Shown here one piece after another: positions 1-64,000 of a stretch of DNA of 64,000 nt (its first letter is position 1; each line of letters begins with the position of its first letter). The position numbers were made by a program, and so were the translations under genes. Source of the stretch: Rheinheimera hassiensis (GTDB lineage: Bacteria; Pseudomonadota; Gammaproteobacteria; Enterobacterales; Alteromonadaceae). The DNA is taken from assembly GCF_022436675.1 (NCBI RefSeq), contig NZ_JAKUJZ010000001.1, forward strand, positions 434,001 through 498,000, in the 5' to 3' direction. A model generated the notes under the pieces. The model made no database searches and had not been told where the DNA came from. It saw only the letters and a program-made list of their open reading frames with translations.

Positions 1-5
1 CAGAG

Positions 6-29
6 AGCGGGGCTAAAACCCCGCTTTTT
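6..29 (+). terminator. Rho-independent terminator
   Basis: A 7-bp stem (AGCGGGG at 6-12 pairing with CCCCGCT at 19-25) is followed on the plus strand by a short T run at 25-29. The orientation suits a plus-strand gene ending just before the window. The rsuA stop codon (28-30 on the minus strand) abuts it, so it may also help end that convergent transcript. Confidence 0.7.
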
Positions 30-723
30 AACTACGCAGTAATTCAAGCTGCTGCTGGTTCAGGGCGCGATACTCGCCTTCAGCTAAATCATCTGGCAGT
101 TGCAAGCCGCCGACTTTCTCGCGGTGCAGCCGCTCAACTTTATTACCAATAGCGGCAAACATACGCTTCACCTGGTGATAACGGCCTTCGTGGATGGTAA
201 GCAGGGCTTCGGTTTCTCTGACTATTTCCAGCTGCGCCGGTAAGGTGGTGTTTTTCTCATTGCGCAGCATTACACCTTCAGAAAATTGCGCAATTGCGGC
301 TGTAGGGATTGGGTCTGCAGTCCAGACGCGGTAGGTTTTAGCCACGTGATGTTTTGGGCTGCTGATGCGGTGCGACCATTGGCCATCATCGGTTATCAGC
401 ACTAAACCGGTGGTGTCTAAATCCAGCCGACCAACGGTGTGCAGCCGCTCGATTAATGGCTCATCCATTAAGGTAAATACCGTTGGGTGTTCCGGGTCTT
501 CAGTAGAGCAAATATAGCCATCTGGCTTGTGCAGCATAAAGTAGCGCAAGCCAATTAGCTGCAATTGCTCGCCATCAAGGCTCACCACGTCACTGTCTTT
601 TACCTGCAGCGCGGCTTGCTTTACCAGTTCACCGTTCATTGTTACTAATTTTTGCCGGATCACTTTACCGGCCTGACTGCGGGTTAAGCCGGTGCAGTCA
701 CATATAAATTTATCTAAACGCAT
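28..723 (-). CDS. rsuA: 16S rRNA pseudouridine(516) synthase RsuA
   Basis: This enzyme converts U516 of 16S rRNA to pseudouridine during small-subunit maturation. The protein has 231 residues, the usual RsuA length. An S4-like RNA-binding domain fills about residues 1-60 and the RsuA/RluB-type catalytic domain follows. The motif GRLDLDTTGL carries the catalytic Asp near residue 101. A short conserved HEGRYHQVKRMF segment lies in the C-terminal half, as in the family. The start is ATG at 721-723. It stands alone, and its stop overlaps the terminator at the window edge. Confidence 0.93.
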   Translation of the reverse strand: MRLDKFICDCTGLTRSQAGKVIRQKLVTMNGELVKQAALQVKDSDVVSLDGEQLQLIGLRYFMLHKPDGYICSTEDPEHPTVFTLMDEPLIERLHTVGRLDLDTTGLVLITDDGQWSHRISSPKHHVAKTYRVWTADPIPTAAIAQFSEGVMLRNEKNTTLPAQLEIVRETEALLTIHEGRYHQVKRMFAAIGNKVERLHREKVGGLQLPDDLAEGEYRALNQQQLELLRS

Positions 724-739
724 AATTCACCTATAAATC

Positions 740-860
740 CCCGTCCTACTTAAAGCTGCAGCGTTGTTGGCTGCGTTCGCTCACCCCAATCACATAGCAT
801 GTCTATGCTCATGGGGATTCATTCGCTTGCCGCCTAGCTACAACTTCAATTAGTTTGGGT
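740..860. repeat. Imperfect palindromic intergenic repeat
   Basis: The spacer between rsuA and cysQ holds a roughly 110-120 bp imperfect palindrome centred near 800. CATAG at 793-797 pairs with CTATG at 803-807. CACCCCAATCA is answered by TGCTCATGGGGATT, and GGCTGCG by CGCTTGCCGCC. The outer arms TTAAAGCTGCAGC and GCTACAACTTCAA also correspond. From memory, elements of this form recur between genes in Shewanella, Vibrio and Pseudoalteromonas relatives. No ORF or terminator tail is seen. Confidence 0.65.
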
Positions 861-912
861 ATTTAGCTAGTGTAACCAAATTTGGCCAGTTCGTCGCTAA
901 CTCAGTGCCGTT

Positions 913-1674
913 TCACAGCGTTAGCGCAGACACGATAAAGTTAGGGTTGCGCAGGTTTTCACGCTGATACACTTTTTCGCTGATACCGTCGAAACTGACA
1001 GTGGCACCTGCTTCCAGCGCGATAATATGGCCGGCACCGGTGTCCCACTGCATAGTTGGGCCAAAACGCGGATAAACATCGGCGCTGCCATCGGCTACTA
1101 AACAAAACTTTAATGAGCTGCCAACCGGCACCATTTCGTGCTGCGCAAATTGCGCCAGATAACCGGCTAAATCCGGGCTGGGGTGGCTGCGACTGCCTAC
1201 CACCCTCACGGTATTACCAGGTTTGGCAACCTGAATGGCACTCGTCTCGCCAGCAGCTTTAACAAAAGCGCCTTCGCTTTTAGCCGCGTAGTACGTTTTA
1301 GCCAATACCGGAGCATGAATAACACCCAGCACCGGCTCGCCGTTATCAATCAGCGCGATATTGACGGTAAATTCGCCGTTGCGCTTAATAAACTCTTTGG
1401 TGCCATCCAATGGGTCAACCAGCCAGTAACGCTGCCAGTTTTGGCGGATGTCCCAGCTGATATCAGCGGCTTCTTCTGACAGTATTGGCAGCTCTGGTGT
1501 CAGTGCCGTTAAGGCTTTTACAATCAGTTGATGCGCAGCTAAATCGGCTGCTGTCAGCGGTGAGTCATCGGCCTTGCCGGTGATATTAAAGGCGGCATTG
1601 TCTTGCTGATATACCTCGAGGATCGCCTGACCGGCTTGTTCTGCTATGTCGATAATCGCAGGTAAATAGTTCAT
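913..1674 (-). CDS. cysQ: 3'(2'),5'-bisphosphate nucleotidase CysQ
   Basis: CysQ hydrolyses 3'-phosphoadenosine 5'-phosphate (PAP), the by-product of PAPS reduction, to AMP and phosphate, and so relieves inhibition of sulfate assimilation. It belongs to the inositol-monophosphatase-like metal-dependent phosphatases. The metal-binding motif DPLDGT followed by KEFIKRNGEF is present (about residues 87-104), with an upstream LSEEAA segment and a C-terminal WDTGAGHIIALEAGA motif. Its 253 residues fit the family. The start is ATG at 1672-1674. It is the last cys gene on this strand and is separated from cysC by two palindromic elements, so it may have its own promoter. Confidence 0.92.
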   Translation of the reverse strand: MNYLPAIIDIAEQAGQAILEVYQQDNAAFNITGKADDSPLTAADLAAHQLIVKALTALTPELPILSEEAADISWDIRQNWQRYWLVDPLDGTKEFIKRNGEFTVNIALIDNGEPVLGVIHAPVLAKTYYAAKSEGAFVKAAGETSAIQVAKPGNTVRVVGSRSHPSPDLAGYLAQFAQHEMVPVGSSLKFCLVADGSADVYPRFGPTMQWDTGAGHIIALEAGATVSFDGISEKVYQRENLRNPNFIVSALTL

Positions 1675-1723
1675 GTAAGTAACCTTTTCTATTGTGGGGC
1701 ATTACACCTGAAGATCCAGCGCA

Positions 1724-1818
1724 GACAGCTAACAGCTAAGCGGGGCGTCTCCAGCAGGGATGCCGGAGAGGAGCCTATAGGGACATATTTACGGCGTCCC
1801 CGAGTGCTGTTAGCTGTC
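1724..1818. repeat. Palindromic element A (95 bp)
   Basis: Perfect 13-bp terminal inverted repeats (GACAGCTAACAGC at 1724-1736 and GCTGTTAGCTGTC at 1806-1818) bound a 95-bp element. Inside, GCGGGGCGTC and GGCGTCCCC form imperfect inner arms, and a small hairpin with a GGGA loop sits at CCAGCAGGGATGCCGG. No coding potential is seen. It looks like a small palindromic interspersed repeat. Confidence 0.6.
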
Positions 1819-1847
1819 GAAGCTTTCAGCTCAGACGTAAACTCAGC

Positions 1848-1945
1848 GACAAGGCAATACTTTCTTCGCCGCCTTCAACAGCACATCCCTGTGCTGTCTC
1901 AGCCTGCGCGGCATCCCTGCCGCTGCTGCGAAAGTACACCTTGTC
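1848..1945. repeat. Palindromic element B (98 bp)
   Basis: The outer arms are GACAAGG-N4-ACTTTC at 1848-1864 and GAAAGT-N3-CCTTGTC at 1930-1945. Inside are two neat hairpins with TCCC loops, CAGCACATCCCTGTGCTG and GCGGCATCCCTGCCGC. It lies 30 bp from element A, has almost the same length, and shares the GGGA/TCCC-loop hairpin style. It ends just before the cysC stop codon and could affect the 3' end of the cysC message. Confidence 0.55.
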
Positions 1946-1959
1946 ACTGTGTCTGGGTG

Positions 1960-2559
1960 TCAGTTTATAATTTGTCTTTGCTTTAGCAACGCCAGTAACT
2001 GTTGCACGCTATCTTCCAGCGATGTTACTGAGGTGTCCAACACCAAATCGGCAGCTTCGGGTGCCTCGTACGGGTCTGAAATACCGGTAAAGTGGCTGAT
2101 TTGCCCGGCGCGGGCTTTTTTGTACAAGCCTTTTACATCGCGCTGTTCGCATACTTCCAGCGGGGTGGCGATATGCACTTCAATAAACTTGCCCGATGGA
2201 ATAAGGCTTTTTACCAGTTCACGTTGACTACGGTACGGCGAAATAAAGGCGCTTAATACCAGCAAGCCGGCATCAACCATTAAGCCTGCCACCGCGCCAA
2301 CACGGCGCAGGTTTTCGGTTCTGTCCTCGGCGCTAAAACCTAAATCAGCGCATAAACCGTGGCGCACATTGTCACCATCAAGCAAGTAGGTATGTTTGCC
2401 CTGTGTGGCCAAAGCCTGCTCCAGCGCATTGGCCACACTGGATTTGCCCGAGCCGGATAAACCGGTAAACCAGATCACCGCACTTTGGTGGCCAAATAAA
2501 GTCTGGCGTTGCGCGGCGTTAACATCATGTTGTTGCCATTTAATATCGTTATGTGTCAT
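1960..2559 (-). CDS. cysC: Adenylyl-sulfate kinase CysC
   Basis: CysC phosphorylates adenosine 5'-phosphosulfate (APS) to PAPS with ATP, the second step of sulfate activation, in the cytoplasm. The P-loop GLSGSGKS lies at residues 33-40. [10 protein letters not shown] motif (APS binding) and the following DLGFS..DRTEN segment are typical of the family, as is the 199-residue length. The start is ATG at 2557-2559, 13 bp downstream of the SLC13-type permease gene, so it belongs to the same minus-strand operon as cysD and cysN. Confidence 0.95.
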
Positions 2560-2572
2560 TGCTCTTCATCAC

Positions 2573-4294
2573 TTAAAACGGATAAATCAGCGGTAAAAAT
2601 ATCAATACTACCGCACTGTATACCAACGCCATCGGTACGCCGAGACGAATATAATCACGCAACTGGTAATTACCGGCCGAAAACACCATCAAGTTAGTTT
2701 GATAACCAAACGGCGAAATAAAACTGGCCGAAGCGCCAAAAGCCACCGCCATAAAAAATGGTACCGGGTCTACCCCCAGGTTTTGCGCTATGGCATAGGC
2801 AATAGGAAACGTCAGCGCGGCGGCGGCATTATTGGTTACCAGCTCGGTAAACAGCCAGGTGGCAACAAATACGGCTACCAGTGCACCGTAAGCTCCACTG
2901 CCATCAACCAGCATGATCAAACCATCGGCTACCTGGCCGGCAACCCCGGTTTGGATCATCAGTTGCGCCAAACCAATGGCCGAGCCCACAATTAGCCATA
3001 GCTCCAGCGGAAAGCGGTTTTTAATTTCATTTACCGTTACCGCACTACCGGCAACATACGCCAGTAGCAGCACCGGCAGGCTTTTAATCAACGGCACTAT
3101 AGCGAAAATAGACAGCGCCAGCGCCGTCACAAAACTAAGCAATACCCAATGGCTGCGTTTTTTTGACAGCGGCGTAGAAATAGATAAACCATTAACGTAA
3201 ATAAACTCCTGGCTAAGCTGATGCTGGCCGGGAAAATGTTTACCCACCGATAAAATTAATACATCACCGGCATGCAGCACCAGATCGCCCAAGCCGCCTT
3301 GCAGCCGCTCATGGCCGCGGCGCACAGCAATGACTACTGCATCGTACTCATGGCGAAAACGAATTTGTTTTAAACTTTTGCCCACTAGGCGCGAGCTGTA
3401 GCTAAGTACGGCCTCAAGCAATTCGCCCTGCTGCTGATCCTGACGCAGCAGTTCTAAACCGGGAAATTGTTGTAAGCGCGATACGGCCTCCAGATCGCCG
3501 ACAAAGCGCAGTTCGTCACCGGCTTCAATTACTGTCTCCGGCGTTACCGGGCAGATACGCTGCGGACCGCGCTGAATTTCGGCCAAAAACAAGGCCTGTA
3601 ACTCACGCAACTGGTTTTGCTCTACGCTTTTGGCAATTAACTGGCTGTCGCTACGCACATGGGCGGTAAGATAATAGGGTGCGGCCTGGCTGGCATTTTT
3701 GCTGTTATCAGGCAGCCAGTGACTGCCGATCACCAGTACTATGGTACCTGCTGTCAGCACCAAAGCGCCAAGCAGGGTAAAGTCAAAAAAGCCCAGCAGA
3801 GGTTCACCGCTTTGTTCAACAAAGCCGTTAACGATAAGGTTGGTTGAGGTGCCAATCAGCGTTAGCATGCCACCGAGAATAGCGCTGTACGACAACGGCA
3901 ACAACAATTTGGACGCGGCAAAATGGTTATGATGCCTAAGCGATGACATCAGTGTAGATACCACCGCCGTGTTGTTAATAAAAGCCGACATCAGCGCACT
4001 GGATAAACTTAAGCGGGCAATAACACTGCTTAAACGCTTGCCTGCAAAGCCTCGACTGAGCCAGCTAACCAATTGTGACTTCTCAATGCCAATTGACACC
4101 ATTAGCAGCAATAGCAGCGTAATAAGCGACGGATTGGCGAAGTTTTGCAACGCACTTTCCAGCGGCAACCAACCCAGCAAATAACTCAGCAGCAGGGCAC
4201 CGCCAAACCACTGTGCCGGTGAGCGTTTGCTGAGTACCAGCCCCGCCACCAGCGCCAGTAGCAGTGCGATTACACCATACTGCTGATACGGCAT
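2573..4294 (-). CDS. SLC13-type permease with two TrkA-C domains, probable sulfate importer
   Basis: A 573-residue polytopic inner-membrane protein. Hydrophobic helices at each end flank a central soluble insert (about residues 205-360) made of two TrkA-C (RCK-C-like) domains. The repeated segments ending ..VIEAGDELRFVGD and ..LVLHAGDVLILSVG mark them. This is the architecture of SLC13/DASS-like sodium:anion transporters. The start codon overlaps the cysN stop by one base (TAATG) and cysC follows 13 bp later, so a role in sulfate uptake is inferred from context. No CysTWA ABC sulfate importer is encoded in the window. The substrate is not proven, and other oxyanions or dicarboxylates remain possible. 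Confidence 0.82.
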   Translation of the reverse strand: MPYQQYGVIALLLALVAGLVLSKRSPAQWFGGALLLSYLLGWLPLESALQNFANPSLITLLLLLMVSIGIEKSQLVSWLSRGFAGKRLSSVIARLSLSSALMSAFINNTAVVSTLMSSLRHHNHFAASKLLLPLSYSAILGGMLTLIGTSTNLIVNGFVEQSGEPLLGFFDFTLLGALVLTAGTIVLVIGSHWLPDNSKNASQAAPYYLTAHVRSDSQLIAKSVEQNQLRELQALFLAEIQRGPQRICPVTPETVIEAGDELRFVGDLEAVSRLQQFPGLELLRQDQQQGELLEAVLSYSSRLVGKSLKQIRFRHEYDAVVIAVRRGHERLQGGLGDLVLHAGDVLILSVGKHFPGQHQLSQEFIYVNGLSISTPLSKKRSHWVLLSFVTALALSIFAIVPLIKSLPVLLLAYVAGSAVTVNEIKNRFPLELWLIVGSAIGLAQLMIQTGVAGQVADGLIMLVDGSGAYGALVAVFVATWLFTELVTNNAAAALTFPIAYAIAQNLGVDPVPFFMAVAFGASASFISPFGYQTNLMVFSAGNYQLRDYIRLGVPMALVYSAVVLIFLPLIYPF

Positions 4295-5748
4295 TATTGT
4301 TCTTCCTTATCCAACCCTGCCTTAAATAGCTCACGCACGTCCTGCGCACCCCAGTGTGGAAAGTGCTTGCGGATCAGTGCATTCAGTTCCAGCTCAAAAG
4401 CGCTGATATTAGTGCTGGCGGCTTTTTCTTCTGCCAATACATTCTGAATTAACCCGGCCGCGACGGTAGCATTGGTTAAGCGGTCGATCAGAATAAAGTT
4501 ACCGGTGCCGGGTTGGGTTCTGAAGGTATCCAGCGGCAAAGTTTCGGTTAATTCCAGCTCTACCAGCGCAATATCGTTCATCGCTACCTGCTCTGCCGCT
4601 TCCTGCGCCAGTGTATTAATATTTACCTTATGGTTTAGCCGGTTAATGCTGACACTGCTTTTTCGCGTCGCCAGTTTTAAATCGTAAAGCCTGCCGGTTT
4701 GCAGCGGCTGGTCGTTAAACCACACTACATAGGCCAGCGCACGGTTGCTTAAATTGACAGTGTTATCCGACGGCACCAGCCAGTCGCCACGGCTGATATC
4801 AATTTCATCGTTCAGCGTTAATGTGATGGCTTCACCAGCAGTGGCTGATGGCTGTTCACCGGCAAAGCTGACAATTTGCTTAATGGTGCTCTTTTTACCT
4901 GACGGATAGGCAGTAACGGCCTGGCCAACAGCTAAACGGCCGCTAACCAGAGTACCGGCAAAACCACGAAAATCCAGATCTGGCCTATTAACATACTGCA
5001 CCGGGAACCGTGTTGCAGCACCACCGCGCTGCGGTATTGGCAGAGTTTCCAGCAGTGGTAATAAGGCAGTGCCGGTGTACCACGGCATATTGGCCGACAG
5101 CGTTAAAATGTTTTCGCCTTTTAGTGCGCTGATCGGCACCACATCTACCGTTGGTACCTGCAATTGCGCCATCAGTGCCTGCACGTCCTGCACAATAGCG
5201 TTATAAATGTGCTCACTGTAGCCAACGATATCCATTTTATTAACGGCAACAATTAAATGCTTAATACCCAACAAAGCGCAGATGAAGCTGTGGCGCCGGG
5301 TTTGCGTTTGCACGCCGTAACGGGCGTCGATCAGCAAAATAGCGACATCTGAAGTAGAGGCGCCGGTGGCCATATTGCGGGTGTATTGCTCGTGGCCCGG
5401 TGTATCGGCCAGAATAAACTTGCGCTCGGTAGTAGAAAAATAACGGTAGGCCACATCGATGGTAATGCCCTGCTCACGCTCAGCCTGTAAACCGTCAACC
5501 AGCATCGCCAGCTCTAACTCGCCTTCACTGTTACGGCCTTTATGATCGCGCTTTAACGCATCCAGTTGATCATCGTACAACTGTTGGCTGTCGTGCAGCA
5601 GGCGGCCGATCAAGGTGCTTTTGCCATCGTCAACACTGCCGCAGGTAAGTACCCGTAGCAGGCCTTTGTCCTGATGCTGCTGTAAATAGCCGCGAATACC
5701 CAGGCTGTTTAATTGCTCGTTTAACGAGGTAACCAGAGATGATGACAT
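4294..5748 (-). CDS. cysN: Sulfate adenylyltransferase subunit 1 CysN (GTPase)
   Basis: CysN is the regulatory GTPase subunit of ATP sulfurylase. GTP hydrolysis drives the formation of APS from sulfate and ATP by CysD. The EF-Tu-like GTPase motifs are clear: G1 GSVDDGKST, G3 DTPGHEQYTRNM and G4 NKMD. Elongation-factor-like beta-barrel domains follow. The protein has 484 residues and no fused CysC domain, consistent with the separate cysC gene. Its ATG overlaps the cysD stop codon by one base (TAATG), and its own stop overlaps the permease start in the same way, which indicates translational coupling. Confidence 0.95.
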   Translation of the reverse strand: MSSSLVTSLNEQLNSLGIRGYLQQHQDKGLLRVLTCGSVDDGKSTLIGRLLHDSQQLYDDQLDALKRDHKGRNSEGELELAMLVDGLQAEREQGITIDVAYRYFSTTERKFILADTPGHEQYTRNMATGASTSDVAILLIDARYGVQTQTRRHSFICALLGIKHLIVAVNKMDIVGYSEHIYNAIVQDVQALMAQLQVPTVDVVPISALKGENILTLSANMPWYTGTALLPLLETLPIPQRGGAATRFPVQYVNRPDLDFRGFAGTLVSGRLAVGQAVTAYPSGKKSTIKQIVSFAGEQPSATAGEAITLTLNDEIDISRGDWLVPSDNTVNLSNRALAYVVWFNDQPLQTGRLYDLKLATRKSSVSINRLNHKVNINTLAQEAAEQVAMNDIALVELELTETLPLDTFRTQPGTGNFILIDRLTNATVAAGLIQNVLAEEKAASTNISAFELELNALIRKHFPHWGAQDVRELFKAGLDKEEQ

Positions 5749-6659
5749 TAGAAATAACCCTCGCGTTTTTTCAGTTCCATACCGGACTGATCCTGATCAA
5801 TCACCCGGCCCTGGCGCTCCGATGTGCGGGCGCGCAGCATCTCTTCCACTATGCCTTCAAGCGTATCGGCGGTAGATTCAATAGCACCGGTCAGCGGATA
5901 ACAGCCCAGGGTTCTGAAGCGTACCGATTTTAACTGCGGTGTTTCACCCGGTTCCAGTGGCATACGTTCGTCATCTACCATAATCAGGGTGCCGTTACGC
6001 TCAACAACCGGCCGTGGCTTGGCTAAATACAGCGGTACTATGTCGATATTTTCCTGCAGGATATACAGCCAAATATCCAGCTCTGTCCAGTTTGACAGCG
6101 GAAACACGCGGATACTTTCGCCTTCGTTAATGGCACCGTTGTAGATATTCCACAGCTCTGGCCGTTGGTTTTTCGGGTCCCAGCGGTGATGTTTGTCGCG
6201 AAACGAATACACCCGCTCTTTAGCGCGGGATTTTTCTTCATCGCGCCGCGCACCACCAAAGGCCGCGTCAAAGCCGTAGGCATTCAGCGCCTGTTTTAAG
6301 CCCTGGGTTTTCATAATGTCGGTGTGCTTGGCACTGCCATGAATAAAGGGATTAATATTCATCGCTAAGCCTTCCGGGTTTTTATGCACCAGCAGCTCAA
6401 AGTTGTACTGTTTGGCTAAGCGATCGCGAAACTCGATCATCTCGCGGAATTTCCAGTTGGTATCCACGTGCAACAACGGAAACGGAATTTTACCCGGCGC
6501 AAAGGCTTTGCGGGCTAAATGCAGTAATACTGATGAGTCTTTACCGATTGAATACAGCATGACCGGTTTTTTAAACTCGGCGGCCACTTCACGGAAAATG
6601 TGAATACTTTCCGCTTCCAGCTGCTGTAGATGTGACAAAGTGCCTGCTACTTCAGACAT
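5748..6659 (-). CDS. cysD: Sulfate adenylyltransferase subunit 2 CysD
   Basis: CysD is the catalytic ATP-pyrophosphatase-type subunit that forms APS. The PP-loop-like motif [16 protein letters not shown] lies near the N-terminus, and the [15 protein letters not shown] segment typical of CysD is present. I chose the ATG at 6657-6659 (303 residues), because it begins [20 protein letters not shown] as in the family and has a GAGGA ribosome-binding site 8 bases upstream. The reading frame stays open further upstream, but that stretch overlaps the end of cysG. The gene lies 10 bp downstream of cysG and is coupled to cysN. Confidence 0.95.
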
Positions 6660-6669
6660 ATTATGATCC

Positions 6670-8091
6670 TCATTCCATCTGGGTAATGGTCTGGCTGAAC
6701 ACCGCAGTTTGCGGCCGTTTACCAAACCAATGTAAGTCCTGCTGCAAGCTTACCACTTCGCCAATAACTAGCAAAGCAGGTGAACCGAGCTGGTAGTGCG
6801 CAATAAGTTGCGCCAGTTGATCCAGGCTGCCGGTAACCACCCGCTGCTCGCTGCGGGTACCGTTTTCAATAATGGCTACCGGCGTGCGGCCACTGCGCCC
6901 GGCGCTAATCAGCTGTTGTTGAATATGGGCGGCTTTCATTAACCCCATATAAATTACCAGTGTCTGGTTAGCTTTACTCATGCTGTGCCAATCCGGCTCG
7001 CTGCCATCCGGCCGGCAATGGCCGGTCACAAACTGTACACTTTGCGCATGATCGCGGTGGGTTAGCGGTATACCGGCATACGCCGCACAACCGGCGGCAG
7101 CGGTAACACCCGGCACCACCTGAAAGGCGATGTTATGCGGTATCAGCGCCTGAATTTCCTCGCCGCCACGGCCAAAAATAAAGGGATCACCGCCTTTTAA
7201 GCGGCAAACCTTTTTCCCGGCCAGGGCTAAATCAATCAATAGTTGGTTAGTATCCTGCTGCGGCACTGAGTGATCGCCGGCTTTTTTGCCCACGCAAATG
7301 CGCTCGGCATCGCGCCGTACCAACTCCATAATGGGTGCCGACACTAAGTAGTCGTACACCACTACATCAGCCTGCTGCATCAGTTGCAGGGCTTTTAACG
7401 TCAGCAATTCCGGATCACCGGGACCGGCACCCACTATATAAACCTCACCGGCTTGTTGCTGTGGCTGGTCCAGCAGTTGCTGCAGGCGTTGTTCGGCGTT
7501 TTCAAGTTGGTTTGCCTGCACATCACGCACTACGTCTGAATCAAATACCTGCTCCCAAAACTGCCGCCGGGCGGCAAAACCGCTGATTTTGGCTTTTACC
7601 TTATGGCGAAAGCGACCAACTAATTCTGCCAATGGCCCTAAATGCTGTGGTAACAAAGTTTCTAGTTTTTCGCGCAAGCGCCGTGCCAGCACCGGGGCGG
7701 TGCCAAAGCTGGAGATAGCAATTAATATCGGGCTGCGATCGATAATCGACGGGAAGATAAAGCCGCATTTGGGCTGGTCGTCTACAGTATTCACCAGCAT
7801 ATTACGCGCCGTGGCGGCGTCATATACCGCGGCATTAACTGCATCAATATCGGTAGCAGCAATTACCAGTAACTTGCCATCCAGTAGCTCAGGGCTAAAG
7901 TAGCCATGGATTAATTCGGCCTGGCCTTGTTGCTGCCACTGCACAAACTCAGCAGCAAACTCCGGTGCGACTACGGTCAGTTTGGCACCGGCGCTTAACA
8001 GAGTACCGGCTTTGCGCAGCGCCACCGAGCCGCCGCCGACAATCAGCACCGGTTTATCGGTTAACTTTACAAATAAAGGTAAGTACTGCAC
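6670..8091 (-). CDS. cysG: Siroheme synthase CysG (trifunctional)
   Basis: CysG makes siroheme, the cofactor of sulfite reductase, from uroporphyrinogen III. The N-terminal half is the precorrin-2 dehydrogenase/ferrochelatase module, with the NAD-binding motif [12 protein letters not shown] near residue 17. The C-terminal half (about residue 215 on) is the SAM-dependent uroporphyrinogen methyltransferase, with [16 protein letters not shown] and [14 protein letters not shown]. The 473 residues match the full-length fusion. The start is GTG at 8089-8091 with AGGAG five bases upstream. It is the first gene of the cysG-cysD-cysN-permease-cysC run and links cofactor supply to sulfate activation. 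Confidence 0.95.
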
Positions 8092-8253
8092 ACCAACTCC
8101 TGCGGTCAGGTTGCTACAAAGATTTCAGGCTTGCAGCATAGCCGTCTGTATGGCTTTTATAAAATAGTTAATTACGCTCAGATATAACTAAAAGGAATTA
8201 ATGCAAAGATTGTAATAAGTGGAATTGTAAAAAGCATAGTTGAAGCTGGACGC

Positions 8254-8280
8254 AAAAAAAACGGCAACCGGAGTTGCCGT
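8254..8280 (-). terminator. Rho-independent terminator of the S9 peptidase gene
   Basis: The stem ACGGCAAC (8261-8268) and GTTGCCGT (8273-8280) with a 4-base loop is followed on the minus strand by eight T (A run 8254-8261). It lies about 80 bp beyond the peptidase stop codon. Its A8-plus-stem sequence is repeated at 10391-10422. A second small hairpin (CAACCA/TGGTTG, about 8317-8334) lies in the same spacer. Confidence 0.85.
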
Positions 8281-8362
8281 GATGACTACAAATATAGATA
8301 GGACAAATTAGCTACCAGCAACCACCTCTGGTTGTTGCATTTTTACTCATAATGCTAATATA

Positions 8363-10306
8363 TCAATGTGCTAGGTGCTTGTTCAAAAATGCTAATAACT
8401 CCTTGTAATATATTTCTCTGTTTTCAGGAGAATAAAAACCATGGGTTTCATCATTAAATAACAACCACTGATACTTCTTGCCTGCCGAGTCCATAGCCTT
8501 TTTCAACACATCTGCATGCTCTAATGGTGCTCTTTTATCATTCTTGCCGTGAGCTATTAGTACAGGAGCAGTAAGCTTAGCAACGTTGTTAACCGGCGAA
8601 TACTGCGACAGAATTTTAGCATCAGTGCCAATAACTTCATTCAAAAATGAAATACCGAAATCTCTTAAAGGAATATCACCCTCAGTTCGCATAAGCGACA
8701 AATCATATACGCCTGCAACTCCAACAATGCATTTATATAAATCGGGGGCAATCGTGGCGGATTGTAGCGCCGAATAACCACCAAAGCTGGCTCCGACAAT
8801 ACAGATGTTGCCTTTTTTTGCTTTACCCGAGGCAATGGCCCATTCTGTACCTGCAATAATGTCTCTCTGTATAGCATCCCCCCATTGCAAATAACCTGCT
8901 TCCAAATGTACAGTGCCGTAACCACCCGAGCCTCTGTAATTTACCTGAAGTACGGAGTAGCCTGCTTTGGCAAGTAGCTGTACTTCAGGATCGAAACCCC
9001 AGCGATCTCTCACCCCATGAGGGCCGCCATGTACATAGACAACTAACGGTTTATGCTCTGATACAAGCTCACTTTCAGTAAAGTACCCATGTATTTTTTT
9101 ACTATCAAAAGATTCGTATTGGATAGGCGCCATCGCCACCATTGAATAACTATTAAGATTAGGCATAACATCAGCTATTTTTGCCAACGAACCTTCTTTT
9201 TTATCAAAGAGAAAGTAACTTCCAGGTGTCTTGTCTGAATAGCTATAGACAACCCAAAATCTATCGTCCAGTGATTTACTCGTAATCTCTATTGCTTCTC
9301 CTGCAAAAACCGCGAGTAACTCTTTAAAGATTTGAGCTTCAGTATATTTATCTGTTAAGAGGGCATAGGTAGGTAATCCATCATCCAACTTAACACCAAA
9401 TATCTGCTGTTTTTTTGTTACTTGCAGGGTGGAAATATCCACTTTTTCATCGGAAAAAATCGCTTTGTATTTAAAATCCGACAATGAAAACTCAAACAAC
9501 CCCTGCTTATCCTGCTGATAATCATCCAAAACATATACAGCACTGGCATCATCATTTAAAGCAACGGGGTAGAAGCTCCTACCAAACGTCTGAGGAGGCA
9601 CTTTCACCCAGTCGTTATTTTCCTTGTCAAAAGTAAAAACATCCTGACGGTTATCTTTATTTAAGCTTACAGCTAATGCTAGCTCGCCCTGCTGATTAGT
9701 TAAAAAGCGGGTGTACGGACCAGGTGCATAGCTAACTTTGCGAGACTTCCCTGTATAGGCATCTAAAAGCAACACATCAGCATGTCGGTCTCCTTTCAAG
9801 CTCCATGAAGTGCTGGCTATCAGGATCTGCCGCTCATCATCAGGTAAAAGATCAATAATATCAGCCCAGCCATAGATTGATTCACGCTTTTTTATATTTG
9901 AACCGACTTGTTGTTTGCCAGCACGGTAACCGTAGATCAACTCAGCTTTTTTGCCATCAATGTTGATAGCGTAAAGCTCGCCAGTATATTGTGGTTCTTT
10001 AGCCCAAGGCTCTGATTGTGCTAGCTGAATAACTACACGCTCGTTATTTACCCAATAGTAATTGCTGAGCTCGCCGCTTGAGCCAAATCGCACAGCATTT
10101 ACCATCTCCAGACTCTGCCGCTTGATAAATGCAAGCACCTTTATACCTTTAATATATGTCTCGACAGCGAGGTACTCACCATTGGGAGATATTTTCATAT
10201 TACTAAATTGCGGATTCTGACTAAAATCTGAAATGATCCTTTCCTGATCTGCGTTCACCATAGTTGAACACAGAATCATTGCAGCTAGTAAAAAGTATAA
10301 CTTCAT
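8363..10306 (-). CDS. Secreted prolyl-oligopeptidase family (S9) serine peptidase
   Basis: A 647-residue exported peptidase. An N-terminal signal peptide (MKLYFLLAAMILCSTMVNA) is followed by a beta-propeller-like region to about residue 390. A C-terminal alpha/beta hydrolase domain carries the nucleophile motif GASFGGYSA (Ser near 507), the Asp in GKNDKRAP (near 587) and the His in DETHGF (near 620). The oxyanion-region motif YVHGGPHG is also present. Such S9C enzymes cleave peptides in the periplasm or outside the cell. The gene is visibly AT-richer than its neighbours and is flanked by two terminators with identical stems, which hints at acquisition as a cassette. It has no functional link to the adjoining cys and ahp genes. 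Confidence 0.88.
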   Translation of the reverse strand: MKLYFLLAAMILCSTMVNADQERIISDFSQNPQFSNMKISPNGEYLAVETYIKGIKVLAFIKRQSLEMVNAVRFGSSGELSNYYWVNNERVVIQLAQSEPWAKEPQYTGELYAINIDGKKAELIYGYRAGKQQVGSNIKKRESIYGWADIIDLLPDDERQILIASTSWSLKGDRHADVLLLDAYTGKSRKVSYAPGPYTRFLTNQQGELALAVSLNKDNRQDVFTFDKENNDWVKVPPQTFGRSFYPVALNDDASAVYVLDDYQQDKQGLFEFSLSDFKYKAIFSDEKVDISTLQVTKKQQIFGVKLDDGLPTYALLTDKYTEAQIFKELLAVFAGEAIEITSKSLDDRFWVVYSYSDKTPGSYFLFDKKEGSLAKIADVMPNLNSYSMVAMAPIQYESFDSKKIHGYFTESELVSEHKPLVVYVHGGPHGVRDRWGFDPEVQLLAKAGYSVLQVNYRGSGGYGTVHLEAGYLQWGDAIQRDIIAGTEWAIASGKAKKGNICIVGASFGGYSALQSATIAPDLYKCIVGVAGVYDLSLMRTEGDIPLRDFGISFLNEVIGTDAKILSQYSPVNNVAKLTAPVLIAHGKNDKRAPLEHADVLKKAMDSAGKKYQWLLFNDETHGFYSPENREIYYKELLAFLNKHLAH

Positions 10307-10390
10307 TATCTTCGTCCTTGTTATAGATTAATGATGATTTTATGGTTACATAGTATCTAATATTTAAATAAAAATTAACTGTAGTGTGTG

Positions 10391-10422
10391 AAAATAAAAA
10401 AAACGGCAACCACAGTTGCCGT
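10391..10422 (-). terminator. Rho-independent terminator of ahpF
   Basis: The stem ACGGCAAC (10403-10410) and GTTGCCGT (10415-10422) with loop CACA is followed on the minus strand by eight T (A run 10396-10403) and more A/T. It lies about 45 bp past the ahpF stop. Except for the loop it duplicates the terminator at 8254-8280. Confidence 0.85.
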
Positions 10423-10466
10423 CAAAGCTTCAGAGAGAGTGAAGTTTAAAACTGTACGCCAGCGCT

Positions 10467-12011
10467 TTACTGGCGGATCATATAGTCAAAGGCACCCAGC
10501 GCAGCATTAGCGCCTGAGCCCATGGCGATAATAATTTGCTTGTACGGTGCGGTAGTGGCATCACCGGCAGCAAACACGCCCGGCAGTGAAGTTTGGCCAC
10601 GTTCGTCGACAATAATTTCGCCGCGTGGTGATAATTCCACGGCACCACGTAACCATTCGGTGTTAGGCACTAAACCTATCTGCACAAAGATACCAGCCAG
10701 TGCAACATGATGTGCTTCACCGGTTTTGCGGTCAGTGTAGTTAATACCGGTTACACGGCTACCATCGCCAGTGACTTCGGTAGACTGCGCTTCAGTGATA
10801 ATAGTGATATTGCCCATTGATTTGGCTTTTTTCACCAGTACCGCATCCGCACGTAATTCAGCGGCAAACTCCAGCACGGTAACATGCTCAACAATACCGG
10901 CTAAGTCTATAGCGGCTTCAATGCCTGAGTTACCGCCACCAATTACCGCTACTTTTTTGCCTTTAAACAGCGGTCCGTCACAGTGCGGGCAGTACGCCAC
11001 GCCTTTACCACGGTATTCCTGCTCGCCAGGCACATTCATTTCTCTCCAGCGCGCGCCCGGGCTTAAAATAACCGTTTTGCTGTTCATTACGGCGCCGTTT
11101 TGCAGCTCAAGCTGTACCTTACCGTCTTTACGCAGTGCTACAGCACGCTGGTTGTTCATAATATCAACGTTATATTCACGCACATGGGCTTCTAAACTGT
11201 TTACCAGCTTTGGCCCTTCGGTGTACTGCACCGAAATAAAGTTTTCAATGCCCACTGTATCGGCTACCTGGCCACCAAAACGCTCGGCTACGATACCGGT
11301 GTTTAAACCTTTACGGGCAGCATAGATAGAGGCTGCAGCACCGGCCGGGCCACCGCCCACTACCAATACATCGAAGTCGGCTTTGTTTTTCAGTGCTTCT
11401 GCCTGGCGTTTTTCAGCATTTACATCCAGTTTTTGGATGATTTTTTCCAGTGTAATAGCACCTTGTGAGAACAGCTCACCGTTTAAGTACACTGACGGCA
11501 CCGCCATAATGTTTTTGTCGGCCACTTCCTGCTGGAACATAGCGCCGTCAATCATCACGTTAGTAATACCGGGGTTAATCGCCGACATAATATTCAGCGC
11601 CTGTACTACTTCCGGACAGGTTTGGCAGCTTAATGACACATAGGTTTCAAAGGCGAAGCTGCCCTGTAGCTGACGGATTTGCTCAATAGTATCGGCAGCA
11701 ACTTTAATCGGGTGGCCGCCTGAATGCAGCAGCGCCAGCACTAAAGAGGTAAATTCATGGCCCAGCGGCACACCGGCGAAAGTGATATGGGTGTCGTTAG
11801 CCACCGACCGCACCAGCATCGCTGGCTTGCGTGTCAGGGCGTTGTCATCGCGGCGCAATGACACTAAATCAGATAATTCGGCAATGTCTGTTGCCAGTTG
11901 GTTTACTTCAGCAGCTTTGGCGCTATCGTCTAAAGATACCACCAGCTCTACCTCGGTTTTCAGGTTCTGCAGATAGGTTTTTAATTGTTGCTTCAGGTTA
12001 GTATCTAGCAT
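10467..12011 (-). CDS. ahpF: Alkyl hydroperoxide reductase subunit F (AhpF)
   Basis: AhpF is the NADH-dependent flavoprotein disulfide reductase that re-reduces AhpC. The N-terminal thioredoxin-like domain holds the CQTC disulfide (Cys129 and Cys132, the same positions as in E. coli). The FAD-binding motif [19 protein letters not shown] follows. The second redox centre is CPHCDGP, and an NADH-binding [10 protein letters not shown] and a C-terminal GVFAAGDAT motif complete the fold. I chose the ATG at 12009-12011 (514 residues, [10 protein letters not shown]); the open frame continues 19 codons upstream without family resemblance. It lies downstream of ahpC, separated by a 227-bp spacer with stem-loops. 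Confidence 0.95.
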
Positions 12012-12117
12012 AAAAACTCCCGGAAAATTAACTGGGTAAATAATAAGACGATAAAAAATCAGCGTCACAAAGCCTCAGCCTGTAAAACAGACTGTAAATA
12101 TTCAGTTTTGGGGTAAG

Positions 12118-12160
12118 CCGGGCAGGTGTTGCCTGCCCGGGTACCAAACCGGAGTTTGGC
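12118..12160 (-). other. Paired stem-loops between ahpC and ahpF
   Basis: A 9-bp perfect stem (CCGGGCAGG 12118-12126 with CCTGCCCGG 12132-12140) is followed by a second hairpin, CCAAAC/GTTTGG, at 12144-12159. Neither is followed by a convincing T run on the minus strand. A role in mRNA processing or attenuation that gives more AhpC than AhpF is possible, but this is inference. Confidence 0.5.
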
Positions 12161-12238
12161 AGAGGGAAGCTGAGCTACAGCTTCTTAACGCAGGCTGTAA
12201 CCAGATCCCGCTGCAATAACTGCAGCTTGTTGCACTAC

Positions 12239-12805
12239 TTAGATCTTACCAACCAGATCCAGAGATGGTGCTAACGTTGCTTCACCCGGCGTCCACTTAG
12301 CAGGACATACTTCGCCATCGTGGTTAGCAACATACTGTGCAGCCTGTACTTTACGGAACAGCTCTGCAGCTGAGCGGCCGATACCTAAGTCGTGAATTTC
12401 AGCAACTTTGATTTCGCCTTCAGGGTTAATTACGAAAGTACCACGCAGTGCTAAACCTTCTTCTTCGATCATTACACCGAAATTACGGGTAATGGCACCA
12501 GTTGGGTCGCCAATCATCGGGTAAGTGATTTTCTTGATGGTTTCAGACGCATCGTGCCATGCTTTGTGCGTGAAATGCGTGTCAGTAGATACTGAGTACA
12601 CTTCAACACCGATTTCCTGGAACTTAGCGTAGAAATCAGCCAGGTCGCCTAATTCAGTTGGGCATACGAACGTGAAGTCAGCCGGGTAAAATACTACTAC
12701 TGACCATTTGCCAGCTAAATCTTGCTCAGTAACAGGTACGAATTTACCCTGATGAAATGCAGTAGCTTTAAACGGCTTGATTTTAGTGTTGATAATAGAA
12801 GACAT
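12239..12805 (-). CDS. ahpC: Alkyl hydroperoxide reductase subunit C (peroxiredoxin AhpC)
   Basis: AhpC is a typical 2-Cys peroxiredoxin that reduces hydrogen peroxide, organic peroxides and peroxynitrite in the cytoplasm. Its 188 residues match the family. The peroxidatic Cys48 sits in [12 protein letters not shown] and the resolving Cys167 in GEVCPAKW. A strong AAAGGAGT ribosome-binding site precedes the ATG at 12803-12805. A promoter (-35 TTGATA, -10 TACACT) lies about 55-75 bp upstream, with an element shared with katB overlapping its -35 end. AhpF, its reductase, follows on the same strand. Confidence 0.97.
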
Positions 12806-12853
12806 AGTCTTACTCCTTTAGGTTGGTTCACAGGTAATGTTTCAACTGCAGCC

Positions 12854-12907
12854 AGTGTACCGTGCTGCAATCAGTTATCAAAACGAATAAAACAAATTAA
12901 TTTAATC
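12854..12907 (-). promoter_or_regulatory. ahpC promoter and candidate peroxide-response operator
   Basis: On the minus strand, TTGATA (12876-12881) and TACACT (12854-12859) are spaced by 16 bp. A 28-bp AT-rich element at 12880-12907 overlaps the end of the -35 and matches 22 of 28 bases of 22369-22396 upstream of katB, with the same geometry. OxyR normally binds just upstream of and overlapping the -35 of such genes, so this is a candidate OxyR site. The classical ATAG-N7-CTAT pattern is not obvious. Confidence 0.55.
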
Positions 12908-13004
12908 GCTTTTTTTGATGACAATATTTACTGCCGCTTGTTCAGCCTACGCTTAGCTACACTATGGCATTGTGTATTGCCACACAACGCATCAGGAGCC
13001 TGTT

Positions 13005-13388
13005 ATGTTTACTAAGCATTTTATCTGTACTGTTGCAGCCTGCTGTCTGCTGCTGTTAGTTACCGCTTGCCAGCAATTAAGCTTACCGCAAGGCCAATAC
13101 CAGCAACTAAACAACGATACGACTCTTAAACCGCTGCGCCTTAGCCTGCAGGACAACCGCCTGACAGGTTTTACCGGTTGCAACAACATGATTGGCAATT
13201 ACAGCCTAGATGAGGGCAGCTTGGTGGTTTCTCAACTGGCCAGTACCATGATGGCCTGTTCAGAGCCTCTAATGCAGCGCGAACAAGCGTTCAGCAGCTT
13301 TTTGCAAGGCAAGCCCAAAGTGACATTTAATAATAATGTGATGACATTACGCAACGATGACGCTGAATATCAGTTTGAGTTGTTGTGA
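13005..13388 (+). CDS. META/HslJ-type lipoprotein
   Basis: A 127-residue predicted lipoprotein. A signal sequence ends in the lipobox LVTAC (Cys near residue 22). A META-domain-like region follows, with the characteristic FTGCNNMIGNY and the downstream STMMACSEPLMQREQAF pattern seen in HslJ/META proteins. The domain is linked to envelope or heat stress and to motility in some species, and its biochemical role is unknown. I chose the ATG at 13005 (AGGAG 7 bases upstream), because an earlier in-frame ATG would put non-signal residues ahead of the hydrophobic segment. Its 3' end overlaps the convergent solute-binding gene by 19 bp. Confidence 0.82.
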   Translation: MFTKHFICTVAACCLLLLVTACQQLSLPQGQYQQLNNDTTLKPLRLSLQDNRLTGFTGCNNMIGNYSLDEGSLVVSQLASTMMACSEPLMQREQAFSSFLQGKPKVTFNNNVMTLRNDDAEYQFELL

Positions 13389-14128
13389 ATATAAAGCTGC
13401 ATTAAGCGCTGATATTCACCATTGGCATGCAGCTCGTCTAACGCGAGCTGTAATTTTTCTACCGTTTCGTTTGGTACTGCCAGGTTCAGTGCTAGATAAT
13501 TAGCCCCTACTACAGACAAATCCAGCACCGGCTCAATACTGTCCAGTGTTTGGTTATATTTTGCCAGCCACACCGGCAAAATAAGCTCAGAGCCAATCAG
13601 TAAATCCACTTTGCCCTGCAAAAATAGCCCCACGGCATCTGCTTTGGCAGTAAGCCCAAGCAAATTAACGCCGTGTTCAAAGCCCTGGCTTTTTAAATAC
13701 AGCTCATACACATCACCACGGGCAACTGCCACCACATAGCGTTTTGCCTCTTCCAGCGTTGTGGGGTTAATATCAGGCCGGCTTTTTAACCGGTACATAT
13801 TGGCATGTGAATGTGCCAGCGGTCCAACCCATTTAAATAGCGGCTCGCGCAGTGCATTGCGCGAGGTAGAATAAACGGCCGCTGCAGGCTCTTTTTGTGC
13901 CGCTTCATAAGCACGTAACCAGGGGTAAAGCAAAAAATGACAATTTAAACCTGCTTTTTCGCAGCTAAGCCTTACCAGCTCAGTATTAATGCCGGTAACG
14001 GTATCATCGGCCAGATAGCTGTATGGCGGAAAATGCTCGGTGTAAATTGTCAGTTGGCCACTCACCGGCGCAGCATCTGTCAAAAAGACTGACATTACAA
14101 CAACTAAGCCTGACCAGATTTTCCTCAT
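13370..14128 (-). CDS. Periplasmic solute-binding protein, family 3 (PAAT-like)
   Basis: A 252-residue protein with an N-terminal signal peptide (MRKIWSGLVVVMSVFLTDA) and a bacterial family-3 solute-binding fold. The opening LTIYTEHFPPYSYLADDTVTGINTELVR is the usual first strand and ligand-binding loop. The C-terminal ETVEKLQLALDELHANGEYQRLMQLY is the usual last helix. No transporter permease or ATPase is adjacent, so it may be an orphan binding protein, as is common in Alteromonadales. The ligand cannot be told; polar amino acids are typical. The start is ATG at 14126-14128 with GAGGG just upstream; a GTG 24 bases earlier is less likely. Confidence 0.8.
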   Translation of the reverse strand: MRKIWSGLVVVMSVFLTDAAPVSGQLTIYTEHFPPYSYLADDTVTGINTELVRLSCEKAGLNCHFLLYPWLRAYEAAQKEPAAAVYSTSRNALREPLFKWVGPLAHSHANMYRLKSRPDINPTTLEEAKRYVVAVARGDVYELYLKSQGFEHGVNLLGLTAKADAVGLFLQGKVDLLIGSELILPVWLAKYNQTLDSIEPVLDLSVVGANYLALNLAVPNETVEKLQLALDELHANGEYQRLMQLYIHNNSN

Positions 14129-14217
14129 ACCCTCACTCTGCCTTAGTAACACGATTAATTGTGACTATGGCAGAGACTGAACAAAAAGTAACATTAATTT
14201 TTTCGGCCTGGCCACGC

Positions 14218-14979
14218 TTAAATACCATCACCATCTACGTGCAGGCCGCACTCACGGCCAAAGCCGTTAAAGCGGGTGTCTTCTTCGCTCATCCCCAGTT
14301 CCAGCTTTTGCGTGGAGTGAGTATCGCCTACCGAGACATAACCCTGCTCCCACAACGGGTGGTAGCTTAAGCCGTGTTCTTTTAAGTAATAAAACACATC
14401 TTTATTACTCCAGTCGATGATCGGCTGAATTTTCACTACGCCACGGCTGATCTCAACAATCGCCTTATCGGCACGGCTGCTGCTTTGGCTGCGGCGCAGG
14501 CCGGTAAACCAGCTGCCTACCTGCAGTTCCTGCAGTGCGCGTTGCATCGGCTCTACTTTATTCAGTTGGTTGTACTGCTTAATACCCTCGGCGCTTTGCC
14601 ATAATTTGCCAAAGCGTGCTTCCTGCCAGGCCGGGCTTAGCTGCGCCCGGTATACTTTCAGGTTTAGTTTTAATTGCGCCGTCAGTTGATCAATAAACTG
14701 ATAGGTTTCGGCAAATAAATAGCCGGTATCGGTTAATACTACCGGGATATCATGCTGTTGCTGCGTTACCAGATGCAACATCACCGCCGCCTGAATACCG
14801 AAGCTGGAGCTGAGCATCGGGTTTTGCGGCAGGTTATGTAGCGCCCAGCGCACCCGCTCTGCCGCGCTTAGTGGCGTCAGCAGATGGTTAATCTCAGCCA
14901 GCCAGGCACGCTGCGTAGCATCATCCTGCAGCAGAATAGCGCTGTAATCTGTGCGCGATGCTTTAGCTATGGAAGTCAT
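14218..14979 (-). CDS. cysH: Phosphoadenosine phosphosulfate reductase CysH
   Basis: CysH reduces PAPS to sulfite and PAP using thioredoxin. The PP-loop-type motif [14 protein letters not shown] and the segment [17 protein letters not shown] are present. The catalytic cysteine lies in the C-terminal ECGLH motif (Cys244). The iron-sulfur cysteine pairs of APS reductases are absent, so this is the PAPS-specific type. Its 5' end overlaps the 3' end of cysI by 17 bp, so it is the last gene of a cysJ-cysI-cysH operon. The length of 253 residues is near the usual 244. Confidence 0.95.
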
Positions 14980-16684
14980 CTTTTGGCACCACTACCGGCG
15001 CTATTACACCGGCCCTTATCACGAAATCACCAAAGCCTTCGCTGCTGTTATTGCGCTCAGTGGCCCAGCGGCCAATCAAGCCATCCAGGGTCGCCAGAAT
15101 ATCCGTTTCGCCGACGTTATCCAGCAGCAGGCGCGGAATACGGGTACCTTCACGGTTACCGCCCAGATACAGGTTATATTTGCCCGGGCCACGGCCCACC
15201 AGGCCTACTTCGGCCAGCATGGCGCGGCCACAACCATTCGGGCAGCCGGTAACCCGCAATACTATATGCTCGTCAGCCACCTGGTGTTTACCTAGTAAGG
15301 CTTCTACTTTGGTTACTAATTCAGGCAGGTAACGCTCGGCTTCGGCCATCGCCAACGGGCACGTTGGGAATGATACACAGGCCATCGAGTTTTTGCGCTG
15401 TTCGCTGTGGCCTTCATCAATTAAGCCATGGCTGCGGGCAATAGCTTCAATTTCGGCTTTTTGCGCCGCCGGCACACCGGCAATAATCAGGTTTTGGTTG
15501 GCTGTCATACGCAAATCGCCCTGATGAATAGCGGCAATTTTCGCTAAGCCGGTTTTCAGCGGTTTGCCCGGAAAATCCAGTACGCGGCCGTTTTCAATAA
15601 ATAACGTTAAGTGGTGCTTACCGTCGATGCCCTCTACCCAGCCAATGCGGTCGCCGCGGCTGGTAAAGCTGTATGGCACCACAGGTGCAAAAGCCACGCC
15701 GGTGCGCGCTTCCACTTCGGCGCGAAAGGCGTCCAGGCCGATGCGGTCAATGGTGTATTTGGTTTTGGCATTTTTGCGGTTTGAGCGGTTACCGTAATCG
15801 CGCTGCACCGTTACCACATGCTCAGCCACTTTTAACGTGTGTTCCAGCGCAACATAACCCAAGTCATCGGCCATACGCGGATAAGTGGCATCGTCGCCAA
15901 AGGTCATGGCTAAACCGCCGCCCACCAGCACGTTAAAACCGACTAACTGCCCTTTTTCCGCTACGGCGACAAAGGTTAAATCATTGGCGTGTACATCAAT
16001 GTCGTTGTGCGGTGGAATAACTACCGCTGTTTTAAACTTGCGTGGCAGGTAGTTGTCACCAAGGATCGGTTCGACTTCGGTGGTTTCAATTTTCTCTTCA
16101 TCCAGCCATATTTCGGCATAGGCGCGGGTTTTCGGCAGTAAATGCTCGCTGATTTTCGCCGCCCACTGGTATGCCTGCTGGTGCAGCTCTGATTCTACCG
16201 GGTTAGAAGTACACAATACATTGCGGTTAACATCGCCGGCAGTGGCGATAGAATCAATGCCAATGCTGTTTAAAAACTGATGCATCGGCTTAATATGTGG
16301 CTTTAACACACCGTGAAACTGAAAGGTTTGCCGCGTGGTTAAACGGATACTGCCGTACATAGTGTTGTCGCCAGCAAATTTATCAATTGCCAGCCACTGC
16401 TGCGGCGTAATAATGCCGCCCGGCATGCGGGCACGCAGCATCACGTTATGCAGCGGCTCAAGTTTTTGCGCGGTGCGTTCAGCGCGGATATCACGGTCGT
16501 CCTGCTGATACATGCCGTGAAAGCGGATCAGCATAAAGTTATCACCGTTAAAACCACCGGTGATCTCATCTTTCAGATCGCTTTCAATGGTGCCGCGTAA
16601 ATGCTGGCTTTCTGCTTTTAAGCGCTCGTTATCAGACAGTGCACCCGGTGCCACTAAATCTGGATTAATTGGATACTGGCTCAT
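14963..16684 (-). CDS. cysI: Sulfite reductase hemoprotein beta-component CysI
   Basis: CysI carries siroheme and a 4Fe-4S cluster and reduces sulfite to sulfide with six electrons from CysJ. The 573 residues match the family. The four cluster-ligand cysteines lie in [21 protein letters not shown] and [15 protein letters not shown]. The parasite-region motif [10 protein letters not shown] and a [15 protein letters not shown] siroheme-binding segment are present. The ATG shares one base with the cysJ stop codon (TAATG), and the gene overlaps cysH at its 3' end, so the three genes are translationally linked. Confidence 0.97.
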
Positions 16685-18510
16685 TAATACACGTCCTTCT
16701 GATAACGTTTTGCGACACGTAATTCGTCTAAGTAAGCTTGCGCTTGTTCAGCGGTTTTACCGCCATATTGTTGCACTATATCCAGTAAGGCCTGCTGCAC
16801 ATCTTTTGCCATCCGGTTAGCGTCACCACAAATATACAGGTGGGCACCGTCTTGTAGCCATTGCCATACTTCGCTGCCGTGCGTACGCAGTTTGTCCTGC
16901 ACATACACTTTTTGCGCCTGGTCGCGGCTAAAGGCCACATCTAGTTTAGTTAACAGGCCACGCTTGAGGTAATTTTGCAGCTCCAACTGGTATAAAAAGT
17001 CCTGGGTAAAATGCGGGTTGCCGAAAAACAACCAGTTCTTGCCCGCGGCGCCGCTGGCGTCACGTTGCTGCAAAAAGGCGCGAAACGGCGCTATACCAGT
17101 GCCGGGGCCTATCATAATCACCGGCGTGTCGTCATTGGCCGGCAAACGGAAGTTGTTGTTGTGCTCAACAAACACCTTTACCTTAGCGCCTTCAGCCAAA
17201 CGCTCGGCTAAAAAGCCGGAGGCACCGCCCAAATGCGGCAGGCCGTAAGCATCGTATCGCACCACAGCTACCGTTAAATGCACTTCCTCTTCCACTTCGG
17301 CTTGAGAGGAGGCAATAGAGTATAACCGCGGCTGCTGTTTACGCAGCGCATCTACTAATTGCTGAGCGCTAAGCAAACCCGGGTAGTCACGTACTATATC
17401 AATAATCTGCCGCTCATTAATGTAAGCGCGCAGCGCGGCTTTATCGGCGGCCAGCGCAGTTAAAGCTGCGTTATTGGTGGCGGCAGCGTATTTCTCGACA
17501 AAGGCCGGATACGACTGCGTCAGTTCCAGCTGTTCGGTTAATGCCTGCTCTACTGTCAATTTGTCATCAGAGAGCGTAACCGGTGTATCTCGCGCTATGG
17601 CAGTTAACAGCAGTAGTTCGCGCACTAACTCCGGATCATTGCTGAAATACACCCCCAGCGCATCACCCGGCTGATAAGTTAAACCGCTGTCGGCCAGTGA
17701 AATTTCGATATGCCGCACATCTTTGGTGGAGTCGCGACCGGTAATTTTCTGATTGGTGTACAGCTCGGCAGCAAAGGGTTGCTGCTTGCTGTATTGGCTA
17801 ACACTACCTGAAGTAATGTCTGCTCCTGGCCAGGCAATAACCTGCGCTGACGGCGCGGCAGAAGCTTTAAGCTCCGGTTCCAGCTTAGTAACCAGCTCGT
17901 TGCTCCAGCTGTCGGCCTGAGCCTGATAATCGACATCTAAATCAATGCGTGGCAGCACAGATGTCGCACCCAGCTCGGCTAAGCGCTGATCAAAGTCTTG
18001 TGCGGTTTTGCAGAAAAACTCATAGCTGGTGTCGCCCAGCCCCAGCACGGCATATTTTAACCCGGCTAATTTTGGCGCTTTTTTGCTAAATAAAAAGTTA
18101 TGCAGGCCAATGGCATTTTCCGGCGGCTCGCCTTCACCATAAGTAGAGGTAACAATAACCAGATATTGCTCGTTCTTTAGCTGAGTGGTTTTGTACTCGG
18201 CCATATCAACCACTTTGGCTACTATGCCTTTACCCTGCGCTTGTTTAGCTAAGGCTTCTGCCAGATGCCGCGCATTGCCAGTTTGCGAGCCAAATAAAAT
18301 AGTCAGGCTGGCACTGGCAGCGGCCTGCGCAGTTGCTGGCTGTCCGGGCAGTTGTCCGGAGAGTTGCCCGGCAAGCTGAGCGCTGGCCGCCAGATAACCG
18401 CTAACCCAGGCTTGCTGAATAGGGTTTAACTGGCTGACTAAGCCCTGCAGCTGGCTTACCTGCTGCTCGGACAACGGACTGGCCTGCGCCACTAAGGAAG
18501 ATAAAAGCAT
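16684..18510 (-). CDS. cysJ: Sulfite reductase flavoprotein alpha-component CysJ
   Basis: CysJ passes electrons from NADPH through FAD and FMN to CysI. A flavodoxin-like domain with [18 protein letters not shown] lies near the N-terminus. The FAD-binding RLYSIASS motif follows, then the NADPH-binding [16 protein letters not shown], and the protein ends in [11 protein letters not shown] chose the ATG at 18508-18510 (608 residues, AGGGTG upstream) over an upstream in-frame TTG. It is the first gene of cysJIH. The 287-bp AT-rich spacer ahead of it, shared with a divergent DUF2884 gene, is where a CysB-controlled promoter would lie; no site was identified by eye. Confidence 0.96.
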
Positions 18511-18797
18511 AAAACACCCTGCACACAATAATTACAGCCATTTTAGCCGTCTATATGTATACCAGTAAAAGAATGGATCTCTCTTCTTTATTCCAATAAG
18601 TAATTAAAAACTAGCGCCTGGCTATACCACAGCGCTGATAAACAGACCAAAAAATAGTGAAAAACACTAAGTAGAAAAAAATATTTATTGCTGACATTCA
18701 AACTTTTTCATAAATAACATCCACTTAAATATTGGCATTAACTTTGTAATAGCTCTGGCGTAATTAACAGCGGCTAACGGCCACAAGGATAACGAAA

Positions 18798-19613
18798 ATG
18801 AAAAACTTACTTATCGCCAGCAGTTTTGTCTTAACCAGCATCAGCACTGCCGTAATGGCACACGACGAGCACAGCTGTAATGTCAATTTTGATAAAGACT
18901 TATCTATTAACAGCCAACTGGTCAGCATGAAAGATGGCAGCACTGAATTGTGGCGCATTAATAGCAGCGGTCAGCTGTGGCTGGATGGCAAAGCGGTAAC
19001 CACCGACCACGATACTCAGGCACTGCTGCGCGAGTATCAGGCCGGCATTCGCACACAAACACTGGAAACCGTAGCACTGGTAGAAGATGCGCTGGTGCTG
19101 GCGGCCGATGCCGTTGACTCTGTGCTGACCGAACTAACCGGTGACTCGCTGCAACAACATCCGGCGCTGCAAACCGCGTTGGATAAAATTAAAACCAGCA
19201 CCGAGAGCATCGTAGTGCGCAGCGGCGACAATATCGACATTTACGGCAGCCGCTTTGACAACCTCGATGACGCCTTTGGTGCCGAGTTTGAACAGGCGAT
19301 TGAAGAAGCCGTTACCAATTCGATGGGCAGCATTTTAATGTTGGTGGGCAAAGCCATGGCCAGCGGCGAAGGCAACTTTGAACAACGGATGGAAGCTTTT
19401 GGCGAACGGATGGAACGTTTTGGTGAAGATTTAGAAGCGCGGATGGATATTAAAGCCCAGGCGCTGGAACAACGTGGTGATGCAATGTGTAACAACCTGC
19501 AAGCGTTGGATACGCTGGAAAGCCAAATTCAACAGGCGATACCGCAAATGCAGCAATACGATTTAATTGAGGTAAACAGCAATAACAGCACTGCGTTTTA
19601 CCTGTACAACTGA
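18798..19613 (+). CDS. DUF2884 (YggN-like) exported protein
   Basis: A 271-residue predicted periplasmic protein with a signal peptide ending STAVMA-HDEH. The body resembles the DUF2884/YggN family: an N-terminal beta-rich segment (VNFDKDLSINSQ..LWLDGKAV), then acidic helical segments including a charged repeat EGNFEQRMEAFGERMERFGEDLEARMD (split here only for description) that could form a coiled coil. Two cysteines (one near the new N-terminus, one in DAMCNNL) may pair. The function is unknown. The gene is divergent from cysJ and is followed by a terminator at 19669-19702. Confidence 0.75.
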   Translation: MKNLLIASSFVLTSISTAVMAHDEHSCNVNFDKDLSINSQLVSMKDGSTELWRINSSGQLWLDGKAVTTDHDTQALLREYQAGIRTQTLETVALVEDALVLAADAVDSVLTELTGDSLQQHPALQTALDKIKTSTESIVVRSGDNIDIYGSRFDNLDDAFGAEFEQAIEEAVTNSMGSILMLVGKAMASGEGNFEQRMEAFGERMERFGEDLEARMDIKAQALEQRGDAMCNNLQALDTLESQIQQAIPQMQQYDLIEVNSNNSTAFYLYN

Positions 19614-19668
19614 TATTCATATTCAACTGACAAAAAGGTTTCGTGTACCCTCCCAACCACGACTTTGG

Positions 19669-19702
19669 CGCGCTGCTCTCGTCCTGACAGCGCGTCTTTT
19701 TT
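19669..19702 (+). terminator. Rho-independent terminator
   Basis: CGCGCTG (19669-19675) pairs with CAGCGCG (19688-19694), followed by a TCTTTTTT tail. It lies about 55 bp past the DUF2884 stop on the same strand. Confidence 0.8.
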
Positions 19703-19781
19703 GCCTGCCGCCGTTACTGCTCCGACTGGTTATCCGCGCCACTTCAGGTTAGCCTGTAGCGATACATCCAAGGAGTAACTG

Positions 19782-20129
19782 ATGACCATTCAACGTATTT
19801 TACCTGCCAGCCGCTATTCTGAAGCGGTAATTGTTAACGGTTTAATTTTTTGTGCCGGCATGGTGCCATCTACCACCAGCAGCAATGCCACCTTACAAAC
19901 TGAAGACGTGCTGGCACAAATTGATGCGCTGTTAGCACAGTGCGGCAGCGATAAAACCAAACTGGTTGACGCTACTATTTACCTGGCCGATATGGCCGAT
20001 TATGCCGCAATGAACCTGGCCTGGGATAACTGGGTAGCACCGGGCCAAGCTCCGGCCCGCGCCACCGTTGAAGCTAAACTGGCCGATCCGGGCTGGAAGA
20101 TTGAGATTAAAATTATAGCCGCGCAGTAA
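19782..20129 (+). CDS. RidA family reactive-intermediate deaminase
   Basis: A 115-residue member of the RidA/YjgF/UK114 family, which hydrolyses reactive enamine/imine intermediates from PLP-dependent enzymes. The family pattern is clear: YSEAVIVNGLIFCAGMVP near the start, a DATIYLADMADYAAMN segment, and APARATVEAKL with the conserved Arg that contacts the substrate carboxylate. It is shorter than canonical RidA (about 128 residues) and may belong to a RidA subfamily with a different substrate. The ATG at 19782 has AAGGAGT upstream. It converges on the ankyrin gene with a 7-bp gap. Confidence 0.9.
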   Translation: MTIQRILPASRYSEAVIVNGLIFCAGMVPSTTSSNATLQTEDVLAQIDALLAQCGSDKTKLVDATIYLADMADYAAMNLAWDNWVAPGQAPARATVEAKLADPGWKIEIKIIAAQ

Positions 20130-20138
20130 ACGCGGCTT
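20117..20138. terminator. Small hairpin at the ridA/ankyrin convergence
   Basis: AGCCGCG and CGCGGCT flank the ridA stop codon with a 7-base loop. There is no clear T run, but its place between two convergent stop codons suits a shared transcription stop. Confidence 0.4.
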
Positions 20139-20631
20139 AACGCTGTGTCTGCATCTGTTGTTTTAATGCCGCTAATTTTTCACTCTGGCCAAATACAGCG
20201 GCAAATTCTTCCACTGTTTTCATACTTTGCTGCCCGGTTTGGTTGTCACAGTCTAGGCGGTATAAAGTGCGGGCAATGCTCCATTCTGCTTTTACAATAG
20301 CGCCCATCATCGCTGTGTGGTCGCGTTTATCGCGGATACAGGCATCAGCACCGTAAGCTAGCAATAGCTCCACTGCGTGGGCATGGCCGTAGTAGGTGGC
20401 TGTCATCAATGCGGTATAGCTGTCGCTGTTTTGCAGGTTTACCGGAAACCCGGCGGCTAAGAACTCGTTTAACACTTCACTGTTACCACTGCGGGCAGCG
20501 GCAAAAAAATAGTCAGTCAATTGTTGCTGTGCTGGGGTCGGATCAGGTATGTCGTTGCTGCTGGCCTGAGCAGTATTAATGCCCGCTGACAGCAACAGGC
20601 ACAGGCTTAGTATTAATGTCAGTGTTCTCAT
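20137..20631 (-). CDS. Ankyrin-repeat periplasmic protein, catalase partner (AnkB-like)
   Basis: A 164-residue protein with a signal peptide (MRTLTLILSLCLLLSAGINTAQA) and about three ankyrin repeats, for example DSYTALMTATYYGHAHAVELLLAYGA and RDKRDHTAMMGAIVKAEW. It lies about 155 bp downstream of katB on the same strand. In Pseudomonas aeruginosa an ankyrin protein encoded next to periplasmic KatB (AnkB) is needed for full catalase activity and peroxide resistance, so a scaffold or heme-delivery role for KatB is inferred. Hairpins in the katB-ankyrin spacer may set the ratio of the two proteins. Confidence 0.85.
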   Translation of the reverse strand: MRTLTLILSLCLLLSAGINTAQASSNDIPDPTPAQQQLTDYFFAAARSGNSEVLNEFLAAGFPVNLQNSDSYTALMTATYYGHAHAVELLLAYGADACIRDKRDHTAMMGAIVKAEWSIARTLYRLDCDNQTGQQSMKTVEEFAAVFGQSEKLAALKQQMQTQR

Positions 20632-20670
20632 AATCGGGTCTCTGTATTTAAATATTTGCTTGTATAAGTG

Positions 20671-20762
20671 CCTGCAAAGCTCACCCAGGTGCAGGAAGGG
20701 TTGATTGAGCTTTGCAGGGCTTTAACGCTTATTCAGTACCAATAGCGCTGCACCGCTATTGG
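20671..20762. other. Two strong stem-loops between katB and the ankyrin gene
   Basis: CCTGCAAAGCTCA (20671-20683) pairs perfectly with TGAGCTTTGCAGG (20706-20718), a 13-bp stem. CCAATAGCG (20739-20747) pairs with CGCTATTGG (20754-20762). No T run follows on the minus strand, so mRNA stabilisation or partial attenuation seems more likely than full termination. Confidence 0.6.
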
Positions 20763-20786
20763 CAATAGCAATATTGCCGTGCTGGG

Positions 20787-22298
20787 TTACAGCTGTGCCG
20801 CCAATTGTTTTACCGTGGCTAAATCACCTTTTACCGCTTTGGTAATACGGCTGCCGTAATCTGCATCAGCTTTGTAGAAGTAAGACAACATGGCGTGCTT
20901 GGTAGCACTGTCTGTTACCTGGCCTAAGTCGGCTGCCAGGTTACGGATCAGGTTATCTTTTTCCTTTTTGCTATAAGCGCGGTACAAGGCACCGGCCTGG
21001 CTAAAGTTGTCGGTTTTATCTATGGCCTGCTGCTGCACCGTACCGTTTAACGCTGTGGTAACAGCACGCGCTGTGGTTAACGCGCCTTTTGGCTCAACCC
21101 GGCTTGGCTCATAATTTACATTCGACTTGGTGTTACCGCTGTTGGCTGCACCGTCCTGATTATTGCTGTTTACCGCAACCAACGGCCGGTTAATAGGCAA
21201 TTGCTGGTGATTGGCGCCTAAACGGTATAACTGGGTGTCGCTGTAAGAAAAAATACGCCCCTGTAATAAGCGATCTTCTGACGGCTCGATACCCGGTACC
21301 AGGTTGCCCGGCGCAAAAGCGGCTTGCTCGGTTTCCTGGAAGAAGTTATCCGGCATCCGGTTGAGTGTCATGGTGCCCACTTTTACTTCAGGTACATCCG
21401 GCCATATTTTGGTAGCATCCAGCGGGTTGTAGCTAAAGCTGTTCAGCTGGGCCGGGGTAATAGTTTGGATATACAGATCCCATTTGGGTAAATCACCGGC
21501 ATTAATCGCCGCATATAAATCGCGGGTTAGGTGGTTAAAATCGCTGCTTTGCACCTTAGCGGCTTCGTCCAGGCTTAAACCTTTTACCCCTTGCTGGCTG
21601 CGCCAGTTAAATTTCGCATAACGCACTTCGCCGGCTTCATTAACAAACTTGTAGGCGTGCACACCAAAACCGTCCATCTGACGGTAACTGGCCGGAATAC
21701 CAATATCGTGGTACAGCTGAGTTAACATGTGGGTGGCGGTGCCGTCATGCGAGAAAAAATCGAAGAACCGGTTTGGGTCCTGCATATTATTCACCGGCGA
21801 GGGTTTTAATGAGTGCACCATATCGGGGAACTTGATCGCATCGCGGATAAAAAACACTGGCAGGTTATTACCCACTAAGTCCCAGTTACCCTGATCGGTG
21901 TAAAACTTTACCGCAAAGCCGCGTGGATCACGCAAGGTTTCCGGACTGTGGTTACCATGAATTACGGTAGAAAACCGCACAAACACCGGCGTGGTTTTAC
22001 CGGCAGCAGCAAACAGCGATGCCACGGTTTGATCAGATAAATTGGCACTGGCAACAAATTCGCCGTGGGCACCAGTGCCACGGGCATGCACTACCCGCTC
22101 AGGAATACGCTCACGGGCAAAACGTTGTAACTTCTGAATTAAATGCACATCTTGCAGCAAAGTGCTGCCATTTGGCCCGGCTGTGATAGAGTTCTGGTTA
22201 TCGCCTACCGGCGCGCTGTTGTCTTTAGTCAGTGTACCCGCTGCCTGAACTCCCAGCGACAAACTGATAGCCATTACTATTATTGATCGTTTAAACAT
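20787..22298 (-). CDS. katB: Periplasmic monofunctional heme catalase KatB
   Basis: A 503-residue small-subunit clade catalase that decomposes hydrogen peroxide. A signal peptide (MFKRSIIVMAISLSLGVQAA) indicates export to the periplasm. The catalytic His lies in ERVVHARGTGAHG and the catalytic Asn region in NLPVFFIRDAIKFPD. The proximal heme-ligand Tyr lies in RIFSYSDTQLYRLG. The gene pairs with the downstream ankyrin gene. The 28-bp element at 22369-22396, about 71 bp upstream of the ATG, closely matches the one upstream of ahpC, which suggests joint peroxide control. Confidence 0.95.
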   Translation of the reverse strand: MFKRSIIVMAISLSLGVQAAGTLTKDNSAPVGDNQNSITAGPNGSTLLQDVHLIQKLQRFARERIPERVVHARGTGAHGEFVASANLSDQTVASLFAAAGKTTPVFVRFSTVIHGNHSPETLRDPRGFAVKFYTDQGNWDLVGNNLPVFFIRDAIKFPDMVHSLKPSPVNNMQDPNRFFDFFSHDGTATHMLTQLYHDIGIPASYRQMDGFGVHAYKFVNEAGEVRYAKFNWRSQQGVKGLSLDEAAKVQSSDFNHLTRDLYAAINAGDLPKWDLYIQTITPAQLNSFSYNPLDATKIWPDVPEVKVGTMTLNRMPDNFFQETEQAAFAPGNLVPGIEPSEDRLLQGRIFSYSDTQLYRLGANHQQLPINRPLVAVNSNNQDGAANSGNTKSNVNYEPSRVEPKGALTTARAVTTALNGTVQQQAIDKTDNFSQAGALYRAYSKKEKDNLIRNLAADLGQVTDSATKHAMLSYFYKADADYGSRITKAVKGDLATVKQLAAQL

Positions 22299-22342
22299 AG
22301 CTATTGCCTTTTAAATGTTGTCTATCCCTTCCTGCAGGCTCA

Positions 22343-22396
22343 AGAGTAGTAGCTAATTGAAAGCGAAAAAAATGATTAAATTAAATTAACTCAATC
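22343..22396 (-). promoter_or_regulatory. katB promoter and candidate peroxide-response operator
   Basis: On the minus strand a poor -35 (TTTTTC, 22365-22370) and a -10 (TACTCT, 22343-22348) are 16 bp apart. A 28-bp AT-rich element (22369-22396) overlaps the -35 by two bases and matches 22 of 28 positions of the element at ahpC. The weak -35 fits an activator-dependent promoter such as one driven by OxyR. Confidence 0.5.
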
Positions 22397-22525
22397 TATT
22401 TTTGTGATTTTAAAAAGTAATTAATATAGGCTGCAAAGTGGTTAAATTAACGATTTAGTCACCAATTTCAGCAAGTGCATTGGGTAAAAAAACATAAGAT
22501 TTTGATTTAATAGCACTTAATCAAT

Positions 22526-22557
22526 GGCACTAATACTGCAAGGTACTAATACTGCAA
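22526..22557. repeat. Tandem 16-bp repeat upstream of the ABC exporter genes
   Basis: Two adjacent 16-mers, GGCACTAATACTGCAA (22526-22541) and GGTACTAATACTGCAA (22542-22557), differ at one base. They lie 60-90 bp upstream of the permease start and may be a tandem operator or a recent micro-duplication. The rest of the 318-bp katB/permease spacer is AT-rich with the katB promoter near its left end. Confidence 0.75.
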
Positions 22558-22616
22558 TAAGCCACCGGGAGTATTGTGGTAACACTGACAATAATGCACT
22601 GCACAGGAAGCACGCT

Positions 22617-23444
22617 ATGGCGCGATTTATAACAACCTTAAAACATTGTGGTTTATATGCCGGTTTTGAACTTCACCGCTTGTGGCTAACCCGCCGCGGG
22701 TTGATGACATTAGCCGCCACCGCGGTGCTGTGGTTTTTTCTGCTGCGTTATGCCATCGCCCCCGCCAGCGATCTGATTGGCAGTGAAGGCTTTCAGCAAA
22801 TGTTTCGCGACGCTTTTGGCGCCTTTGGTTTAAGCCAGCTGTTTGCCTGGCCGGCACCGGAGCTGGCAATTTACTGGATCCTCAGTTTAATGCTACTGCC
22901 GCTGCTGTGTTTATTTTTTACCGCTAACCAGCTGTGTAGTGATTTGGAGCGCGGCACCCTGCGCTTGCTGGCACTGCGCAGCAGCCGCTTAAGCATAGTG
23001 CTGGGCCGTTTTAGCGGCCAGATGCTGGTGCAAAGCTGTTTAATTTTGCTGTCTCTGGTGGCCACCCTCTCGCTGGCGGCCTGGCGTGAAGGCGGCTTAA
23101 CCCTGGCTATGCTAAATGCCGCCGCTGTTATTGCCGTTAATTTGTTGCTGGTATTACTGCCTTTTACAGCATTAATGAGCTGCTTTTCTGCCATGGTGCG
23201 CTCATCCCGCCTTGCGGTAAGCCTGGCGATTGTTAGCCTGGGGCTGGTGTTTGTACTGCTTAGCACCTTTGTTTTTTACTTTCCTGACTTTCTGTTTCTA
23301 CTCGGTTATATGCCCGGTACTCAGGTAATGCAGTTGCTGCCTATGCAAGGTTGGCAAACACTGCAACATGCCTTGCTGCCGCTGCTACAAACACTGGTAT
23401 TACTCAGCAGCGCCACGTTTTTGTTAACAAGGAAAGCACTATGA
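22617..23444 (+). CDS. ABC transporter permease (ABC-2 type)
   Basis: A 275-residue membrane protein with about six hydrophobic helices, of the ABC-2/NosY-like type. A cytoplasmic N-terminal stretch leads into LMTLAATAVLWFFLLRYAIAP, with further helices including IYWILSLMLLPLLCLFFTANQ and a conserved SDLERGTLRLLALR coupling segment that would contact the ATPase. I chose ATG 22617 (AGGAAG upstream) instead of the longer frame that starts in the tandem-repeat region. The stop overlaps the ATPase start by 4 bp (ATGA). Substrate unknown; export is inferred from the family. Confidence 0.82.
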   Translation: MARFITTLKHCGLYAGFELHRLWLTRRGLMTLAATAVLWFFLLRYAIAPASDLIGSEGFQQMFRDAFGAFGLSQLFAWPAPELAIYWILSLMLLPLLCLFFTANQLCSDLERGTLRLLALRSSRLSIVLGRFSGQMLVQSCLILLSLVATLSLAAWREGGLTLAMLNAAAVIAVNLLLVLLPFTALMSCFSAMVRSSRLAVSLAIVSLGLVFVLLSTFVFYFPDFLFLLGYMPGTQVMQLLPMQGWQTLQHALLPLLQTLVLLSSATFLLTRKAL

Positions 23445-24349
23445 ACGCTATTATTCAGTGTCAGCAACTGGCAAAGCGCTTTGGCAGCAAAACTGTGCTG
23501 CAACAACTTAGTTTTGAATTGCATCAGGGCGATGTCGCCGCGCTTATTGGCCCCAACGGCGCCGGTAAAACCACCTTATTCAGCATTTTATGTGGTTATT
23601 TGCCCCCGGACAGCGGCAGTGCCCGTATTTTTGGCCATAAAGCCGGTAGCAGTGCGCTGTTTGGTAAGGTTGCAGCCCTGCCACAAGATGCCCAGTTTGA
23701 CCCGGCCTTCAGCATTGGCGAACAACTGGATTTTTACGGCCGCTTACAAGGTTTAAGCAGCAAAGCCGCGCGTGAAGAAAGCAAACGGGTACTGGCACTG
23801 GTAGAACTGACTGAGCAACTGCAGCATAAAGCCGGTGCCCTAAGCCACGGTATGCGTAAAAGGGCAGCTATTGCTCAGGCGTTTATTGGCACACCCCAAC
23901 TGGTGCTGCTGGACGAACCCACCGCCGGGCTGGACCCGGTAAATGCATTGCATATTCGCCAGCTAATTAGCCGCTTAAGTGGTGAAGTTAGCTTTATGAT
24001 CAGCTCGCACAATATTTTTGAGCTGGAGCAACTGTGCAATAAAGTGCTTTATTTAGAAAACGGTCAGCTAAAACAGCACAGCGGCAGCGATAACGCAGCA
24101 CAGCTGCAATACCTTACCCTGCACTTAGAGCAGGACAACAACGACGCCATCAGCGCGGCGCTACGCCAACTGCCCGGCCTGATTGATTTACACAGTGCCC
24201 AGCGCCGAGAGCTGGTGCTAAGCTATAACCCGCAGCATAATGCCGATTTTGACCTGGCCGTGCTGCAATGTTTAGCTGCCAATGGCTGGCGCTACCGCAA
24301 CCTGACCAAAGGCCAGACGCTGGAGCAAAAGCTGTTTAATCCGGCATAG
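23441..24349 (+). CDS. ABC transporter ATP-binding protein
   Basis: A 302-residue ATPase that pairs with the permease immediately upstream (ATGA overlap). Walker A GPNGAGKTT lies near residue 38. The signature is LSHGMRKRAAIAQ, Walker B is LVLLDEPTAGLDP, and the switch histidine follows in ISSHNIFELEQLC. A C-terminal extension of about 80 residues resembles those of CcmA/NatA-type exporter ATPases. I chose ATG 23441 because the longer frame begins inside the permease gene. Cargo unknown. Confidence 0.88.
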   Translation: MNAIIQCQQLAKRFGSKTVLQQLSFELHQGDVAALIGPNGAGKTTLFSILCGYLPPDSGSARIFGHKAGSSALFGKVAALPQDAQFDPAFSIGEQLDFYGRLQGLSSKAAREESKRVLALVELTEQLQHKAGALSHGMRKRAAIAQAFIGTPQLVLLDEPTAGLDPVNALHIRQLISRLSGEVSFMISSHNIFELEQLCNKVLYLENGQLKQHSGSDNAAQLQYLTLHLEQDNNDAISAALRQLPGLIDLHSAQRRELVLSYNPQHNADFDLAVLQCLAANGWRYRNLTKGQTLEQKLFNPA

Positions 24350-24511
24350 CCGCTTATCCACTTCTTGTTACCCACTTCATGCTGGCACCGGGCTGTATAG
24401 CTGCGGTGCCAGCGGCGTAAAATACTGTTACAAAGCAATTACGTATTAGATTGACCGCTTTGTATGCCTTACGTTAATGTGCAGCATAACAATTGTTACG
24501 GAGCAGAATAA

Positions 24512-24958
24512 GTGAGTGTTGCTACCATCTGGATCATTGTTGGCATAGTGCTGATTTTATCTGAGCTTATGGCCACCAGCATAGTTGCGGTATTTTTCGG
24601 TATTGCCGCTATTATTGTCGGTTTATTACTGAACTTCGGCCTGATTGAAAGCTACAGCATGCAGTATTTACTGTTCGGCGTATTATCGCTGGTATTACTG
24701 TTTACTGCCCGAGGCCGCTGCAAGCGCTGGTTTGTTGGTTACACCGCAGACAGCACAGAGCAGCCATCCAGGCTGGCCGATGATATTGGCCGTCGCGTTA
24801 TCGTACATAGCGATTTTCATCAGGGCGCCGGACGCGTAGTGTTAAACGGCGTGCAATGGGATGCCGAATCAACCGATGCACTGAAAGCCGGTGATGTTGC
24901 TTTTGTTGTGGCCAATCACGGTATCAAGCTGGTGGTGTCTGGCGCCAAATCTGCCTGA
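24512..24958 (+). CDS. NfeD family membrane protein
   Basis: A 148-residue short-form NfeD (no ClpP-like protease domain). Two or three N-terminal hydrophobic helices (ATIWIIVGIVLILSELMATS, VAVFFGIAAIIVGLLL, YLLFGVLSLVLLFTA) precede a C-terminal OB-fold-like domain (DIGRRVIVHSDFHQGAGRVVLNGVQWDAES). It is encoded 38 bp upstream of a stomatin/SPFH gene, the standard NfeD partner. The pair is thought to organise membrane microdomains. The start is GTG at 24512 with ACGGAG upstream. Confidence 0.88.
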   Translation: MSVATIWIIVGIVLILSELMATSIVAVFFGIAAIIVGLLLNFGLIESYSMQYLLFGVLSLVLLFTARGRCKRWFVGYTADSTEQPSRLADDIGRRVIVHSDFHQGAGRVVLNGVQWDAESTDALKAGDVAFVVANHGIKLVVSGAKSA

Positions 24959-24996
24959 GTTTCTAAACTAACCATCTGTTTTAAGGAGTAAATCTG

Positions 24997-25932
24997 ATGG
25001 AAACAATCGATATCAACACTATTTTAATGGCCGGCTTTGCCATCGCCGTTGTGATTACCATCGTAAAAACAGCGCGCGTAGTGCCGCAAAAAAGTAACTA
25101 TGTTATAGAGCGCCTAGGTAAATACTCGCGCACGCTGGACTCAGGCTTTCATATTCTGATCCCGTTTATCGACAAAGTGGCCTATACCCACAGCTTAAAA
25201 GAAGAAGTGATCGACGTAGAGCGGCAAACCTGTGTTACCCGCGACAATATTCAGGTGGGCATTAACGGCGTGCTGTATTTGCAGGTAGTAGACCCACACA
25301 AAGCCAGTTACGGTATTAACGATTACCGCTACGCCGCCTCTCAGTTGGCGCAAACCACAATGCGCTCAGTTATCGGCCAAACCGATCTGGATAAAACCTT
25401 TGAAGAGCGCGCCAAAATTAACGAAGAAGTGGTAAAAGCACTGGACGAAGCCGCATCGCCGTGGGGTATTAAGGTGCTGCGTTATGAAATTTCAGACATT
25501 GAACTGCCGCTTAGCATTAAAGATGCGTTAGAGCAGCAAATGCGTGCCGAGCGTGAGCGCCGTGCGGCTATTGCCAAATCTGAGGGTGAGCGCCAGGCCA
25601 TGATTAACGTGTCTGAAGGCCAGAAGCAGGAAGTAATTAACCTGTCTGAAGGCGACAAGATGCGCCAGATTAACGAAGCCGAAGGCCGCGCCCGCGAAAT
25701 TGAGCTTATCGCCATTGCCACCGCCGAAGGTATCCGCCAGATTGCCGAAGCCATTAATCACCCGGGTGGTTCAGAAGCCGTAAGCCTGCGCGTAGCCGAG
25801 CAATATGTAAAAGAGTTCGGTAACCTGGCCAAAGTGAACAACACCATGATAGTACCGGCCGAACTTGCCAATATCGGCGGTGCTGTTGCCGGTTTAACCG
25901 AAATTCTAAAAATCGCCCAGCCGAAGAAGTAA
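24997..25932 (+). CDS. SPFH/stomatin family protein (QmcA/paraslipin-like)
   Basis: A 311-residue membrane-anchored SPFH protein. One N-terminal helix (ILMAGFAIAVVITIVKTA) is followed by the SPFH domain (VPQKSNYVIERLGKYSRTLDSG) and an Ala/Glu-rich coiled coil (EQQMRAERERRAAIAKSEGERQ and following). A conserved C-terminal segment LAEQY-like (RVAEQYVKEFGNLAKVNNTMIVPAEL) completes the family pattern. Such proteins oligomerise and organise membrane domains or regulate proteolysis. It follows nfeD and precedes a TerB-like gene by 35 bp. The ribosome-binding site is AAGGAGT. Confidence 0.92.
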   Translation: METIDINTILMAGFAIAVVITIVKTARVVPQKSNYVIERLGKYSRTLDSGFHILIPFIDKVAYTHSLKEEVIDVERQTCVTRDNIQVGINGVLYLQVVDPHKASYGINDYRYAASQLAQTTMRSVIGQTDLDKTFEERAKINEEVVKALDEAASPWGIKVLRYEISDIELPLSIKDALEQQMRAERERRAAIAKSEGERQAMINVSEGQKQEVINLSEGDKMRQINEAEGRAREIELIAIATAEGIRQIAEAINHPGGSEAVSLRVAEQYVKEFGNLAKVNNTMIVPAELANIGGAVAGLTEILKIAQPKK

Positions 25933-25967
25933 CGCGAACGTACGGTAATAGCTAAAAGGAAAAGAAC

Positions 25968-26321
25968 ATGGCAACACAACAAGCGTTTAACGAAGCACTG
26001 TTGAAACTGGCAATTATGATGTATCGCATAGACGGTAAAATTCGTCTGAACGAGCAGGAGCTGGTTGACGAAATAGCCGATAGCTTAAGCTGGGATGGTG
26101 TTAACAGCATTACCGCTGTACAAAGCCAGACCATGGCTGATGTGCGCGAAGCTATTCGTGCTGATAAAACCGAAGCTTATCTGGCAGGGCTGAAAGATGC
26201 GCTGATGTTCAATAAACAAAAAGCGCTGGATACCGCTAAGCAGATTATGCAAAGCGATGGCGAAGAAGCACGGAAAGAACGCCGCCTATACGACTACCTG
26301 CGCCAGCAACTGCTGGTGTAA
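25968..26321 (+). CDS. Small TerB-like helical protein of unknown function
   Basis: A 117-residue, probably all-helical soluble protein. Two segments, AIMMYRIDGKIRLNEQELVDEIADSL and SDGEEARKERRLYDYLRQQLLV, resemble the acidic DG...E repeats of TerB-like domains, which bind divalent metals. The match is by eye only. It directly follows nfeD and the stomatin gene on the same strand (AAAAGGA ribosome-binding site) and is followed by a bidirectional terminator, so it most likely belongs to the same operon and may serve the same membrane complex. Confidence 0.6.
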   Translation: MATQQAFNEALLKLAIMMYRIDGKIRLNEQELVDEIADSLSWDGVNSITAVQSQTMADVREAIRADKTEAYLAGLKDALMFNKQKALDTAKQIMQSDGEEARKERRLYDYLRQQLLV

Positions 26322-26340
26322 TTAGCGGCTGTTTAACATC

Positions 26341-26365
26341 AAAAGCCAGCGTAGCGCTGGCTTTT
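26341..26365. terminator. Bidirectional Rho-independent terminator
   Basis: An 11-bp stem (AAAAGCCAGCG 26341-26351 with CGCTGGCTTTT 26355-26365) with a 3-base loop and A/T ends on both sides. It separates the plus-strand NfeD cluster from the convergent deacetylase gene. Confidence 0.85.
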
Positions 26366-26411
26366 GTGTTCATGACTTATTAAAGACCAAAGTCTCTAAA
26401 TGCTAAGAGCA

Positions 26412-27323
26412 TCAGTCCATTGCAGACACCGCTTTAATCCCCGCAACCATTGCCGCGGCGCTATCTTTGCCATAACCGCCACCGCCTAAAAACACCGTTG
26501 GAATATGCAGCGCTTTTAAGCGCTGGTACACCAGCTTATGGCTTTGTGCTACTTCAGCCACGCTAAGAGATAAGCCACCCAATGGATCTGTGGCTAAAAC
26601 GTCTGTACCGGCGACCACAAAAGCGAGTTTATAACCGCTGCTTAGCTGCTCTAATGCCGCACTGAGTTTATTCAGATATAACTCACCACCGGTGCCGCTT
26701 GGCAGTGGTACGGCGATATCAACTCTGCGTCGGCTTACCGGGTCGTTGGGGTAAATATCGGCGTTATACACATCAAGCAAAGTGACGTTTTTGTTTTCGT
26801 GAAAGGTTCGGGCGTTGCCGTTGCCGTGGTGGGCGTCGATATCAATAATCAGTATTTTGTCATCAGCTGTTAACTCTCCGCTGGCGATAAGCTGCTGATA
26901 GCTAATGCCAATATCGTTGTAAATACAAAAGCCTTCCATTCGGTGTGGGCTGGCGTGGTGATAACCACCGGCAAGGTTCCACGCATCGTCACCGCCAAGC
27001 GCTAAACGGCTGGCGATTAACGTACCGGCGACGCCCCAGCGCATAGGCGACAATATTCTGCTATCCAGCCATGAAAACGATAGGAAAGGAATTTTCGGAA
27101 TTTCCAGCGCCCTGCACAACGCGGCTTTATCTTTAATCTGAATTTTAAGCAGCTCATTTAAAGAGCTGAGAATGGCATCTTCAGCAATAGGACCTTGCGG
27201 TGCAATGATATCTGCGTCATTTAACGCCGCACGTACTTTACTAAACTTACAGCCATCAAATGGGTGCAGAAATTTAAAAATACCTACGTCGATGTTGTAG
27301 TTTTCGTGATAGATAATTTTCAT
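26412..27323 (-). CDS. Histone deacetylase family (AcuC/HdaH-like) hydrolase
   Basis: A 303-residue zinc-dependent amidohydrolase of the arginase/deacetylase superfamily. The active-site motifs are visible: GGYHHASPHRMEGFCIYNDIG (tandem histidines), DIDAHHGNGNARTF (metal-ligand Asp and His) and GTDVLATDPLGGLSLS (second metal Asp). In bacteria these enzymes deacetylate proteins such as acetyl-CoA synthetase, or acetylpolyamines; the substrate here is not known. It is a single gene convergent with the NfeD cluster. Confidence 0.88.
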   Translation of the reverse strand: MKIIYHENYNIDVGIFKFLHPFDGCKFSKVRAALNDADIIAPQGPIAEDAILSSLNELLKIQIKDKAALCRALEIPKIPFLSFSWLDSRILSPMRWGVAGTLIASRLALGGDDAWNLAGGYHHASPHRMEGFCIYNDIGISYQQLIASGELTADDKILIIDIDAHHGNGNARTFHENKNVTLLDVYNADIYPNDPVSRRRVDIAVPLPSGTGGELYLNKLSAALEQLSSGYKLAFVVAGTDVLATDPLGGLSLSVAEVAQSHKLVYQRLKALHIPTVFLGGGGYGKDSAAAMVAGIKAVSAMD

Positions 27324-27541
27324 GCTGACTTCAGTTCATTTGCATAGCGCATCACGTTTGCCGGAGTCCAGATGTATTACCTCGTTTTGCTAAAGGGTAG
27401 AATTCTTAGCTTTCATTCCGAACACAGCGACCTCAATCAACAAATGAAACCAGCCCGACGGTTCCCTACTACCATGTGGCAAAAACGTTGATCAAGTTAA
27501 TAATTTGCGTTAATTTAACAGAAAATCAATGGAGGTGATAT

Positions 27542-28054
27542 ATGCAGCATTATGACAAGGTCAAAAATCGTTTACTTAACATACTACGCCAGCTCAATAA
27601 AAACTCGACTATTTCAGAAATGGAACGGGTAGAAATTGCAACCTTCGCTGATTTTTTTTCAAGCAAGGCGCTAAGTGCTGGTGCAATAAACCAGATTCTT
27701 CGGCAAAGACCAATTGCTATGATGTATCGTGATAACCTGAGCTACGATTTAAGAACCCTGATGATTGAAGGTGTACTTACGGAAGTCTTGCAAATAGTTA
27801 GTGGTGTCGAAGGCTTTGCAACTGAAGGCAGCAGCCACATAGCTGAAAAAAGTGGTAACCAGATGGGAAAGTATGGTTCGCAACTTAGTAAGTTAGGTGT
27901 GGCGGGTCAGGTATTCTCGACAGGAAAATCATTAAAAACAATGACTGATATTTTTACACCTATCGAAGCCATCATTTTGGATCCGCTAAGTTTTGATATG
28001 TGGCGGGTTAAACTGGAAGCGCATATGGTACAACGTATAAAAAGGGCTGGTTGA
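27542..28054 (+). CDS. Hypothetical protein, AT-rich pair member 1
   Basis: I do not recognise this 170-residue protein. The N-terminal half looks helical and charged. Residues about 85-135 are Gly/Ser-rich and mildly hydrophobic (AEKSGNQMGKYGSQLSKLGVAGQVFSTGKSL) and might be membrane-active or a linker. No signal peptide is seen. A near-perfect ribosome-binding site (GGAGGTGAT) precedes the ATG, so it is very likely translated. The lipoprotein gene follows after 3 bp, so the two form an operon. Base composition is AT-richer than the surroundings, which suggests acquired DNA. Confidence 0.7.
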   Translation: MQHYDKVKNRLLNILRQLNKNSTISEMERVEIATFADFFSSKALSAGAINQILRQRPIAMMYRDNLSYDLRTLMIEGVLTEVLQIVSGVEGFATEGSSHIAEKSGNQMGKYGSQLSKLGVAGQVFSTGKSLKTMTDIFTPIEAIILDPLSFDMWRVKLEAHMVQRIKRAG

Positions 28055-28057
28055 TTT

Positions 28058-28504
28058 ATGCTAACGAAAATTTTGCTACCTCTTACGCTCGCATTCTCGG
28101 TGTTTGGTTGTCACGGAGTGGAAATTGAAAAGAAATCAGTTACTGCTATTGTTCCTGCCGAAATTTGCGCTGAGAAAACCAGCTTTGATGGCCAGGCTAC
28201 AACTATCTTCTCTGAATGTGAACACTACGAATTTATAAATCAATATGTTGTAACCGATGCCATGAGCATGGATGATTTTAGTCAGTTCGTTGCTGGCTAT
28301 CGATTGGGAAAGGATTTTGAAACTACAATTGAGCAAGAGCTGTTGCGCCACTTTGACGCCATGATTTCACCTTTCGACCCTGAAACCAAAGTTAGCCAGC
28401 ATAATAATTTGATCTTATTCGAAACTAAAAGCCATCTGGCTTTATTTCAACGCAACGACGACCACTGGTTACTAACCAAGGCAGTATTGCCGCAGCAGAA
28501 ATAG
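28058..28504 (+). CDS. Hypothetical lipoprotein, AT-rich pair member 2
   Basis: A 148-residue protein of unknown family. The N-terminus MLTKILLPLTLAFSVFGCHG is a signal sequence with a lipobox-like VFGC, so it is probably lipid-anchored. The mature part has two cysteines (AEICAEK and FSECEHY) that could form a disulfide. It begins 3 bp after the preceding gene and probably works with it in the envelope. Confidence 0.68.
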   Translation: MLTKILLPLTLAFSVFGCHGVEIEKKSVTAIVPAEICAEKTSFDGQATTIFSECEHYEFINQYVVTDAMSMDDFSQFVAGYRLGKDFETTIEQELLRHFDAMISPFDPETKVSQHNNLILFETKSHLALFQRNDDHWLLTKAVLPQQK

Positions 28505-28571
28505 CACAGCAAGGTCGGTTCATACTTTCTGTCGGAGCAGCCGTAACTCTTAGCAAAAACTAAACAAATTG

Positions 28572-28596
28572 GCGCAATATCCGGGTAATATTGCGC
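28572..28596. terminator. Probable bidirectional terminator hairpin
   Basis: GCGCAATAT (28572-28580) pairs with ATATTGCGC (28588-28596). It lies between the convergent lipoprotein and ubiK genes. T-rich tracts on both sides are weak. Confidence 0.5.
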
Positions 28597-28603
28597 TAAC
28601 AGT

Positions 28604-28891
28604 TTATTGCTGATCAGACGATGGCAGTTCTTTGGTGTCAAACTGCTGAGTTTTCTCGGCCAGTAACGCAGCGAGTTGCTGTTCCAGCTTTTCTACTTTT
28701 TCGCGGGTGCGCAGTAATACCTGGCGCTGTACGTCAAACTCTTCGCGGCTGACAAAATCCAGATCAGCCAGTTTACTTTGCAGTACCTGCTTTACCTTGG
28801 CTTCAACGTCATCGGCAAACTGGCGTACCTGTGGTGGAATGGCGTTGCCGATTTGCTTGGCAATATCTTCAATTTTTTTCGGGTCTATCAT
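28604..28891 (-). CDS. ubiK: Ubiquinone biosynthesis accessory factor UbiK
   Basis: A 95-residue protein of the UbiK (formerly YqiC) family. It assists assembly of the soluble ubiquinone-biosynthesis complex with UbiJ under aerobic conditions. The N-terminus [20 protein letters not shown] is the family signature. A C-terminal coiled coil ([29 protein letters not shown]) mediates trimerisation. It is a single gene between terminator hairpin and the divergent rep gene. The ATG at 28889-28891 has a GGAG-type ribosome-binding site. Confidence 0.9.
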
Positions 28892-29031
28892 GCTGCTCTC
28901 CTGTATCGCATCAGTAGCTTGCGACGTTATGCTGAACCGTAAGCCTTATTCTACAGGCCAAAACCGTAATCACGCATGCTATTTAGCGGCAAATTTCGTT
29001 ACAATGCCAGCCTTAGTGTAAGGGTGAGTGA

Positions 29032-31047
29032 ATGAAGTTAAATCCGCAACAGAATGCTGCCGTTAAATTTATCTCCGGGCCCTGCCTGGTACTGGCCGGT
29101 GCCGGCAGTGGTAAAACCCGGGTAATTATTAATAAAATTGCCTACCTGATCCAGCAATGCGACATGCCGGCACGGCACATAGCTGCGGTTACCTTTACCA
29201 ATAAAGCCGCCCGCGAAATGCGTGAGCGTATTAACCATCAGCTACCGAAAACCGCCACCCGCGGCCTGACTATTTCTACCTTTCACACCCTTGGGCTGGA
29301 AATTCTGAAAAAGGAATACCGCCATATTGGCTATAAAGCCAACTTTACCCTGTTTGACGATCAGGACAGCATGGCACTGTTAAAAGAGCTGAGCGAAAAC
29401 GATATACAGGGTGACAAAGACTTACTGCGCGCACTGCAAAGCCGTATCAGCAGTTGGAAAAACGAATTAACGCTGCCGGCCAAAGCCATAGCTGAAGCAC
29501 AAGATGCGCAAAGCATCAGCTTTGCTAATTATTATCAGCACTATACCCAGCAGCTAACCGCTTATAACGCGCTGGATTTTGATGATTTAATTTTAATGCC
29601 CACCTTACTTTTTGCCCATAACGCCGAGGTGCGGCAGAAGTGGCAGCAAAAAATTCAGTATCTGTTGGTAGATGAATATCAGGATACCAATACCAGCCAG
29701 TACCAACTGGTGAAATGGCTGGTAGGCGAGCGCCAGCGTTTTACCGTGGTGGGCGATGATGACCAGTCTATTTATTCCTGGCGCGGTGCGCGGCCTCAAA
29801 ATCTGGTGCTGTTAAAAACCGACTTTCCCAATTTAAACGTGATTAAGCTGGAGCAAAATTACCGCTCGGCCGAGCGTATTTTAAAAGCCGCCAATATTTT
29901 AATTGCCAACAACCCGCACGAATTTGAAAAGCAACTATTCAGCGAAAACGGTTACGGCGTGCCGCTAAAAGTGATCCCCTGTAAGCATGAGGAAGATGAA
30001 GCCGAAAAAGTGGTAGCTGAGATTATCTCGCACCGCTTTATTAACCGCAGCCAGTATCGCGACTATGCCTTATTGTACCGCGGTAACCATCAGTCGCGTT
30101 TATTTGAAAAAGCGCTGATGACCAACCGCATTCCGTACAAAATCTCCGGTGGCACCTCGTTTTTTTCGCGCAGCGAAATTAAAGATGTGATGGCGTATTT
30201 GCGCTTGATAGTAAACCAGGACGACGATAACGCCCTGCTACGCATTATTAATGTGCCACGGCGCGAAATTGGCGCAGCTACCCTGCAGCATATTGGTAAT
30301 CTGGCGAACCAGAAGCAAGTTAGTTTATTTGAGGCCTGCTGCGACAGTGAGTTGTCGATGCATTTATCGGCCCGCGCCCACAATGCCGTTAAACAATTTG
30401 CCCAGTGGATTGTTGGCATTGCCGACAATGTGCAGCGCGCCGATCCGGCAGAAGCAATACGTGATTTAATTCGCCAGAGCCATTACGAAGCCTGGCTGTT
30501 TGAAACCAGCACCAGTGCTAAAGCGGCCGAAATGGCGCTGAAAAACGTTAATGAGCTATACCGCTGGATCAGCGAAATGCTGCAAGGCAAAGATGACGAC
30601 GAACCGATGACATTGCCTGAAGTGGTTACCCGTTTAACACTACGCGATATGATGGAGCGCCAGGAGCAAGAGGATAACGCCGATCAGGTGCAATTGCTTA
30701 CGCTGCACGCTTCTAAAGGGTTAGAGTTTCCTTATGTGTTTATGGTAGGCATGGAAGAGGGCATTTTGCCGCACCAGGTCAGCATAGATGAAGACAACGT
30801 TGAAGAGGAACGCCGGCTGGCCTATGTTGGCATTACCCGCGCCCAGCGCGAGCTGTTTTTTACTTATGCTAAAGAGCGGCGCCAGTTTGGCGAAGTGGTG
30901 CGGCCCGAACCAAGCCGGTTTTTATATGAATTACCGCAGGATGATTTAGAGTGGCAAAGCGCTGCGCCGGTAAAAACGGCCGAGCAGCGTCAGCAAACCG
31001 GCCAGGCGCATATTGAACGCTTACGCCAGATGCTGAAGAACAATTGA
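29032..31047 (+). CDS. rep: ATP-dependent DNA helicase Rep
   Basis: A 671-residue superfamily-1A 3'-5' helicase that removes proteins ahead of replication forks and supports restart. It begins [29 protein letters not shown] with Walker A at about residues 22-29. Other helicase motifs are [61 protein letters not shown] and AYVGITRAQ. The start and length fit Rep better than UvrD. Its last 27 bp overlap the 3' end of the convergent GGDEF gene. Confidence 0.95.
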
Positions 31048-33633
31048 CGGTGTGGAACTTAGCTCTTGGGCCGACAACAGCTCAGCCACATATTTGCCCT
31101 GCATAAAGCAGCAGCCTTCGGCCAGCAGCAGGTTGAGTAAGTCGGCGTTATCAACCCCATCGGCTAGTAAGCGAAATTTGTAGCTTAGCGCCAGCGACTG
31201 CAGCATTTGCAGTAACTGGCGTTTTTGCTCGCTCCGTACCAACTGGCGACAAAAAGCAGCGTCAAGTTTGACAAAATCAAACTGCTGTTGCAGCAATAAA
31301 CTCAGCGGCGCCATGTCGGCAGCAAAGTTGTGTAGCGCCAGGCGCACACCCAACTGTTTTAGCTGCTGCAGGTTATGCTGCACCGTCGCTGCATTGCCAC
31401 TTTGCAGCAAGTCAGCTTCTGAAAATGCCAGGCATAACCGGTGTAATTCTGTACCCCCTGTCAGCCGTCGCTTTAACGCGTCATATAAGTCATGTTGCTG
31501 CAAATGCTGCACACTAAGGCGCACAGTCAATAAACCTGCGGTTGCATCACTTAGCATTAACTGGCGGCAAGCCTGCTGCAGCAACAGTTGTTCGATTTGC
31601 GGCAAAATACCTACCTGGGCGGCATGCTGACTGAAATTATACTGGGTACCCAGTTGCGGGTGCTGCCACTGGGCATGTAACTCGTAGCCCATTAAACTGC
31701 GCGCCTGACCGCACAGCACCGGTTCGTACACGGCAGTAAATTGCTGCTGCTCTAATGCCTGCATCATGACCTGCTCGGTGCTCAGGGCCTGCAGCATTTG
31801 CTCGCGCATGGTTTCATTAAAAATTACAAAGCGGTTACGCCCCATCGATTTAGCCTGATACATAGCAGCATCAGCATCCCGCAGTAAGGCTTCGGCTTTG
31901 CTGTGTTCATGGCTAAAATGGGCAATACCGATACTGGCACCCGAGTTTACCTGCTGGCCCTGCAATAAAAACGGCTGGCGTATCATGTCAATAATACGCT
32001 CAGCGACTTCTTCCGCGTCTACTTCATCGGCCAGGCTGGTGAGCAGCACCACAAATTCATCCCCACCCAGACGCGACACCAGATCATGCTCACGTACTGT
32101 AGTTTGCAGGCGCTTACTTACCTCAACCAGAAACGCATCACCAATATGGTGCCCCAGGGTGTCGTTAATCTGCTTAAAACGGTCCAGATCGATAAACAGC
32201 AGGGCTATTTTCAGCTGCGATTGGCGCTTACTCAGCGCAAATTGCTGTTTTAGCTGTTGCAGAAACATTTGCCGGTTGGCAAGCCCGGTTAAGGCATCAT
32301 GGTTGGCTTCGTAAAACAGCTTTTGCTCGGCTTTTTTCCGCTCTTCTACCTGCAAGCGCAAAAACAGATTGGTTTGACGCAGTTCGCGGGTACTTTCAAA
32401 TACTTTACGTTCCAGCTCTTCCTGATGACGCTTTTGCTGTTCTGTTGTTTGCTTGCGGTGAATAGCCACCGCTATATGCTGCGATACAAAGCGCAGAATA
32501 TTCAGCTCAGCCTCTGAATAACAATAACTTTTTTCGTAAGACTGCAGCGCTATCACGCCAATAACCTGCTTATCCAGCATCAGGGGTGCGCCCAGCCAAC
32601 TGGTAGAATAGCGTACAGCGGAAGCCAAATCGCTGATGCCGCGGCATATTTCACCGCTGGCAACCAATTTTGCGGCGGTATCGGCGTTAATCAGCCTTAC
32701 GTCAGCACAACGTATTACATATTCAGTAAAACCGCGGCTTAACGGCCGTTCACGCGCAGGTGGTGAGTATTGGTCAATATAAAACGGGAAGGTGAGTTTG
32801 GTTTTATCGCTGTTAAGCAAGGCTATATAACAGTTGTCTGCATGCATCAAACCAGACAACACCTGGTGCACGGCACGATAAAAGCTGTTCATATCGCTGC
32901 TGCTGGCGGTCAGTTCAGAAATACGGTACAACGCCACCTGCAACTGTTCAGCACTGGTGCGTTCTTTTATTTCTTTTTGCAATGACTGGTTAATGCTTTG
33001 CAGCTGCTGTGTACGTTGTCGTACAGTATCTTCAAGCAATTCACGGCTTTTAACTCTGTCCAGCGCGGTAATAGTGTGGCCACCAATGTTGCTGAACAAT
33101 GCCAGATCAGCTTCGGTATACAGATGCTCAGCGTTATATGACTGAATAGCCATGACACCAATAACCTGGGCTCCACGGCACAACGGTATGCCCAGCCAGT
33201 GCGCGCAAGGTGAACCCTGTGCCTGAATATGGCCGTTAAGCACCAGTTGCTCAAACTGCTCACTGTCGCACATTAGCGCCTTGCCGCTACGGACAACATA
33301 GCCGGTTAAACCGGTTGAAAAAGCACTTGAAGGCACCTGTGCAATAAGCTGCTGATCTTTTTCATCAGAAAAATACTGTGGGGAATACTGCTCGGTTGCG
33401 TTGTTATAAAACACGACGTAGAAATTTTCGGCATGCAGCAGTTCAGATACCATCTTGTGAATAGCAGGATAAAATTCCCGCATATCACTGATAGTGCTGG
33501 CTAGTTCAGATAGCTGCAGTAAAGCGCCCTGAATGATATAGGCTTGTTTATAGCGCTGCGCTAGCAATGTAAGACGCCGCAACCTTATTTCAGCCTGACG
33601 TAAACGCTTATTCAGTTTTGTTGATCCCTTCAA
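31021..33633 (-). CDS. GAF-GAF-GGDEF-(degenerate EAL) signalling protein
   Basis: An 870-residue predicted cytoplasmic c-di-GMP protein. Two GAF sensor domains (about residues 40-195 and 235-390) are each followed by a coiled coil. The GGDEF domain (about 440-605) has an intact RLGGDEF (523-527) and an RxxD product-inhibition site (514-517), so diguanylate cyclase activity is plausible. The C-terminal EAL-like domain (about 620-860) has lost key residues: EAL reads YEL, the DDFG loop reads HNFA and the EGVE motif reads DGVD, so it is probably a non-catalytic binding domain. The start is uncertain: the frame opens with TTG at 33633, has no good ribosome-binding site and has no early ATG. Confidence 0.85.
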
Positions 33634-33775
33634 CGCTGATACGATTTTTATATGGCCAGTTATTACTGGGCAACTTTATTTTTAACCGACTCATTATGCA
33701 CAAAGTTTAACCACATGGAAGAGCCAAACCGGTACTAATTAACAATTGCTTAGGTCAATTTATTTTCTGTACTGA

Positions 33776-33809
33776 CAAAAACAACTAAGGCCGCATTAAG
33801 CGGCCTTAG
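33776..33809 (-). terminator. Rho-independent terminator of the cytochrome c5 gene
   Basis: CTAAGGCCGC (33785-33794) pairs with GCGGCCTTAG (33800-33809). On the minus strand it is followed by TTGTTTTTGTC. It lies 16 bp past the cytochrome stop codon. Confidence 0.8.
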
Positions 33810-33824
33810 TGTGACAATACTCTG

Positions 33825-34220
33825 TTATACGCCGTCGGTCATAAACTTAATGGCAGCGGCAATTTCATCATCTGAACAATCGGCACAGGTACCGCGGGCC
33901 GGCATATTGCGAATACCTTCAATCGCATGTTTAAGCAGAATATCGAAGCCTTGATCCATACGTGCTTTCCAGGCTACATCGCCTTTCTTTGGAGCATCCA
34001 GTGCGCCGGTGCCATGACAGGCAAAACAGGCTGTCTGGTATACTTTTTCACCACTACGCGGGCCAGAAGGACCGGCGTCAGAGGCAGCTGCAGCACCTGC
34101 AACATAAATCTGACCCACAGGGGCAAGACGCTTAGCCAGTGCTTCGTTGTCTGTATCAGAACTGGCATTGACACTCACTGTTGTTAACAACAAGGCGAAA
34201 GCGAGAGTTAATTTTTTCAT
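33825..34220 (-). CDS. Cytochrome c5 family protein
   Basis: A 131-residue periplasmic monoheme cytochrome. The signal peptide (MKKLTLAFALLLTTVSVNA) is followed by one heme-binding CXXCH motif in QTACFACHGTGALDAPKKGD. The distal Met ligand probably lies in GIRNMPARG. A second cysteine pair in GTCADCSDDE is the disulfide typical of cytochrome c5. It would shuttle electrons to terminal oxidases. It is a single gene with its own terminator. Confidence 0.9.
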   Translation of the reverse strand: MKKLTLAFALLLTTVSVNASSDTDNEALAKRLAPVGQIYVAGAAAASDAGPSGPRSGEKVYQTACFACHGTGALDAPKKGDVAWKARMDQGFDILLKHAIEGIRNMPARGTCADCSDDEIAAAIKFMTDGV

Positions 34221-34536
34221 CTTCTTGGTTCCTGTGGTAAAAGCCGCACAAAATTTGAGGCATTATAGCCCCCAAGCCACAGCAAGGGGAAGCCCCAACA
34301 ATAGCCGCCGTTATAATTGCGTAATAAAGTGCGCTGTTATTACCAGTCTGGCGCTAAATCTGCAACAGATATTGGCAGATCTGCTATATGCTTTTTTGTT
34401 CCTTACAGAACTTCTTTTAAAGCTAAATTATTTAATGTTTTCGCTTTGAATCCACCAACTTTGTGGTAGTCTATTCGGCCGGTAATTCACGATTTATTCT
34501 GCAGTTCTGTGAAGTACCTGATTAACATGGAAAAGC

Positions 34537-34545
34537 TTTTCCACA
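34537..34545 (+). promoter_or_regulatory. DnaA-box-like 9-mer
   Basis: TTTTCCACA differs from the consensus TTATCCACA at one base. It overlaps the right arm of a 16-bp palindrome at 34528-34543. Confidence 0.35.
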
Positions 34546-34679
34546 AAATAAAAATTAGAAAATAGTAATATGGGCGCTGCGGTAAACCCCTATTTTTCTT
34601 TATAAAACAAAGCATTAAAACACCATCAAACTATATCTTGCAAAAAGACATGGTTCGTTCGGCTATGTTTTGCACAAAG

Positions 34680-34688
34680 TTATCCACA
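34680..34688 (+). promoter_or_regulatory. Perfect DnaA box upstream of polA
   Basis: TTATCCACA matches the consensus DnaA binding site exactly and lies about 95 bp upstream of the polA start. It could tie polA expression to DnaA, or be chance. Confidence 0.5.
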
Positions 34689-34780
34689 GCTTATCATCCT
34701 GAACAAGACAGCCGTATGACTGGCAGCACTGCACGCGCTGTGGCATGCTATAGCTTTATTTCTGCAGGATATTACTACCC

Positions 34781-37573
34781 ATGGTTTCTATCTCCGGCAC
34801 TCCACTGATCCTGGTCGATGGCTCGTCTTATTTGTTCCGTGCTTATCATTCTCCACCACATTTAACTAATTCCCGTGGCGAAGCTACCGGCGCTATTTAT
34901 GGCGTGGTTAACATGCTGAAAAGTTTACTACGCCAGTATCAGCCAACACAGATGGCCGTAATATTTGATGCCAAAGGCCCCACTTTTCGTAACGAAATGT
35001 ACAATGAATACAAAGCCAACCGACCTCCGATGCCAGATGACCTGCGCAGCCAGATCGAGCCGTTACACCGCATTATAGAAGCCATGGGATTGCCACTGTT
35101 ATGTGTCAGTGGTGTAGAAGCTGACGATGTTATTGGTACGCTGGCCCGGCAAGCCAGCGCTCAAGGCCGCCATACGCTGATTTCTACAGGCGATAAAGAT
35201 ATGGCACAGCTGGTAGATGAACATGTCACGTTAATTAATACTATGACCAACACCCTGCTCGACCCTCAAGGTGTTGCAGACAAATTTGGCGTCGGCCCTG
35301 ATCTGATTATTGATTATCTGGCGCTGATGGGCGACAAAGTAGACAACATTCCAGGTTTGCCCGGTGTGGGCGAAAAAACCGCAGCGGCATTATTGCAGGG
35401 GCTGGGCTCTATTGCGCAGATTTATCAGCAGTTAGATAAGGTGCCAACACTGAGTTTTCGCGGCGCTAAAACCATGGTGGCAAAGCTGGAAGAGTTTCGT
35501 ACCCAGTTGGAGTTATCCTATCAGCTGGCAACGATAAAAACCGACGTTGAACTGCCTTATCAGCTAACAGACTTAATGATTAAAACAGCAGACAATACGC
35601 AGTTAGCCGAGCTATATAAAGAGTGCGAATTTCGCCGCTGGTTAAGTGAAGTATTAAGTAATGAACCGGCAGTAGCCAAGCCACAAACCGGCGAAGCACA
35701 AGCGGATATGTTTGCCAGCAGCGATGATACTGACAACACAACGAAAGCAGTTAGCACCGTGCCCGATAACTACCTTACTGTACTGGATGAAGCAGCTTTT
35801 AATAGTATGCTGCAGCAGTTGCACCGCTGCGAACTGGTCGCTTTTGATACCGAAACCACCAGCCTGGATTATATGCAGGCTGAGCTGGTTGGGTTGTCTG
35901 TCGCCACCGCAGCAGGCGAAGCCTGGTATGTGCCGGTAGCGCATGATTATATCGGTGCGCCAGAGCAATTAAACCGCGACTGGGTACTGGCACAGCTTAA
36001 ACCCTGGTTGGAAGATAACAGCAAAGCAAAGGTAGGCCAAAACCTGAAGTATGATCAAAGCGTACTGGCACGCTACGACATCACATTAAAAGGTGTGTGC
36101 TTCGATACGATGCTGGAATCCTATGTGCTGAACTCAGTGGCCTCGCGCCATGATATGGATAGCCTTGCACTGAAGTATTTAGGCCGTAAAACCATCAGCT
36201 TTGAAGACATTGCCGGTAAAGGCGCTAAACAGCTGACGTTTAATCAGGTAGAACTGGAAAAAGCAGCCCGGTATGCCGCCGAAGATGCCGATGTTACTCT
36301 GCAACTGCACCAGACACTTTGGCCGCAGCTACAGCAGGATGCCGGCTTGGTTACCGTGTTGCAGGATATTGAAATACCGCTGGTAGATATTTTGTCGCGG
36401 ATAGAACGCCATGGCGTACTGATAGACAGCAAGTTGCTGGCGATACAAAGTGAGCAACTGGCCAGCCGTATTGCCGAACTGGAGCAACTGGCTTACGAGC
36501 AGGCAGGTAAACCGTTTAACCTGGCATCGCCTAAACAGTTGCAGGAAATTTTGTTTGAGCAGATGAAACTGCCGGTGCTGAAAAAAACCCCGACCGGCAC
36601 CCCCTCCACCGCCGAAGACGTGTTGGCAGAACTGGCACTGGAATATGAATTCCCCAAGCTGATTACCGAGCACCGCGGTTTAAGTAAACTTAAGTCCACT
36701 TATACTGACAAACTGCCGAAAATGCAGAACCCGCTGACAGGCAGGGTACATACCTCCTATCATCAGGCAGTGGCCGCAACCGGCCGTTTAAGTTCAACCG
36801 ATCCCAATCTGCAGAATATCCCTATTCGCACCGAAGAAGGCCGGCGTATTCGGCAGGCGTTTATTGCCCCTAAAGGTAAAAAGATCGTCGCGGTGGATTA
36901 CTCCCAGATTGAACTACGTATTATGGCCCATCTGTCACAGGATCAGGCGCTGCTGGACGCTTTTGCCCAGGGCCGCGATATCCACCGTGCTACAGCAGCA
37001 GAAGTTTTTGGCGTTAAACTGGACGATGTTACCTCAGATCAGCGCCGCAGCGCCAAAGCCGTTAACTTTGGCCTGATTTACGGCATGTCAGCATTTGGTT
37101 TAGCCAAACAGCTTGGCGTAAGCCGTTCAGAAGCACAGCAGTATGTTGACCGTTACTTTGAGCGCTTCCCCGGCGTACTTAACTATATGGAGCGTACCCG
37201 CAAGCAAGCGCATGAACAGGGTTATGTTGAAACCTTGTTTGGCAGGCGTTTATATCTGCCAGAGATCAATGCCCAGAATATGGCACGGCGCAAAGGCGCA
37301 GAGCGCGCAGCAATTAACGCTCCCATGCAGGGCACTGCTGCCGACATTATAAAAAAAGCCATGATAGTTGTAGATAACTGGCTGCAACAGCAAAAACAGC
37401 CCGCTGCTACCATGATTATGCAGGTGCACGATGAACTGGTGTTTGAAGTGGATGCCGATAAAGTCAGCGAGATAAAACAACAGTTAGTTGAGCTGATGGC
37501 AACGGCTGCAACATTGGATGTTCCGCTGCTGGCAGAAGCAGGAGACGGGGATAATTGGGATGAAGCACATTAA
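34781..37573 (+). CDS. polA: DNA polymerase I
   Basis: A 930-residue polymerase for Okazaki-fragment processing and repair. The 5'-3' exonuclease domain (about 1-290) has [26 protein letters not shown] and [12 protein letters not shown]. The 3'-5' exonuclease domain (about 330-520) keeps the proofreading motif [11 protein letters not shown]. The polymerase domain has motif [16 protein letters not shown], motif [20 protein letters not shown] and motif [12 protein letters not shown]. The start is ATG 34781 with AGGA about 11 bases upstream. It is followed by its terminator and then the spf RNA, the classic gammaproteobacterial order. Confidence 0.97.
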
Positions 37574-37645
37574 TGTTGAACTAACTACGCAGGCACCAGT
37601 CTGACGTTATAGTTAAGTTATTCATCTCTCCTGTTTACACTTTTT

Positions 37646-37673
37646 AGCCCCGCTACCAAGCGGGGCTTTTTTT
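37646..37673 (+). terminator. Rho-independent terminator of polA
   Basis: AGCCCCGC (37646-37653) pairs with GCGGGGCT (37660-37667), followed by seven T. It lies about 75 bp after the polA stop. Confidence 0.88.
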
Positions 37674-37767
37674 ATCTCAGGCCTTGTGTAAAAAAGTAAT
37701 TAAATTACCAAAAATAGTAAAAAGAGCAAACAAACAGCAATTTTTGTAGTTTTATTACAAAAAGCAC

Positions 37768-37795
37768 TTGCTTTATCAGGCTGGCTGGTTAAAAT
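37768..37795 (+). promoter_or_regulatory. spf (Spot 42) promoter
   Basis: TTGCTT (37768-37773) and TAAAAT (37790-37795) are 16 bp apart and end 7 bp before the conserved Spot 42 5' end. I did not see a CRP half-site pair (TGTGA-N6-TCACA) overlapping it. Confidence 0.65.
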
Positions 37796-37802
37796 TTGAC
37801 GT

Positions 37803-37911
37803 GTAGGGTACAGAGGTAAGATGTTCTATCTTTCAGTGCCAGAGCTTTAGGGCTCCAGCGAATGAAAGTAGGCTTATTTAGCCGCCCCACTGCTTGCAGT
37901 GGGGCGTTTTT
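37803..37911 (+). ncRNA. spf: Spot 42 regulatory RNA
   Basis: The first 34 nucleotides (37803-37836), starting GTAGGGTACAGAGGTAAG, are identical to E. coli Spot 42 as I recall it. The 3' end has the matching TTTAGCCGCCCC... terminator (11-bp stem 37883-37906, then nine T). The 109-nt length also matches. Spot 42 is an Hfq-dependent RNA that represses secondary-carbon and redox genes. Its position just after polA and before engB is the conserved one. The central part (about 37837-37875) differs from E. coli, so the target set may differ. Confidence 0.93.
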
Positions 37912-38033
37912 TTTTGCCTGAAAAACCCGCAGACAAGCGGCTATCTGGCGATAATATCAGCACAGCAAAACGGTTACTGAGTAACAAGGCACCAACTAAA
38001 ATGAAAATTTATTAGATTTTTTAGAGCAAATAC

Positions 38034-38061
38034 TTCAAACAATAAAAATTTGCTGTATAAT
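38034..38061 (+). promoter_or_regulatory. Promoter of the candidate small RNA
   Basis: A perfect -10 TATAAT (38056-38061) lies 16 bp after TTCAAA (38034-38039). The stretch upstream (about 38000-38030) is strongly A/T with tracts like an UP element. The predicted start is about 38068. Confidence 0.65.
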
Positions 38062-38067
38062 GAAGTT

Positions 38068-38153
38068 GTCTTAGCGATAAGACACCCTGTTGATTTGAAA
38101 TTATAGCTTCTCCCCGTTTGCTATGACCGACACTTTCGAGTGTCGGTTTTTTT
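38068..38153 (+). ncRNA. Candidate novel small RNA between spf and engB
   Basis: An ~86-nt transcript is predicted from a good promoter to a strong terminator with no ORF between. Hairpin 1 is TGTCTTA (38067-38073) and TAAGACA (38078-38084) closing a GCGA (GNRA) tetraloop. Hairpin 2 is ATAGC (38103-38107) and GCTAT (38120-38124) presenting the C-rich loop TTCTCCCCGTTT. Hairpin 3 is the terminator, ACCGACACT/AGTGTCGGT (38126-38147) with a TTCG loop and seven T. The terminator faces away from engB and so needs a plus-strand transcript. A C-rich loop could pair with Shine-Dalgarno sequences. I know of no named RNA at this place. Confidence 0.65.
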
Positions 38154-38164
38154 ATGCCTGCAGC

Positions 38165-38827
38165 TTACTGCGCGGCCGTCTCGGTATCTGTTGCTACGCC
38201 GTACCAGAGATCCAGCACCTGCTCCAGTTCTGGTAAGCCGAGTTTATTTAATGAACTAAATGCATGCACGGTGATATCACCCATAAATGCCAATGTCGCT
38301 TCACGCACTTCAAGCAAGGTTTTCTTTCTTGCTCCCGGCCCCAGTTTATCGGCTTTGGTTAGCAGAATAAGTACCGGCAGCTCACTGCCCACCGCCCAAT
38401 GGATAAGATCCTGATCTAAATCTTTTAACGGATGACGAATATCCATCAACACCACCAAACCTTTTAAACTGCTGCGCTTCATCAGGTATTCGGCAAGGGA
38501 CTTTTGCCACTTTTCTTTTACCGCCAGCGGCACCTTGGCAAAACCATAACCGGGTAAATCAATTAACCGGCGCTGTTCATCCAGACTGAAAGTATTAATC
38601 AGCTGGGTTCGGCCCGGCGTTTTACTGGTGCGGGCTAAACTATTTTGCCGCGTCAGCGTATTTAATGCGCTGGACTTACCGGCATTTGAGCGGCCGGCAA
38701 AGGCAACTTCAATGCCCTCATCTGCTGGTAATGCTTTGATATCAGGCGCACTGGTTAAAAAAGTAGCTTGCTGATAATTGATTTTTGACTTGTACACTGC
38801 CTTCTCCGGCGAATAATTTGATGCCAT
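38165..38827 (-). CDS. engB: Ribosome-biogenesis GTPase EngB (YihA/YsxC)
   Basis: A 220-residue essential GTPase required for 50S subunit assembly. The motifs are G1 [13 protein letters not shown]3 DLPGYGFA and G4 LTKADK. An N-terminal extension of about 25 residues precedes the G domain. It lies convergent to the spf region, as in enterobacteria and vibrios. The ATG is at 38825-38827. Confidence 0.95.
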
Positions 38828-38978
38828 TGTAGCGGATCTGGCGGATCGGCAGAAGCTTTTGCGCGCTGTATGGGATTTTACTTTGGGCAGTTTCGTGTAA
38901 AATAGGCATAAAAATTAAGGTTATTACTCTTGGTTGCCAGTATGCTGGCGGTTTAATGCGGACAGAGACGGATAAAAA

Positions 38979-39605
38979 ATGAAAAAACTTCTACTTCCAC
39001 TGACGCTGTTATTCGGTCTAATCGGAACAGCCCATGCATTTGACGGTGATGCTGAAGCAGGTAAAGCTAAATCGGCTACCTGTGCAGCCTGTCATGGTCC
39101 AGATGGCAATAGCCTGGTTGATATGTACCCGAAAATTGCCGGGCAACATGCACCTTATCTGTATAAGCAATTACGCCAATACAAACAAGGCATGGAAACC
39201 GGTGGCAAACAGGGCCGTAACAACAGCATTATGTTTGGCATGGTAGCGTCGCTGTCTGATCAGGATATGAAAGATCTGGCAGCTTATTTTGCTTCGCAAA
39301 AAATGAAGTCTGGCACTACACCGGAAAATGTTATTGCCCGCGGTGAAAAATTATACCGTGGCGGCGATGCTAACCGTGGTATCGCAGCCTGTATTGCCTG
39401 CCATGGCCCACGTGGTTCAGGCAGCAGCTTAGGTGGCTTCCCAAAAATATCGTTTCAAAATGCCACCTACCTGAAAACGACTCTGCAGGAATTCCGTAGC
39501 GGCCAGCGTGCTAATGATCTCAATGGCATGATGCAGGATATCGCGAAAAAATTAACTGATGATGATATAGAAGTATTGTCGCAGTATCTGGGTGGCTTGC
39601 ATTAA
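38979..39605 (+). CDS. Diheme cytochrome c4
   Basis: A 208-residue periplasmic cytochrome with a signal peptide (MKKLLLPLTLLFGLIGTAHA) and two tandem cytochrome c domains. The heme motifs are CAACHGPDG and CIACHGPRG; the Met ligands probably lie in NSIMFGM and NGMMQD. Cytochrome c4 feeds electrons to cbb3 or other oxidases. It sits divergent from engB, an arrangement common in Alteromonadales and pseudomonads, and has its own terminator. Confidence 0.93.
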   Translation: MKKLLLPLTLLFGLIGTAHAFDGDAEAGKAKSATCAACHGPDGNSLVDMYPKIAGQHAPYLYKQLRQYKQGMETGGKQGRNNSIMFGMVASLSDQDMKDLAAYFASQKMKSGTTPENVIARGEKLYRGGDANRGIAACIACHGPRGSGSSLGGFPKISFQNATYLKTTLQEFRSGQRANDLNGMMQDIAKKLTDDDIEVLSQYLGGLH

Positions 39606-39633
39606 TTACCCTGTTTTTCGCAGATAATCGCAT

Positions 39634-39660
39634 AAAAACCGGCGTTCATCGCCGGTTTTT
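39634..39660 (+). terminator. Rho-independent terminator of cytochrome c4
   Basis: ACCGGCG (39638-39644) pairs with CGCCGGT (39650-39656), with A run before and T run after. It lies about 30 bp past the stop codon. Confidence 0.85.
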
Positions 39661-39680
39661 GCTATTTGGCCTTTGATAAA

Positions 39681-39700
39681 TTGTGAGATATATCTCACAA
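39681..39700. promoter_or_regulatory. UvrY/GacA-type palindrome upstream of the Csr RNA
   Basis: A perfect 20-bp palindrome with core TGTGAG-N6-CTCACA. This fits the TGTAAG-N6-CTTACA type of site bound by GacA/UvrY response regulators upstream of csrB, csrC and rsm RNAs. The 8-bp spacing between TGTGA and TCACA does not fit CRP. A TATAAT at 39725-39730 and a weaker TACATT at 39871-39876 are both possible -10 elements downstream. Confidence 0.65.
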
Positions 39701-39882
39701 GCTCTGTAGGAAAAGTACCCGTATTATAATTTCAGGGAACTTTTCTATTCTAGTGAATAACCCATAACACAATGAAAATAATAACTATATTTCAAATTTA
39801 AAACAATGCAGCGCTTTTTTTTGCAGCAATGTCTTGCCATATGAGCAGATAAGAGTAAATTACCACCTGTTACATTTTGTAA

Positions 39883-40173
39883 CTGAAAAAAACAGGGATT
39901 CGTCGCAAGGAAGGGGTTGTACCAGTACGTAAGTGCGCGGTGCCTTAATAAACACATCAGGATGATGTGCTGCGTGATTCACGCTCAGGGATGATTACGA
40001 AAGTATCAGGATGATCGTAAAGAATAAATAATTGGTACGGAAAGCCAGAATAACAAAGGGAACATACAGACAGGGCGTTGCAGCAACATCAGGATGATGA
40101 CAGCGAATGAGAGAAGTGTCCATTTGACACAAGCATATCCAGGGCGATAAGTGATCTTATCGCCTTTTCTTTT
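39883..40173 (+). ncRNA. CsrB/CsrC-type CsrA-sequestering RNA
   Basis: This long spacer carries about eight GGA motifs, several presented in hairpin loops. ATCAGGATGAT occurs exactly three times (39956, 40005 and 40088). The clearest hairpin is CACATC-AGGAT-GATGTG (39953-39969). CAGGGATG, AAGGAAGG, ACGGAAA and AGGGAAC add further sites. It ends in a 9-bp terminator stem (GGCGATAAG/CTTATCGCC, 40143-40164) with a T-rich tail, much like the end of E. coli csrC. Position between engB and yihI also matches csrC. Such RNAs titrate CsrA (RsmA). The 5' end is uncertain: it may start near 39883 or as early as 39737. Confidence 0.82.
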
Positions 40174-40196
40174 ATTTTGAATTCAGCAATAGCCCT

Positions 40197-40847
40197 ATGT
40201 CCGACACTGCATGCCCGCTGTGCTTACACCTGCACTGTGGCTTATTTCACCAAGATACACGCCGATGCTACTATCAATGCCAACAATGTCAGCTGGTATT
40301 TGCTGATCGTACCAGCTTGCTATCTGCTGAGGATGAATTGGCACAATATCAGCTGCACAATAACGATATTAACGACGCAGGCTATCGCCGCTTTCTGCAG
40401 CGCCTAGCCGGGCCATTGCTGACAGCTTTGCCGAGCACCGGGCTCGCCGGACTGGATTTTGGCTGTGGCCCTGGCCCACTGCTGGCGAAAATTCTTACTG
40501 AAGCGGGCCAACATATGTCGGTGTGGGACCCATACTTTGCAGCTGACAAGACTGCACTGCAGCAACAATATGACTTTATCAGCTGTAGCGAGGCGATAGA
40601 GCATTTTTCCCGGCCCGCAACAGAATGGGCCCAGTGGCTAAGCTTGCTAAAGCCGCAGGGCACTTTGGCTATTATGACCAAACGCTATACTACGGCAGAC
40701 GCTTTTGCTAACTGGCACTACAAACTGGATCCAACCCATGTCAGTTTTTTTGCTGACTATACTTTTACTTACTTAGCCCAACGCGACGGTTTTAGTGTGA
40801 AATTTGCTGATAAAGATGTGGTTATTCTGCAGCGCATAAAGCATTAG
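40197..40847 (+). CDS. Class I SAM-dependent methyltransferase with N-terminal zinc ribbon
   Basis: A 216-residue protein. The N-terminus has four to six Cys/His in zinc-ribbon spacing (CPLCLHLHCGLFHQD..YYQCQQCQLVF). The Rossmann-type methyltransferase core has motif I GLDFGCGPGPLLAKIL and a motif IV-like YDFISCSEAIEHF. The acceptor substrate is unknown. It begins 24 bp after the Csr-RNA terminator, and yihI follows about 50 bp later on the same strand. Confidence 0.85.
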   Translation: MSDTACPLCLHLHCGLFHQDTRRCYYQCQQCQLVFADRTSLLSAEDELAQYQLHNNDINDAGYRRFLQRLAGPLLTALPSTGLAGLDFGCGPGPLLAKILTEAGQHMSVWDPYFAADKTALQQQYDFISCSEAIEHFSRPATEWAQWLSLLKPQGTLAIMTKRYTTADAFANWHYKLDPTHVSFFADYTFTYLAQRDGFSVKFADKDVVILQRIKH

Positions 40848-40900
40848 TGTTTCAGCACAAAACTGGTTAAAATGTGCGCCCTTTTTTACAGGTAACAAAC

Positions 40901-41455
40901 ATGACTCGTCAGAAAAAAACCCGTTCCGCCGGCCCTAATGGTTTACGCCATCTGTCAGCGGAAGACGCCCGCAAAACACGCGAGCCCAAAGAAGAAACCA
41001 AGAAAAAGGGATCTGGCCTTAAATCTGGCAACCGCAACAATATTGCGCCAGTAAAAACAGCTGAAGCCGCTAAAGATTCAAGCAAAAAAGACAAGCGTAT
41101 TGGCAGCAAAACCCCCATAGCTCTGCTGCCTGTGGCCGAGCAACCGGTTGTGGTTCAACCGCTGTTACAGCCCAAAGCCAGCTTAGCTAAAGTAAAACCG
41201 GCAGAATTAACCGCTGAGCAGGAACTGGCACTGATTGAAAACGACAGCCATTTGCAGCAACTGCTGGAGCGGGTTGAAAAAGACGAAGTGCTGACAGGTA
41301 AAGACGCCAAGTACTTTAACGCCAAAACGGCCCGCCTGGAGCAGCTGCTGCAGGAACTGGGTTTAACAGAAGACGAAGATGATGCTATTGTTGATCCTCT
41401 GGCTGCTTTTGAAAGTAAAGATTGGCGTAAAGACTTACTAGGCGATGAGGATTAA
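40901..41455 (+). CDS. yihI: Der GTPase-activating protein YihI
   Basis: A 184-residue, highly charged protein of the YihI family, a GTPase activator of the 50S-assembly GTPase Der (EngA). It begins MTRQKKTRSAGPNGLRHLSAEDARKT, the family signature. A Lys/Ala-rich disordered middle is followed by a conserved acidic helical end (LERVEKDEVLTGKDAKYFNAKTARLEQLL). I chose ATG 40901 over an upstream ATG because it fits the family start. It completes a small group of ribosome-assembly genes with engB. Confidence 0.93.
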   Translation: MTRQKKTRSAGPNGLRHLSAEDARKTREPKEETKKKGSGLKSGNRNNIAPVKTAEAAKDSSKKDKRIGSKTPIALLPVAEQPVVVQPLLQPKASLAKVKPAELTAEQELALIENDSHLQQLLERVEKDEVLTGKDAKYFNAKTARLEQLLQELGLTEDEDDAIVDPLAAFESKDWRKDLLGDED

Positions 41456-41457
41456 TA

Positions 41458-41913
41458 TTGAGCGGTACTCTATTAGCGGTAATTATTGTTGGTAGCCTGA
41501 TAGTAGCAGCCCTGGCGTTTTATGCCGGTAGCCTGCTGTGGCAACTGCAACAACAAAGCCGGCAACAACAGCAACAGAAAAGCGACAAAGAAAAGTACCT
41601 GCGTGACAGTATTACGCTGATTTGCAAAGCGATGCTGGAGCAACAGTGCGAATTATCGGAAGGCACATTACGGCTGTGGGTGTTACTGGATCATCTGGTA
41701 CCAGAGCGCCAACCTGATCCGGTTGTTACTTATCCGGGGTTGCACCAGATGTATCAGGTGGTTAAAGATATGCCAACCCACAAAGCCCGCAAACAACAGG
41801 ACAAAGTACTTACCCGCCAGCAGGATGAAATCAGGCTTAAAGCTGAGCAAGACTTGAAAGATTTTATTCTGGCAGATACTGCTGCCCTGTTACAGCGTTT
41901 CCAGCCGGGCTAA
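41458..41913 (+). CDS. DUF2489 family membrane-anchored protein
   Basis: A 151-residue protein with one N-terminal transmembrane helix (TLLAVIIVGSLIVAALAFYAGSLLW) and a Gln-rich then helical cytoplasmic part (CELSEGTLRLWVLLDHLVPE..). It matches the DUF2489 family that follows yihI in many Alteromonadales and vibrios; the function is unknown. The start is TTG at 41458, with GAGG 8 bases upstream and only 2 bp after the yihI stop, so it is co-expressed with yihI. The hemN gene often found next is absent here. Confidence 0.8.
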   Translation: MSGTLLAVIIVGSLIVAALAFYAGSLLWQLQQQSRQQQQQKSDKEKYLRDSITLICKAMLEQQCELSEGTLRLWVLLDHLVPERQPDPVVTYPGLHQMYQVVKDMPTHKARKQQDKVLTRQQDEIRLKAEQDLKDFILADTAALLQRFQPG

Positions 41914-41926
41914 GCCGGCTGGTATT
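41901..41926. terminator. Terminator hairpin overlapping the DUF2489 stop
   Basis: CCAGCCGG (41901-41908) pairs with CCGGCTGG (41915-41922), followed by TATTTT. It spans the stop codon and separates this operon from the convergent amidohydrolase gene. Confidence 0.6.
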
Positions 41927-41945
41927 TTAATGGCTGCGTGTTGCT

Positions 41946-43229
41946 CTACTGCCGGTATATCTGGCCGGCTTTCATCACAAAACTTACCTTGCCCATTTGT
42001 TGGATATCCTGCAGCGGATCACCCGGCACAGCAATAATATCGGCAATTTTACCGGCTTTGATGCTGCCCAGCTCGTTTGCTACGCCAAGTAAACGTGCGC
42101 CTTCAATGGTGGCACTGTGAATGGCTTCCAGCATAGGCATACCGGCTTCAGTCATATAAATAAACTCGCGCCAGTTTTCACCGTGTTCATATACTCCGGC
42201 ATCGGTACCAAAAGCAATTTTCACCCCGGCTTTGTAGGCTTCAGCAAAGGTTTGCTGAATTTTAGCGCCGATAGTGGCCGCCTTCGGTCGTACCAGGTCT
42301 GGGAAAAAGCCTGCAATAGCCGCTTTTTCTGCCGCCCATTTACCGGCGCTGATCGTTGGCACAAAGTAGGTGCCCTGTTTGCGCATCATCGCCATGGTGT
42401 TTTTATCCATGTAGGTACCATGCTCAATAGAATGTACCCCGGCTTTAATTGCGCGCTCCATGCCTTCTTTACCGTGCGCATGTACAGCGACTTTCATACC
42501 GTAGTCGTTGGCAGTACTAACGATAGCCGCCAGCTCTTCATCAGTAAATTGTGGGTTGCTGCCACTTTTTGCTACGCTTAGCACCCCACCGGTGGCGGTA
42601 ATTTTAATTAGATCGGAGCCTTCTTTATAGCGCTGACGCACAGCTTTGCGTGCTTCATCTGCACCGTTAACCACGCCTTCTTTAGGGCCTGGGTCGCCCA
42701 TTAACGCATAGGCCACACCATTAGTCGGGTCGGCGTGTCCACCGGTGGTAGCAATCGATTTACCGGCCGCAAAAATACGCGGCCCTTTAATATAACCCTT
42801 GGCAATAGCTTTTTTCAGTGCATTACTAATGTGATGGTTATCTCCCAACTCACGTACTGTGGTAAAACCCGCCATTAAGGTTTTCTCGGCGAATGTAGCC
42901 CCGCGTAGCGCATAGTCAGCTTCATTCATAGTAAAGCCTTCGCTGTACACCGTTGGGCTAAACTGGCTATAAAAATGCGTGTGCATATCCATTAAACCCG
43001 GCATTACCGTATGCTGGCGCAGATCGATAACCTGATCTTCCGCAGTGGGGTTGCGAAAGCCAGCTTCTATAGCGGTAATCTTATCCTGGTCTATTACAAT
43101 AGTATGATTAGAAAGTACTTTTTTATCTTCAGCAGTAATAAGCGTACCAGCATGGATCAACGTAGCGGCGCTGGCGACCGGGCTGATACATAAGGTGCTG
43201 ATGAGTATAGCAAGGGGCGTTTTATTCAT
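41946..43229 (-). CDS. Exported metal-dependent amidohydrolase
   Basis: A 427-residue amidohydrolase-superfamily enzyme (imidazolonepropionase/Xaa-Pro dipeptidase-like). A signal peptide ([21 protein letters not shown]) directs it to the periplasm. Metal-binding motifs are MDMHTHFYS (HxH), VAVHAHG and SIEHGTYMD, and [13 protein letters not shown] holds the catalytic Asp. Enzymes of this group hydrolyse peptides, organophosphate-like compounds or cyclic amides; the substrate is not known. I chose ATG 43227-43229, since the upstream extension would bury the signal peptide. Confidence 0.85.
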
Positions 43230-43335
43230 ATTGTTAGTGCCTTTTAAATAGAAGTTGCGCTTCAGTGATAGCATTATCGCAGCAATGAACAACCAGCTTG
43301 AGACGGGCGAACGGTTTTAGCCGACCAGCGTAGGA

Positions 43336-43878
43336 TTAAACAATAGCAAAAGTGTAAGGGTAACCGGCGCTTTTTAACTGGAAATGTTGCTGGCTATTGC
43401 AATACACCGGCCTGGCTTGCCCGCTAAGCTGATAATACACATTACGGCTAAGTTTGGCCTGTAAGCCATGCCAAAGCTGGATATACGGCAATAACTGCTG
43501 CTGCGGGTCCTGCCTGACAATCATAGGGTATTCAGTCCCTAGCACTAGTTGGTGCTGCAAATTAGTGGTCAGCAGCAATGCCGGGCCGGTTATGGTGTCT
43601 GTCCACTGCCAGTCGGTAATTAATAACGGTGCATCTGCCACAGTGATGCGTACTTTTTCTACCGGCGTCTGCAAAAAATGCTCACCCTGTTGGCAGATTA
43701 AAACCGAGGCAAAAAGTTTAACCATGGCCTGGCGTTGGATTAGACTTTGCTGATAAAACCACTGACCTTGTGCATCGATATGCAGCGGAATATCACCACA
43801 AAATGGTGGGTTCCAGCTTTCAACTGGTGCAAGACCAGGCTGGTTGAGATGGCGCTGTATAGCAGACAGATCAGTCAT
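43336..43878 (-). CDS. DUF1285 domain protein
   Basis: A 180-residue soluble protein of the DUF1285 family. The signature WNPPFCGDIPLHIDAQGQWFYQQSLIQRQAMVKLFASVL is followed by TPVEKVRITVADAPLLI. Structures of this family suggest a ligand-binding or signalling role, but the function is unknown. The start is ATG 43876-43878. A longer reading frame would run into tRNA-His and is rejected. There is no terminator between tRNA-His (60 bp upstream) and this gene and no strong ribosome-binding site, so it may be read from the tRNA promoter. Confidence 0.85.
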   Translation of the reverse strand: MTDLSAIQRHLNQPGLAPVESWNPPFCGDIPLHIDAQGQWFYQQSLIQRQAMVKLFASVLICQQGEHFLQTPVEKVRITVADAPLLITDWQWTDTITGPALLLTTNLQHQLVLGTEYPMIVRQDPQQQLLPYIQLWHGLQAKLSRNVYYQLSGQARPVYCNSQQHFQLKSAGYPYTFAIV

Positions 43879-43938
43879 AGCGAGCAAAGCCTGTAGTAGG
43901 TGGCATAGTGAAACAAGCTTAGCTGCGGGAGAATAAAG

Positions 43939-44015
43939 TGGGGTGACTGATGGGGATCGAACCCACGACAACCGGAATCACAATCCGGGGCTCTACCAAC
44001 TGAGCTACAGTCACC
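43939..44015 (-). tRNA. tRNA-His (GTG anticodon)
   Basis: A full cloverleaf reads on the minus strand: acceptor GGTGACT, D-arm TAGCTCAGTTGGTAGAG, anticodon arm GGATTGTGATTCC (anticodon GTG), T-arm GTGGGTTCGATCCCC and an encoded CCA at the 3' end. It closely matches E. coli tRNA-His, including the extra G at -1 paired with C73. Confidence 0.97.
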
Positions 44016-44028
44016 GTTGCGGGCCGCT

Positions 44029-44057
44029 ATTCTAACGAAGTTTTTTTTCAACACCAA
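44029..44057 (-). promoter_or_regulatory. tRNA-His promoter
   Basis: On the minus strand, TTGGTG (44052-44057) and TAGAAT (44029-44034) are 17 bp apart. A GC-rich discriminator follows before the tRNA, as is typical of stringently controlled stable-RNA promoters. Confidence 0.65.
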
Positions 44058-44171
44058 GCCTTTTCAGGCAAGAAATCAGTTAACAGCTTGTTGGCGTTTT
44101 CATTTAGCACGCTTTTATTCTGTGGTATCCTTTCGCCGTTTGCAATCTTACCTATGCTACCGGAGAGTATT

Positions 44172-45008
44172 ATGGAACAAATAACTACGTTATTTGAGGG
44201 TAATCACGAGCTTTTGCTCGCCTATTCGCTACAGATTTTTCTGCAGGTTATCGCCGCAATTTTTATTTTTTATATTGGCCGTATGATGGCAAGAGCGGTT
44301 TCACGCTTTATCGAAAGAACGCTGGTGGCGCGAGCGGTAGACAAAGCAGTTGTGGCTTTTGTCGCCAGTCTTATTTATGCCATTCTGCTGATCGCCACGG
44401 TGTTGATGGCACTATCGCAAATTGGTGTTCAAACCACCTCCTTTATCGCCATTTTAGGTGCTGCCGGCTTGGCGGTAGGTTTGGCATTACAGGGCTCTTT
44501 GGCTAACTTTGCCTCCGGTATTCTGATTATTTTATTCCGGCCGTTTAAATCTGGCGATTTTATCGATGCCGGCGGTGTTAGCGGTACTGTCGACAAGATT
44601 GAAATATTCCAGACTCTGATGCGCACGCCTGACAACAAAAAGGTCATTGTACCCAATGCACAAATAACCGGTGGGCCAATTACAAATTACTCTGCTGAGC
44701 CTCTGCGCCGGGTTGACCTGGTTATCGGTATCAGCTATGACTCCGACCTGCGCAAAGCGAAACAAATTCTGGAAGACATTCTGAAAAACGATGAGCGGGT
44801 ATTACAGGAACCCGCAGCCTCCGTAAAAGTGGCCGCACTGGCCGATTCATCAGTAAACCTTAACGTCAGGCCTTGGGTAAACTCTGCCGATTATTGGGGC
44901 GTTTATTGGGACACACTGGAAAAAGTAAAACTGATTTTCGATGAGCAAGGCATAGGTATTCCATTCCCGCAAATGGACGTTCATATCAAAAAAGACACGC
45001 AGGAGTAA
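44172..45008 (+). CDS. mscS: Small-conductance mechanosensitive channel MscS
   Basis: A 279-residue inner-membrane channel that releases solutes on hypo-osmotic shock. Three N-terminal helices end in the pore-lining, Gly/Ala-rich TM3 (AILGAAGLAVGLALQGSLANFASGILI). The beta domain follows (FRPFKSGDFIDAGGVSGTVDKIEIFQTLM) and the C-terminal alpha/beta vestibule ends PFPQMDVHIKKD. I chose ATG 44172, which matches the MscS start, over an upstream in-frame ATG. A DUF481 gene follows 2 bp after its stop. Confidence 0.93.
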   Translation: MEQITTLFEGNHELLLAYSLQIFLQVIAAIFIFYIGRMMARAVSRFIERTLVARAVDKAVVAFVASLIYAILLIATVLMALSQIGVQTTSFIAILGAAGLAVGLALQGSLANFASGILIILFRPFKSGDFIDAGGVSGTVDKIEIFQTLMRTPDNKKVIVPNAQITGGPITNYSAEPLRRVDLVIGISYDSDLRKAKQILEDILKNDERVLQEPAASVKVAALADSSVNLNVRPWVNSADYWGVYWDTLEKVKLIFDEQGIGIPFPQMDVHIKKDTQE

Positions 45009-45010
45009 GC

Positions 45011-45757
45011 ATGAAGTATTTTTCAATTCTGGCACTGGTTGTCGCTGGCGGTGCACAGGCTCAGGCCCATGATGCCGCAGCAACCGGCAAAGTATGGACC
45101 ACCTCAGCAGAACTTGGTGCCATTACCACCTCAGGCAACACTGTCGGCACCTCTATTACCGGTAAGATTGATGCCAAACAGGAGCTGGAGCAGTGGAGCA
45201 ACCAGTATATTTTCAGTGCTTTCTTTAAAGAAGATGAGAAAACCGATGACAACGGCGACAAAATAACCGAGAAGTCGGCAGAGCGGTATATGCTCTCGGC
45301 AAAAACTGCTTATAAACTGGAAAGCGAGTTTGCCAAACTGTTTGCTTTTGGCTCATACACTGATGATGAATTTGGTGCTTATACCGAATACACCACTGTT
45401 GCTATCGGTTATGGCACCCGGGTGTACAACGTTGAAGATAAATCGCTGGATGTGGAGATAGGTCCGGGTTATTTCAGCGGCAAACGCTCTACCGGTGAAA
45501 CAGAAAACGGTCTGATTGTGCGCGGCGCAGCTGCCTTTAAATGGACCATCAGTGAGTCTGCCAGTTTTGCCCAAACGCTAAGCGTAGAATACGGTGACGA
45601 CAATACCCGTTCTATCGCAGAGACCTCGCTAATGGCGAAAATAAATGGCTCACTGCAGATGAAAGCCGCATTTTTGGTACAAAATGACTCTGATGTACCC
45701 GTAGGCAAAAAAAGCACTGACACCCAGACTTCTCTGACTCTGGTGTATTCGTTCTAA
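45011..45757 (+). CDS. DUF481 outer-membrane beta-barrel protein
   Basis: A 248-residue predicted outer-membrane protein of the DUF481 (YdiY-like) family. A short signal peptide (MKYFSILALVVAGGAQAQA) is followed by alternating amphipathic strands (KVWTTSAELGAITTSGNTVGTSI, YSGKRST.., SLTLVYSF) and a C-terminal Phe, as barrels have. YdiY-type proteins are linked to acid or salt stress, but the function is unknown. It starts 2 bp after mscS, so the two are probably co-expressed, which would fit a joint role in osmotic adaptation. Confidence 0.82.
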   Translation: MKYFSILALVVAGGAQAQAHDAAATGKVWTTSAELGAITTSGNTVGTSITGKIDAKQELEQWSNQYIFSAFFKEDEKTDDNGDKITEKSAERYMLSAKTAYKLESEFAKLFAFGSYTDDEFGAYTEYTTVAIGYGTRVYNVEDKSLDVEIGPGYFSGKRSTGETENGLIVRGAAAFKWTISESASFAQTLSVEYGDDNTRSIAETSLMAKINGSLQMKAAFLVQNDSDVPVGKKSTDTQTSLTLVYSF

Positions 45758-45764
45758 TTGCTGT

Positions 45765-45782
45765 GCCCGCCATTTGGCGGGC
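45765..45782. terminator. Hairpin between DUF481 and sbcC
   Basis: GCCCGCC and GGCGGGC close an ATTT loop between convergent genes. The T run after it is short. Confidence 0.55.
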
Positions 45783-45802
45783 AATTTCCTCACAATCACC
45801 GC

Positions 45803-48787
45803 TTAACTGACAACCCGGATCTGGCTATAACCCAGGCCCTGTTGTTTTTCTACTTTTATCTGCAACGCTATCCGCTCTTTTAATGCCTCTACATGGCTGA
45901 TAATACCAATCATCTTGCCACTCGCGTTCAGATTATCCAGTGCGCTTAACGCGCTGTCCAGCGTGTCAGCATCAAGAGTGCCAAAACCTTCATCGAGAAA
46001 CAGCGAATCAATGCGGGTTTTGCTGCTCACCAGATCTGACAATGCCAACGCTAACGCCAGACTGACCAGAAAACTCTCACCGCCAGATAAGGTTTTGGTA
46101 TCGCGCAAACTATCGGCTTGCCAGGTATCCAGTACCACCAGTTCCAGTTCGGCATCAGCATGGCGTGCCAGTTGATAGCGGTTATGTAACAGCGTCAGCT
46201 GGCGGTTGGCCAGCACAATCAGTTGCTGTAGTGTTAAGCCCTGGGCAAAGCGGCGGTATCTGGCACCGTCCGCCGAACCAATTAAACTGTTCAGCCGCTG
46301 CCAGTGTTCATACTGCTGCTGTTTACCGGCAATATCCTGCAGCAACTGCTGCTGGCTATCGCGCCGCTGGGCATCACTATTAAGTTGCTGCTGCAACTGC
46401 CCGAGTTGCTCGGTCATTTGCTGTACTTGCACTTCTTGCTGCTGCAGCTCATTAGCCAACTCACCGGCAGATAACACCGACAGCTGCTGCTGGGCAATAA
46501 GTTGCAGCCGCTGTTGCCAGTCGGCCAGCAAGCGCTTTGCGGCAACTTCGGTTTGTTGTAACCGCTGTTGTAACTGCTGCAGGGCACTGAGTTCAGCCTC
46601 GCTAAGCAATGCAGCCTTAAACGCCGCTTCGTCAGCAAAGCTGCTATCGGTAAGCGCTTGCTGCCATTGCTGCGTGGCCTGTAGCAACTCAGTAGCGGTT
46701 TGCTGTTGCTGGCGCTGCAGCACCTGCTGCTGGCCAAGCCACTGCTGCATTTGCTGTTGTAACTGCTGCAAAGCAGCCGTTACTGTCTTTAACTCCGTTA
46801 CCGGCGTTGCTGCCTGTGGTTGTGGTGTCTGCATAGCTTGCCATTGTTGATGCCAGTGATCATGCTGTGCCGCCAGCTCTGCCTGCTGTTTATCCAGGTG
46901 CAGCGCCTGCTGCTGCCATAACTGCAACTGATGCTGGTTATCTGCCAGTTGTCGCTCAAGCTGCTGCTGCTGTTCTTTTACTTGCTGGCGCTGCTGTTGC
47001 AACTGCTCCAACTGGCGCAGGTGTTGCTCATTTTTACTGAGCTCTGCCGCGATAGCATCAAGCTGTGTGGTAATAGTTGCCTGCGAACTGCCTTCAGCCT
47101 GGTGGGAAATTTCGGTGTTTAGCTCTGCCAGCTCACTGTCCAGCTGGGCTAATTGCTGGGTTAAATGCCGCTGCTCGGCCTGCAGCGCTGATTCACGCTT
47201 GTTAAGCTCTTCGCCCTGACGTTGCGTTTGGTTGAGTTCAGCTTCTTTTGCCTGCAACTGCTGCTCTGTAGTGGAGCTGTTAAGCTGTTGATATGCAGTG
47301 ACAGCCGGGTGTTCTGTCGCGCCGCACAGCGGGCAGGGCTGTTCTGGCTGCAACCTTGAGCGGTGCTCAGACAGTTGCATAATCAGCTGTTGCTGGGCCA
47401 ACAGCTGTTTTTTGTCATTGATCTGCTCGGTCAGTGCTTTGTAATGCTGGCGCAGCGTGACTAACTGCGCGGTTACCGGTGCCAATGCCTCTGCGGTGCT
47501 GCTAAGTTGCTGCTTCAACTCAGTGCTTTTTAATTGTAGTTTTTGTTGCTGCTGTAATGTCTGCTGTAATTGCTGCAGCTGATACTGCTGCTCACGGCGT
47601 TGCTGTTGTTGCTGGCGCAGGCTGTCTGGCTCAGCGCCGCTTAATGCGCTATCTAACTGCTGTTGGCGGCTGTTAAGCCCGTCCAGTTGCGTTGTCAGCG
47701 TAAGCTGCTGTTGTTGGGTATCTTGTTGCTGTTTCGCACGCTGCTGCGCCTGTTGAGCAAAACTGTGTTGCTGTTGTTTAAGAAATTCTACCCCCTGCCA
47801 CAGCAACTCGGCCTGTTGCTGGCTACCACCGGCTATTTGCTGTGCCAGTGTGGCTTGTTGTTGCTGATACTGCTGTTGTTGCACCAGCAGTTGCTGCACA
47901 GCAGTGTACAACGGCTGCAACTTACTGGCCGGCTGATAAGCACTTAGCCGGGCCAGCTCCGTTTTATGCGCTGCATTTGCGGCCAATGCTTGCTGCACCT
48001 CTTGCTCTGAGCGCTGCAGTTCTTGCTCAGCACTGTCAAACTGCTCGCGCCAGGCCAACACTTTACGTTGCTGTGTCACTGTCTTCTGTTGTTGTGTCAG
48101 TGTCGCTTTTAACGCTGAAAGCTCATTGCTAAGCGTTTGCTGTTGTTCCTCGTTAAGCAGCTCTACCGCACCGGCCCTGGCCTGCAGCAGGTCCAGCTGG
48201 TTTTTTTGCTCACGGCAGTCATTAAATACCTGTTGTGAAATACGGCCGTAAATATCAGTGCCGGTTAACTCTTCGAGTAATTCAGCGCGCTCGTTGGCAT
48301 TAGCATTAAGAAAAGCAGCGAAGCCGCCCTGCGCCAGCAGCATAGATTTAGTGAAACGGCCAAAATCTAGCCCGGTGATCTCGGTAACCAGACGCAATTT
48401 ATCGCTGGTTTTTTCTGCCAAAATGCTACCATCCAGCTTCGCTAGTTCAGTTTTAGCAGCCTGTAATTTGCCATCACTCTGGCCACGGGCCCTGCGCTGG
48501 CTCCAAAACGCCCGGTAGCCCACCCCGGCAACCTCAAACTCAACTTCGGCCAGGCACTCACTGGTATGGCGCGTCATCAGCTCATTGCTGGAAGCAGAAG
48601 TACTTAGCCGCGGAGTTTCGTGATATAGCGCCAGACAAATGGCGTCGAGAATGGTGGTTTTGCCAGCACCGGTGGGCCCGGTAATGGCAAAAATATTGCT
48701 TTGGTTAAAAGGTGGCAGGCGAAAATCTATCCGCCACTCGCCACGCAGAGAATTAAGGTTTTGCAGCCGCACCGACAAAATCTTCAT
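45803..48787 (-). CDS. sbcC: Exonuclease subunit SbcC
   Basis: A 994-residue SMC-like ATPase that with SbcD forms the nuclease that cuts hairpins and protein-blocked DNA ends. Walker [21 protein letters not shown] lies near residue 35. The two long coiled-coil arms meet at a zinc hook [10 protein letters not shown] (near residue 485). The C-terminal ABC signature [19 protein letters not shown] and Walker [14 protein letters not shown] follow. The coiled coil is unusually rich in Gln, with many QQ and QQQ runs. Its ATG overlaps the sbcD stop codon by 4 bp. Confidence 0.95.
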
Positions 48788-50001
48788 GCCGTTTGTTCCA
48801 CTTTAGCCAGCACCTGACGGTGCAGTATGGTCAGTTGCTGTTGCTGCTCATCGCTTAATGTTTCTGTTTGCAGCCGGGTTTGCCATACCTGCTCTGGCGT
48901 CAGCTCAGACAAACTTTGCTGCACCGGCGCAGTTAAACCACCAGCCTGGTTGCTACGCTGACGGCGTAAGCGCAGCAGTTGCACCGGTAAACCCTGCAAT
49001 AGTTGCTCAACTCTTTGCTGTAAGTCAGTAAGGTAAGCATCAGTTTCGCTTATCACCAGCTCCAGCCATAGCGTACTACCATCAGATACGCCCTGCAGCG
49101 CCATCTGCACTTTTTCCGGCACATCAGCCAGGCTGGTTTTAATACTGCACAACGGTTGAAAACACGGCACAGGCACGCTGCTAACGGTTTTTTCAGCGCC
49201 GTTAAACTCGAGCAACCACAGCTGTTTTTGCGCTTTGGCTTCATCAAAACTCAGTGCTATCGGCGAGCCGCTGTAACGGATGTCGGTAGCGGCTTTTAGC
49301 TGTTGGCTCTGATGAATATGGCCAAGCGCGATATAATCAGCCGGCGGAAATGCATCCGCCGGAAATGCATCCAGCGTACCTATGTATATGTCGCGTACAG
49401 ATTCTGACGTACTAACGCCGACAGTAGTCAGGTGTCCGGTCATAATGATTGGTAGTTGCAGCTGGTGCTCAGTGTTGTAGCCTTGTGCCAGCACATACAG
49501 TTGCTGATAATGCTGTGCTATGGCCTGCTGCAGGCTAAGCTGTTTGTCACGGGCACTCTGGCCACTTTGGCTTTGCAGTAAATCACGGGCACGTAAAAAA
49601 GGTACGGCGCACAGCAGCGCGGCAGGCTGTTTTTGCTGATCATGCAGCAGTACCAACTGCTGGTTCAGATCTTCACTGCTGCTCGCAAATACCCGGGTGT
49701 TTAAGTAGTGCAGCAGATTTTTACTTTCATTCAATACTGCAGCGGCATCATGGTTACCGCCCAAAATCACCAGCTGGCAAGCACTACCTTGTAACTCAAC
49801 AATAAACTGATTGTACAACTCACGGGCATAGCTGGGCGGTGTGGCCGTGTCGAAGATATCACCGGCAACGATAATGGCATCAATATTCAGTGCTGTTACC
49901 TGTTGCACCAGCCAGGTTAAAAAAGCCTGATGCTCAGCCTGTCGGCTGCGGCCAATAAAGTGCTGGCCCAGATGCCAGTCAGAAGTGTGCAGAATACGCA
50001 T
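48784..50001 (-). CDS. sbcD: Exonuclease subunit SbcD
   Basis: A 405-residue Mre11-type metallophosphoesterase, the nuclease partner of SbcC. The phosphoesterase motifs are [39 protein letters not shown] and ALGHIHQSQ. The C-terminal part includes the capping and SbcC-binding regions. It is the first gene of a two-gene operon with sbcC (ATGA overlap). Confidence 0.95.
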
Positions 50002-50060
50002 AGCGGGAAAATACCGGGGAAATCAGTGGCCAAAGCATACCGGATACTACGCCAGACAGC

Positions 50061-50095
50061 AAAAAGCCGATCTGGCCCGGCAGGCTCAGATCGGC
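50061..50095 (-). terminator. Rho-independent terminator of the BON gene
   Basis: GCCGATCTG (50066-50074) pairs with CAGATCGGC (50087-50095) with a 12-base loop; five T follow on the minus strand. It lies about 45 bp past the BON gene stop. Confidence 0.78.
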
Positions 50096-50138
50096 GGTTA
50101 ATTTACTGCCGCAGCGTCACGGCAATGGTATTACGCTA

Positions 50139-50678
50139 CTACTTTGCAACCTGCAGTTTGTCGACTACGCGGCTGACATCAGAGGTGTTTTTTGCAATGG
50201 TCACCGCTAAATCTTTTTCAGCGTCAGAATCGACTTCACCGTGCAATGTTACTACGCCGTTTTTAGCGTCGACATTGATCGAGGTACCACTTACTTCTGA
50301 TTCAAATAGCAAACGGGTTTTAACCACAGTGGCAATTTTGGCGTCTTTTAACGCACTGCTGTCTTTGCTGTCAGCATTTTTACCTGTATTAACTACAGTT
50401 AACTGGTTATCTACGTCAGTTACGCCTTCAAGATTTTCGATCAGCTCTTCTGCCAGTGCTTTATCTACTTCACTTTCCACTTTACCAGTTAACGTCACGT
50501 TGCCGTTTTTAACATCGGTATTAATATCAAACGAATTCAGATTACCGTTCAACAGTAATGTTGTTTCGGCTTTGCCGTCAATCCACGCATCTTTGGCGCC
50601 GTCTTTCCAGTCATTCGCCGCTACTGCTGTGGTGGTTAATGCCAGAGTCATCATCATTGCTAAAGTTGTACGTTTCAT
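50139..50678 (-). CDS. BON-domain (OsmY-like) periplasmic protein
   Basis: A 179-residue exported protein with a signal peptide (MKRTTLAMMMTLALTTTAVAA) and two BON domains. Each contains the pattern I..DVKNGNVTLTGKVESEVDKALAEELIENLEGVTDVDNQL or its second copy (VDAKNGVVTLHGEVDSDAEKDLAVTIAKN). OsmY-type proteins bind phospholipid and protect the envelope under osmotic stress. I chose ATG 50676-50678 with AAGGAG upstream. A sigma-54-type promoter (50714-50729) gives a predicted leader of about 26 nt. A sigma-54 activator gene lies 0.8 kb away. Confidence 0.9.
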   Translation of the reverse strand: MKRTTLAMMMTLALTTTAVAANDWKDGAKDAWIDGKAETTLLLNGNLNSFDINTDVKNGNVTLTGKVESEVDKALAEELIENLEGVTDVDNQLTVVNTGKNADSKDSSALKDAKIATVVKTRLLFESEVSGTSINVDAKNGVVTLHGEVDSDAEKDLAVTIAKNTSDVSRVVDKLQVAK

Positions 50679-50713
50679 GTTGTCGCTCCTTGTTATTGAG
50701 ACGATAAGACTAA

Positions 50714-50729
50714 TGCCAGTTTGATGCCA
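50714..50729 (-). promoter_or_regulatory. Candidate sigma-54 promoter of the BON gene
   Basis: Minus-strand TGGCATCAAACTGGCA has the strict GG-N10-GC spacing of -24/-12 promoters (consensus TGGCAC-N5-TTGC). It shares the TGGCAT...TGGC form with 55032-55047. The predicted start is about 50704. Confidence 0.55.
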
Positions 50730-50779
50730 CAATTTAAGCCATTGTTCTATAAAGAATTTATTTTACCATTCAGCTCGTG

Positions 50780-51277
50780 TTAATTTTTTGTTTGTATATT
50801 TTGCCTATCTACCGGTAAAACTTTCAGCAATGGCTGTAATTGATCACTGGCCATTTGCAGCGCAGCAGATAAATGCGCCAATGTTACTTTTGCTGCGCGG
50901 CTATGGACCGTTTTAATCAGTTGCTTTAACACCTTCAGTTGCTGCTGTAACAAACCGGCCAGTTCGTCCTGCATAGGCTGCAGCAATGGCTGATTATGCA
51001 AAGCCGTTTGCTGATGCAGGTACCAAAACTGCACGGCAGCCAATTCGCTGCTGTAATCCTGCGGTATAGCTTCCTGTTTCGCTGCAACAGGTAACTGCTG
51101 TGCTGCCGCACTATGTAGCTTCGACAATTCAATGAAGTTGTAGCGCAGATTACTATCGGCGACTTGCTGTGCTGCTTGTTGAAAGAAGCGTTGTGCTGCG
51201 ACGCAGACGGAATAAACGCCAGATAATATTCTTTCTTCTGCCCATTGTTCTGACTTTGCTGAACCTGCATACTCCAT
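50780..51277 (-). CDS. Four-helix-bundle type protein (DUF2383-like)
   Basis: A 165-residue all-helical soluble protein without a signal peptide. The opening EERILSGVYSVCVAAQRFFQQAAQQVADSNLRYNFIELSKLHSAAAQQL resembles DUF2383/PA2169-type ferritin-like bundles by eye. The metal-ligand carboxylates of true ferritins are not obvious. A perfect Shine-Dalgarno (AGGAGGT) precedes the ATG at 51275-51277. It lies upstream of the BON gene on the same strand and is divergent from the sigma-54 activator. Function unknown. Confidence 0.6.
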   Translation of the reverse strand: MEYAGSAKSEQWAEERILSGVYSVCVAAQRFFQQAAQQVADSNLRYNFIELSKLHSAAAQQLPVAAKQEAIPQDYSSELAAVQFWYLHQQTALHNQPLLQPMQDELAGLLQQQLKVLKQLIKTVHSRAAKVTLAHLSAALQMASDQLQPLLKVLPVDRQNIQTKN

Positions 51278-51472
51278 AAGGGTACCTCCTGTGCGGTTTT
51301 AGCGGTCATAGTTCATATTCAATTCATATACCAAAGTGTATATTCATGATTTAATTAGTTATTTTATAAGTTCGCAGTTTGGCCGTAACACATATTGGTA
51401 AGTTTTACCCATTCGGATTGTTAAATTTACCGTGCTGACATAGAGTTATATATCGCAACTGAGAGCTGACAA

Positions 51473-52819
51473 ATGAAACAACCACGTTTATTCCTGCATG
51501 TGCAGGACTCCGGACTGGCTGCCCAGCTGTTACAATCGTCTGCTGTGCGCCGCTTCGTGGTAGTAAGAAGCAGCGATGCCGCTCCCTGGCCTGAGCAACT
51601 GCAACAACAGCCTTGTGAGCTGGCATTTATTCAGGCGGATAAACACAGCCAGGCCGACTATCAGCGGCTGCTGAGCAGTAAGTTGCTGGCAGAGATCGAT
51701 TTTATTGTCATCAGCGACGGCTTCCCTGATCCGGTACTGGATCAGCTGATGCGCTCCAGTGCTGGTTATCACTTCCGCCAGCCGCTGGACATCGCCCGCG
51801 TACTTAATGTCCTGCAAGATTTTTATGAGCAGCTCAGCACCAGCCAGCAGCAGGCAAAAACTAACGTCAGTGCGCTGGATCAGTTCGGTTTACTGGTGGG
51901 ATCTTCCCGTTCCATGCTTAAGCTGTACCGGATTTTACGGAAAGTTGCAGTAACAGAAGCTAACGTATTAATTGTTGGTGAAAGCGGTGCAGGTAAAGAG
52001 CTGGTTGCCAATACGCTGCACTTAGCCAGCTACCGCTCAGAGCAGCCTTTTGTGGCCATTAACTGTGGAGCACTAAGCCCCGAGCTGGTAGACAGCGAAC
52101 TGTTTGGCCATACCAAAGGCGCCTTTACCGGTGCACTACGTGAACACCAGGGAGTATTTTCACAGGCAGAAGGCGGCACTTTGTTTCTGGACGAAATAAC
52201 TGAGATGCCGATAGATCAACAAGTTAAGCTGCTGCGGGTATTAGAAAGCGGCGAATACCGCCCGGTAGGCAGCGACAAAGCACATCAGGCCAATGTGCGT
52301 ATTGTGGCGGCAACAAACCGTGACCCACAACAAGCTATCGCTGATGGCGCACTGCGGGAGGATTTATATTTTCGCCTGGCGCAATTTCCGGTGCATGTGC
52401 CACCACTGCGCGATCGCGGCGATGACATCTGCGGTTTGGCCAAGCACTTTCTGTCCTACCGTAACGCTAAAGAAGAGCAACAAAAACAGCTGGCAGCCGA
52501 AACGCTGCAACTGATTGCGCAGCACAGCTGGCCTGGCAATGTGCGTGAACTAAAACATGCGGTAGAGCGCGCCTATATTCTGGCCGATAAAGACATTCTG
52601 CCCGAGCATCTGCTGCTAGAAACCGCTACAGAGGATGCTGATGAACAGTGCCTGACCGAAGTACCCTGTGGTGTATCACTGGAAGAGCTGGAAAAGGCCG
52701 CTATTTTAAATACGCTGGAACAAAATGCCGGCAATAAAACCGATACCGCACAACAACTGGGTATCAGTGTAAAAACTCTGTACAACAAACTGGAAAAATA
52801 TCAGCAGACCGAGCAGTAA
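51473..52819 (+). CDS. Sigma-54-dependent activator with pseudo-receiver domain
   Basis: A 448-residue bacterial enhancer-binding protein. The N-terminal ~120 residues have a receiver-like outline, but the usual phospho-acceptor Asp region reads FIQADKHSQ and the conserved Lys region reads HFRQPLD, so normal phosphorylation is doubtful. The AAA+ domain is complete: Walker A GESGAGKE (169-176), the sigma-54-contact loop GAFTGA (216-221), Walker B LFLDE (237-241) and the arginine-finger region [15 protein letters not shown] Fis-type helix-turn-helix ends the protein ([23 protein letters not shown]). No sensor kinase is adjacent. Nearby sigma-54-type promoters are possible targets. Confidence 0.92.
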
Positions 52820-52826
52820 GCTGTGC

Positions 52827-54476
52827 TCAGGCGGCAGCCTGCTCGCTGTCAGCACTGTCTGCCAGCATAACCAGCAGTGATGCCGGAACAACACTGATAT
52901 CCAGTGCGCTATCGCTGTAAAGCTCACCATCTATAACATACTGCAAGTTTTGCCCGTCCTGCCGGCGAATTTTTATCCGGCGGGCGCTGCAATGTTGGCT
53001 GATGGCATTCAGGCTGATATTGGTTAAACCCGCCAGTGCCAGCTCTGCTAAACCCAGTACGGCGTTGTTGTCGGCATTGTCGGCCGTCAGCCAGGTAATA
53101 TCCAGTTTACCATCCGTTAAATCAGGTGCACCGTGGCCCTGAGCCAATAAGGTAGTTAGGGGTGCGGCATTGGCGATCACCAGGCTGGCGGTATCCAGCT
53201 GTTGTTCTGGCTGATCATCAAATTGCACCAGCAACTGCTGAATATGGTTGGCCTGTACGGCCTGCCATAAACCATTGAGGTACGCCAGTTGCCCAAGCTG
53301 ATCTTTACTGGCACGATCTGCCGCCGCTATCATTTGTTGTTCAAAACCAACGCCAGCTAACAGCAGCATCAGCTTGTCGTTACAGCGTGCAGTGTCTATT
53401 GCTCGGCTTTGGCCTTCAATAATATTCAGGCAGGCAGAACGCACAGGCATCAGCTTGGCACTGATACCCCACAGCGCATGGCTGAGGGCATTGGTTGTGC
53501 CAAGCGGAATAATACCCAAACGGATTTTGCTACCAGCCAGCACTGAAGCGACTTCGCTAACCGTGCCGTCACCGCCGCAGGCAATAACCATAGTGCAGCC
53601 AGCCTGCTTTGCCTGCTCAGCCAGTTGATGCGCGGAGCAGTTATCGCTACTGGTATGCACACTTAGTTGCATAAAAGGTGAAAGCAATTCGACAACTTCT
53701 GTTTCTGCTTCTGCCCACTTACCGCCACCGGCAGCAGGGTTAGCAATTAGCCATACCGGCTGCTGGCCCTGTTCGGTGTAACTATCGGTAAATTGCCGCA
53801 GTGCGGCCAGTTGATGCTTGTTAAGCCGGGCGGTGTGCCGCACCTGCCGGATCAGCGCTACGGCTTTATCGGCACTGCGGCTGTTGTGCCGGCTAAGTAA
53901 AAAAGCCGCCAACACTAACACTGAGCGGCCGCGCCCCAAAGCACAGTGCACCAGTACTTTACGGCCATCTGCGCGTTGGCGCTGTAGCCAGTTTACAGCT
54001 TGTTGCAGCTGGGTGCGGCTGGGGCTGGCGTGGTCCAGCACCGGAATATTCAGGTAGCTGATATCATCAGATTGGCTTAATTCGTCCAGAGCGGCGAATT
54101 CAGCGGTAACATCCAGCACAGCCGTTATTTGCTCTTCGCGCAACTGCACCATATCTGCTGCAGTTAAACGGGCGCCAAGATATAAACCACCACTGACCCG
54201 CTGCATAGGCGCCACTTTATCGCGACGTCGAGCCAGCAGGTTATACAGGCCTGCACTAAATAAAAAGGGAATAAACAACCAGCGGCTGTACCATGGCAAG
54301 CTGCCATCGTTGCGCTTGCGAAACACAGTTGCAGTATTTAGCCAGTAAGCAGAACTGACCACCAGAAAAGACAATGCCGCCCAGCCCAATATTAGTTGTA
54401 ACAACAGGTAGGGAACAAACCAACTGCTAACAGCGAATAATAATGCCAGCAACACATAGTACAGAGCGATGATCAT
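52827..54476 (-). CDS. Membrane-anchored phosphatase / lipid-kinase fusion (DSP-DAGK)
   Basis: A 549-residue fusion. Two N-terminal transmembrane helices (about 3-48) and a third hydrophobic stretch (about 64-80) precede a dual-specificity-phosphatase domain with the catalytic HCALGRGR (Cys178, Arg184). A diacylglycerol-kinase-type catalytic domain follows (VWLIANPAAGGGK, GGDGT at 301-305, IPLGTTNALS). It may act on membrane lipids such as diacylglycerol, sphingoid bases or phosphoinositide-like substrates. I chose ATG 54474-54476 (AGGAGG ten bases upstream). It converges on the sigma-54 activator with a 7-bp gap. Confidence 0.87.
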   Translation of the reverse strand: MIIALYYVLLALLFAVSSWFVPYLLLQLILGWAALSFLVVSSAYWLNTATVFRKRNDGSLPWYSRWLFIPFLFSAGLYNLLARRRDKVAPMQRVSGGLYLGARLTAADMVQLREEQITAVLDVTAEFAALDELSQSDDISYLNIPVLDHASPSRTQLQQAVNWLQRQRADGRKVLVHCALGRGRSVLVLAAFLLSRHNSRSADKAVALIRQVRHTARLNKHQLAALRQFTDSYTEQGQQPVWLIANPAAGGGKWAEAETEVVELLSPFMQLSVHTSSDNCSAHQLAEQAKQAGCTMVIACGGDGTVSEVASVLAGSKIRLGIIPLGTTNALSHALWGISAKLMPVRSACLNIIEGQSRAIDTARCNDKLMLLLAGVGFEQQMIAAADRASKDQLGQLAYLNGLWQAVQANHIQQLLVQFDDQPEQQLDTASLVIANAAPLTTLLAQGHGAPDLTDGKLDITWLTADNADNNAVLGLAELALAGLTNISLNAISQHCSARRIKIRRQDGQNLQYVIDGELYSDSALDISVVPASLLVMLADSADSEQAAA

Positions 54477-54522
54477 AGCCGGTCGTCCTCCTGCCAAAGC
54501 TGTATTCCTGACAAACAAGACA

Positions 54523-54550
54523 AACGTAGCCGCCCATGGGCGGCTACGTT
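54523..54550 (-). terminator. Perfect 28-bp palindrome, probable terminator
   Basis: The two 13-base halves AACGTAGCCGCCC and GGGCGGCTACGTT form a very strong hairpin. It begins 7 bp past the stop of the small lipoprotein gene, and a T-rich stretch follows on the minus strand (GTTTGTCTTGTTTG). Confidence 0.7.
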
Positions 54551-54556
54551 ATATGC

Positions 54557-54751
54557 TTAACAATCGTCGTCTTTAGCATCTGCTTTGTCTTTGACATCCT
54601 CACATAAGTCTTCCACTTTATTACCTACATCAGTAGCGACTTCATCAATTTTTTCACCCGCTTCTTCAGCATTATTTTTTTCACATGCTACAACGGAAAA
54701 AACCAGTGTTGCTACCAACATTAAACGGAATAATACGTTAGTTATTGTCAT
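54557..54751 (-). CDS. Small lipoprotein, entericidin-like
   Basis: A 64-residue protein. The signal sequence ends in a lipobox (FSVVAC, Cys near 23) and the mature part is short, acidic and helical (EEAGEKIDEVATDVGNKVEDLCEDVKDKADAKDDDC) with two Cys near the end. It resembles small entericidin-like or stress lipoproteins, but no family is certain. AGAGGA lies upstream of the ATG. The DUF1328 gene ends 52 bp upstream on the same strand, so the two may be co-transcribed. Confidence 0.75.
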   Translation of the reverse strand: MTITNVLFRLMLVATLVFSVVACEKNNAEEAGEKIDEVATDVGNKVEDLCEDVKDKADAKDDDC

Positions 54752-54803
54752 ACTTTATTTCCTCTTCTTACAGCTTACAAATTAAACACTTACTACTTGT
54801 CAC

Positions 54804-54980
54804 TTAAAGTCTTGGCGACTTACCGCGCAATGCGCCTGCCAATAGTGAGATAACCAACAGCACGATAAAGATAAAGAAAATAACTTTAGCTATACCTGCA
54901 GCTGCACCAGCAATACCACCAAAGCCAAGAACAGCAGCAATAAGCGCGATAATTAAGAATGTTAATGCCCAGCCCAACAT
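54804..54980 (-). CDS. DUF1328 (YtjA-like) small membrane protein
   Basis: A 58-residue protein with two transmembrane helices ([19 protein letters not shown] and [22 protein letters not shown]), with the Gly/Ala-rich loop GGIAGAAAG typical of DUF1328/YtjA. Function unknown. In E. coli ytjA lies beside osmY, and here an OsmY-like gene is 4 kb away. ATG 54978-54980 with AGGAGAAC is preferred over a longer frame. A sigma-54-type promoter lies at 55032-55047, with a palindrome about 110 bp further upstream. Confidence 0.88.
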
Positions 54981-55031
54981 AATGTTCTCCTTATGTGCGA
55001 TATGCACAAGGTCAATTGTCAGTAGGAATAT

Positions 55032-55047
55032 AGCCAATAACATGCCA
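55032..55047 (-). promoter_or_regulatory. Candidate sigma-54 promoter of the DUF1328 gene
   Basis: Minus-strand TGGCATGTTATTGGCT shows GG-N10-GC spacing and matches the form of 50714-50729. The predicted start is about 55021, giving a leader of about 40 nt. Confidence 0.55.
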
Positions 55048-55142
55048 GCTTTTACAAAACAAACTATGTTATTGATATTTAAAGTTTTAATGGAAATTCA
55101 GCGATAAAATAAAACGGCTATATGAACGGGATACAGAAAAAT

Positions 55143-55160
55143 TTACCGGTTGACCGGTAA
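55143..55160. promoter_or_regulatory. 18-bp palindrome, possible activator site
   Basis: TTACCGGTTGACCGGTAA has perfect 8-bp arms around a 2-bp centre. It lies about 130 bp upstream of the predicted sigma-54 start for the DUF1328 gene, a usual distance for enhancer-binding-protein sites. Confidence 0.4.
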
Positions 55161-55194
55161 AAAAAGCCATTGCAGGCACCGGCTGCCTGATGGC
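55159..55194 (-). terminator. Rho-independent terminator of the RND operon
   Basis: On the minus strand GCCATCAGGCA pairs with TGCCTGCAATGGC (two small interior mismatches), followed by seven T. It lies about 20 bp after the last permease stop. Confidence 0.75.
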
Positions 55195-55214
55195 AACCGG
55201 TCTGTTTTAACAAT

Positions 55215-58200
55215 TTAACCCGCGGCAGATGACGATGTTACATCAGTACTTAACGTGCTTTTACGGCACTTGCTGATCAGCAGATATACCGCCGGGGTGG
55301 TGTACAACGTGAGGATCTGGCTTACCAGTAAACCGCCTACTATGGTAATACCCAGCGGCTGGCGCAGCTCAGAGCCCTCGCCTACGCCCAATAATAACGG
55401 TAAAGCCCCAAGCAAAGCGGCAAAGTTTGTCATTAAAATAGGCCGCAGCCGTTGCTGGGCCGCCTGCGCAACCGCTTCTTGGGGCGATAACCCCTGATTA
55501 CGTTCGGCTGCCAGGGCAAAATCGACCAGTAAAATGGCGTTTTTCATCACAATGCCAATGAGTAAAAACAGGCCCAGCAGCGCGATCAAATTAAAATCGC
55601 TGTTAGTCAGATACAGCGCCAGCAGGGCGCCAAGCCCGGCACAGGGCAAGGTAGACAGAATAGTCAGCGGTTGTAACAAGCTTTCATACAATATGCCCAG
55701 CAGTAAATACACGGCCAGGATCACGCCAATAATAAGCCAGGTTTGATCGCTGCTGGCAAACATGGCATTACGCTGGTTTTCACCGCTAATAGCATGAATG
55801 GCCCCCGGCACCATCAGCTCTGCCAGTGCCTGATCGATTGCTGCTGATGCTTGTTCCATGGTGGTATCGGGCGCCAGACCGTAGCCGATGTTAACAGAGG
55901 CGAACTGGCCGTCGTGCTGTACCCTGTCGTTAACCAAACCATAGCGGTAACTGGAAATAGCCGACAGCGGTATCTGCCGGCCGTCACTGGTAATAACCTG
56001 CAATTGCTGCAACACCTCTGGCTGGGCGGTGTAACCCGGCATCAGTTCCATCACGATACGGTACTGGTTTTGCTGATCATATAAGGTAGCGATTTGGCGC
56101 TGTGAAAAGGAGTTATTTAATAACGTAGCTACAGTGCGCATATCAATGCCCAGCCTTTGCGCGGCTTCACGGTCAATATGCAGTTCAATTTGCTGGGCAT
56201 CTTCGCCGCCCGGCGTGTCTACATCTACCAGGCCAGGCAATTCCTGCAGTTTTTCGCCGACTTTTTTGCCCCACTGACGTAGCAATGCCAGATCGTCCGA
56301 TAGCAGCTGTACTTCGTAATCACTGCGGCCAAAGGGTGAGGACAAGCGGATGTCCTGATCAACATTCATAAATAAAATACCGCCCGGCACCTTAGGTGCC
56401 GTTGCCCGCAGCCGGTCGACTACCTCACGCGCTGATACCTGCCGCTCGGCCAATGGTTTTAACCTTACCCGCATCCATGAATTACTGACACCGCTGTTGC
56501 CGCCACTGGAGCCGGTAACATCGGCTACGGCAGGGTCTTGCAACACAAACTGGCGGAAAGCTTCTATTTTTGGCTGCATCATCTGAAAGGAGGCGCCGTC
56601 ATCGCCGCGAACAAAGCCATTTAGCTGACCTGTATCCTGCTCTGGCAGCAAACCAGACGGTATTTTGCTGTACAGCCAGCCACTGGCAGCAAACAGTAGC
56701 ACCAGCACCAACAGCAACCAGCGGTAATGGTTGAGGCCTACATCAATGCTACGCCGGTACCCCTGACCAAAGCGGTAAAACAGCCCTTGTTTCTGTTGTG
56801 CTAACGGCGATGCTTTTAGCATCAGTGCCGACATACTGGGCGTAAGGGTTAATGATACCAGCAGCGAAATAACCATAGCGGCCACCAGCGTAATCGAGAA
56901 TTCTCGAAACAGCCGCTCGACCAGACCACCCATAAATAAAATAGACAGGAAAATAACAATCAGTGCCAGGTTCATCGCCAGCAGGGTAAAGCCCACCTCA
57001 GCCACGCCCTGCCGGGCAGCCTGCAGCGGCGACAAACCACGTTCCAGATGGCGTTTGATATTTTCTACCACTACGATGGCATCATCTACCACCAGCCCCG
57101 TGGCAACAATCAGCGCCATAACTGATAAGTTATTCAGTGAAAAGCCACACAGGTACATCACGGTAAAGGCGCCAATCAGTGATATCGGTATGGTCAGGCT
57201 GGGGATCAGTGCACTGCGAAAACTACCAAGAAATGCCCAAACCACCAATACCACCAACACAGCAGCAATCAGCAGGCTAATTTGCGCCTCCGCCAGTGTA
57301 GCGCGGATCACCGGGCTGCGGTCCATCACCACGGCTAAATCAGCTCCGGCCGGGGTCAGTGCCTGCAACAAAGGCAGTTGCTGATAAATAGCATCAATAG
57401 TTTCGACAATATTGGCACCGGTACGCCGGCTTACCAGCAGGATCACGGCATCTTTGTCATTGTGAAAACCCGCGCTGTAACGGTTTTCGGTTGAGTCGGT
57501 TACCTGTGCCACATCTGACAGCCGGATTGGCGCACCGTTAATGTACTTAATAATCAGGTTTTGGTAATCGGCGGCCTGACGTAACGTTTCGCTGGTGGCT
57601 AACTGCCAGCGATGGCTGTCGCTTTCCAGCACACCAAGCGGCACGGAAGCATTGACACTGCTGATGGCAGCCCGGACTTCATCCAACGCTACACCGTAGT
57701 GCGCCAGCATGCCGGGATTAAGCTGCACCCGCACTGCAGGCAGTGAAGAGCCGCTGACTTCCACTTCACCTACGCCGGTAATTTGCGCCAGTTTTTGCGC
57801 CAGCACGGTAGAGGCGTTGTCGTACAGCACACTGCCGGCCAGATGACCTGAGCTTAGCGCCAGCGCCATAATCGGCGCCTGTGACGGATTAAACTTGCGG
57901 TACACCGGGTTGCCCGGCATACCCGATGGCAACTGGCCGCGGGCAGCATTAATGGCCGCTTGTACTTCGCGGGCGGCATCATCGACATTGCGGTCCAGCT
58001 CAAACTCCAGCCGTACCTGAGTAGAGCCCTGGCTGCTGGACGAACTAATACGGCGGATACCGGAAATACTGCCAAGCGCTCGCTCCAGCGGCGTTGCCAC
58101 CGTTGCCGCCATACTTTCCGGGCTGGCGCCGGGCAAACTGGCGGTAACAACAATCATTGGAAAATCAATGGCGGGTAACGGCGACACCGGTAACAAACGC

Positions 58201-58286
58201 CAGCTTAATAAACCCAGCAGCAAAATGGCGGTGGCCAGTAAGGAGCTGGCTACCGGCCGCTGAATAAAAGGCTGCGCCAGGTTCAT
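55215..58286 (-). CDS. RND efflux permease, MdtC-like
   Basis: A 1023-residue hydrophobe/amphiphile efflux RND permease with about 12 transmembrane helices and two large periplasmic loops. It begins [20 protein letters not shown]. The TM4 proton-relay acids are present in [17 protein letters not shown], and [15 protein letters not shown] appears in the C-terminal half. Sequence features such as [15 protein letters not shown] fit MdtC. Its ATG overlaps the upstream permease stop by 4 bp, so the two permeases are made together and probably form a heterotrimer as MdtB2C does. Confidence 0.9.
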
Positions 58287-61200
58287 ACTGCGCTAGCCTC
58301 TGGCTGCACTGCCGGTTTGCGTTTGCTGAACAGCCGGTCAAACCACAGGTACACCACTGGCGTGGTAAACAGTGTCAGTATCTGGCTGACCATTAAACCG
58401 CCTACCATTACCAGCCCCAGCGGCTGGCGCAGCTCGGCACCGGAACCTGTGCCCAGCATCAGTGGTACGGCACCAAATAAGGCCGCCAGTGTTGTCATCA
58501 GAATGGGTCGGAACCGCATTAAAGCAGCCTGATAAATGGCTTCGTCTGGTGTTAAGCCCTGATTACGCTGCGCATCGAGGGCAAAATCGACCATCATAAT
58601 GCCGTTTTTCTTTACCAGACCAATCAGCAGCACTATGCCGATTACTGCGATAAGATCCAGCGGCTGGCCGGTAATCAGTAAAGCCAGCAAGGCGCCCACT
58701 GTGGCAGATGGCAACGTAGATAAAATGGTTACCGGGTGGATCAGGCTTTCGTACAAAATACCCAGTACGATATACATAGTGACAATAGCTGCCAGCACTA
58801 ACCACAGCGTATTGCTAAGTGAAGCCCGAAATGCTTCGGCCGCGCCCTGAAAGGTTAGCTCAACTTCGGGTGGCAGTTGCAGCTGTTGCTGCACCTGCTC
58901 AATTGCGGCAACTGCCTCGCCCAGCGAATAGCCTGGGGCCAGATTAAACGACAGCGTAACCGCCGGAAACTGGCCCTGCTGGTTAATCAGCAACCGGGCG
59001 GGTCGCTGGCTTACCGTTGCCACCGCCGACAAAGGTACTGTCGCGCCACTGCTGCTGGTCAGGTACAGTTTGTCCAGCGCATCGATGCCGGTTACCTGTG
59101 CCGGATCAGCTTCCAGCACAATGCGGTATTGGTTCGACTGGGTAAACAAGGTTGAAACCTGGCGCTGGCTGTAGGCACTTTGCAGCACCGAGCTTATTTG
59201 CGACACACTCAGGCCCAGCCGTGCGGCAGCTGTGCGGTCAATATCAATATAGGCCTGTAACCCTTGCTGCTGCAAGTCATGCGCTACCTCAGACAACTCC
59301 GGCCGTTGCTGCAAAGCGCTGAATAAGTCTGGCAGCCACTGGCTGAGCATTTCATGGTCCGGTGTGCTGAGGCTAAACTGATACTGGGTACGGCTGATCC
59401 GGTCTTCGATGCTCAGCTCCTGCACCGGCTGGAACCAACCTTTAATTCCAGGCACAGCCAGCACCTGCTGCTCCAGTTGACGGATGATTTGCACCGCCGA
59501 TTCACTGCGCTCACCATGAGGCTTTAAGTTCACCAGAATACGGCCGCTATTGATGCTGCTGTTGTTACCGTCTACACCAATAAATGACGACAGGCTACTC
59601 ACATCAGAGTGCTGCAAAATATTCGCCGCCAATTGCTGCTGGCGCTGCGCCATTGCCTGAAACGAAATGTCCTGCGGCGCTTCAGTGATAATTTGTATTA
59701 CACCGCTATCCTGTACCGGGAAAAACCCTTTTGGCACAATCATATACAAGCCGGCCGTCAGGGCCACTGTTGCCAGCATACTGGCCATCGCCAGCCGCTG
59801 ATGGCGCAGCACCCATTGCAGCGCACGGCCATAGGCGTTGATCACCCGCTGCATGGTACCGGGATTATCTTTATCTTCGTGCGGTGGCAGTGCTGTCAGC
59901 ATATGGGCGCACAGCATGGGCGTAAGGGTTAACGACACCACTAACGAAATCAGTATTGCCACGGTCAGGGTTACTGCAAATTCATAAAACAGCCGGCCGA
60001 CCACATCGGCCATAAATAGCAGCGGGATCAGCACGGCAATCAGGGAAAAGGTTAACGAAATCAGCGTAAAGCCAATTTCCTTGGCGCCTTTAAGTGCCGC
60101 TTCCATCGGTGAGGCACCCTGCTCGCGGTGACGGGCAATATTTTCCAGCATCACTATGGCGTCATCTACGACAAAGCCGGTGGCGATAGTCAGCGCCATT
60201 AGCGTCAGGTTGTTTACCGAGAAATCCAGCAGCAACATTACAGCAAAGGTACCAATAAGTGATAACGGCACCGCCAGACTGGGAATAATGGTGGCCGGTA
60301 TGGTGCGCAAAAATACAAAAGTGACCAGGATCACCAGACAAACGGCAAAAATCAGTTCTTTTTGTACATCACGCACCGAGGCGCGGATACTCAAGGTGCG
60401 ATCGGTTAATACCGTTACATTCACCGCTGCCGGCATGGTGGAGGTAAGTTGCGGCAGCAGCGCCTGCACTCTGTCGGCCACTTCGATAACATTAGCGCCG
60501 GGCTGACGCTGAATATTCAGTAGCACAGCCGGTTGCTCGTTAGCCCAGGCTGCCAGAAAACGGTCTTCAGCACCTTGCTCTACCGTGGCAACATCTGCCA
60601 ACCGCACCGGAGCGTTGTCACGCCAGGCAATAATCAGTTGCTGATATTCAGCGATATCGCGGATCTGATCATTGGCATCAAGCATGGTTGAGCGAAACGG
60701 GCCATCAAAACTGCCCTTGGGTTGGTTGGTGTTAGCTGCAGCAATGGCGGTGCGCAGGTTTTCCAGGCTTAAATCCATATTCGCCAGTGCAGCCGGATTG
60801 GCTTTTACCCTTATCGCCGGGCGCTGTCCACCGGCCAGGCTGACCATGCCCACACCAGGCAGCTGTGCCAGCTTTTGTGCCATCCGGGTGTCGACTAAGT
60901 CGTATACCTGTGGCAAGCGCAGGGTGTCAGACGTTACGGCCAGCGTAAGAATAGGCGCATCAGCCGGATTTACTTTACGATACACCGGTGGCGTGGGTAG
61001 ATCGGATGGTAATAGCGAGGCAGCAGTGTTAATGGCGGCCTGCACTTCCTGCTCGGCCACACCCATATCCACCACTAACGCAAACTGCAGCGTAATAACC
61101 GATGCACCGGCTGAACTGCTGGATGACATTTGCTTTAAACCGGGAATTTGCCCCAGCCGCCGCTCCAACGGTGCAGTAACCGTGCGTGCCATAATGTCGG

Positions 61201-61366
61201 GGCTGGCGCCGGGGTTAAAACTAAATACCTGAATAATCGGGTAATCTACCTGTGGCAACGCGGCTACCGGTAACTGCCGCCAACTGAGAATACCGGCTAT
61301 AAGTATCGCCAGCATCAACAATGACGTAGCCACAGGCCGCAGGATAAAAGGACGGGATAAATTCAT
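58283..61366 (-). CDS. RND efflux permease, MdtB-like
   Basis: A 1027-residue RND permease resembling MdtB. It begins [20 protein letters not shown]. The proton-relay motif is [20 protein letters not shown], and [23 protein letters not shown] lies in the second half. I chose ATG 61364-61366 (AAGGGG six bases upstream) over an adjacent TTG. It lies 10 bp after the adaptor gene and overlaps the second permease by 4 bp. Substrates of MdtABC pumps include bile salts, novobiocin and metal-chelated compounds; the substrates here are unknown. Confidence 0.9.
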
Positions 61367-61376
61367 CAACGGCCCC

Positions 61377-62531
61377 TTAACTGGCCGGAACCGGTTGATC
61401 GGTAATCACTTCCACTGCCCGGCCCGGCCTTAAGCGGTCTAGCCCTTCCAACACCACCAGATCGCCGGTTTGCAGGCCGTCTTCCACCGCCACCAGGCCG
61501 TTATCTGCAGCACCCAGTTTAACCTGGCGGATTTGCGCTTTGTTTTGCTCAATAACATATACATAGTTACCGGCCGAACCATATTGCACTGCGTCTTGCG
61601 GAATGGTTACCGCGTCTTGCTGCACCGCTACATTCAGCCTTACATTGACAAACTGATTAGGGAACAGCTCTTCCTGCTCGTTAGCAAATTCGGCTTTCAG
61701 CCGCAGTGTGCCGGTAGCAGTGTCAATCTGGTTGTCCAGAATCGTAAGCGCGCCCTGACTGAGCAATTGCTGCTCAGATCTATCCCAGGCTTCTACCGTT
61801 AAGCTTTCACCGCGGCGCACGGCATCACGCACCTGCAGCAACTGACTCTCAGGAATGGCAAACACCACTGCAATAGGTGAGCTTTGGGTAATAGTGACCA
61901 GCCCTTCGGTATTATTGGCCTGAATAAGGTTACCCGGATCAACCCGGCGCAAACCCAGCCGGCCACTGATAGGAGCATGAATACGGGTATAGGACAATTG
62001 CAGCTTGGCCGCGTCAATTTGTGCCTGATTCGATTTAATTGTGCCCTCAAGCTGCGCTACCAACGCCTGCTGCTGATTGTATTGCTGCGCTGAAATAGAG
62101 CTTTGCTCACGCAGTTTACTGTACAGCTGTAAATCCGCTTCAGCGTTTTTCAGCTGGGCCAGATTTTGCTCCAGTTGGCCCTGTGCCTGCGCCAGTTGGA
62201 TCTGATAATCGGCCTGCTCAATTTCTGCCAGCAACTGGCCCTGCTCAACCTTACCACCTTCGGTAAAGGCTACGTTTTGCAGTATGCCGGTTACCCGGCT
62301 TTGCACTACTACGGTATTTAATGGCGTAACCGTGCCAATAGTTTTTATTTGCACCCGCAAATCGGCAGCATTAGCTGTTACTACCCGCACAGGAACCGGC
62401 ATTGCCCAGGGATTCATTTGCCTGGCGGGCGCTGCGTCTGAATTGCCAGCCTTTGGCCATAAAAAATAAGCTGCAGCTGCAACTACTACTACCACACCTG
62501 CCAACAGCAAAGGTTTCTTCAGCAACGCCAT
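61377..62531 (-). CDS. RND periplasmic adaptor, MdtA-like
   Basis: A 384-residue membrane-fusion protein that links the RND permeases to an outer-membrane channel. An N-terminal membrane anchor ([17 protein letters not shown]) is followed by the lipoyl domain ([29 protein letters not shown]), a coiled-coil hairpin ([22 protein letters not shown]) and beta-barrel domains ([24 protein letters not shown]). It is the first gene of the adaptor-permease-permease operon. No outer-membrane factor gene is in the cluster, so TolC from elsewhere is assumed. Confidence 0.92.
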
Positions 62532-62687
62532 TTTCCGTAATTCCTGTAACCTGAGTAAAATCCGCGCTTACTATAAGTTAGCGTTAACATTGGCTCAACG
62601 CAGCAAACGTCAAGATTAGGTAAAGATTGTCAGCATTTCGGCAGAACACTGCTTTAGCGCGTTAAAACGCACCGGTATGAACTGCTA

Positions 62688-63620
62688 TCACAGTTGCCAG
62701 TAAAGTGGCGAGCCGTACACTTCGGCAAAGTAGTCAATGGTTGCCCTGACATTCAGCGGCGGGTGACGTACATTAGGATATATAGCAGCGATGTGCTGAG
62801 GCTCAGTATCAATGGCCGCATCGTGCTGCGGCAGCAACTTAATCAGCTCGCCTTTTTTCAGACAATCGCCCAGCAGCCAGTCGGGAAACAGCACTATACC
62901 CATGCCTTTAAGCGCGGAAATCAGTAAGGTTTCGGCATTATTAGATGCCAGCAGCGGTGCTACCGGATAATGGGTCCAGTTTTCGTGCTGCTGTTTAAAC
63001 AGCCAGCGGTTGGGACCTGAAGAACCTTTATACACCAGACATTTATGCTGGTTTAAGTCGGCCGGGCTTTGCAGCCTACCGTGTTGGCTAACATAGCCAG
63101 GCGAAGCGGCAAGATGATACACCTGAGTGCCGAAAACCCGGGCATGAAATGAAGAATCTGTCAGGGCGCCGATGCGAAAGATCAGGTCAGTGGCATCGCG
63201 ATGCGGATCGATAAAGTCGTCGGTTTGTGTCAGCTCTATTTGCAGCAGCGGGTAGCGTTCAGTTAAACCTGCCAGCCAGGGCGCAATATGGCGCTGGCCA
63301 AAAAATACCGGAGCATTAATTCGGATCAAGCCGCCCGGTTCCAGGGTTCTGTCCTGCAGCGCTTTTCGTGCCTCACTTACCTGATCGGTAATAGTTCTGG
63401 CGTAGTTAACAAACAGCCTGCCAGCTTCTGTAGGCACCACTGCGCGGGTGTTGCGGTAAAAAAGTTGCTGCCCCAGTGCGTCTTCCAGCTGTTGTATGGT
63501 GCGCGATACCATAGAGGCAGAAACCCCCTCCCTGCGTGCCACCTCGGAAAAACTCTGCGCATTAAACACACTGATAAACAACAGTAGTGTCTTAATACTC
63601 ACTGCATTTACATCGTTCAC
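62688..63620 (-). CDS. LysR-type transcriptional regulator
   Basis: A 310-residue LysR regulator. The N-terminal winged helix is SIKTLLLFISVFNAQSFSEVARREGVSASMVSRTIQQLEDALGQQLFYRNTRAVVPTEAG, split here across motifs only for reading. The effector-binding domain fills the rest (PGGLIRINAPVFFGQRHIAPWL..). I chose GTG 63618-63620 because AGGAG lies eight bases upstream and a TATAAT -10 (63651-63656) leaves a leader of about 24 nt. Longer frames begin ahead of that promoter. It is divergent from a YdcZ-type transporter gene, its most likely target. Confidence 0.85.
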   Translation of the reverse strand: MNDVNAVSIKTLLLFISVFNAQSFSEVARREGVSASMVSRTIQQLEDALGQQLFYRNTRAVVPTEAGRLFVNYARTITDQVSEARKALQDRTLEPGGLIRINAPVFFGQRHIAPWLAGLTERYPLLQIELTQTDDFIDPHRDATDLIFRIGALTDSSFHARVFGTQVYHLAASPGYVSQHGRLQSPADLNQHKCLVYKGSSGPNRWLFKQQHENWTHYPVAPLLASNNAETLLISALKGMGIVLFPDWLLGDCLKKGELIKLLPQHDAAIDTEPQHIAAIYPNVRHPPLNVRATIDYFAEVYGSPLYWQL

Positions 63621-63650
63621 TTGTGCAACTCCTGCAAAGGTCATTTCCAG

Positions 63651-63656
63651 ATTATA
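63651..63656 (-). promoter_or_regulatory. -10 element of the LysR gene
   Basis: A perfect TATAAT on the minus strand, about 30 bp upstream of the chosen GTG start. No good -35 is seen, which fits a regulated promoter in a divergent LysR-target spacer. Confidence 0.5.
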
Positions 63657-63716
63657 GCGTTTTTCGTAATACTGCACTGCTGTATGCTGCGCCACCTGAA
63701 CTATTGGAGCGTGTTT

Positions 63717-64000
63717 ATGCAGATTTTATTGATATTGCTGGTTGTGGCCGGCGGCATGGGCTTGTCGGTTGAGGCTGGCCTGTTAGGGCCGCTGGGCAGT
63801 GAAGTGGGTGAGTTATGGGCCACCTTCAGCATTTTTGGTGTCGGCGCAGCACTGACATTTCTGTTAATGCTGTTTTTCAGCCCGCGCAACAGCCCATCAT
63901 TTTTTGCACAGCCCCCCTTGCTGCTGCTTGGCGGCGTACTAGGTCCGGTTTATGTGGTTATTCTGACACTGGCAGCACCGGCCATTGGTATTGCCATGAC
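63717..64000 (+). CDS. DMT-superfamily transporter, YdcZ/DUF606-like (truncated by window end)
   Basis: The first 94 codons of a membrane protein that continues past the window. It begins MQILLILLVVAGGMGLSVEAG and shows three hydrophobic segments, including LWATFSIFGVGAALTFLLML and LLLLGGVLGPVYVVILTL. The pattern of an early loop, a SFFAQPPLLLLGGVLGPVYV segment and a short total length fits the YdcZ (DUF606) small transporters. GGAGC lies upstream of ATG 63717. It is divergent from the LysR gene and probably under its control. Confidence 0.75.
   Translation, partial: MQILLILLVVAGGMGLSVEAGLLGPLGSEVGELWATFSIFGVGAALTFLLMLFFSPRNSPSFFAQPPLLLLGGVLGPVYVVILTLAAPAIGIAM

Follow-up and report, generated by a model that had tools for sequence, protein, structure and literature searches.

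We examined the interval between Spot 42 (spf) and engB in a 64,000-nucleotide stretch of the Rheinheimera hassiensis genome, hereafter the window, whose coordinates are used throughout. Positions 38020-38153 probably constitute an independent gene with a promoter, a predicted sRNA of ~87 nt, and a terminator facing engB. The features of the locus are:

37794-37913, plus strand: Spot 42 (spf), the upstream neighbour (RF00021, 60.7 bits, E 3.5e-11, gathering score 80)
38020-38039, plus strand: palindromic promoter box TTTAGAGCAAATACTTCAAA, a probable transcription-factor operator overlapping the -35 region
38056-38061, plus strand: -10 hexamer TATAAT, called from sequence and conservation
38067-38153, plus strand: predicted sRNA transcript of ~87 nt, its 5' end placed from the -10 hexamer and its 3' end from the terminator
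38068-38083, plus strand: hairpin 1, GTCTTAGCGATAAGAC, stem GUCUUA/UAAGAC, with a loop that varies among relatives
38081-38096, plus strand: candidate seed 1, the linker GACACCCUGUUGAUUU, near-invariant and unpaired starting at 38085
38102-38125, plus strand: hairpin 2, stem UAUAGC/GCUAUG, with a 12-base C-rich loop TTCTCCCCGTTT (fold and alignment)
38108-38116, plus strand: candidate seed 2, the loop sequence UUCUCCCCG, near-invariant and complementary to GGGGGAGA, the Shine-Dalgarno sequence of DUF1302 genes
38125-38153, plus strand: rho-independent terminator, GACCGACACTTTCGAGTGTCGG followed by seven T (terminator scan and covarying pairs)
38165-38827, minus strand: engB (yihA), the convergent neighbour (ORF)

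The ORF at 38165-38827, which we take to be engB (yihA), served as the EngB query.

In the predicted RNA, the 5' hairpin is followed by 17 unpaired nucleotides (the linker), then by a second hairpin whose loop is C-rich and 12 nt long, and finally by the terminator; the two near-invariant unpaired segments are the linker and the loop, UUCUCCCC. A sequence-only reading had proposed an undescribed small RNA with three hairpins at this position. We confirmed the letters of its TATAAT box, hairpins and terminator, and 38067-38153 folds as it described, with a minimum free energy of -25.1 kcal/mol (z -4.39) that none of 200 shuffles equalled; the 120-nt span 38034-38153 gives z -4.48. The three frames of 38067-38153 hold no noteworthy ORF, as had also been claimed, and the terminator hairpin read on the minus strand has no T run after it, which agrees with the view that it faces engB and is not engB's own. 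The GNRA loop ascribed to hairpin 1 does occur in the window, but relatives have other loops in its place, and the proposed -35 element TTCAAA (38034-38039) proved to be the right half of the conserved palindrome at 38020-38039. The same reading had passed over this operator-like palindrome, along with the linker seed that is the source of the two stronger target predictions. The genome carries a single full-length copy of the element. An intergenic gene without an ORF, with its own promoter (recognised through conservation) and a rho-independent terminator, has the layout of a trans-acting base-pairing sRNA, and the T7 tail is compatible with binding by Hfq or ProQ.

Spot 42 ends ~150 nt upstream on the same strand, and the hairpins might merely be a terminator region or the readthrough end of that RNA. 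We regard this as highly improbable, given that Spot 42 possesses a strong terminator of its own, that the second element has its own -10, a conserved box and near-invariant unpaired sequence, and that some genomes hold copies without polA or engB within 1.5 kb on each side. Because Spot 42 ends in its own terminator (37883-37913), the downstream terminator serves no other plus-strand gene, as originally proposed.

A search of the whole window with Rfam 15 returned only a tRNA at the gathering score and no family at the element, where the best plus-strand sub-threshold matches are RF02451 (19.3 bits, gathering score 60) and RF02631 (18.8 bits, gathering score 52); this miss weighs little by itself, as the Spot 42 gene of the window likewise falls short of its gathering score. 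That gene is nonetheless a clear Spot 42, which default annotation would miss here. Upstream of it lies a palindrome, TGTAGTTTTATTACA (37745-37759), which we take to resemble a HexR site and which is near-unchanged in the 40 sequences displayed of 45 distinct upstream sequences. One gene beyond engB, a CsrB-like RNA at 39884-40176 scores 28.3 bits against a gathering score of 71 (E 5.1e-6), with nine GGA motifs around it in 39720-40170.

We then surveyed the distribution of the element. By blastn, all 31 genomes of the genus carry it and none of 29 from outside the genus does, and the 120-nt element is 100% identical in one genome (G024). Both polA and engB adjoin it in 30 of the 30 genus loci returned, one of the 31 genomes (G019) having yielded no locus. 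Across these 30 loci, which were not selected via the seed, ACACCCTGTT and TAGCTTCTCCC are identical, and the spacers, hairpin loops and engB-side flank are variable. The promoter box and the C-rich loop, whose absence from close relatives would have counted against the sequence-only reading by its own account, are conserved in relatives. An exact-pattern scan of GTDB contigs returned 48 loci, 45 of them the sRNA (in Rheinheimera, Arsukibacterium, Alishewanella and MAGs), each with polA and/or engB within the stretch examined; the pattern lies inside seed 1, so that the invariance of seed 1 in the 48 loci is by construction. Among the remaining three, L072 is by sequence the pectate-lyase site described below, and L092 and L111 were rejected as chance matches inside other genes.

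A covariance-model search of related genomes, a check that the sequence-only reading had named, found relatives in the family of the window and beyond. Model R1 matched 47 of 196 genomes of that family at E<=0.1, 8 of the 47 belonging to the genus of the window. In the distant-genus loci that we read, the core is mostly kept between polA and engB, as TAGCYTCTCCCC or TAGCTTYCCCC and CCTGTTG or near forms; the promoter box was missing, by the expression used, in four g39 loci (L125, L126, L171, L207). Further weak R1 matches are L130 and L143-L146, and the genome of L144 was met again as L179. Eleven R1 matches in family f21 (E 0.003-0.064), which is presumably Vibrio-like, were discarded: they lie upstream of polA and carry what we take to be a RyhB-type core. 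Match L142 (f12) has the same core and was likewise set aside, and L127 (R1) and L229 (R2), located away from polA and engB, were taken as chance.

An EngB survey sampled 29 other genera with one genome each and added three further genomes; EngB was matched in 30 of these 32. A simple expression detected the core in 6 of the 30 EngB loci (two in the same family, three in family f15 and one in f6), and a seventh, L192 (f20), was spotted by eye. Model R2 was built solely from the family of the window, and five other-family rows were reserved as a test set by removing them from alignment A2 (36 rows), leaving A3. R2 detects the loci of f15 and f6 at E 0.002-0.006 in a search space of 125 kb, where the best match judged unrelated has E 0.056. 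Of the test rows, L131, L179, L188 and L193 fall in this range, L193 being aligned with its hairpin-2 part deleted, and the sRNA place of L192 reached E 1.9 only. Across 394 genomes of the order, R2 matched 18 at E<=0.01, 17 of them within the family of the window. Recognisable relatives exist in other genera, and at least two other families probably have members as well; the best reading of these sequences is an sRNA family of Rheinheimera, Alishewanella, Arsukibacterium and other genera of the same family.

Covariation was assessed in alignment A1, which retains 40 distinct rows of 78 loci once duplicates and rows that do not match the core expression are removed. Paired cells amount to 92.5%, and changes on both sides occur in 44 cells versus 19.4 in shuffles. 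The covariation score is 0.167; shuffled versions give 0.090, with 0 of 500 reaching the real score, and slid versions 0.080 or less. Two of the five covariation measures are not clearly above shuffles; pairs changed on both sides number 6 versus 5.0 in shuffles (35 of 500), and pair types 13 versus 13.6. Hairpin 1 is paired in 98.3% of cells with two of its six pairs varying on both sides, as do four of the eight terminator pairs. Hairpin 2 is nearly unvarying, so covariation is uninformative for it. In the wide alignment A3 the score is 0.182 versus 0.189 for one slid version, a shortfall that we put down to shifted terminator columns. Synteny, conservation and covariation, together with the lack of an Rfam match at threshold, support the proposal of an undescribed small RNA.

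R2 also revealed two sRNA copies in seven genomes (G031, G106, G167, G180, G193, G267 and G352). In G352 and G167 one of the copies is found ~160 nt 3' of polA and the second next to engB, G267 (L233) has a copy ~150 nt 3' of polA, and G193 (L235) has one on the polA side, ~1.1 kb away. L231, L232, L233 and L235 are sRNA paralogues 3' of polA, the normal place of Spot 42. Spot 42 stays below the gathering score in these four loci and in L222 and L226, which says little since it is also missed in the window, in L174 and in L192; in the latter two the 5' part of Spot 42 is seen by expression. Downstream of polA in L231 and L235, the stretches contain no RF00021 match at E<=0.01, and the Spot 42 5' sequence, sought with loose criteria, did not turn up in any of 14 loci. 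In the locus stretches searched, a replacement of Spot 42 by the polA-linked copy is thus a lead.

A simple promoter scan of 37000-39500 gave two promoter-like sites versus a shuffle mean of 4.5. Because this consensus-based scan does no better than shuffles, the promoter call rests on conservation. Of the 20 columns of the box at 38020-38039, 14 show no variation among 44 distinct box-plus-downstream sequences, rows for which <=3 mismatches and GACACCCTGTT downstream were required. Six distant-genus loci (L219-L222, L226, L227; three with engB in the stretch examined) have two boxes at <=3 mismatches. Relative to where the model match begins, these lie at -42 to -44 and at -20 to -22; the latter box runs into the -10, and this placement suggests that the bound factor would be a repressor.

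We also searched for complements of the two conserved unpaired segments. The complement of seed 1, AAATCAACAGGGTG, has an exact second copy outside the sRNA locus in 10 of the 31 genomes. Eight of these ten sites were aligned; all stand before a pectate-lyase gene (PF00544 by Pfam, G000 protein), ~60-85 nt upstream of the start codon. Pairing of this 5' UTR with seed 1 was computed for two genomes, giving -27.9 and -33.9 kcal/mol, and none of 49 window genes is as strong. The site probably lies near the mRNA 5' end, with a TATAAA-like -10 just upstream. We considered a switch in which CACCC, released by the sRNA, closes the Shine-Dalgarno sequence of pectate lyase, but rejected it since the UTR has no significant fold (z 0.67, no better than shuffles).

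The second candidate target of seed 1 is fadL (PF03349), present in 28 of the 31 genomes. Its start region has TTCAACAGGGTATG in seven genomes and TTCAACAGGTG in six (the clade of the window), and contains CAACAAGGTGT in three. In 21 of the 28 genomes, no more than 1 of 100 shuffled seeds pairs with it better than seed 1 does, and the energy is <=-14 kcal/mol in 17 of the 28. Pairing fails in seven (G007, with 9/100; G001, G006, G008, G010, G026 and G028), in all of which the seed is intact.

For seed 2, the start region of a DUF1302 gene (PF06980) carries GGGGGAGA in five of five genomes, one of them from another genus. Between -35 and +15, its pairing energies are -14.6 to -18.1 kcal/mol in all five, and 0-1 of 49 window genes attain them; with the wider span -200 to +15, 0-6 of the 49 do so. 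These 49 genes are a small background set with mechanically assigned start codons. The C-rich loop had been put forward as an anti-Shine-Dalgarno seed, and DUF1302 provides one conserved in silico candidate for it, but the most conserved unpaired stretch of the RNA is the linker and not the loop alone. Further upstream in the DUF1302 UTR, AAATCAACAG is invariant in the five genomes; its energy with seed 1 is unexceptional (5-18 of 49 window genes reach it) and was not counted. The loop match GGGGAGAAG stands no more than 12 nt from an ATG at nine places in seven genomes; these were rejected because none starts a frame of more than 25 codons; six of the nine fall within a long open frame on one strand, and L238, L239 and L241 lie outside such frames. 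At about position 1500 of these three loci, thus in three of the seven genomes and in similar surroundings, stands GGGGAGAAGGCTCAATG, complementary to the C-rich loop; no long frame overlaps it and only short frames follow (21, 25 and 15 codons).

In silico, the RNA therefore combines a conserved unpaired seed with complementarity to the start regions of conserved mRNAs, as a base-pairing sRNA would. Part of each start-region match is expected from the Shine-Dalgarno sequence alone. In another explanation, the sRNA is real but does not target the named mRNAs, the matches are Shine-Dalgarno-like coincidences or shared DNA elements, and the RNA acts on other mRNAs or on a protein. Both CCCUGUU of seed 1 and CUCCCC of seed 2 are near anti-Shine-Dalgarno, and CAACAGGGT is common within 20 nt of ATG (126 rows in seven genomes versus 29 for the reversed control), with only four of ~70 places inspected judged likely gene starts. 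Likewise, AAATCAACAG before DUF1302 sits within the inverted repeat TAAATCAACAGATTTA and may be something else. These points have to be weighed against the fadL match, which continues upstream of the Shine-Dalgarno sequence (TCAACA) and survives with a bulge or mismatch in divergent species, and against the pectate-lyase match, which blastn extends to 21-27 nt at 92-100% identity in 8 of the 31 genomes within an otherwise variable UTR. The promoter box shared by fadL, DUF1302 and the sRNA, described next, also speaks for true targets, and we consider the coincidence explanation unlikely. As a separate observation, CAACAGGGT lies just before the start codons of a TonB-dependent receptor (L310) and a DctP-type binding protein (L311); the two might weakly be suggested as further targets, seen in this genome only as far as examined.

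We scanned five genomes for the promoter box with the pattern TTAGAGYNNRTACTYTAA and <=1 mismatch. The 17 rows obtained represent 14 distinct places, compared with 2 matches for the reversed control pattern: the sRNA in five of five genomes, the DUF1302 gene in five of five, fadL in three of five, and a pdhR-like gene once. The DUF1302-type gene with the box stands downstream of a pepN-like gene (Pfam on two of the five); the names pepN and pdhR are our presumptive assignments. The boxes at fadL and pdhR are each flanked by divergent genes, of which the opposite one may be the gene served. In 24 of the 28 aligned fadL loci, a box-like palindrome, its left side degenerate in some, has beside it a sequence within 2 mismatches of GGTCTGACC, which we take to resemble a FadR site. 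With an 18-bp palindrome common to the sRNA, fadL and DUF1302 promoters, one factor probably controls the RNA and two of its targets; the literature offered no usable name for this palindrome. The pdhR-like instance (L346, about position 1500, one genome) has the box TTCGAGTTTATACTCTAA before a GntR gene, followed by an aceE-like frame. Elsewhere in the R. hassiensis genome (L117, 1480-1720), a box-like palindrome in a ruvB-ybgC-like interval is followed by a plus-strand terminator-like sequence, possibly marking another sRNA controlled by that factor.

Gene structure, conservation, box sharing and complementarity are computational observations; transcription, Hfq involvement and the direction of regulation are what we infer from them. 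Together they make it likely, in our judgement, that the element encodes a trans-acting base-pairing sRNA with two seeds that limits carbon uptake and is co-regulated with some of its targets by one factor. The linker ACCCUGUUGAUUU and the loop would act as the two seeds. Most likely they would work by occluding ribosome-binding sites, the linker that of fadL and the loop that of DUF1302; the linker would also bind the pectate-lyase 5' UTR. Pairing would lower the translation or stability of the targets, probably with Hfq. A single factor on the shared palindrome, which covers the -35 at the sRNA, would control the RNA and two targets in a feed-forward arrangement, so that either the RNA is made alongside its targets to damp them or the factor acts at two levels. 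In short, the sequences predict an RNA that turns down genes for fat and plant-sugar uptake, and they outline a testable circuit for limiting fatty-acid and pectin use in Rheinheimera and relatives, which degrade polysaccharides and lipids. We also entertain, tentatively and as something that more probably does not hold, a broader scenario: the RNA would belong to an sRNA family of ancient origin, found in marine and freshwater gammaproteobacteria and not related to the adjoining Spot 42, and be wired with fadL, DUF1302 and sometimes pdhR under one palindrome-binding factor, repressing two of them; in several genera it would have been duplicated into the Spot 42 place behind polA, where it would sort carbon sources as Spot 42 does in enterobacteria.

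Little was found in the literature on riboregulation in Rheinheimera and relatives: among publications on small RNAs of Rheinheimera and Alishewanella, and on sRNA or Spot 42 in Pseudoalteromonas and Colwellia, no title or abstract opening describes this RNA, subscription journals being mostly outside that scope. The closest known RNA by position is VSsrna24 of Aliivibrio salmonicida, located 262 nt downstream of spf and before engB/yihA; its report describes an RNA of ~60 nt that is limited to Vibrionaceae, has its own promoter and is repressed by glucose (PMC3295665). A 2026 paper also names it among differentially expressed sRNAs (PMC13250501).

The two RNAs share the spf-engB/yihA interval, their own promoter and small size, and the Vibrio-like locus L210 shows a small hairpin with the C-rich loop TATTTCTCTCCC before the terminator. 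L210 stands for VSsrna24 by our own assignment, its genome being presumably Vibrio. The size of ~60 nt differs from the ~87 nt here, as does the described restriction to Vibrionaceae, and the linker seed is absent as far as L210 shows. R2 at E<=10 has no match in L210, nor in the other Vibrio-like loci L186, L202 and L211-L215. Orthology of the two is doubtful.

VcdRP of Vibrio cholerae was rejected as a positional counterpart, as it lies between vc2278 and vc2279, not at spf; it also encodes a 29-aa protein (PMC8672173). VcdR resembles our RNA in that a conserved run of four C near its 3' end pairs with the start regions of carbon-uptake mRNAs, but it has a CRP operator and PTS gene targets, whereas the palindrome here is a different one (PMC8672173). 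Of the small ORF (vcdP) and CCCC seed that define VcdRP, only the CCCC loop is found. The resemblance to CsrB/CsrC is one of place, E. coli CsrC sitting in this chromosomal neighbourhood (PMC3295665); those RNAs have repeated GGA in their loops, in contrast to 0 GGA in 38067-38153, and the element does not belong with them. Spot 42 shares the locus and the carbon-metabolism theme, but it differs in sequence and structure, is separately present upstream, and RF00021 has no match at 38034-38153 even at E<=5. Our best reading of these comparisons is a new sRNA family, whose homology to VSsrna24 is doubtful, and the polA-engB interval would then be one that repeatedly hosts carbon-related sRNAs in different families.
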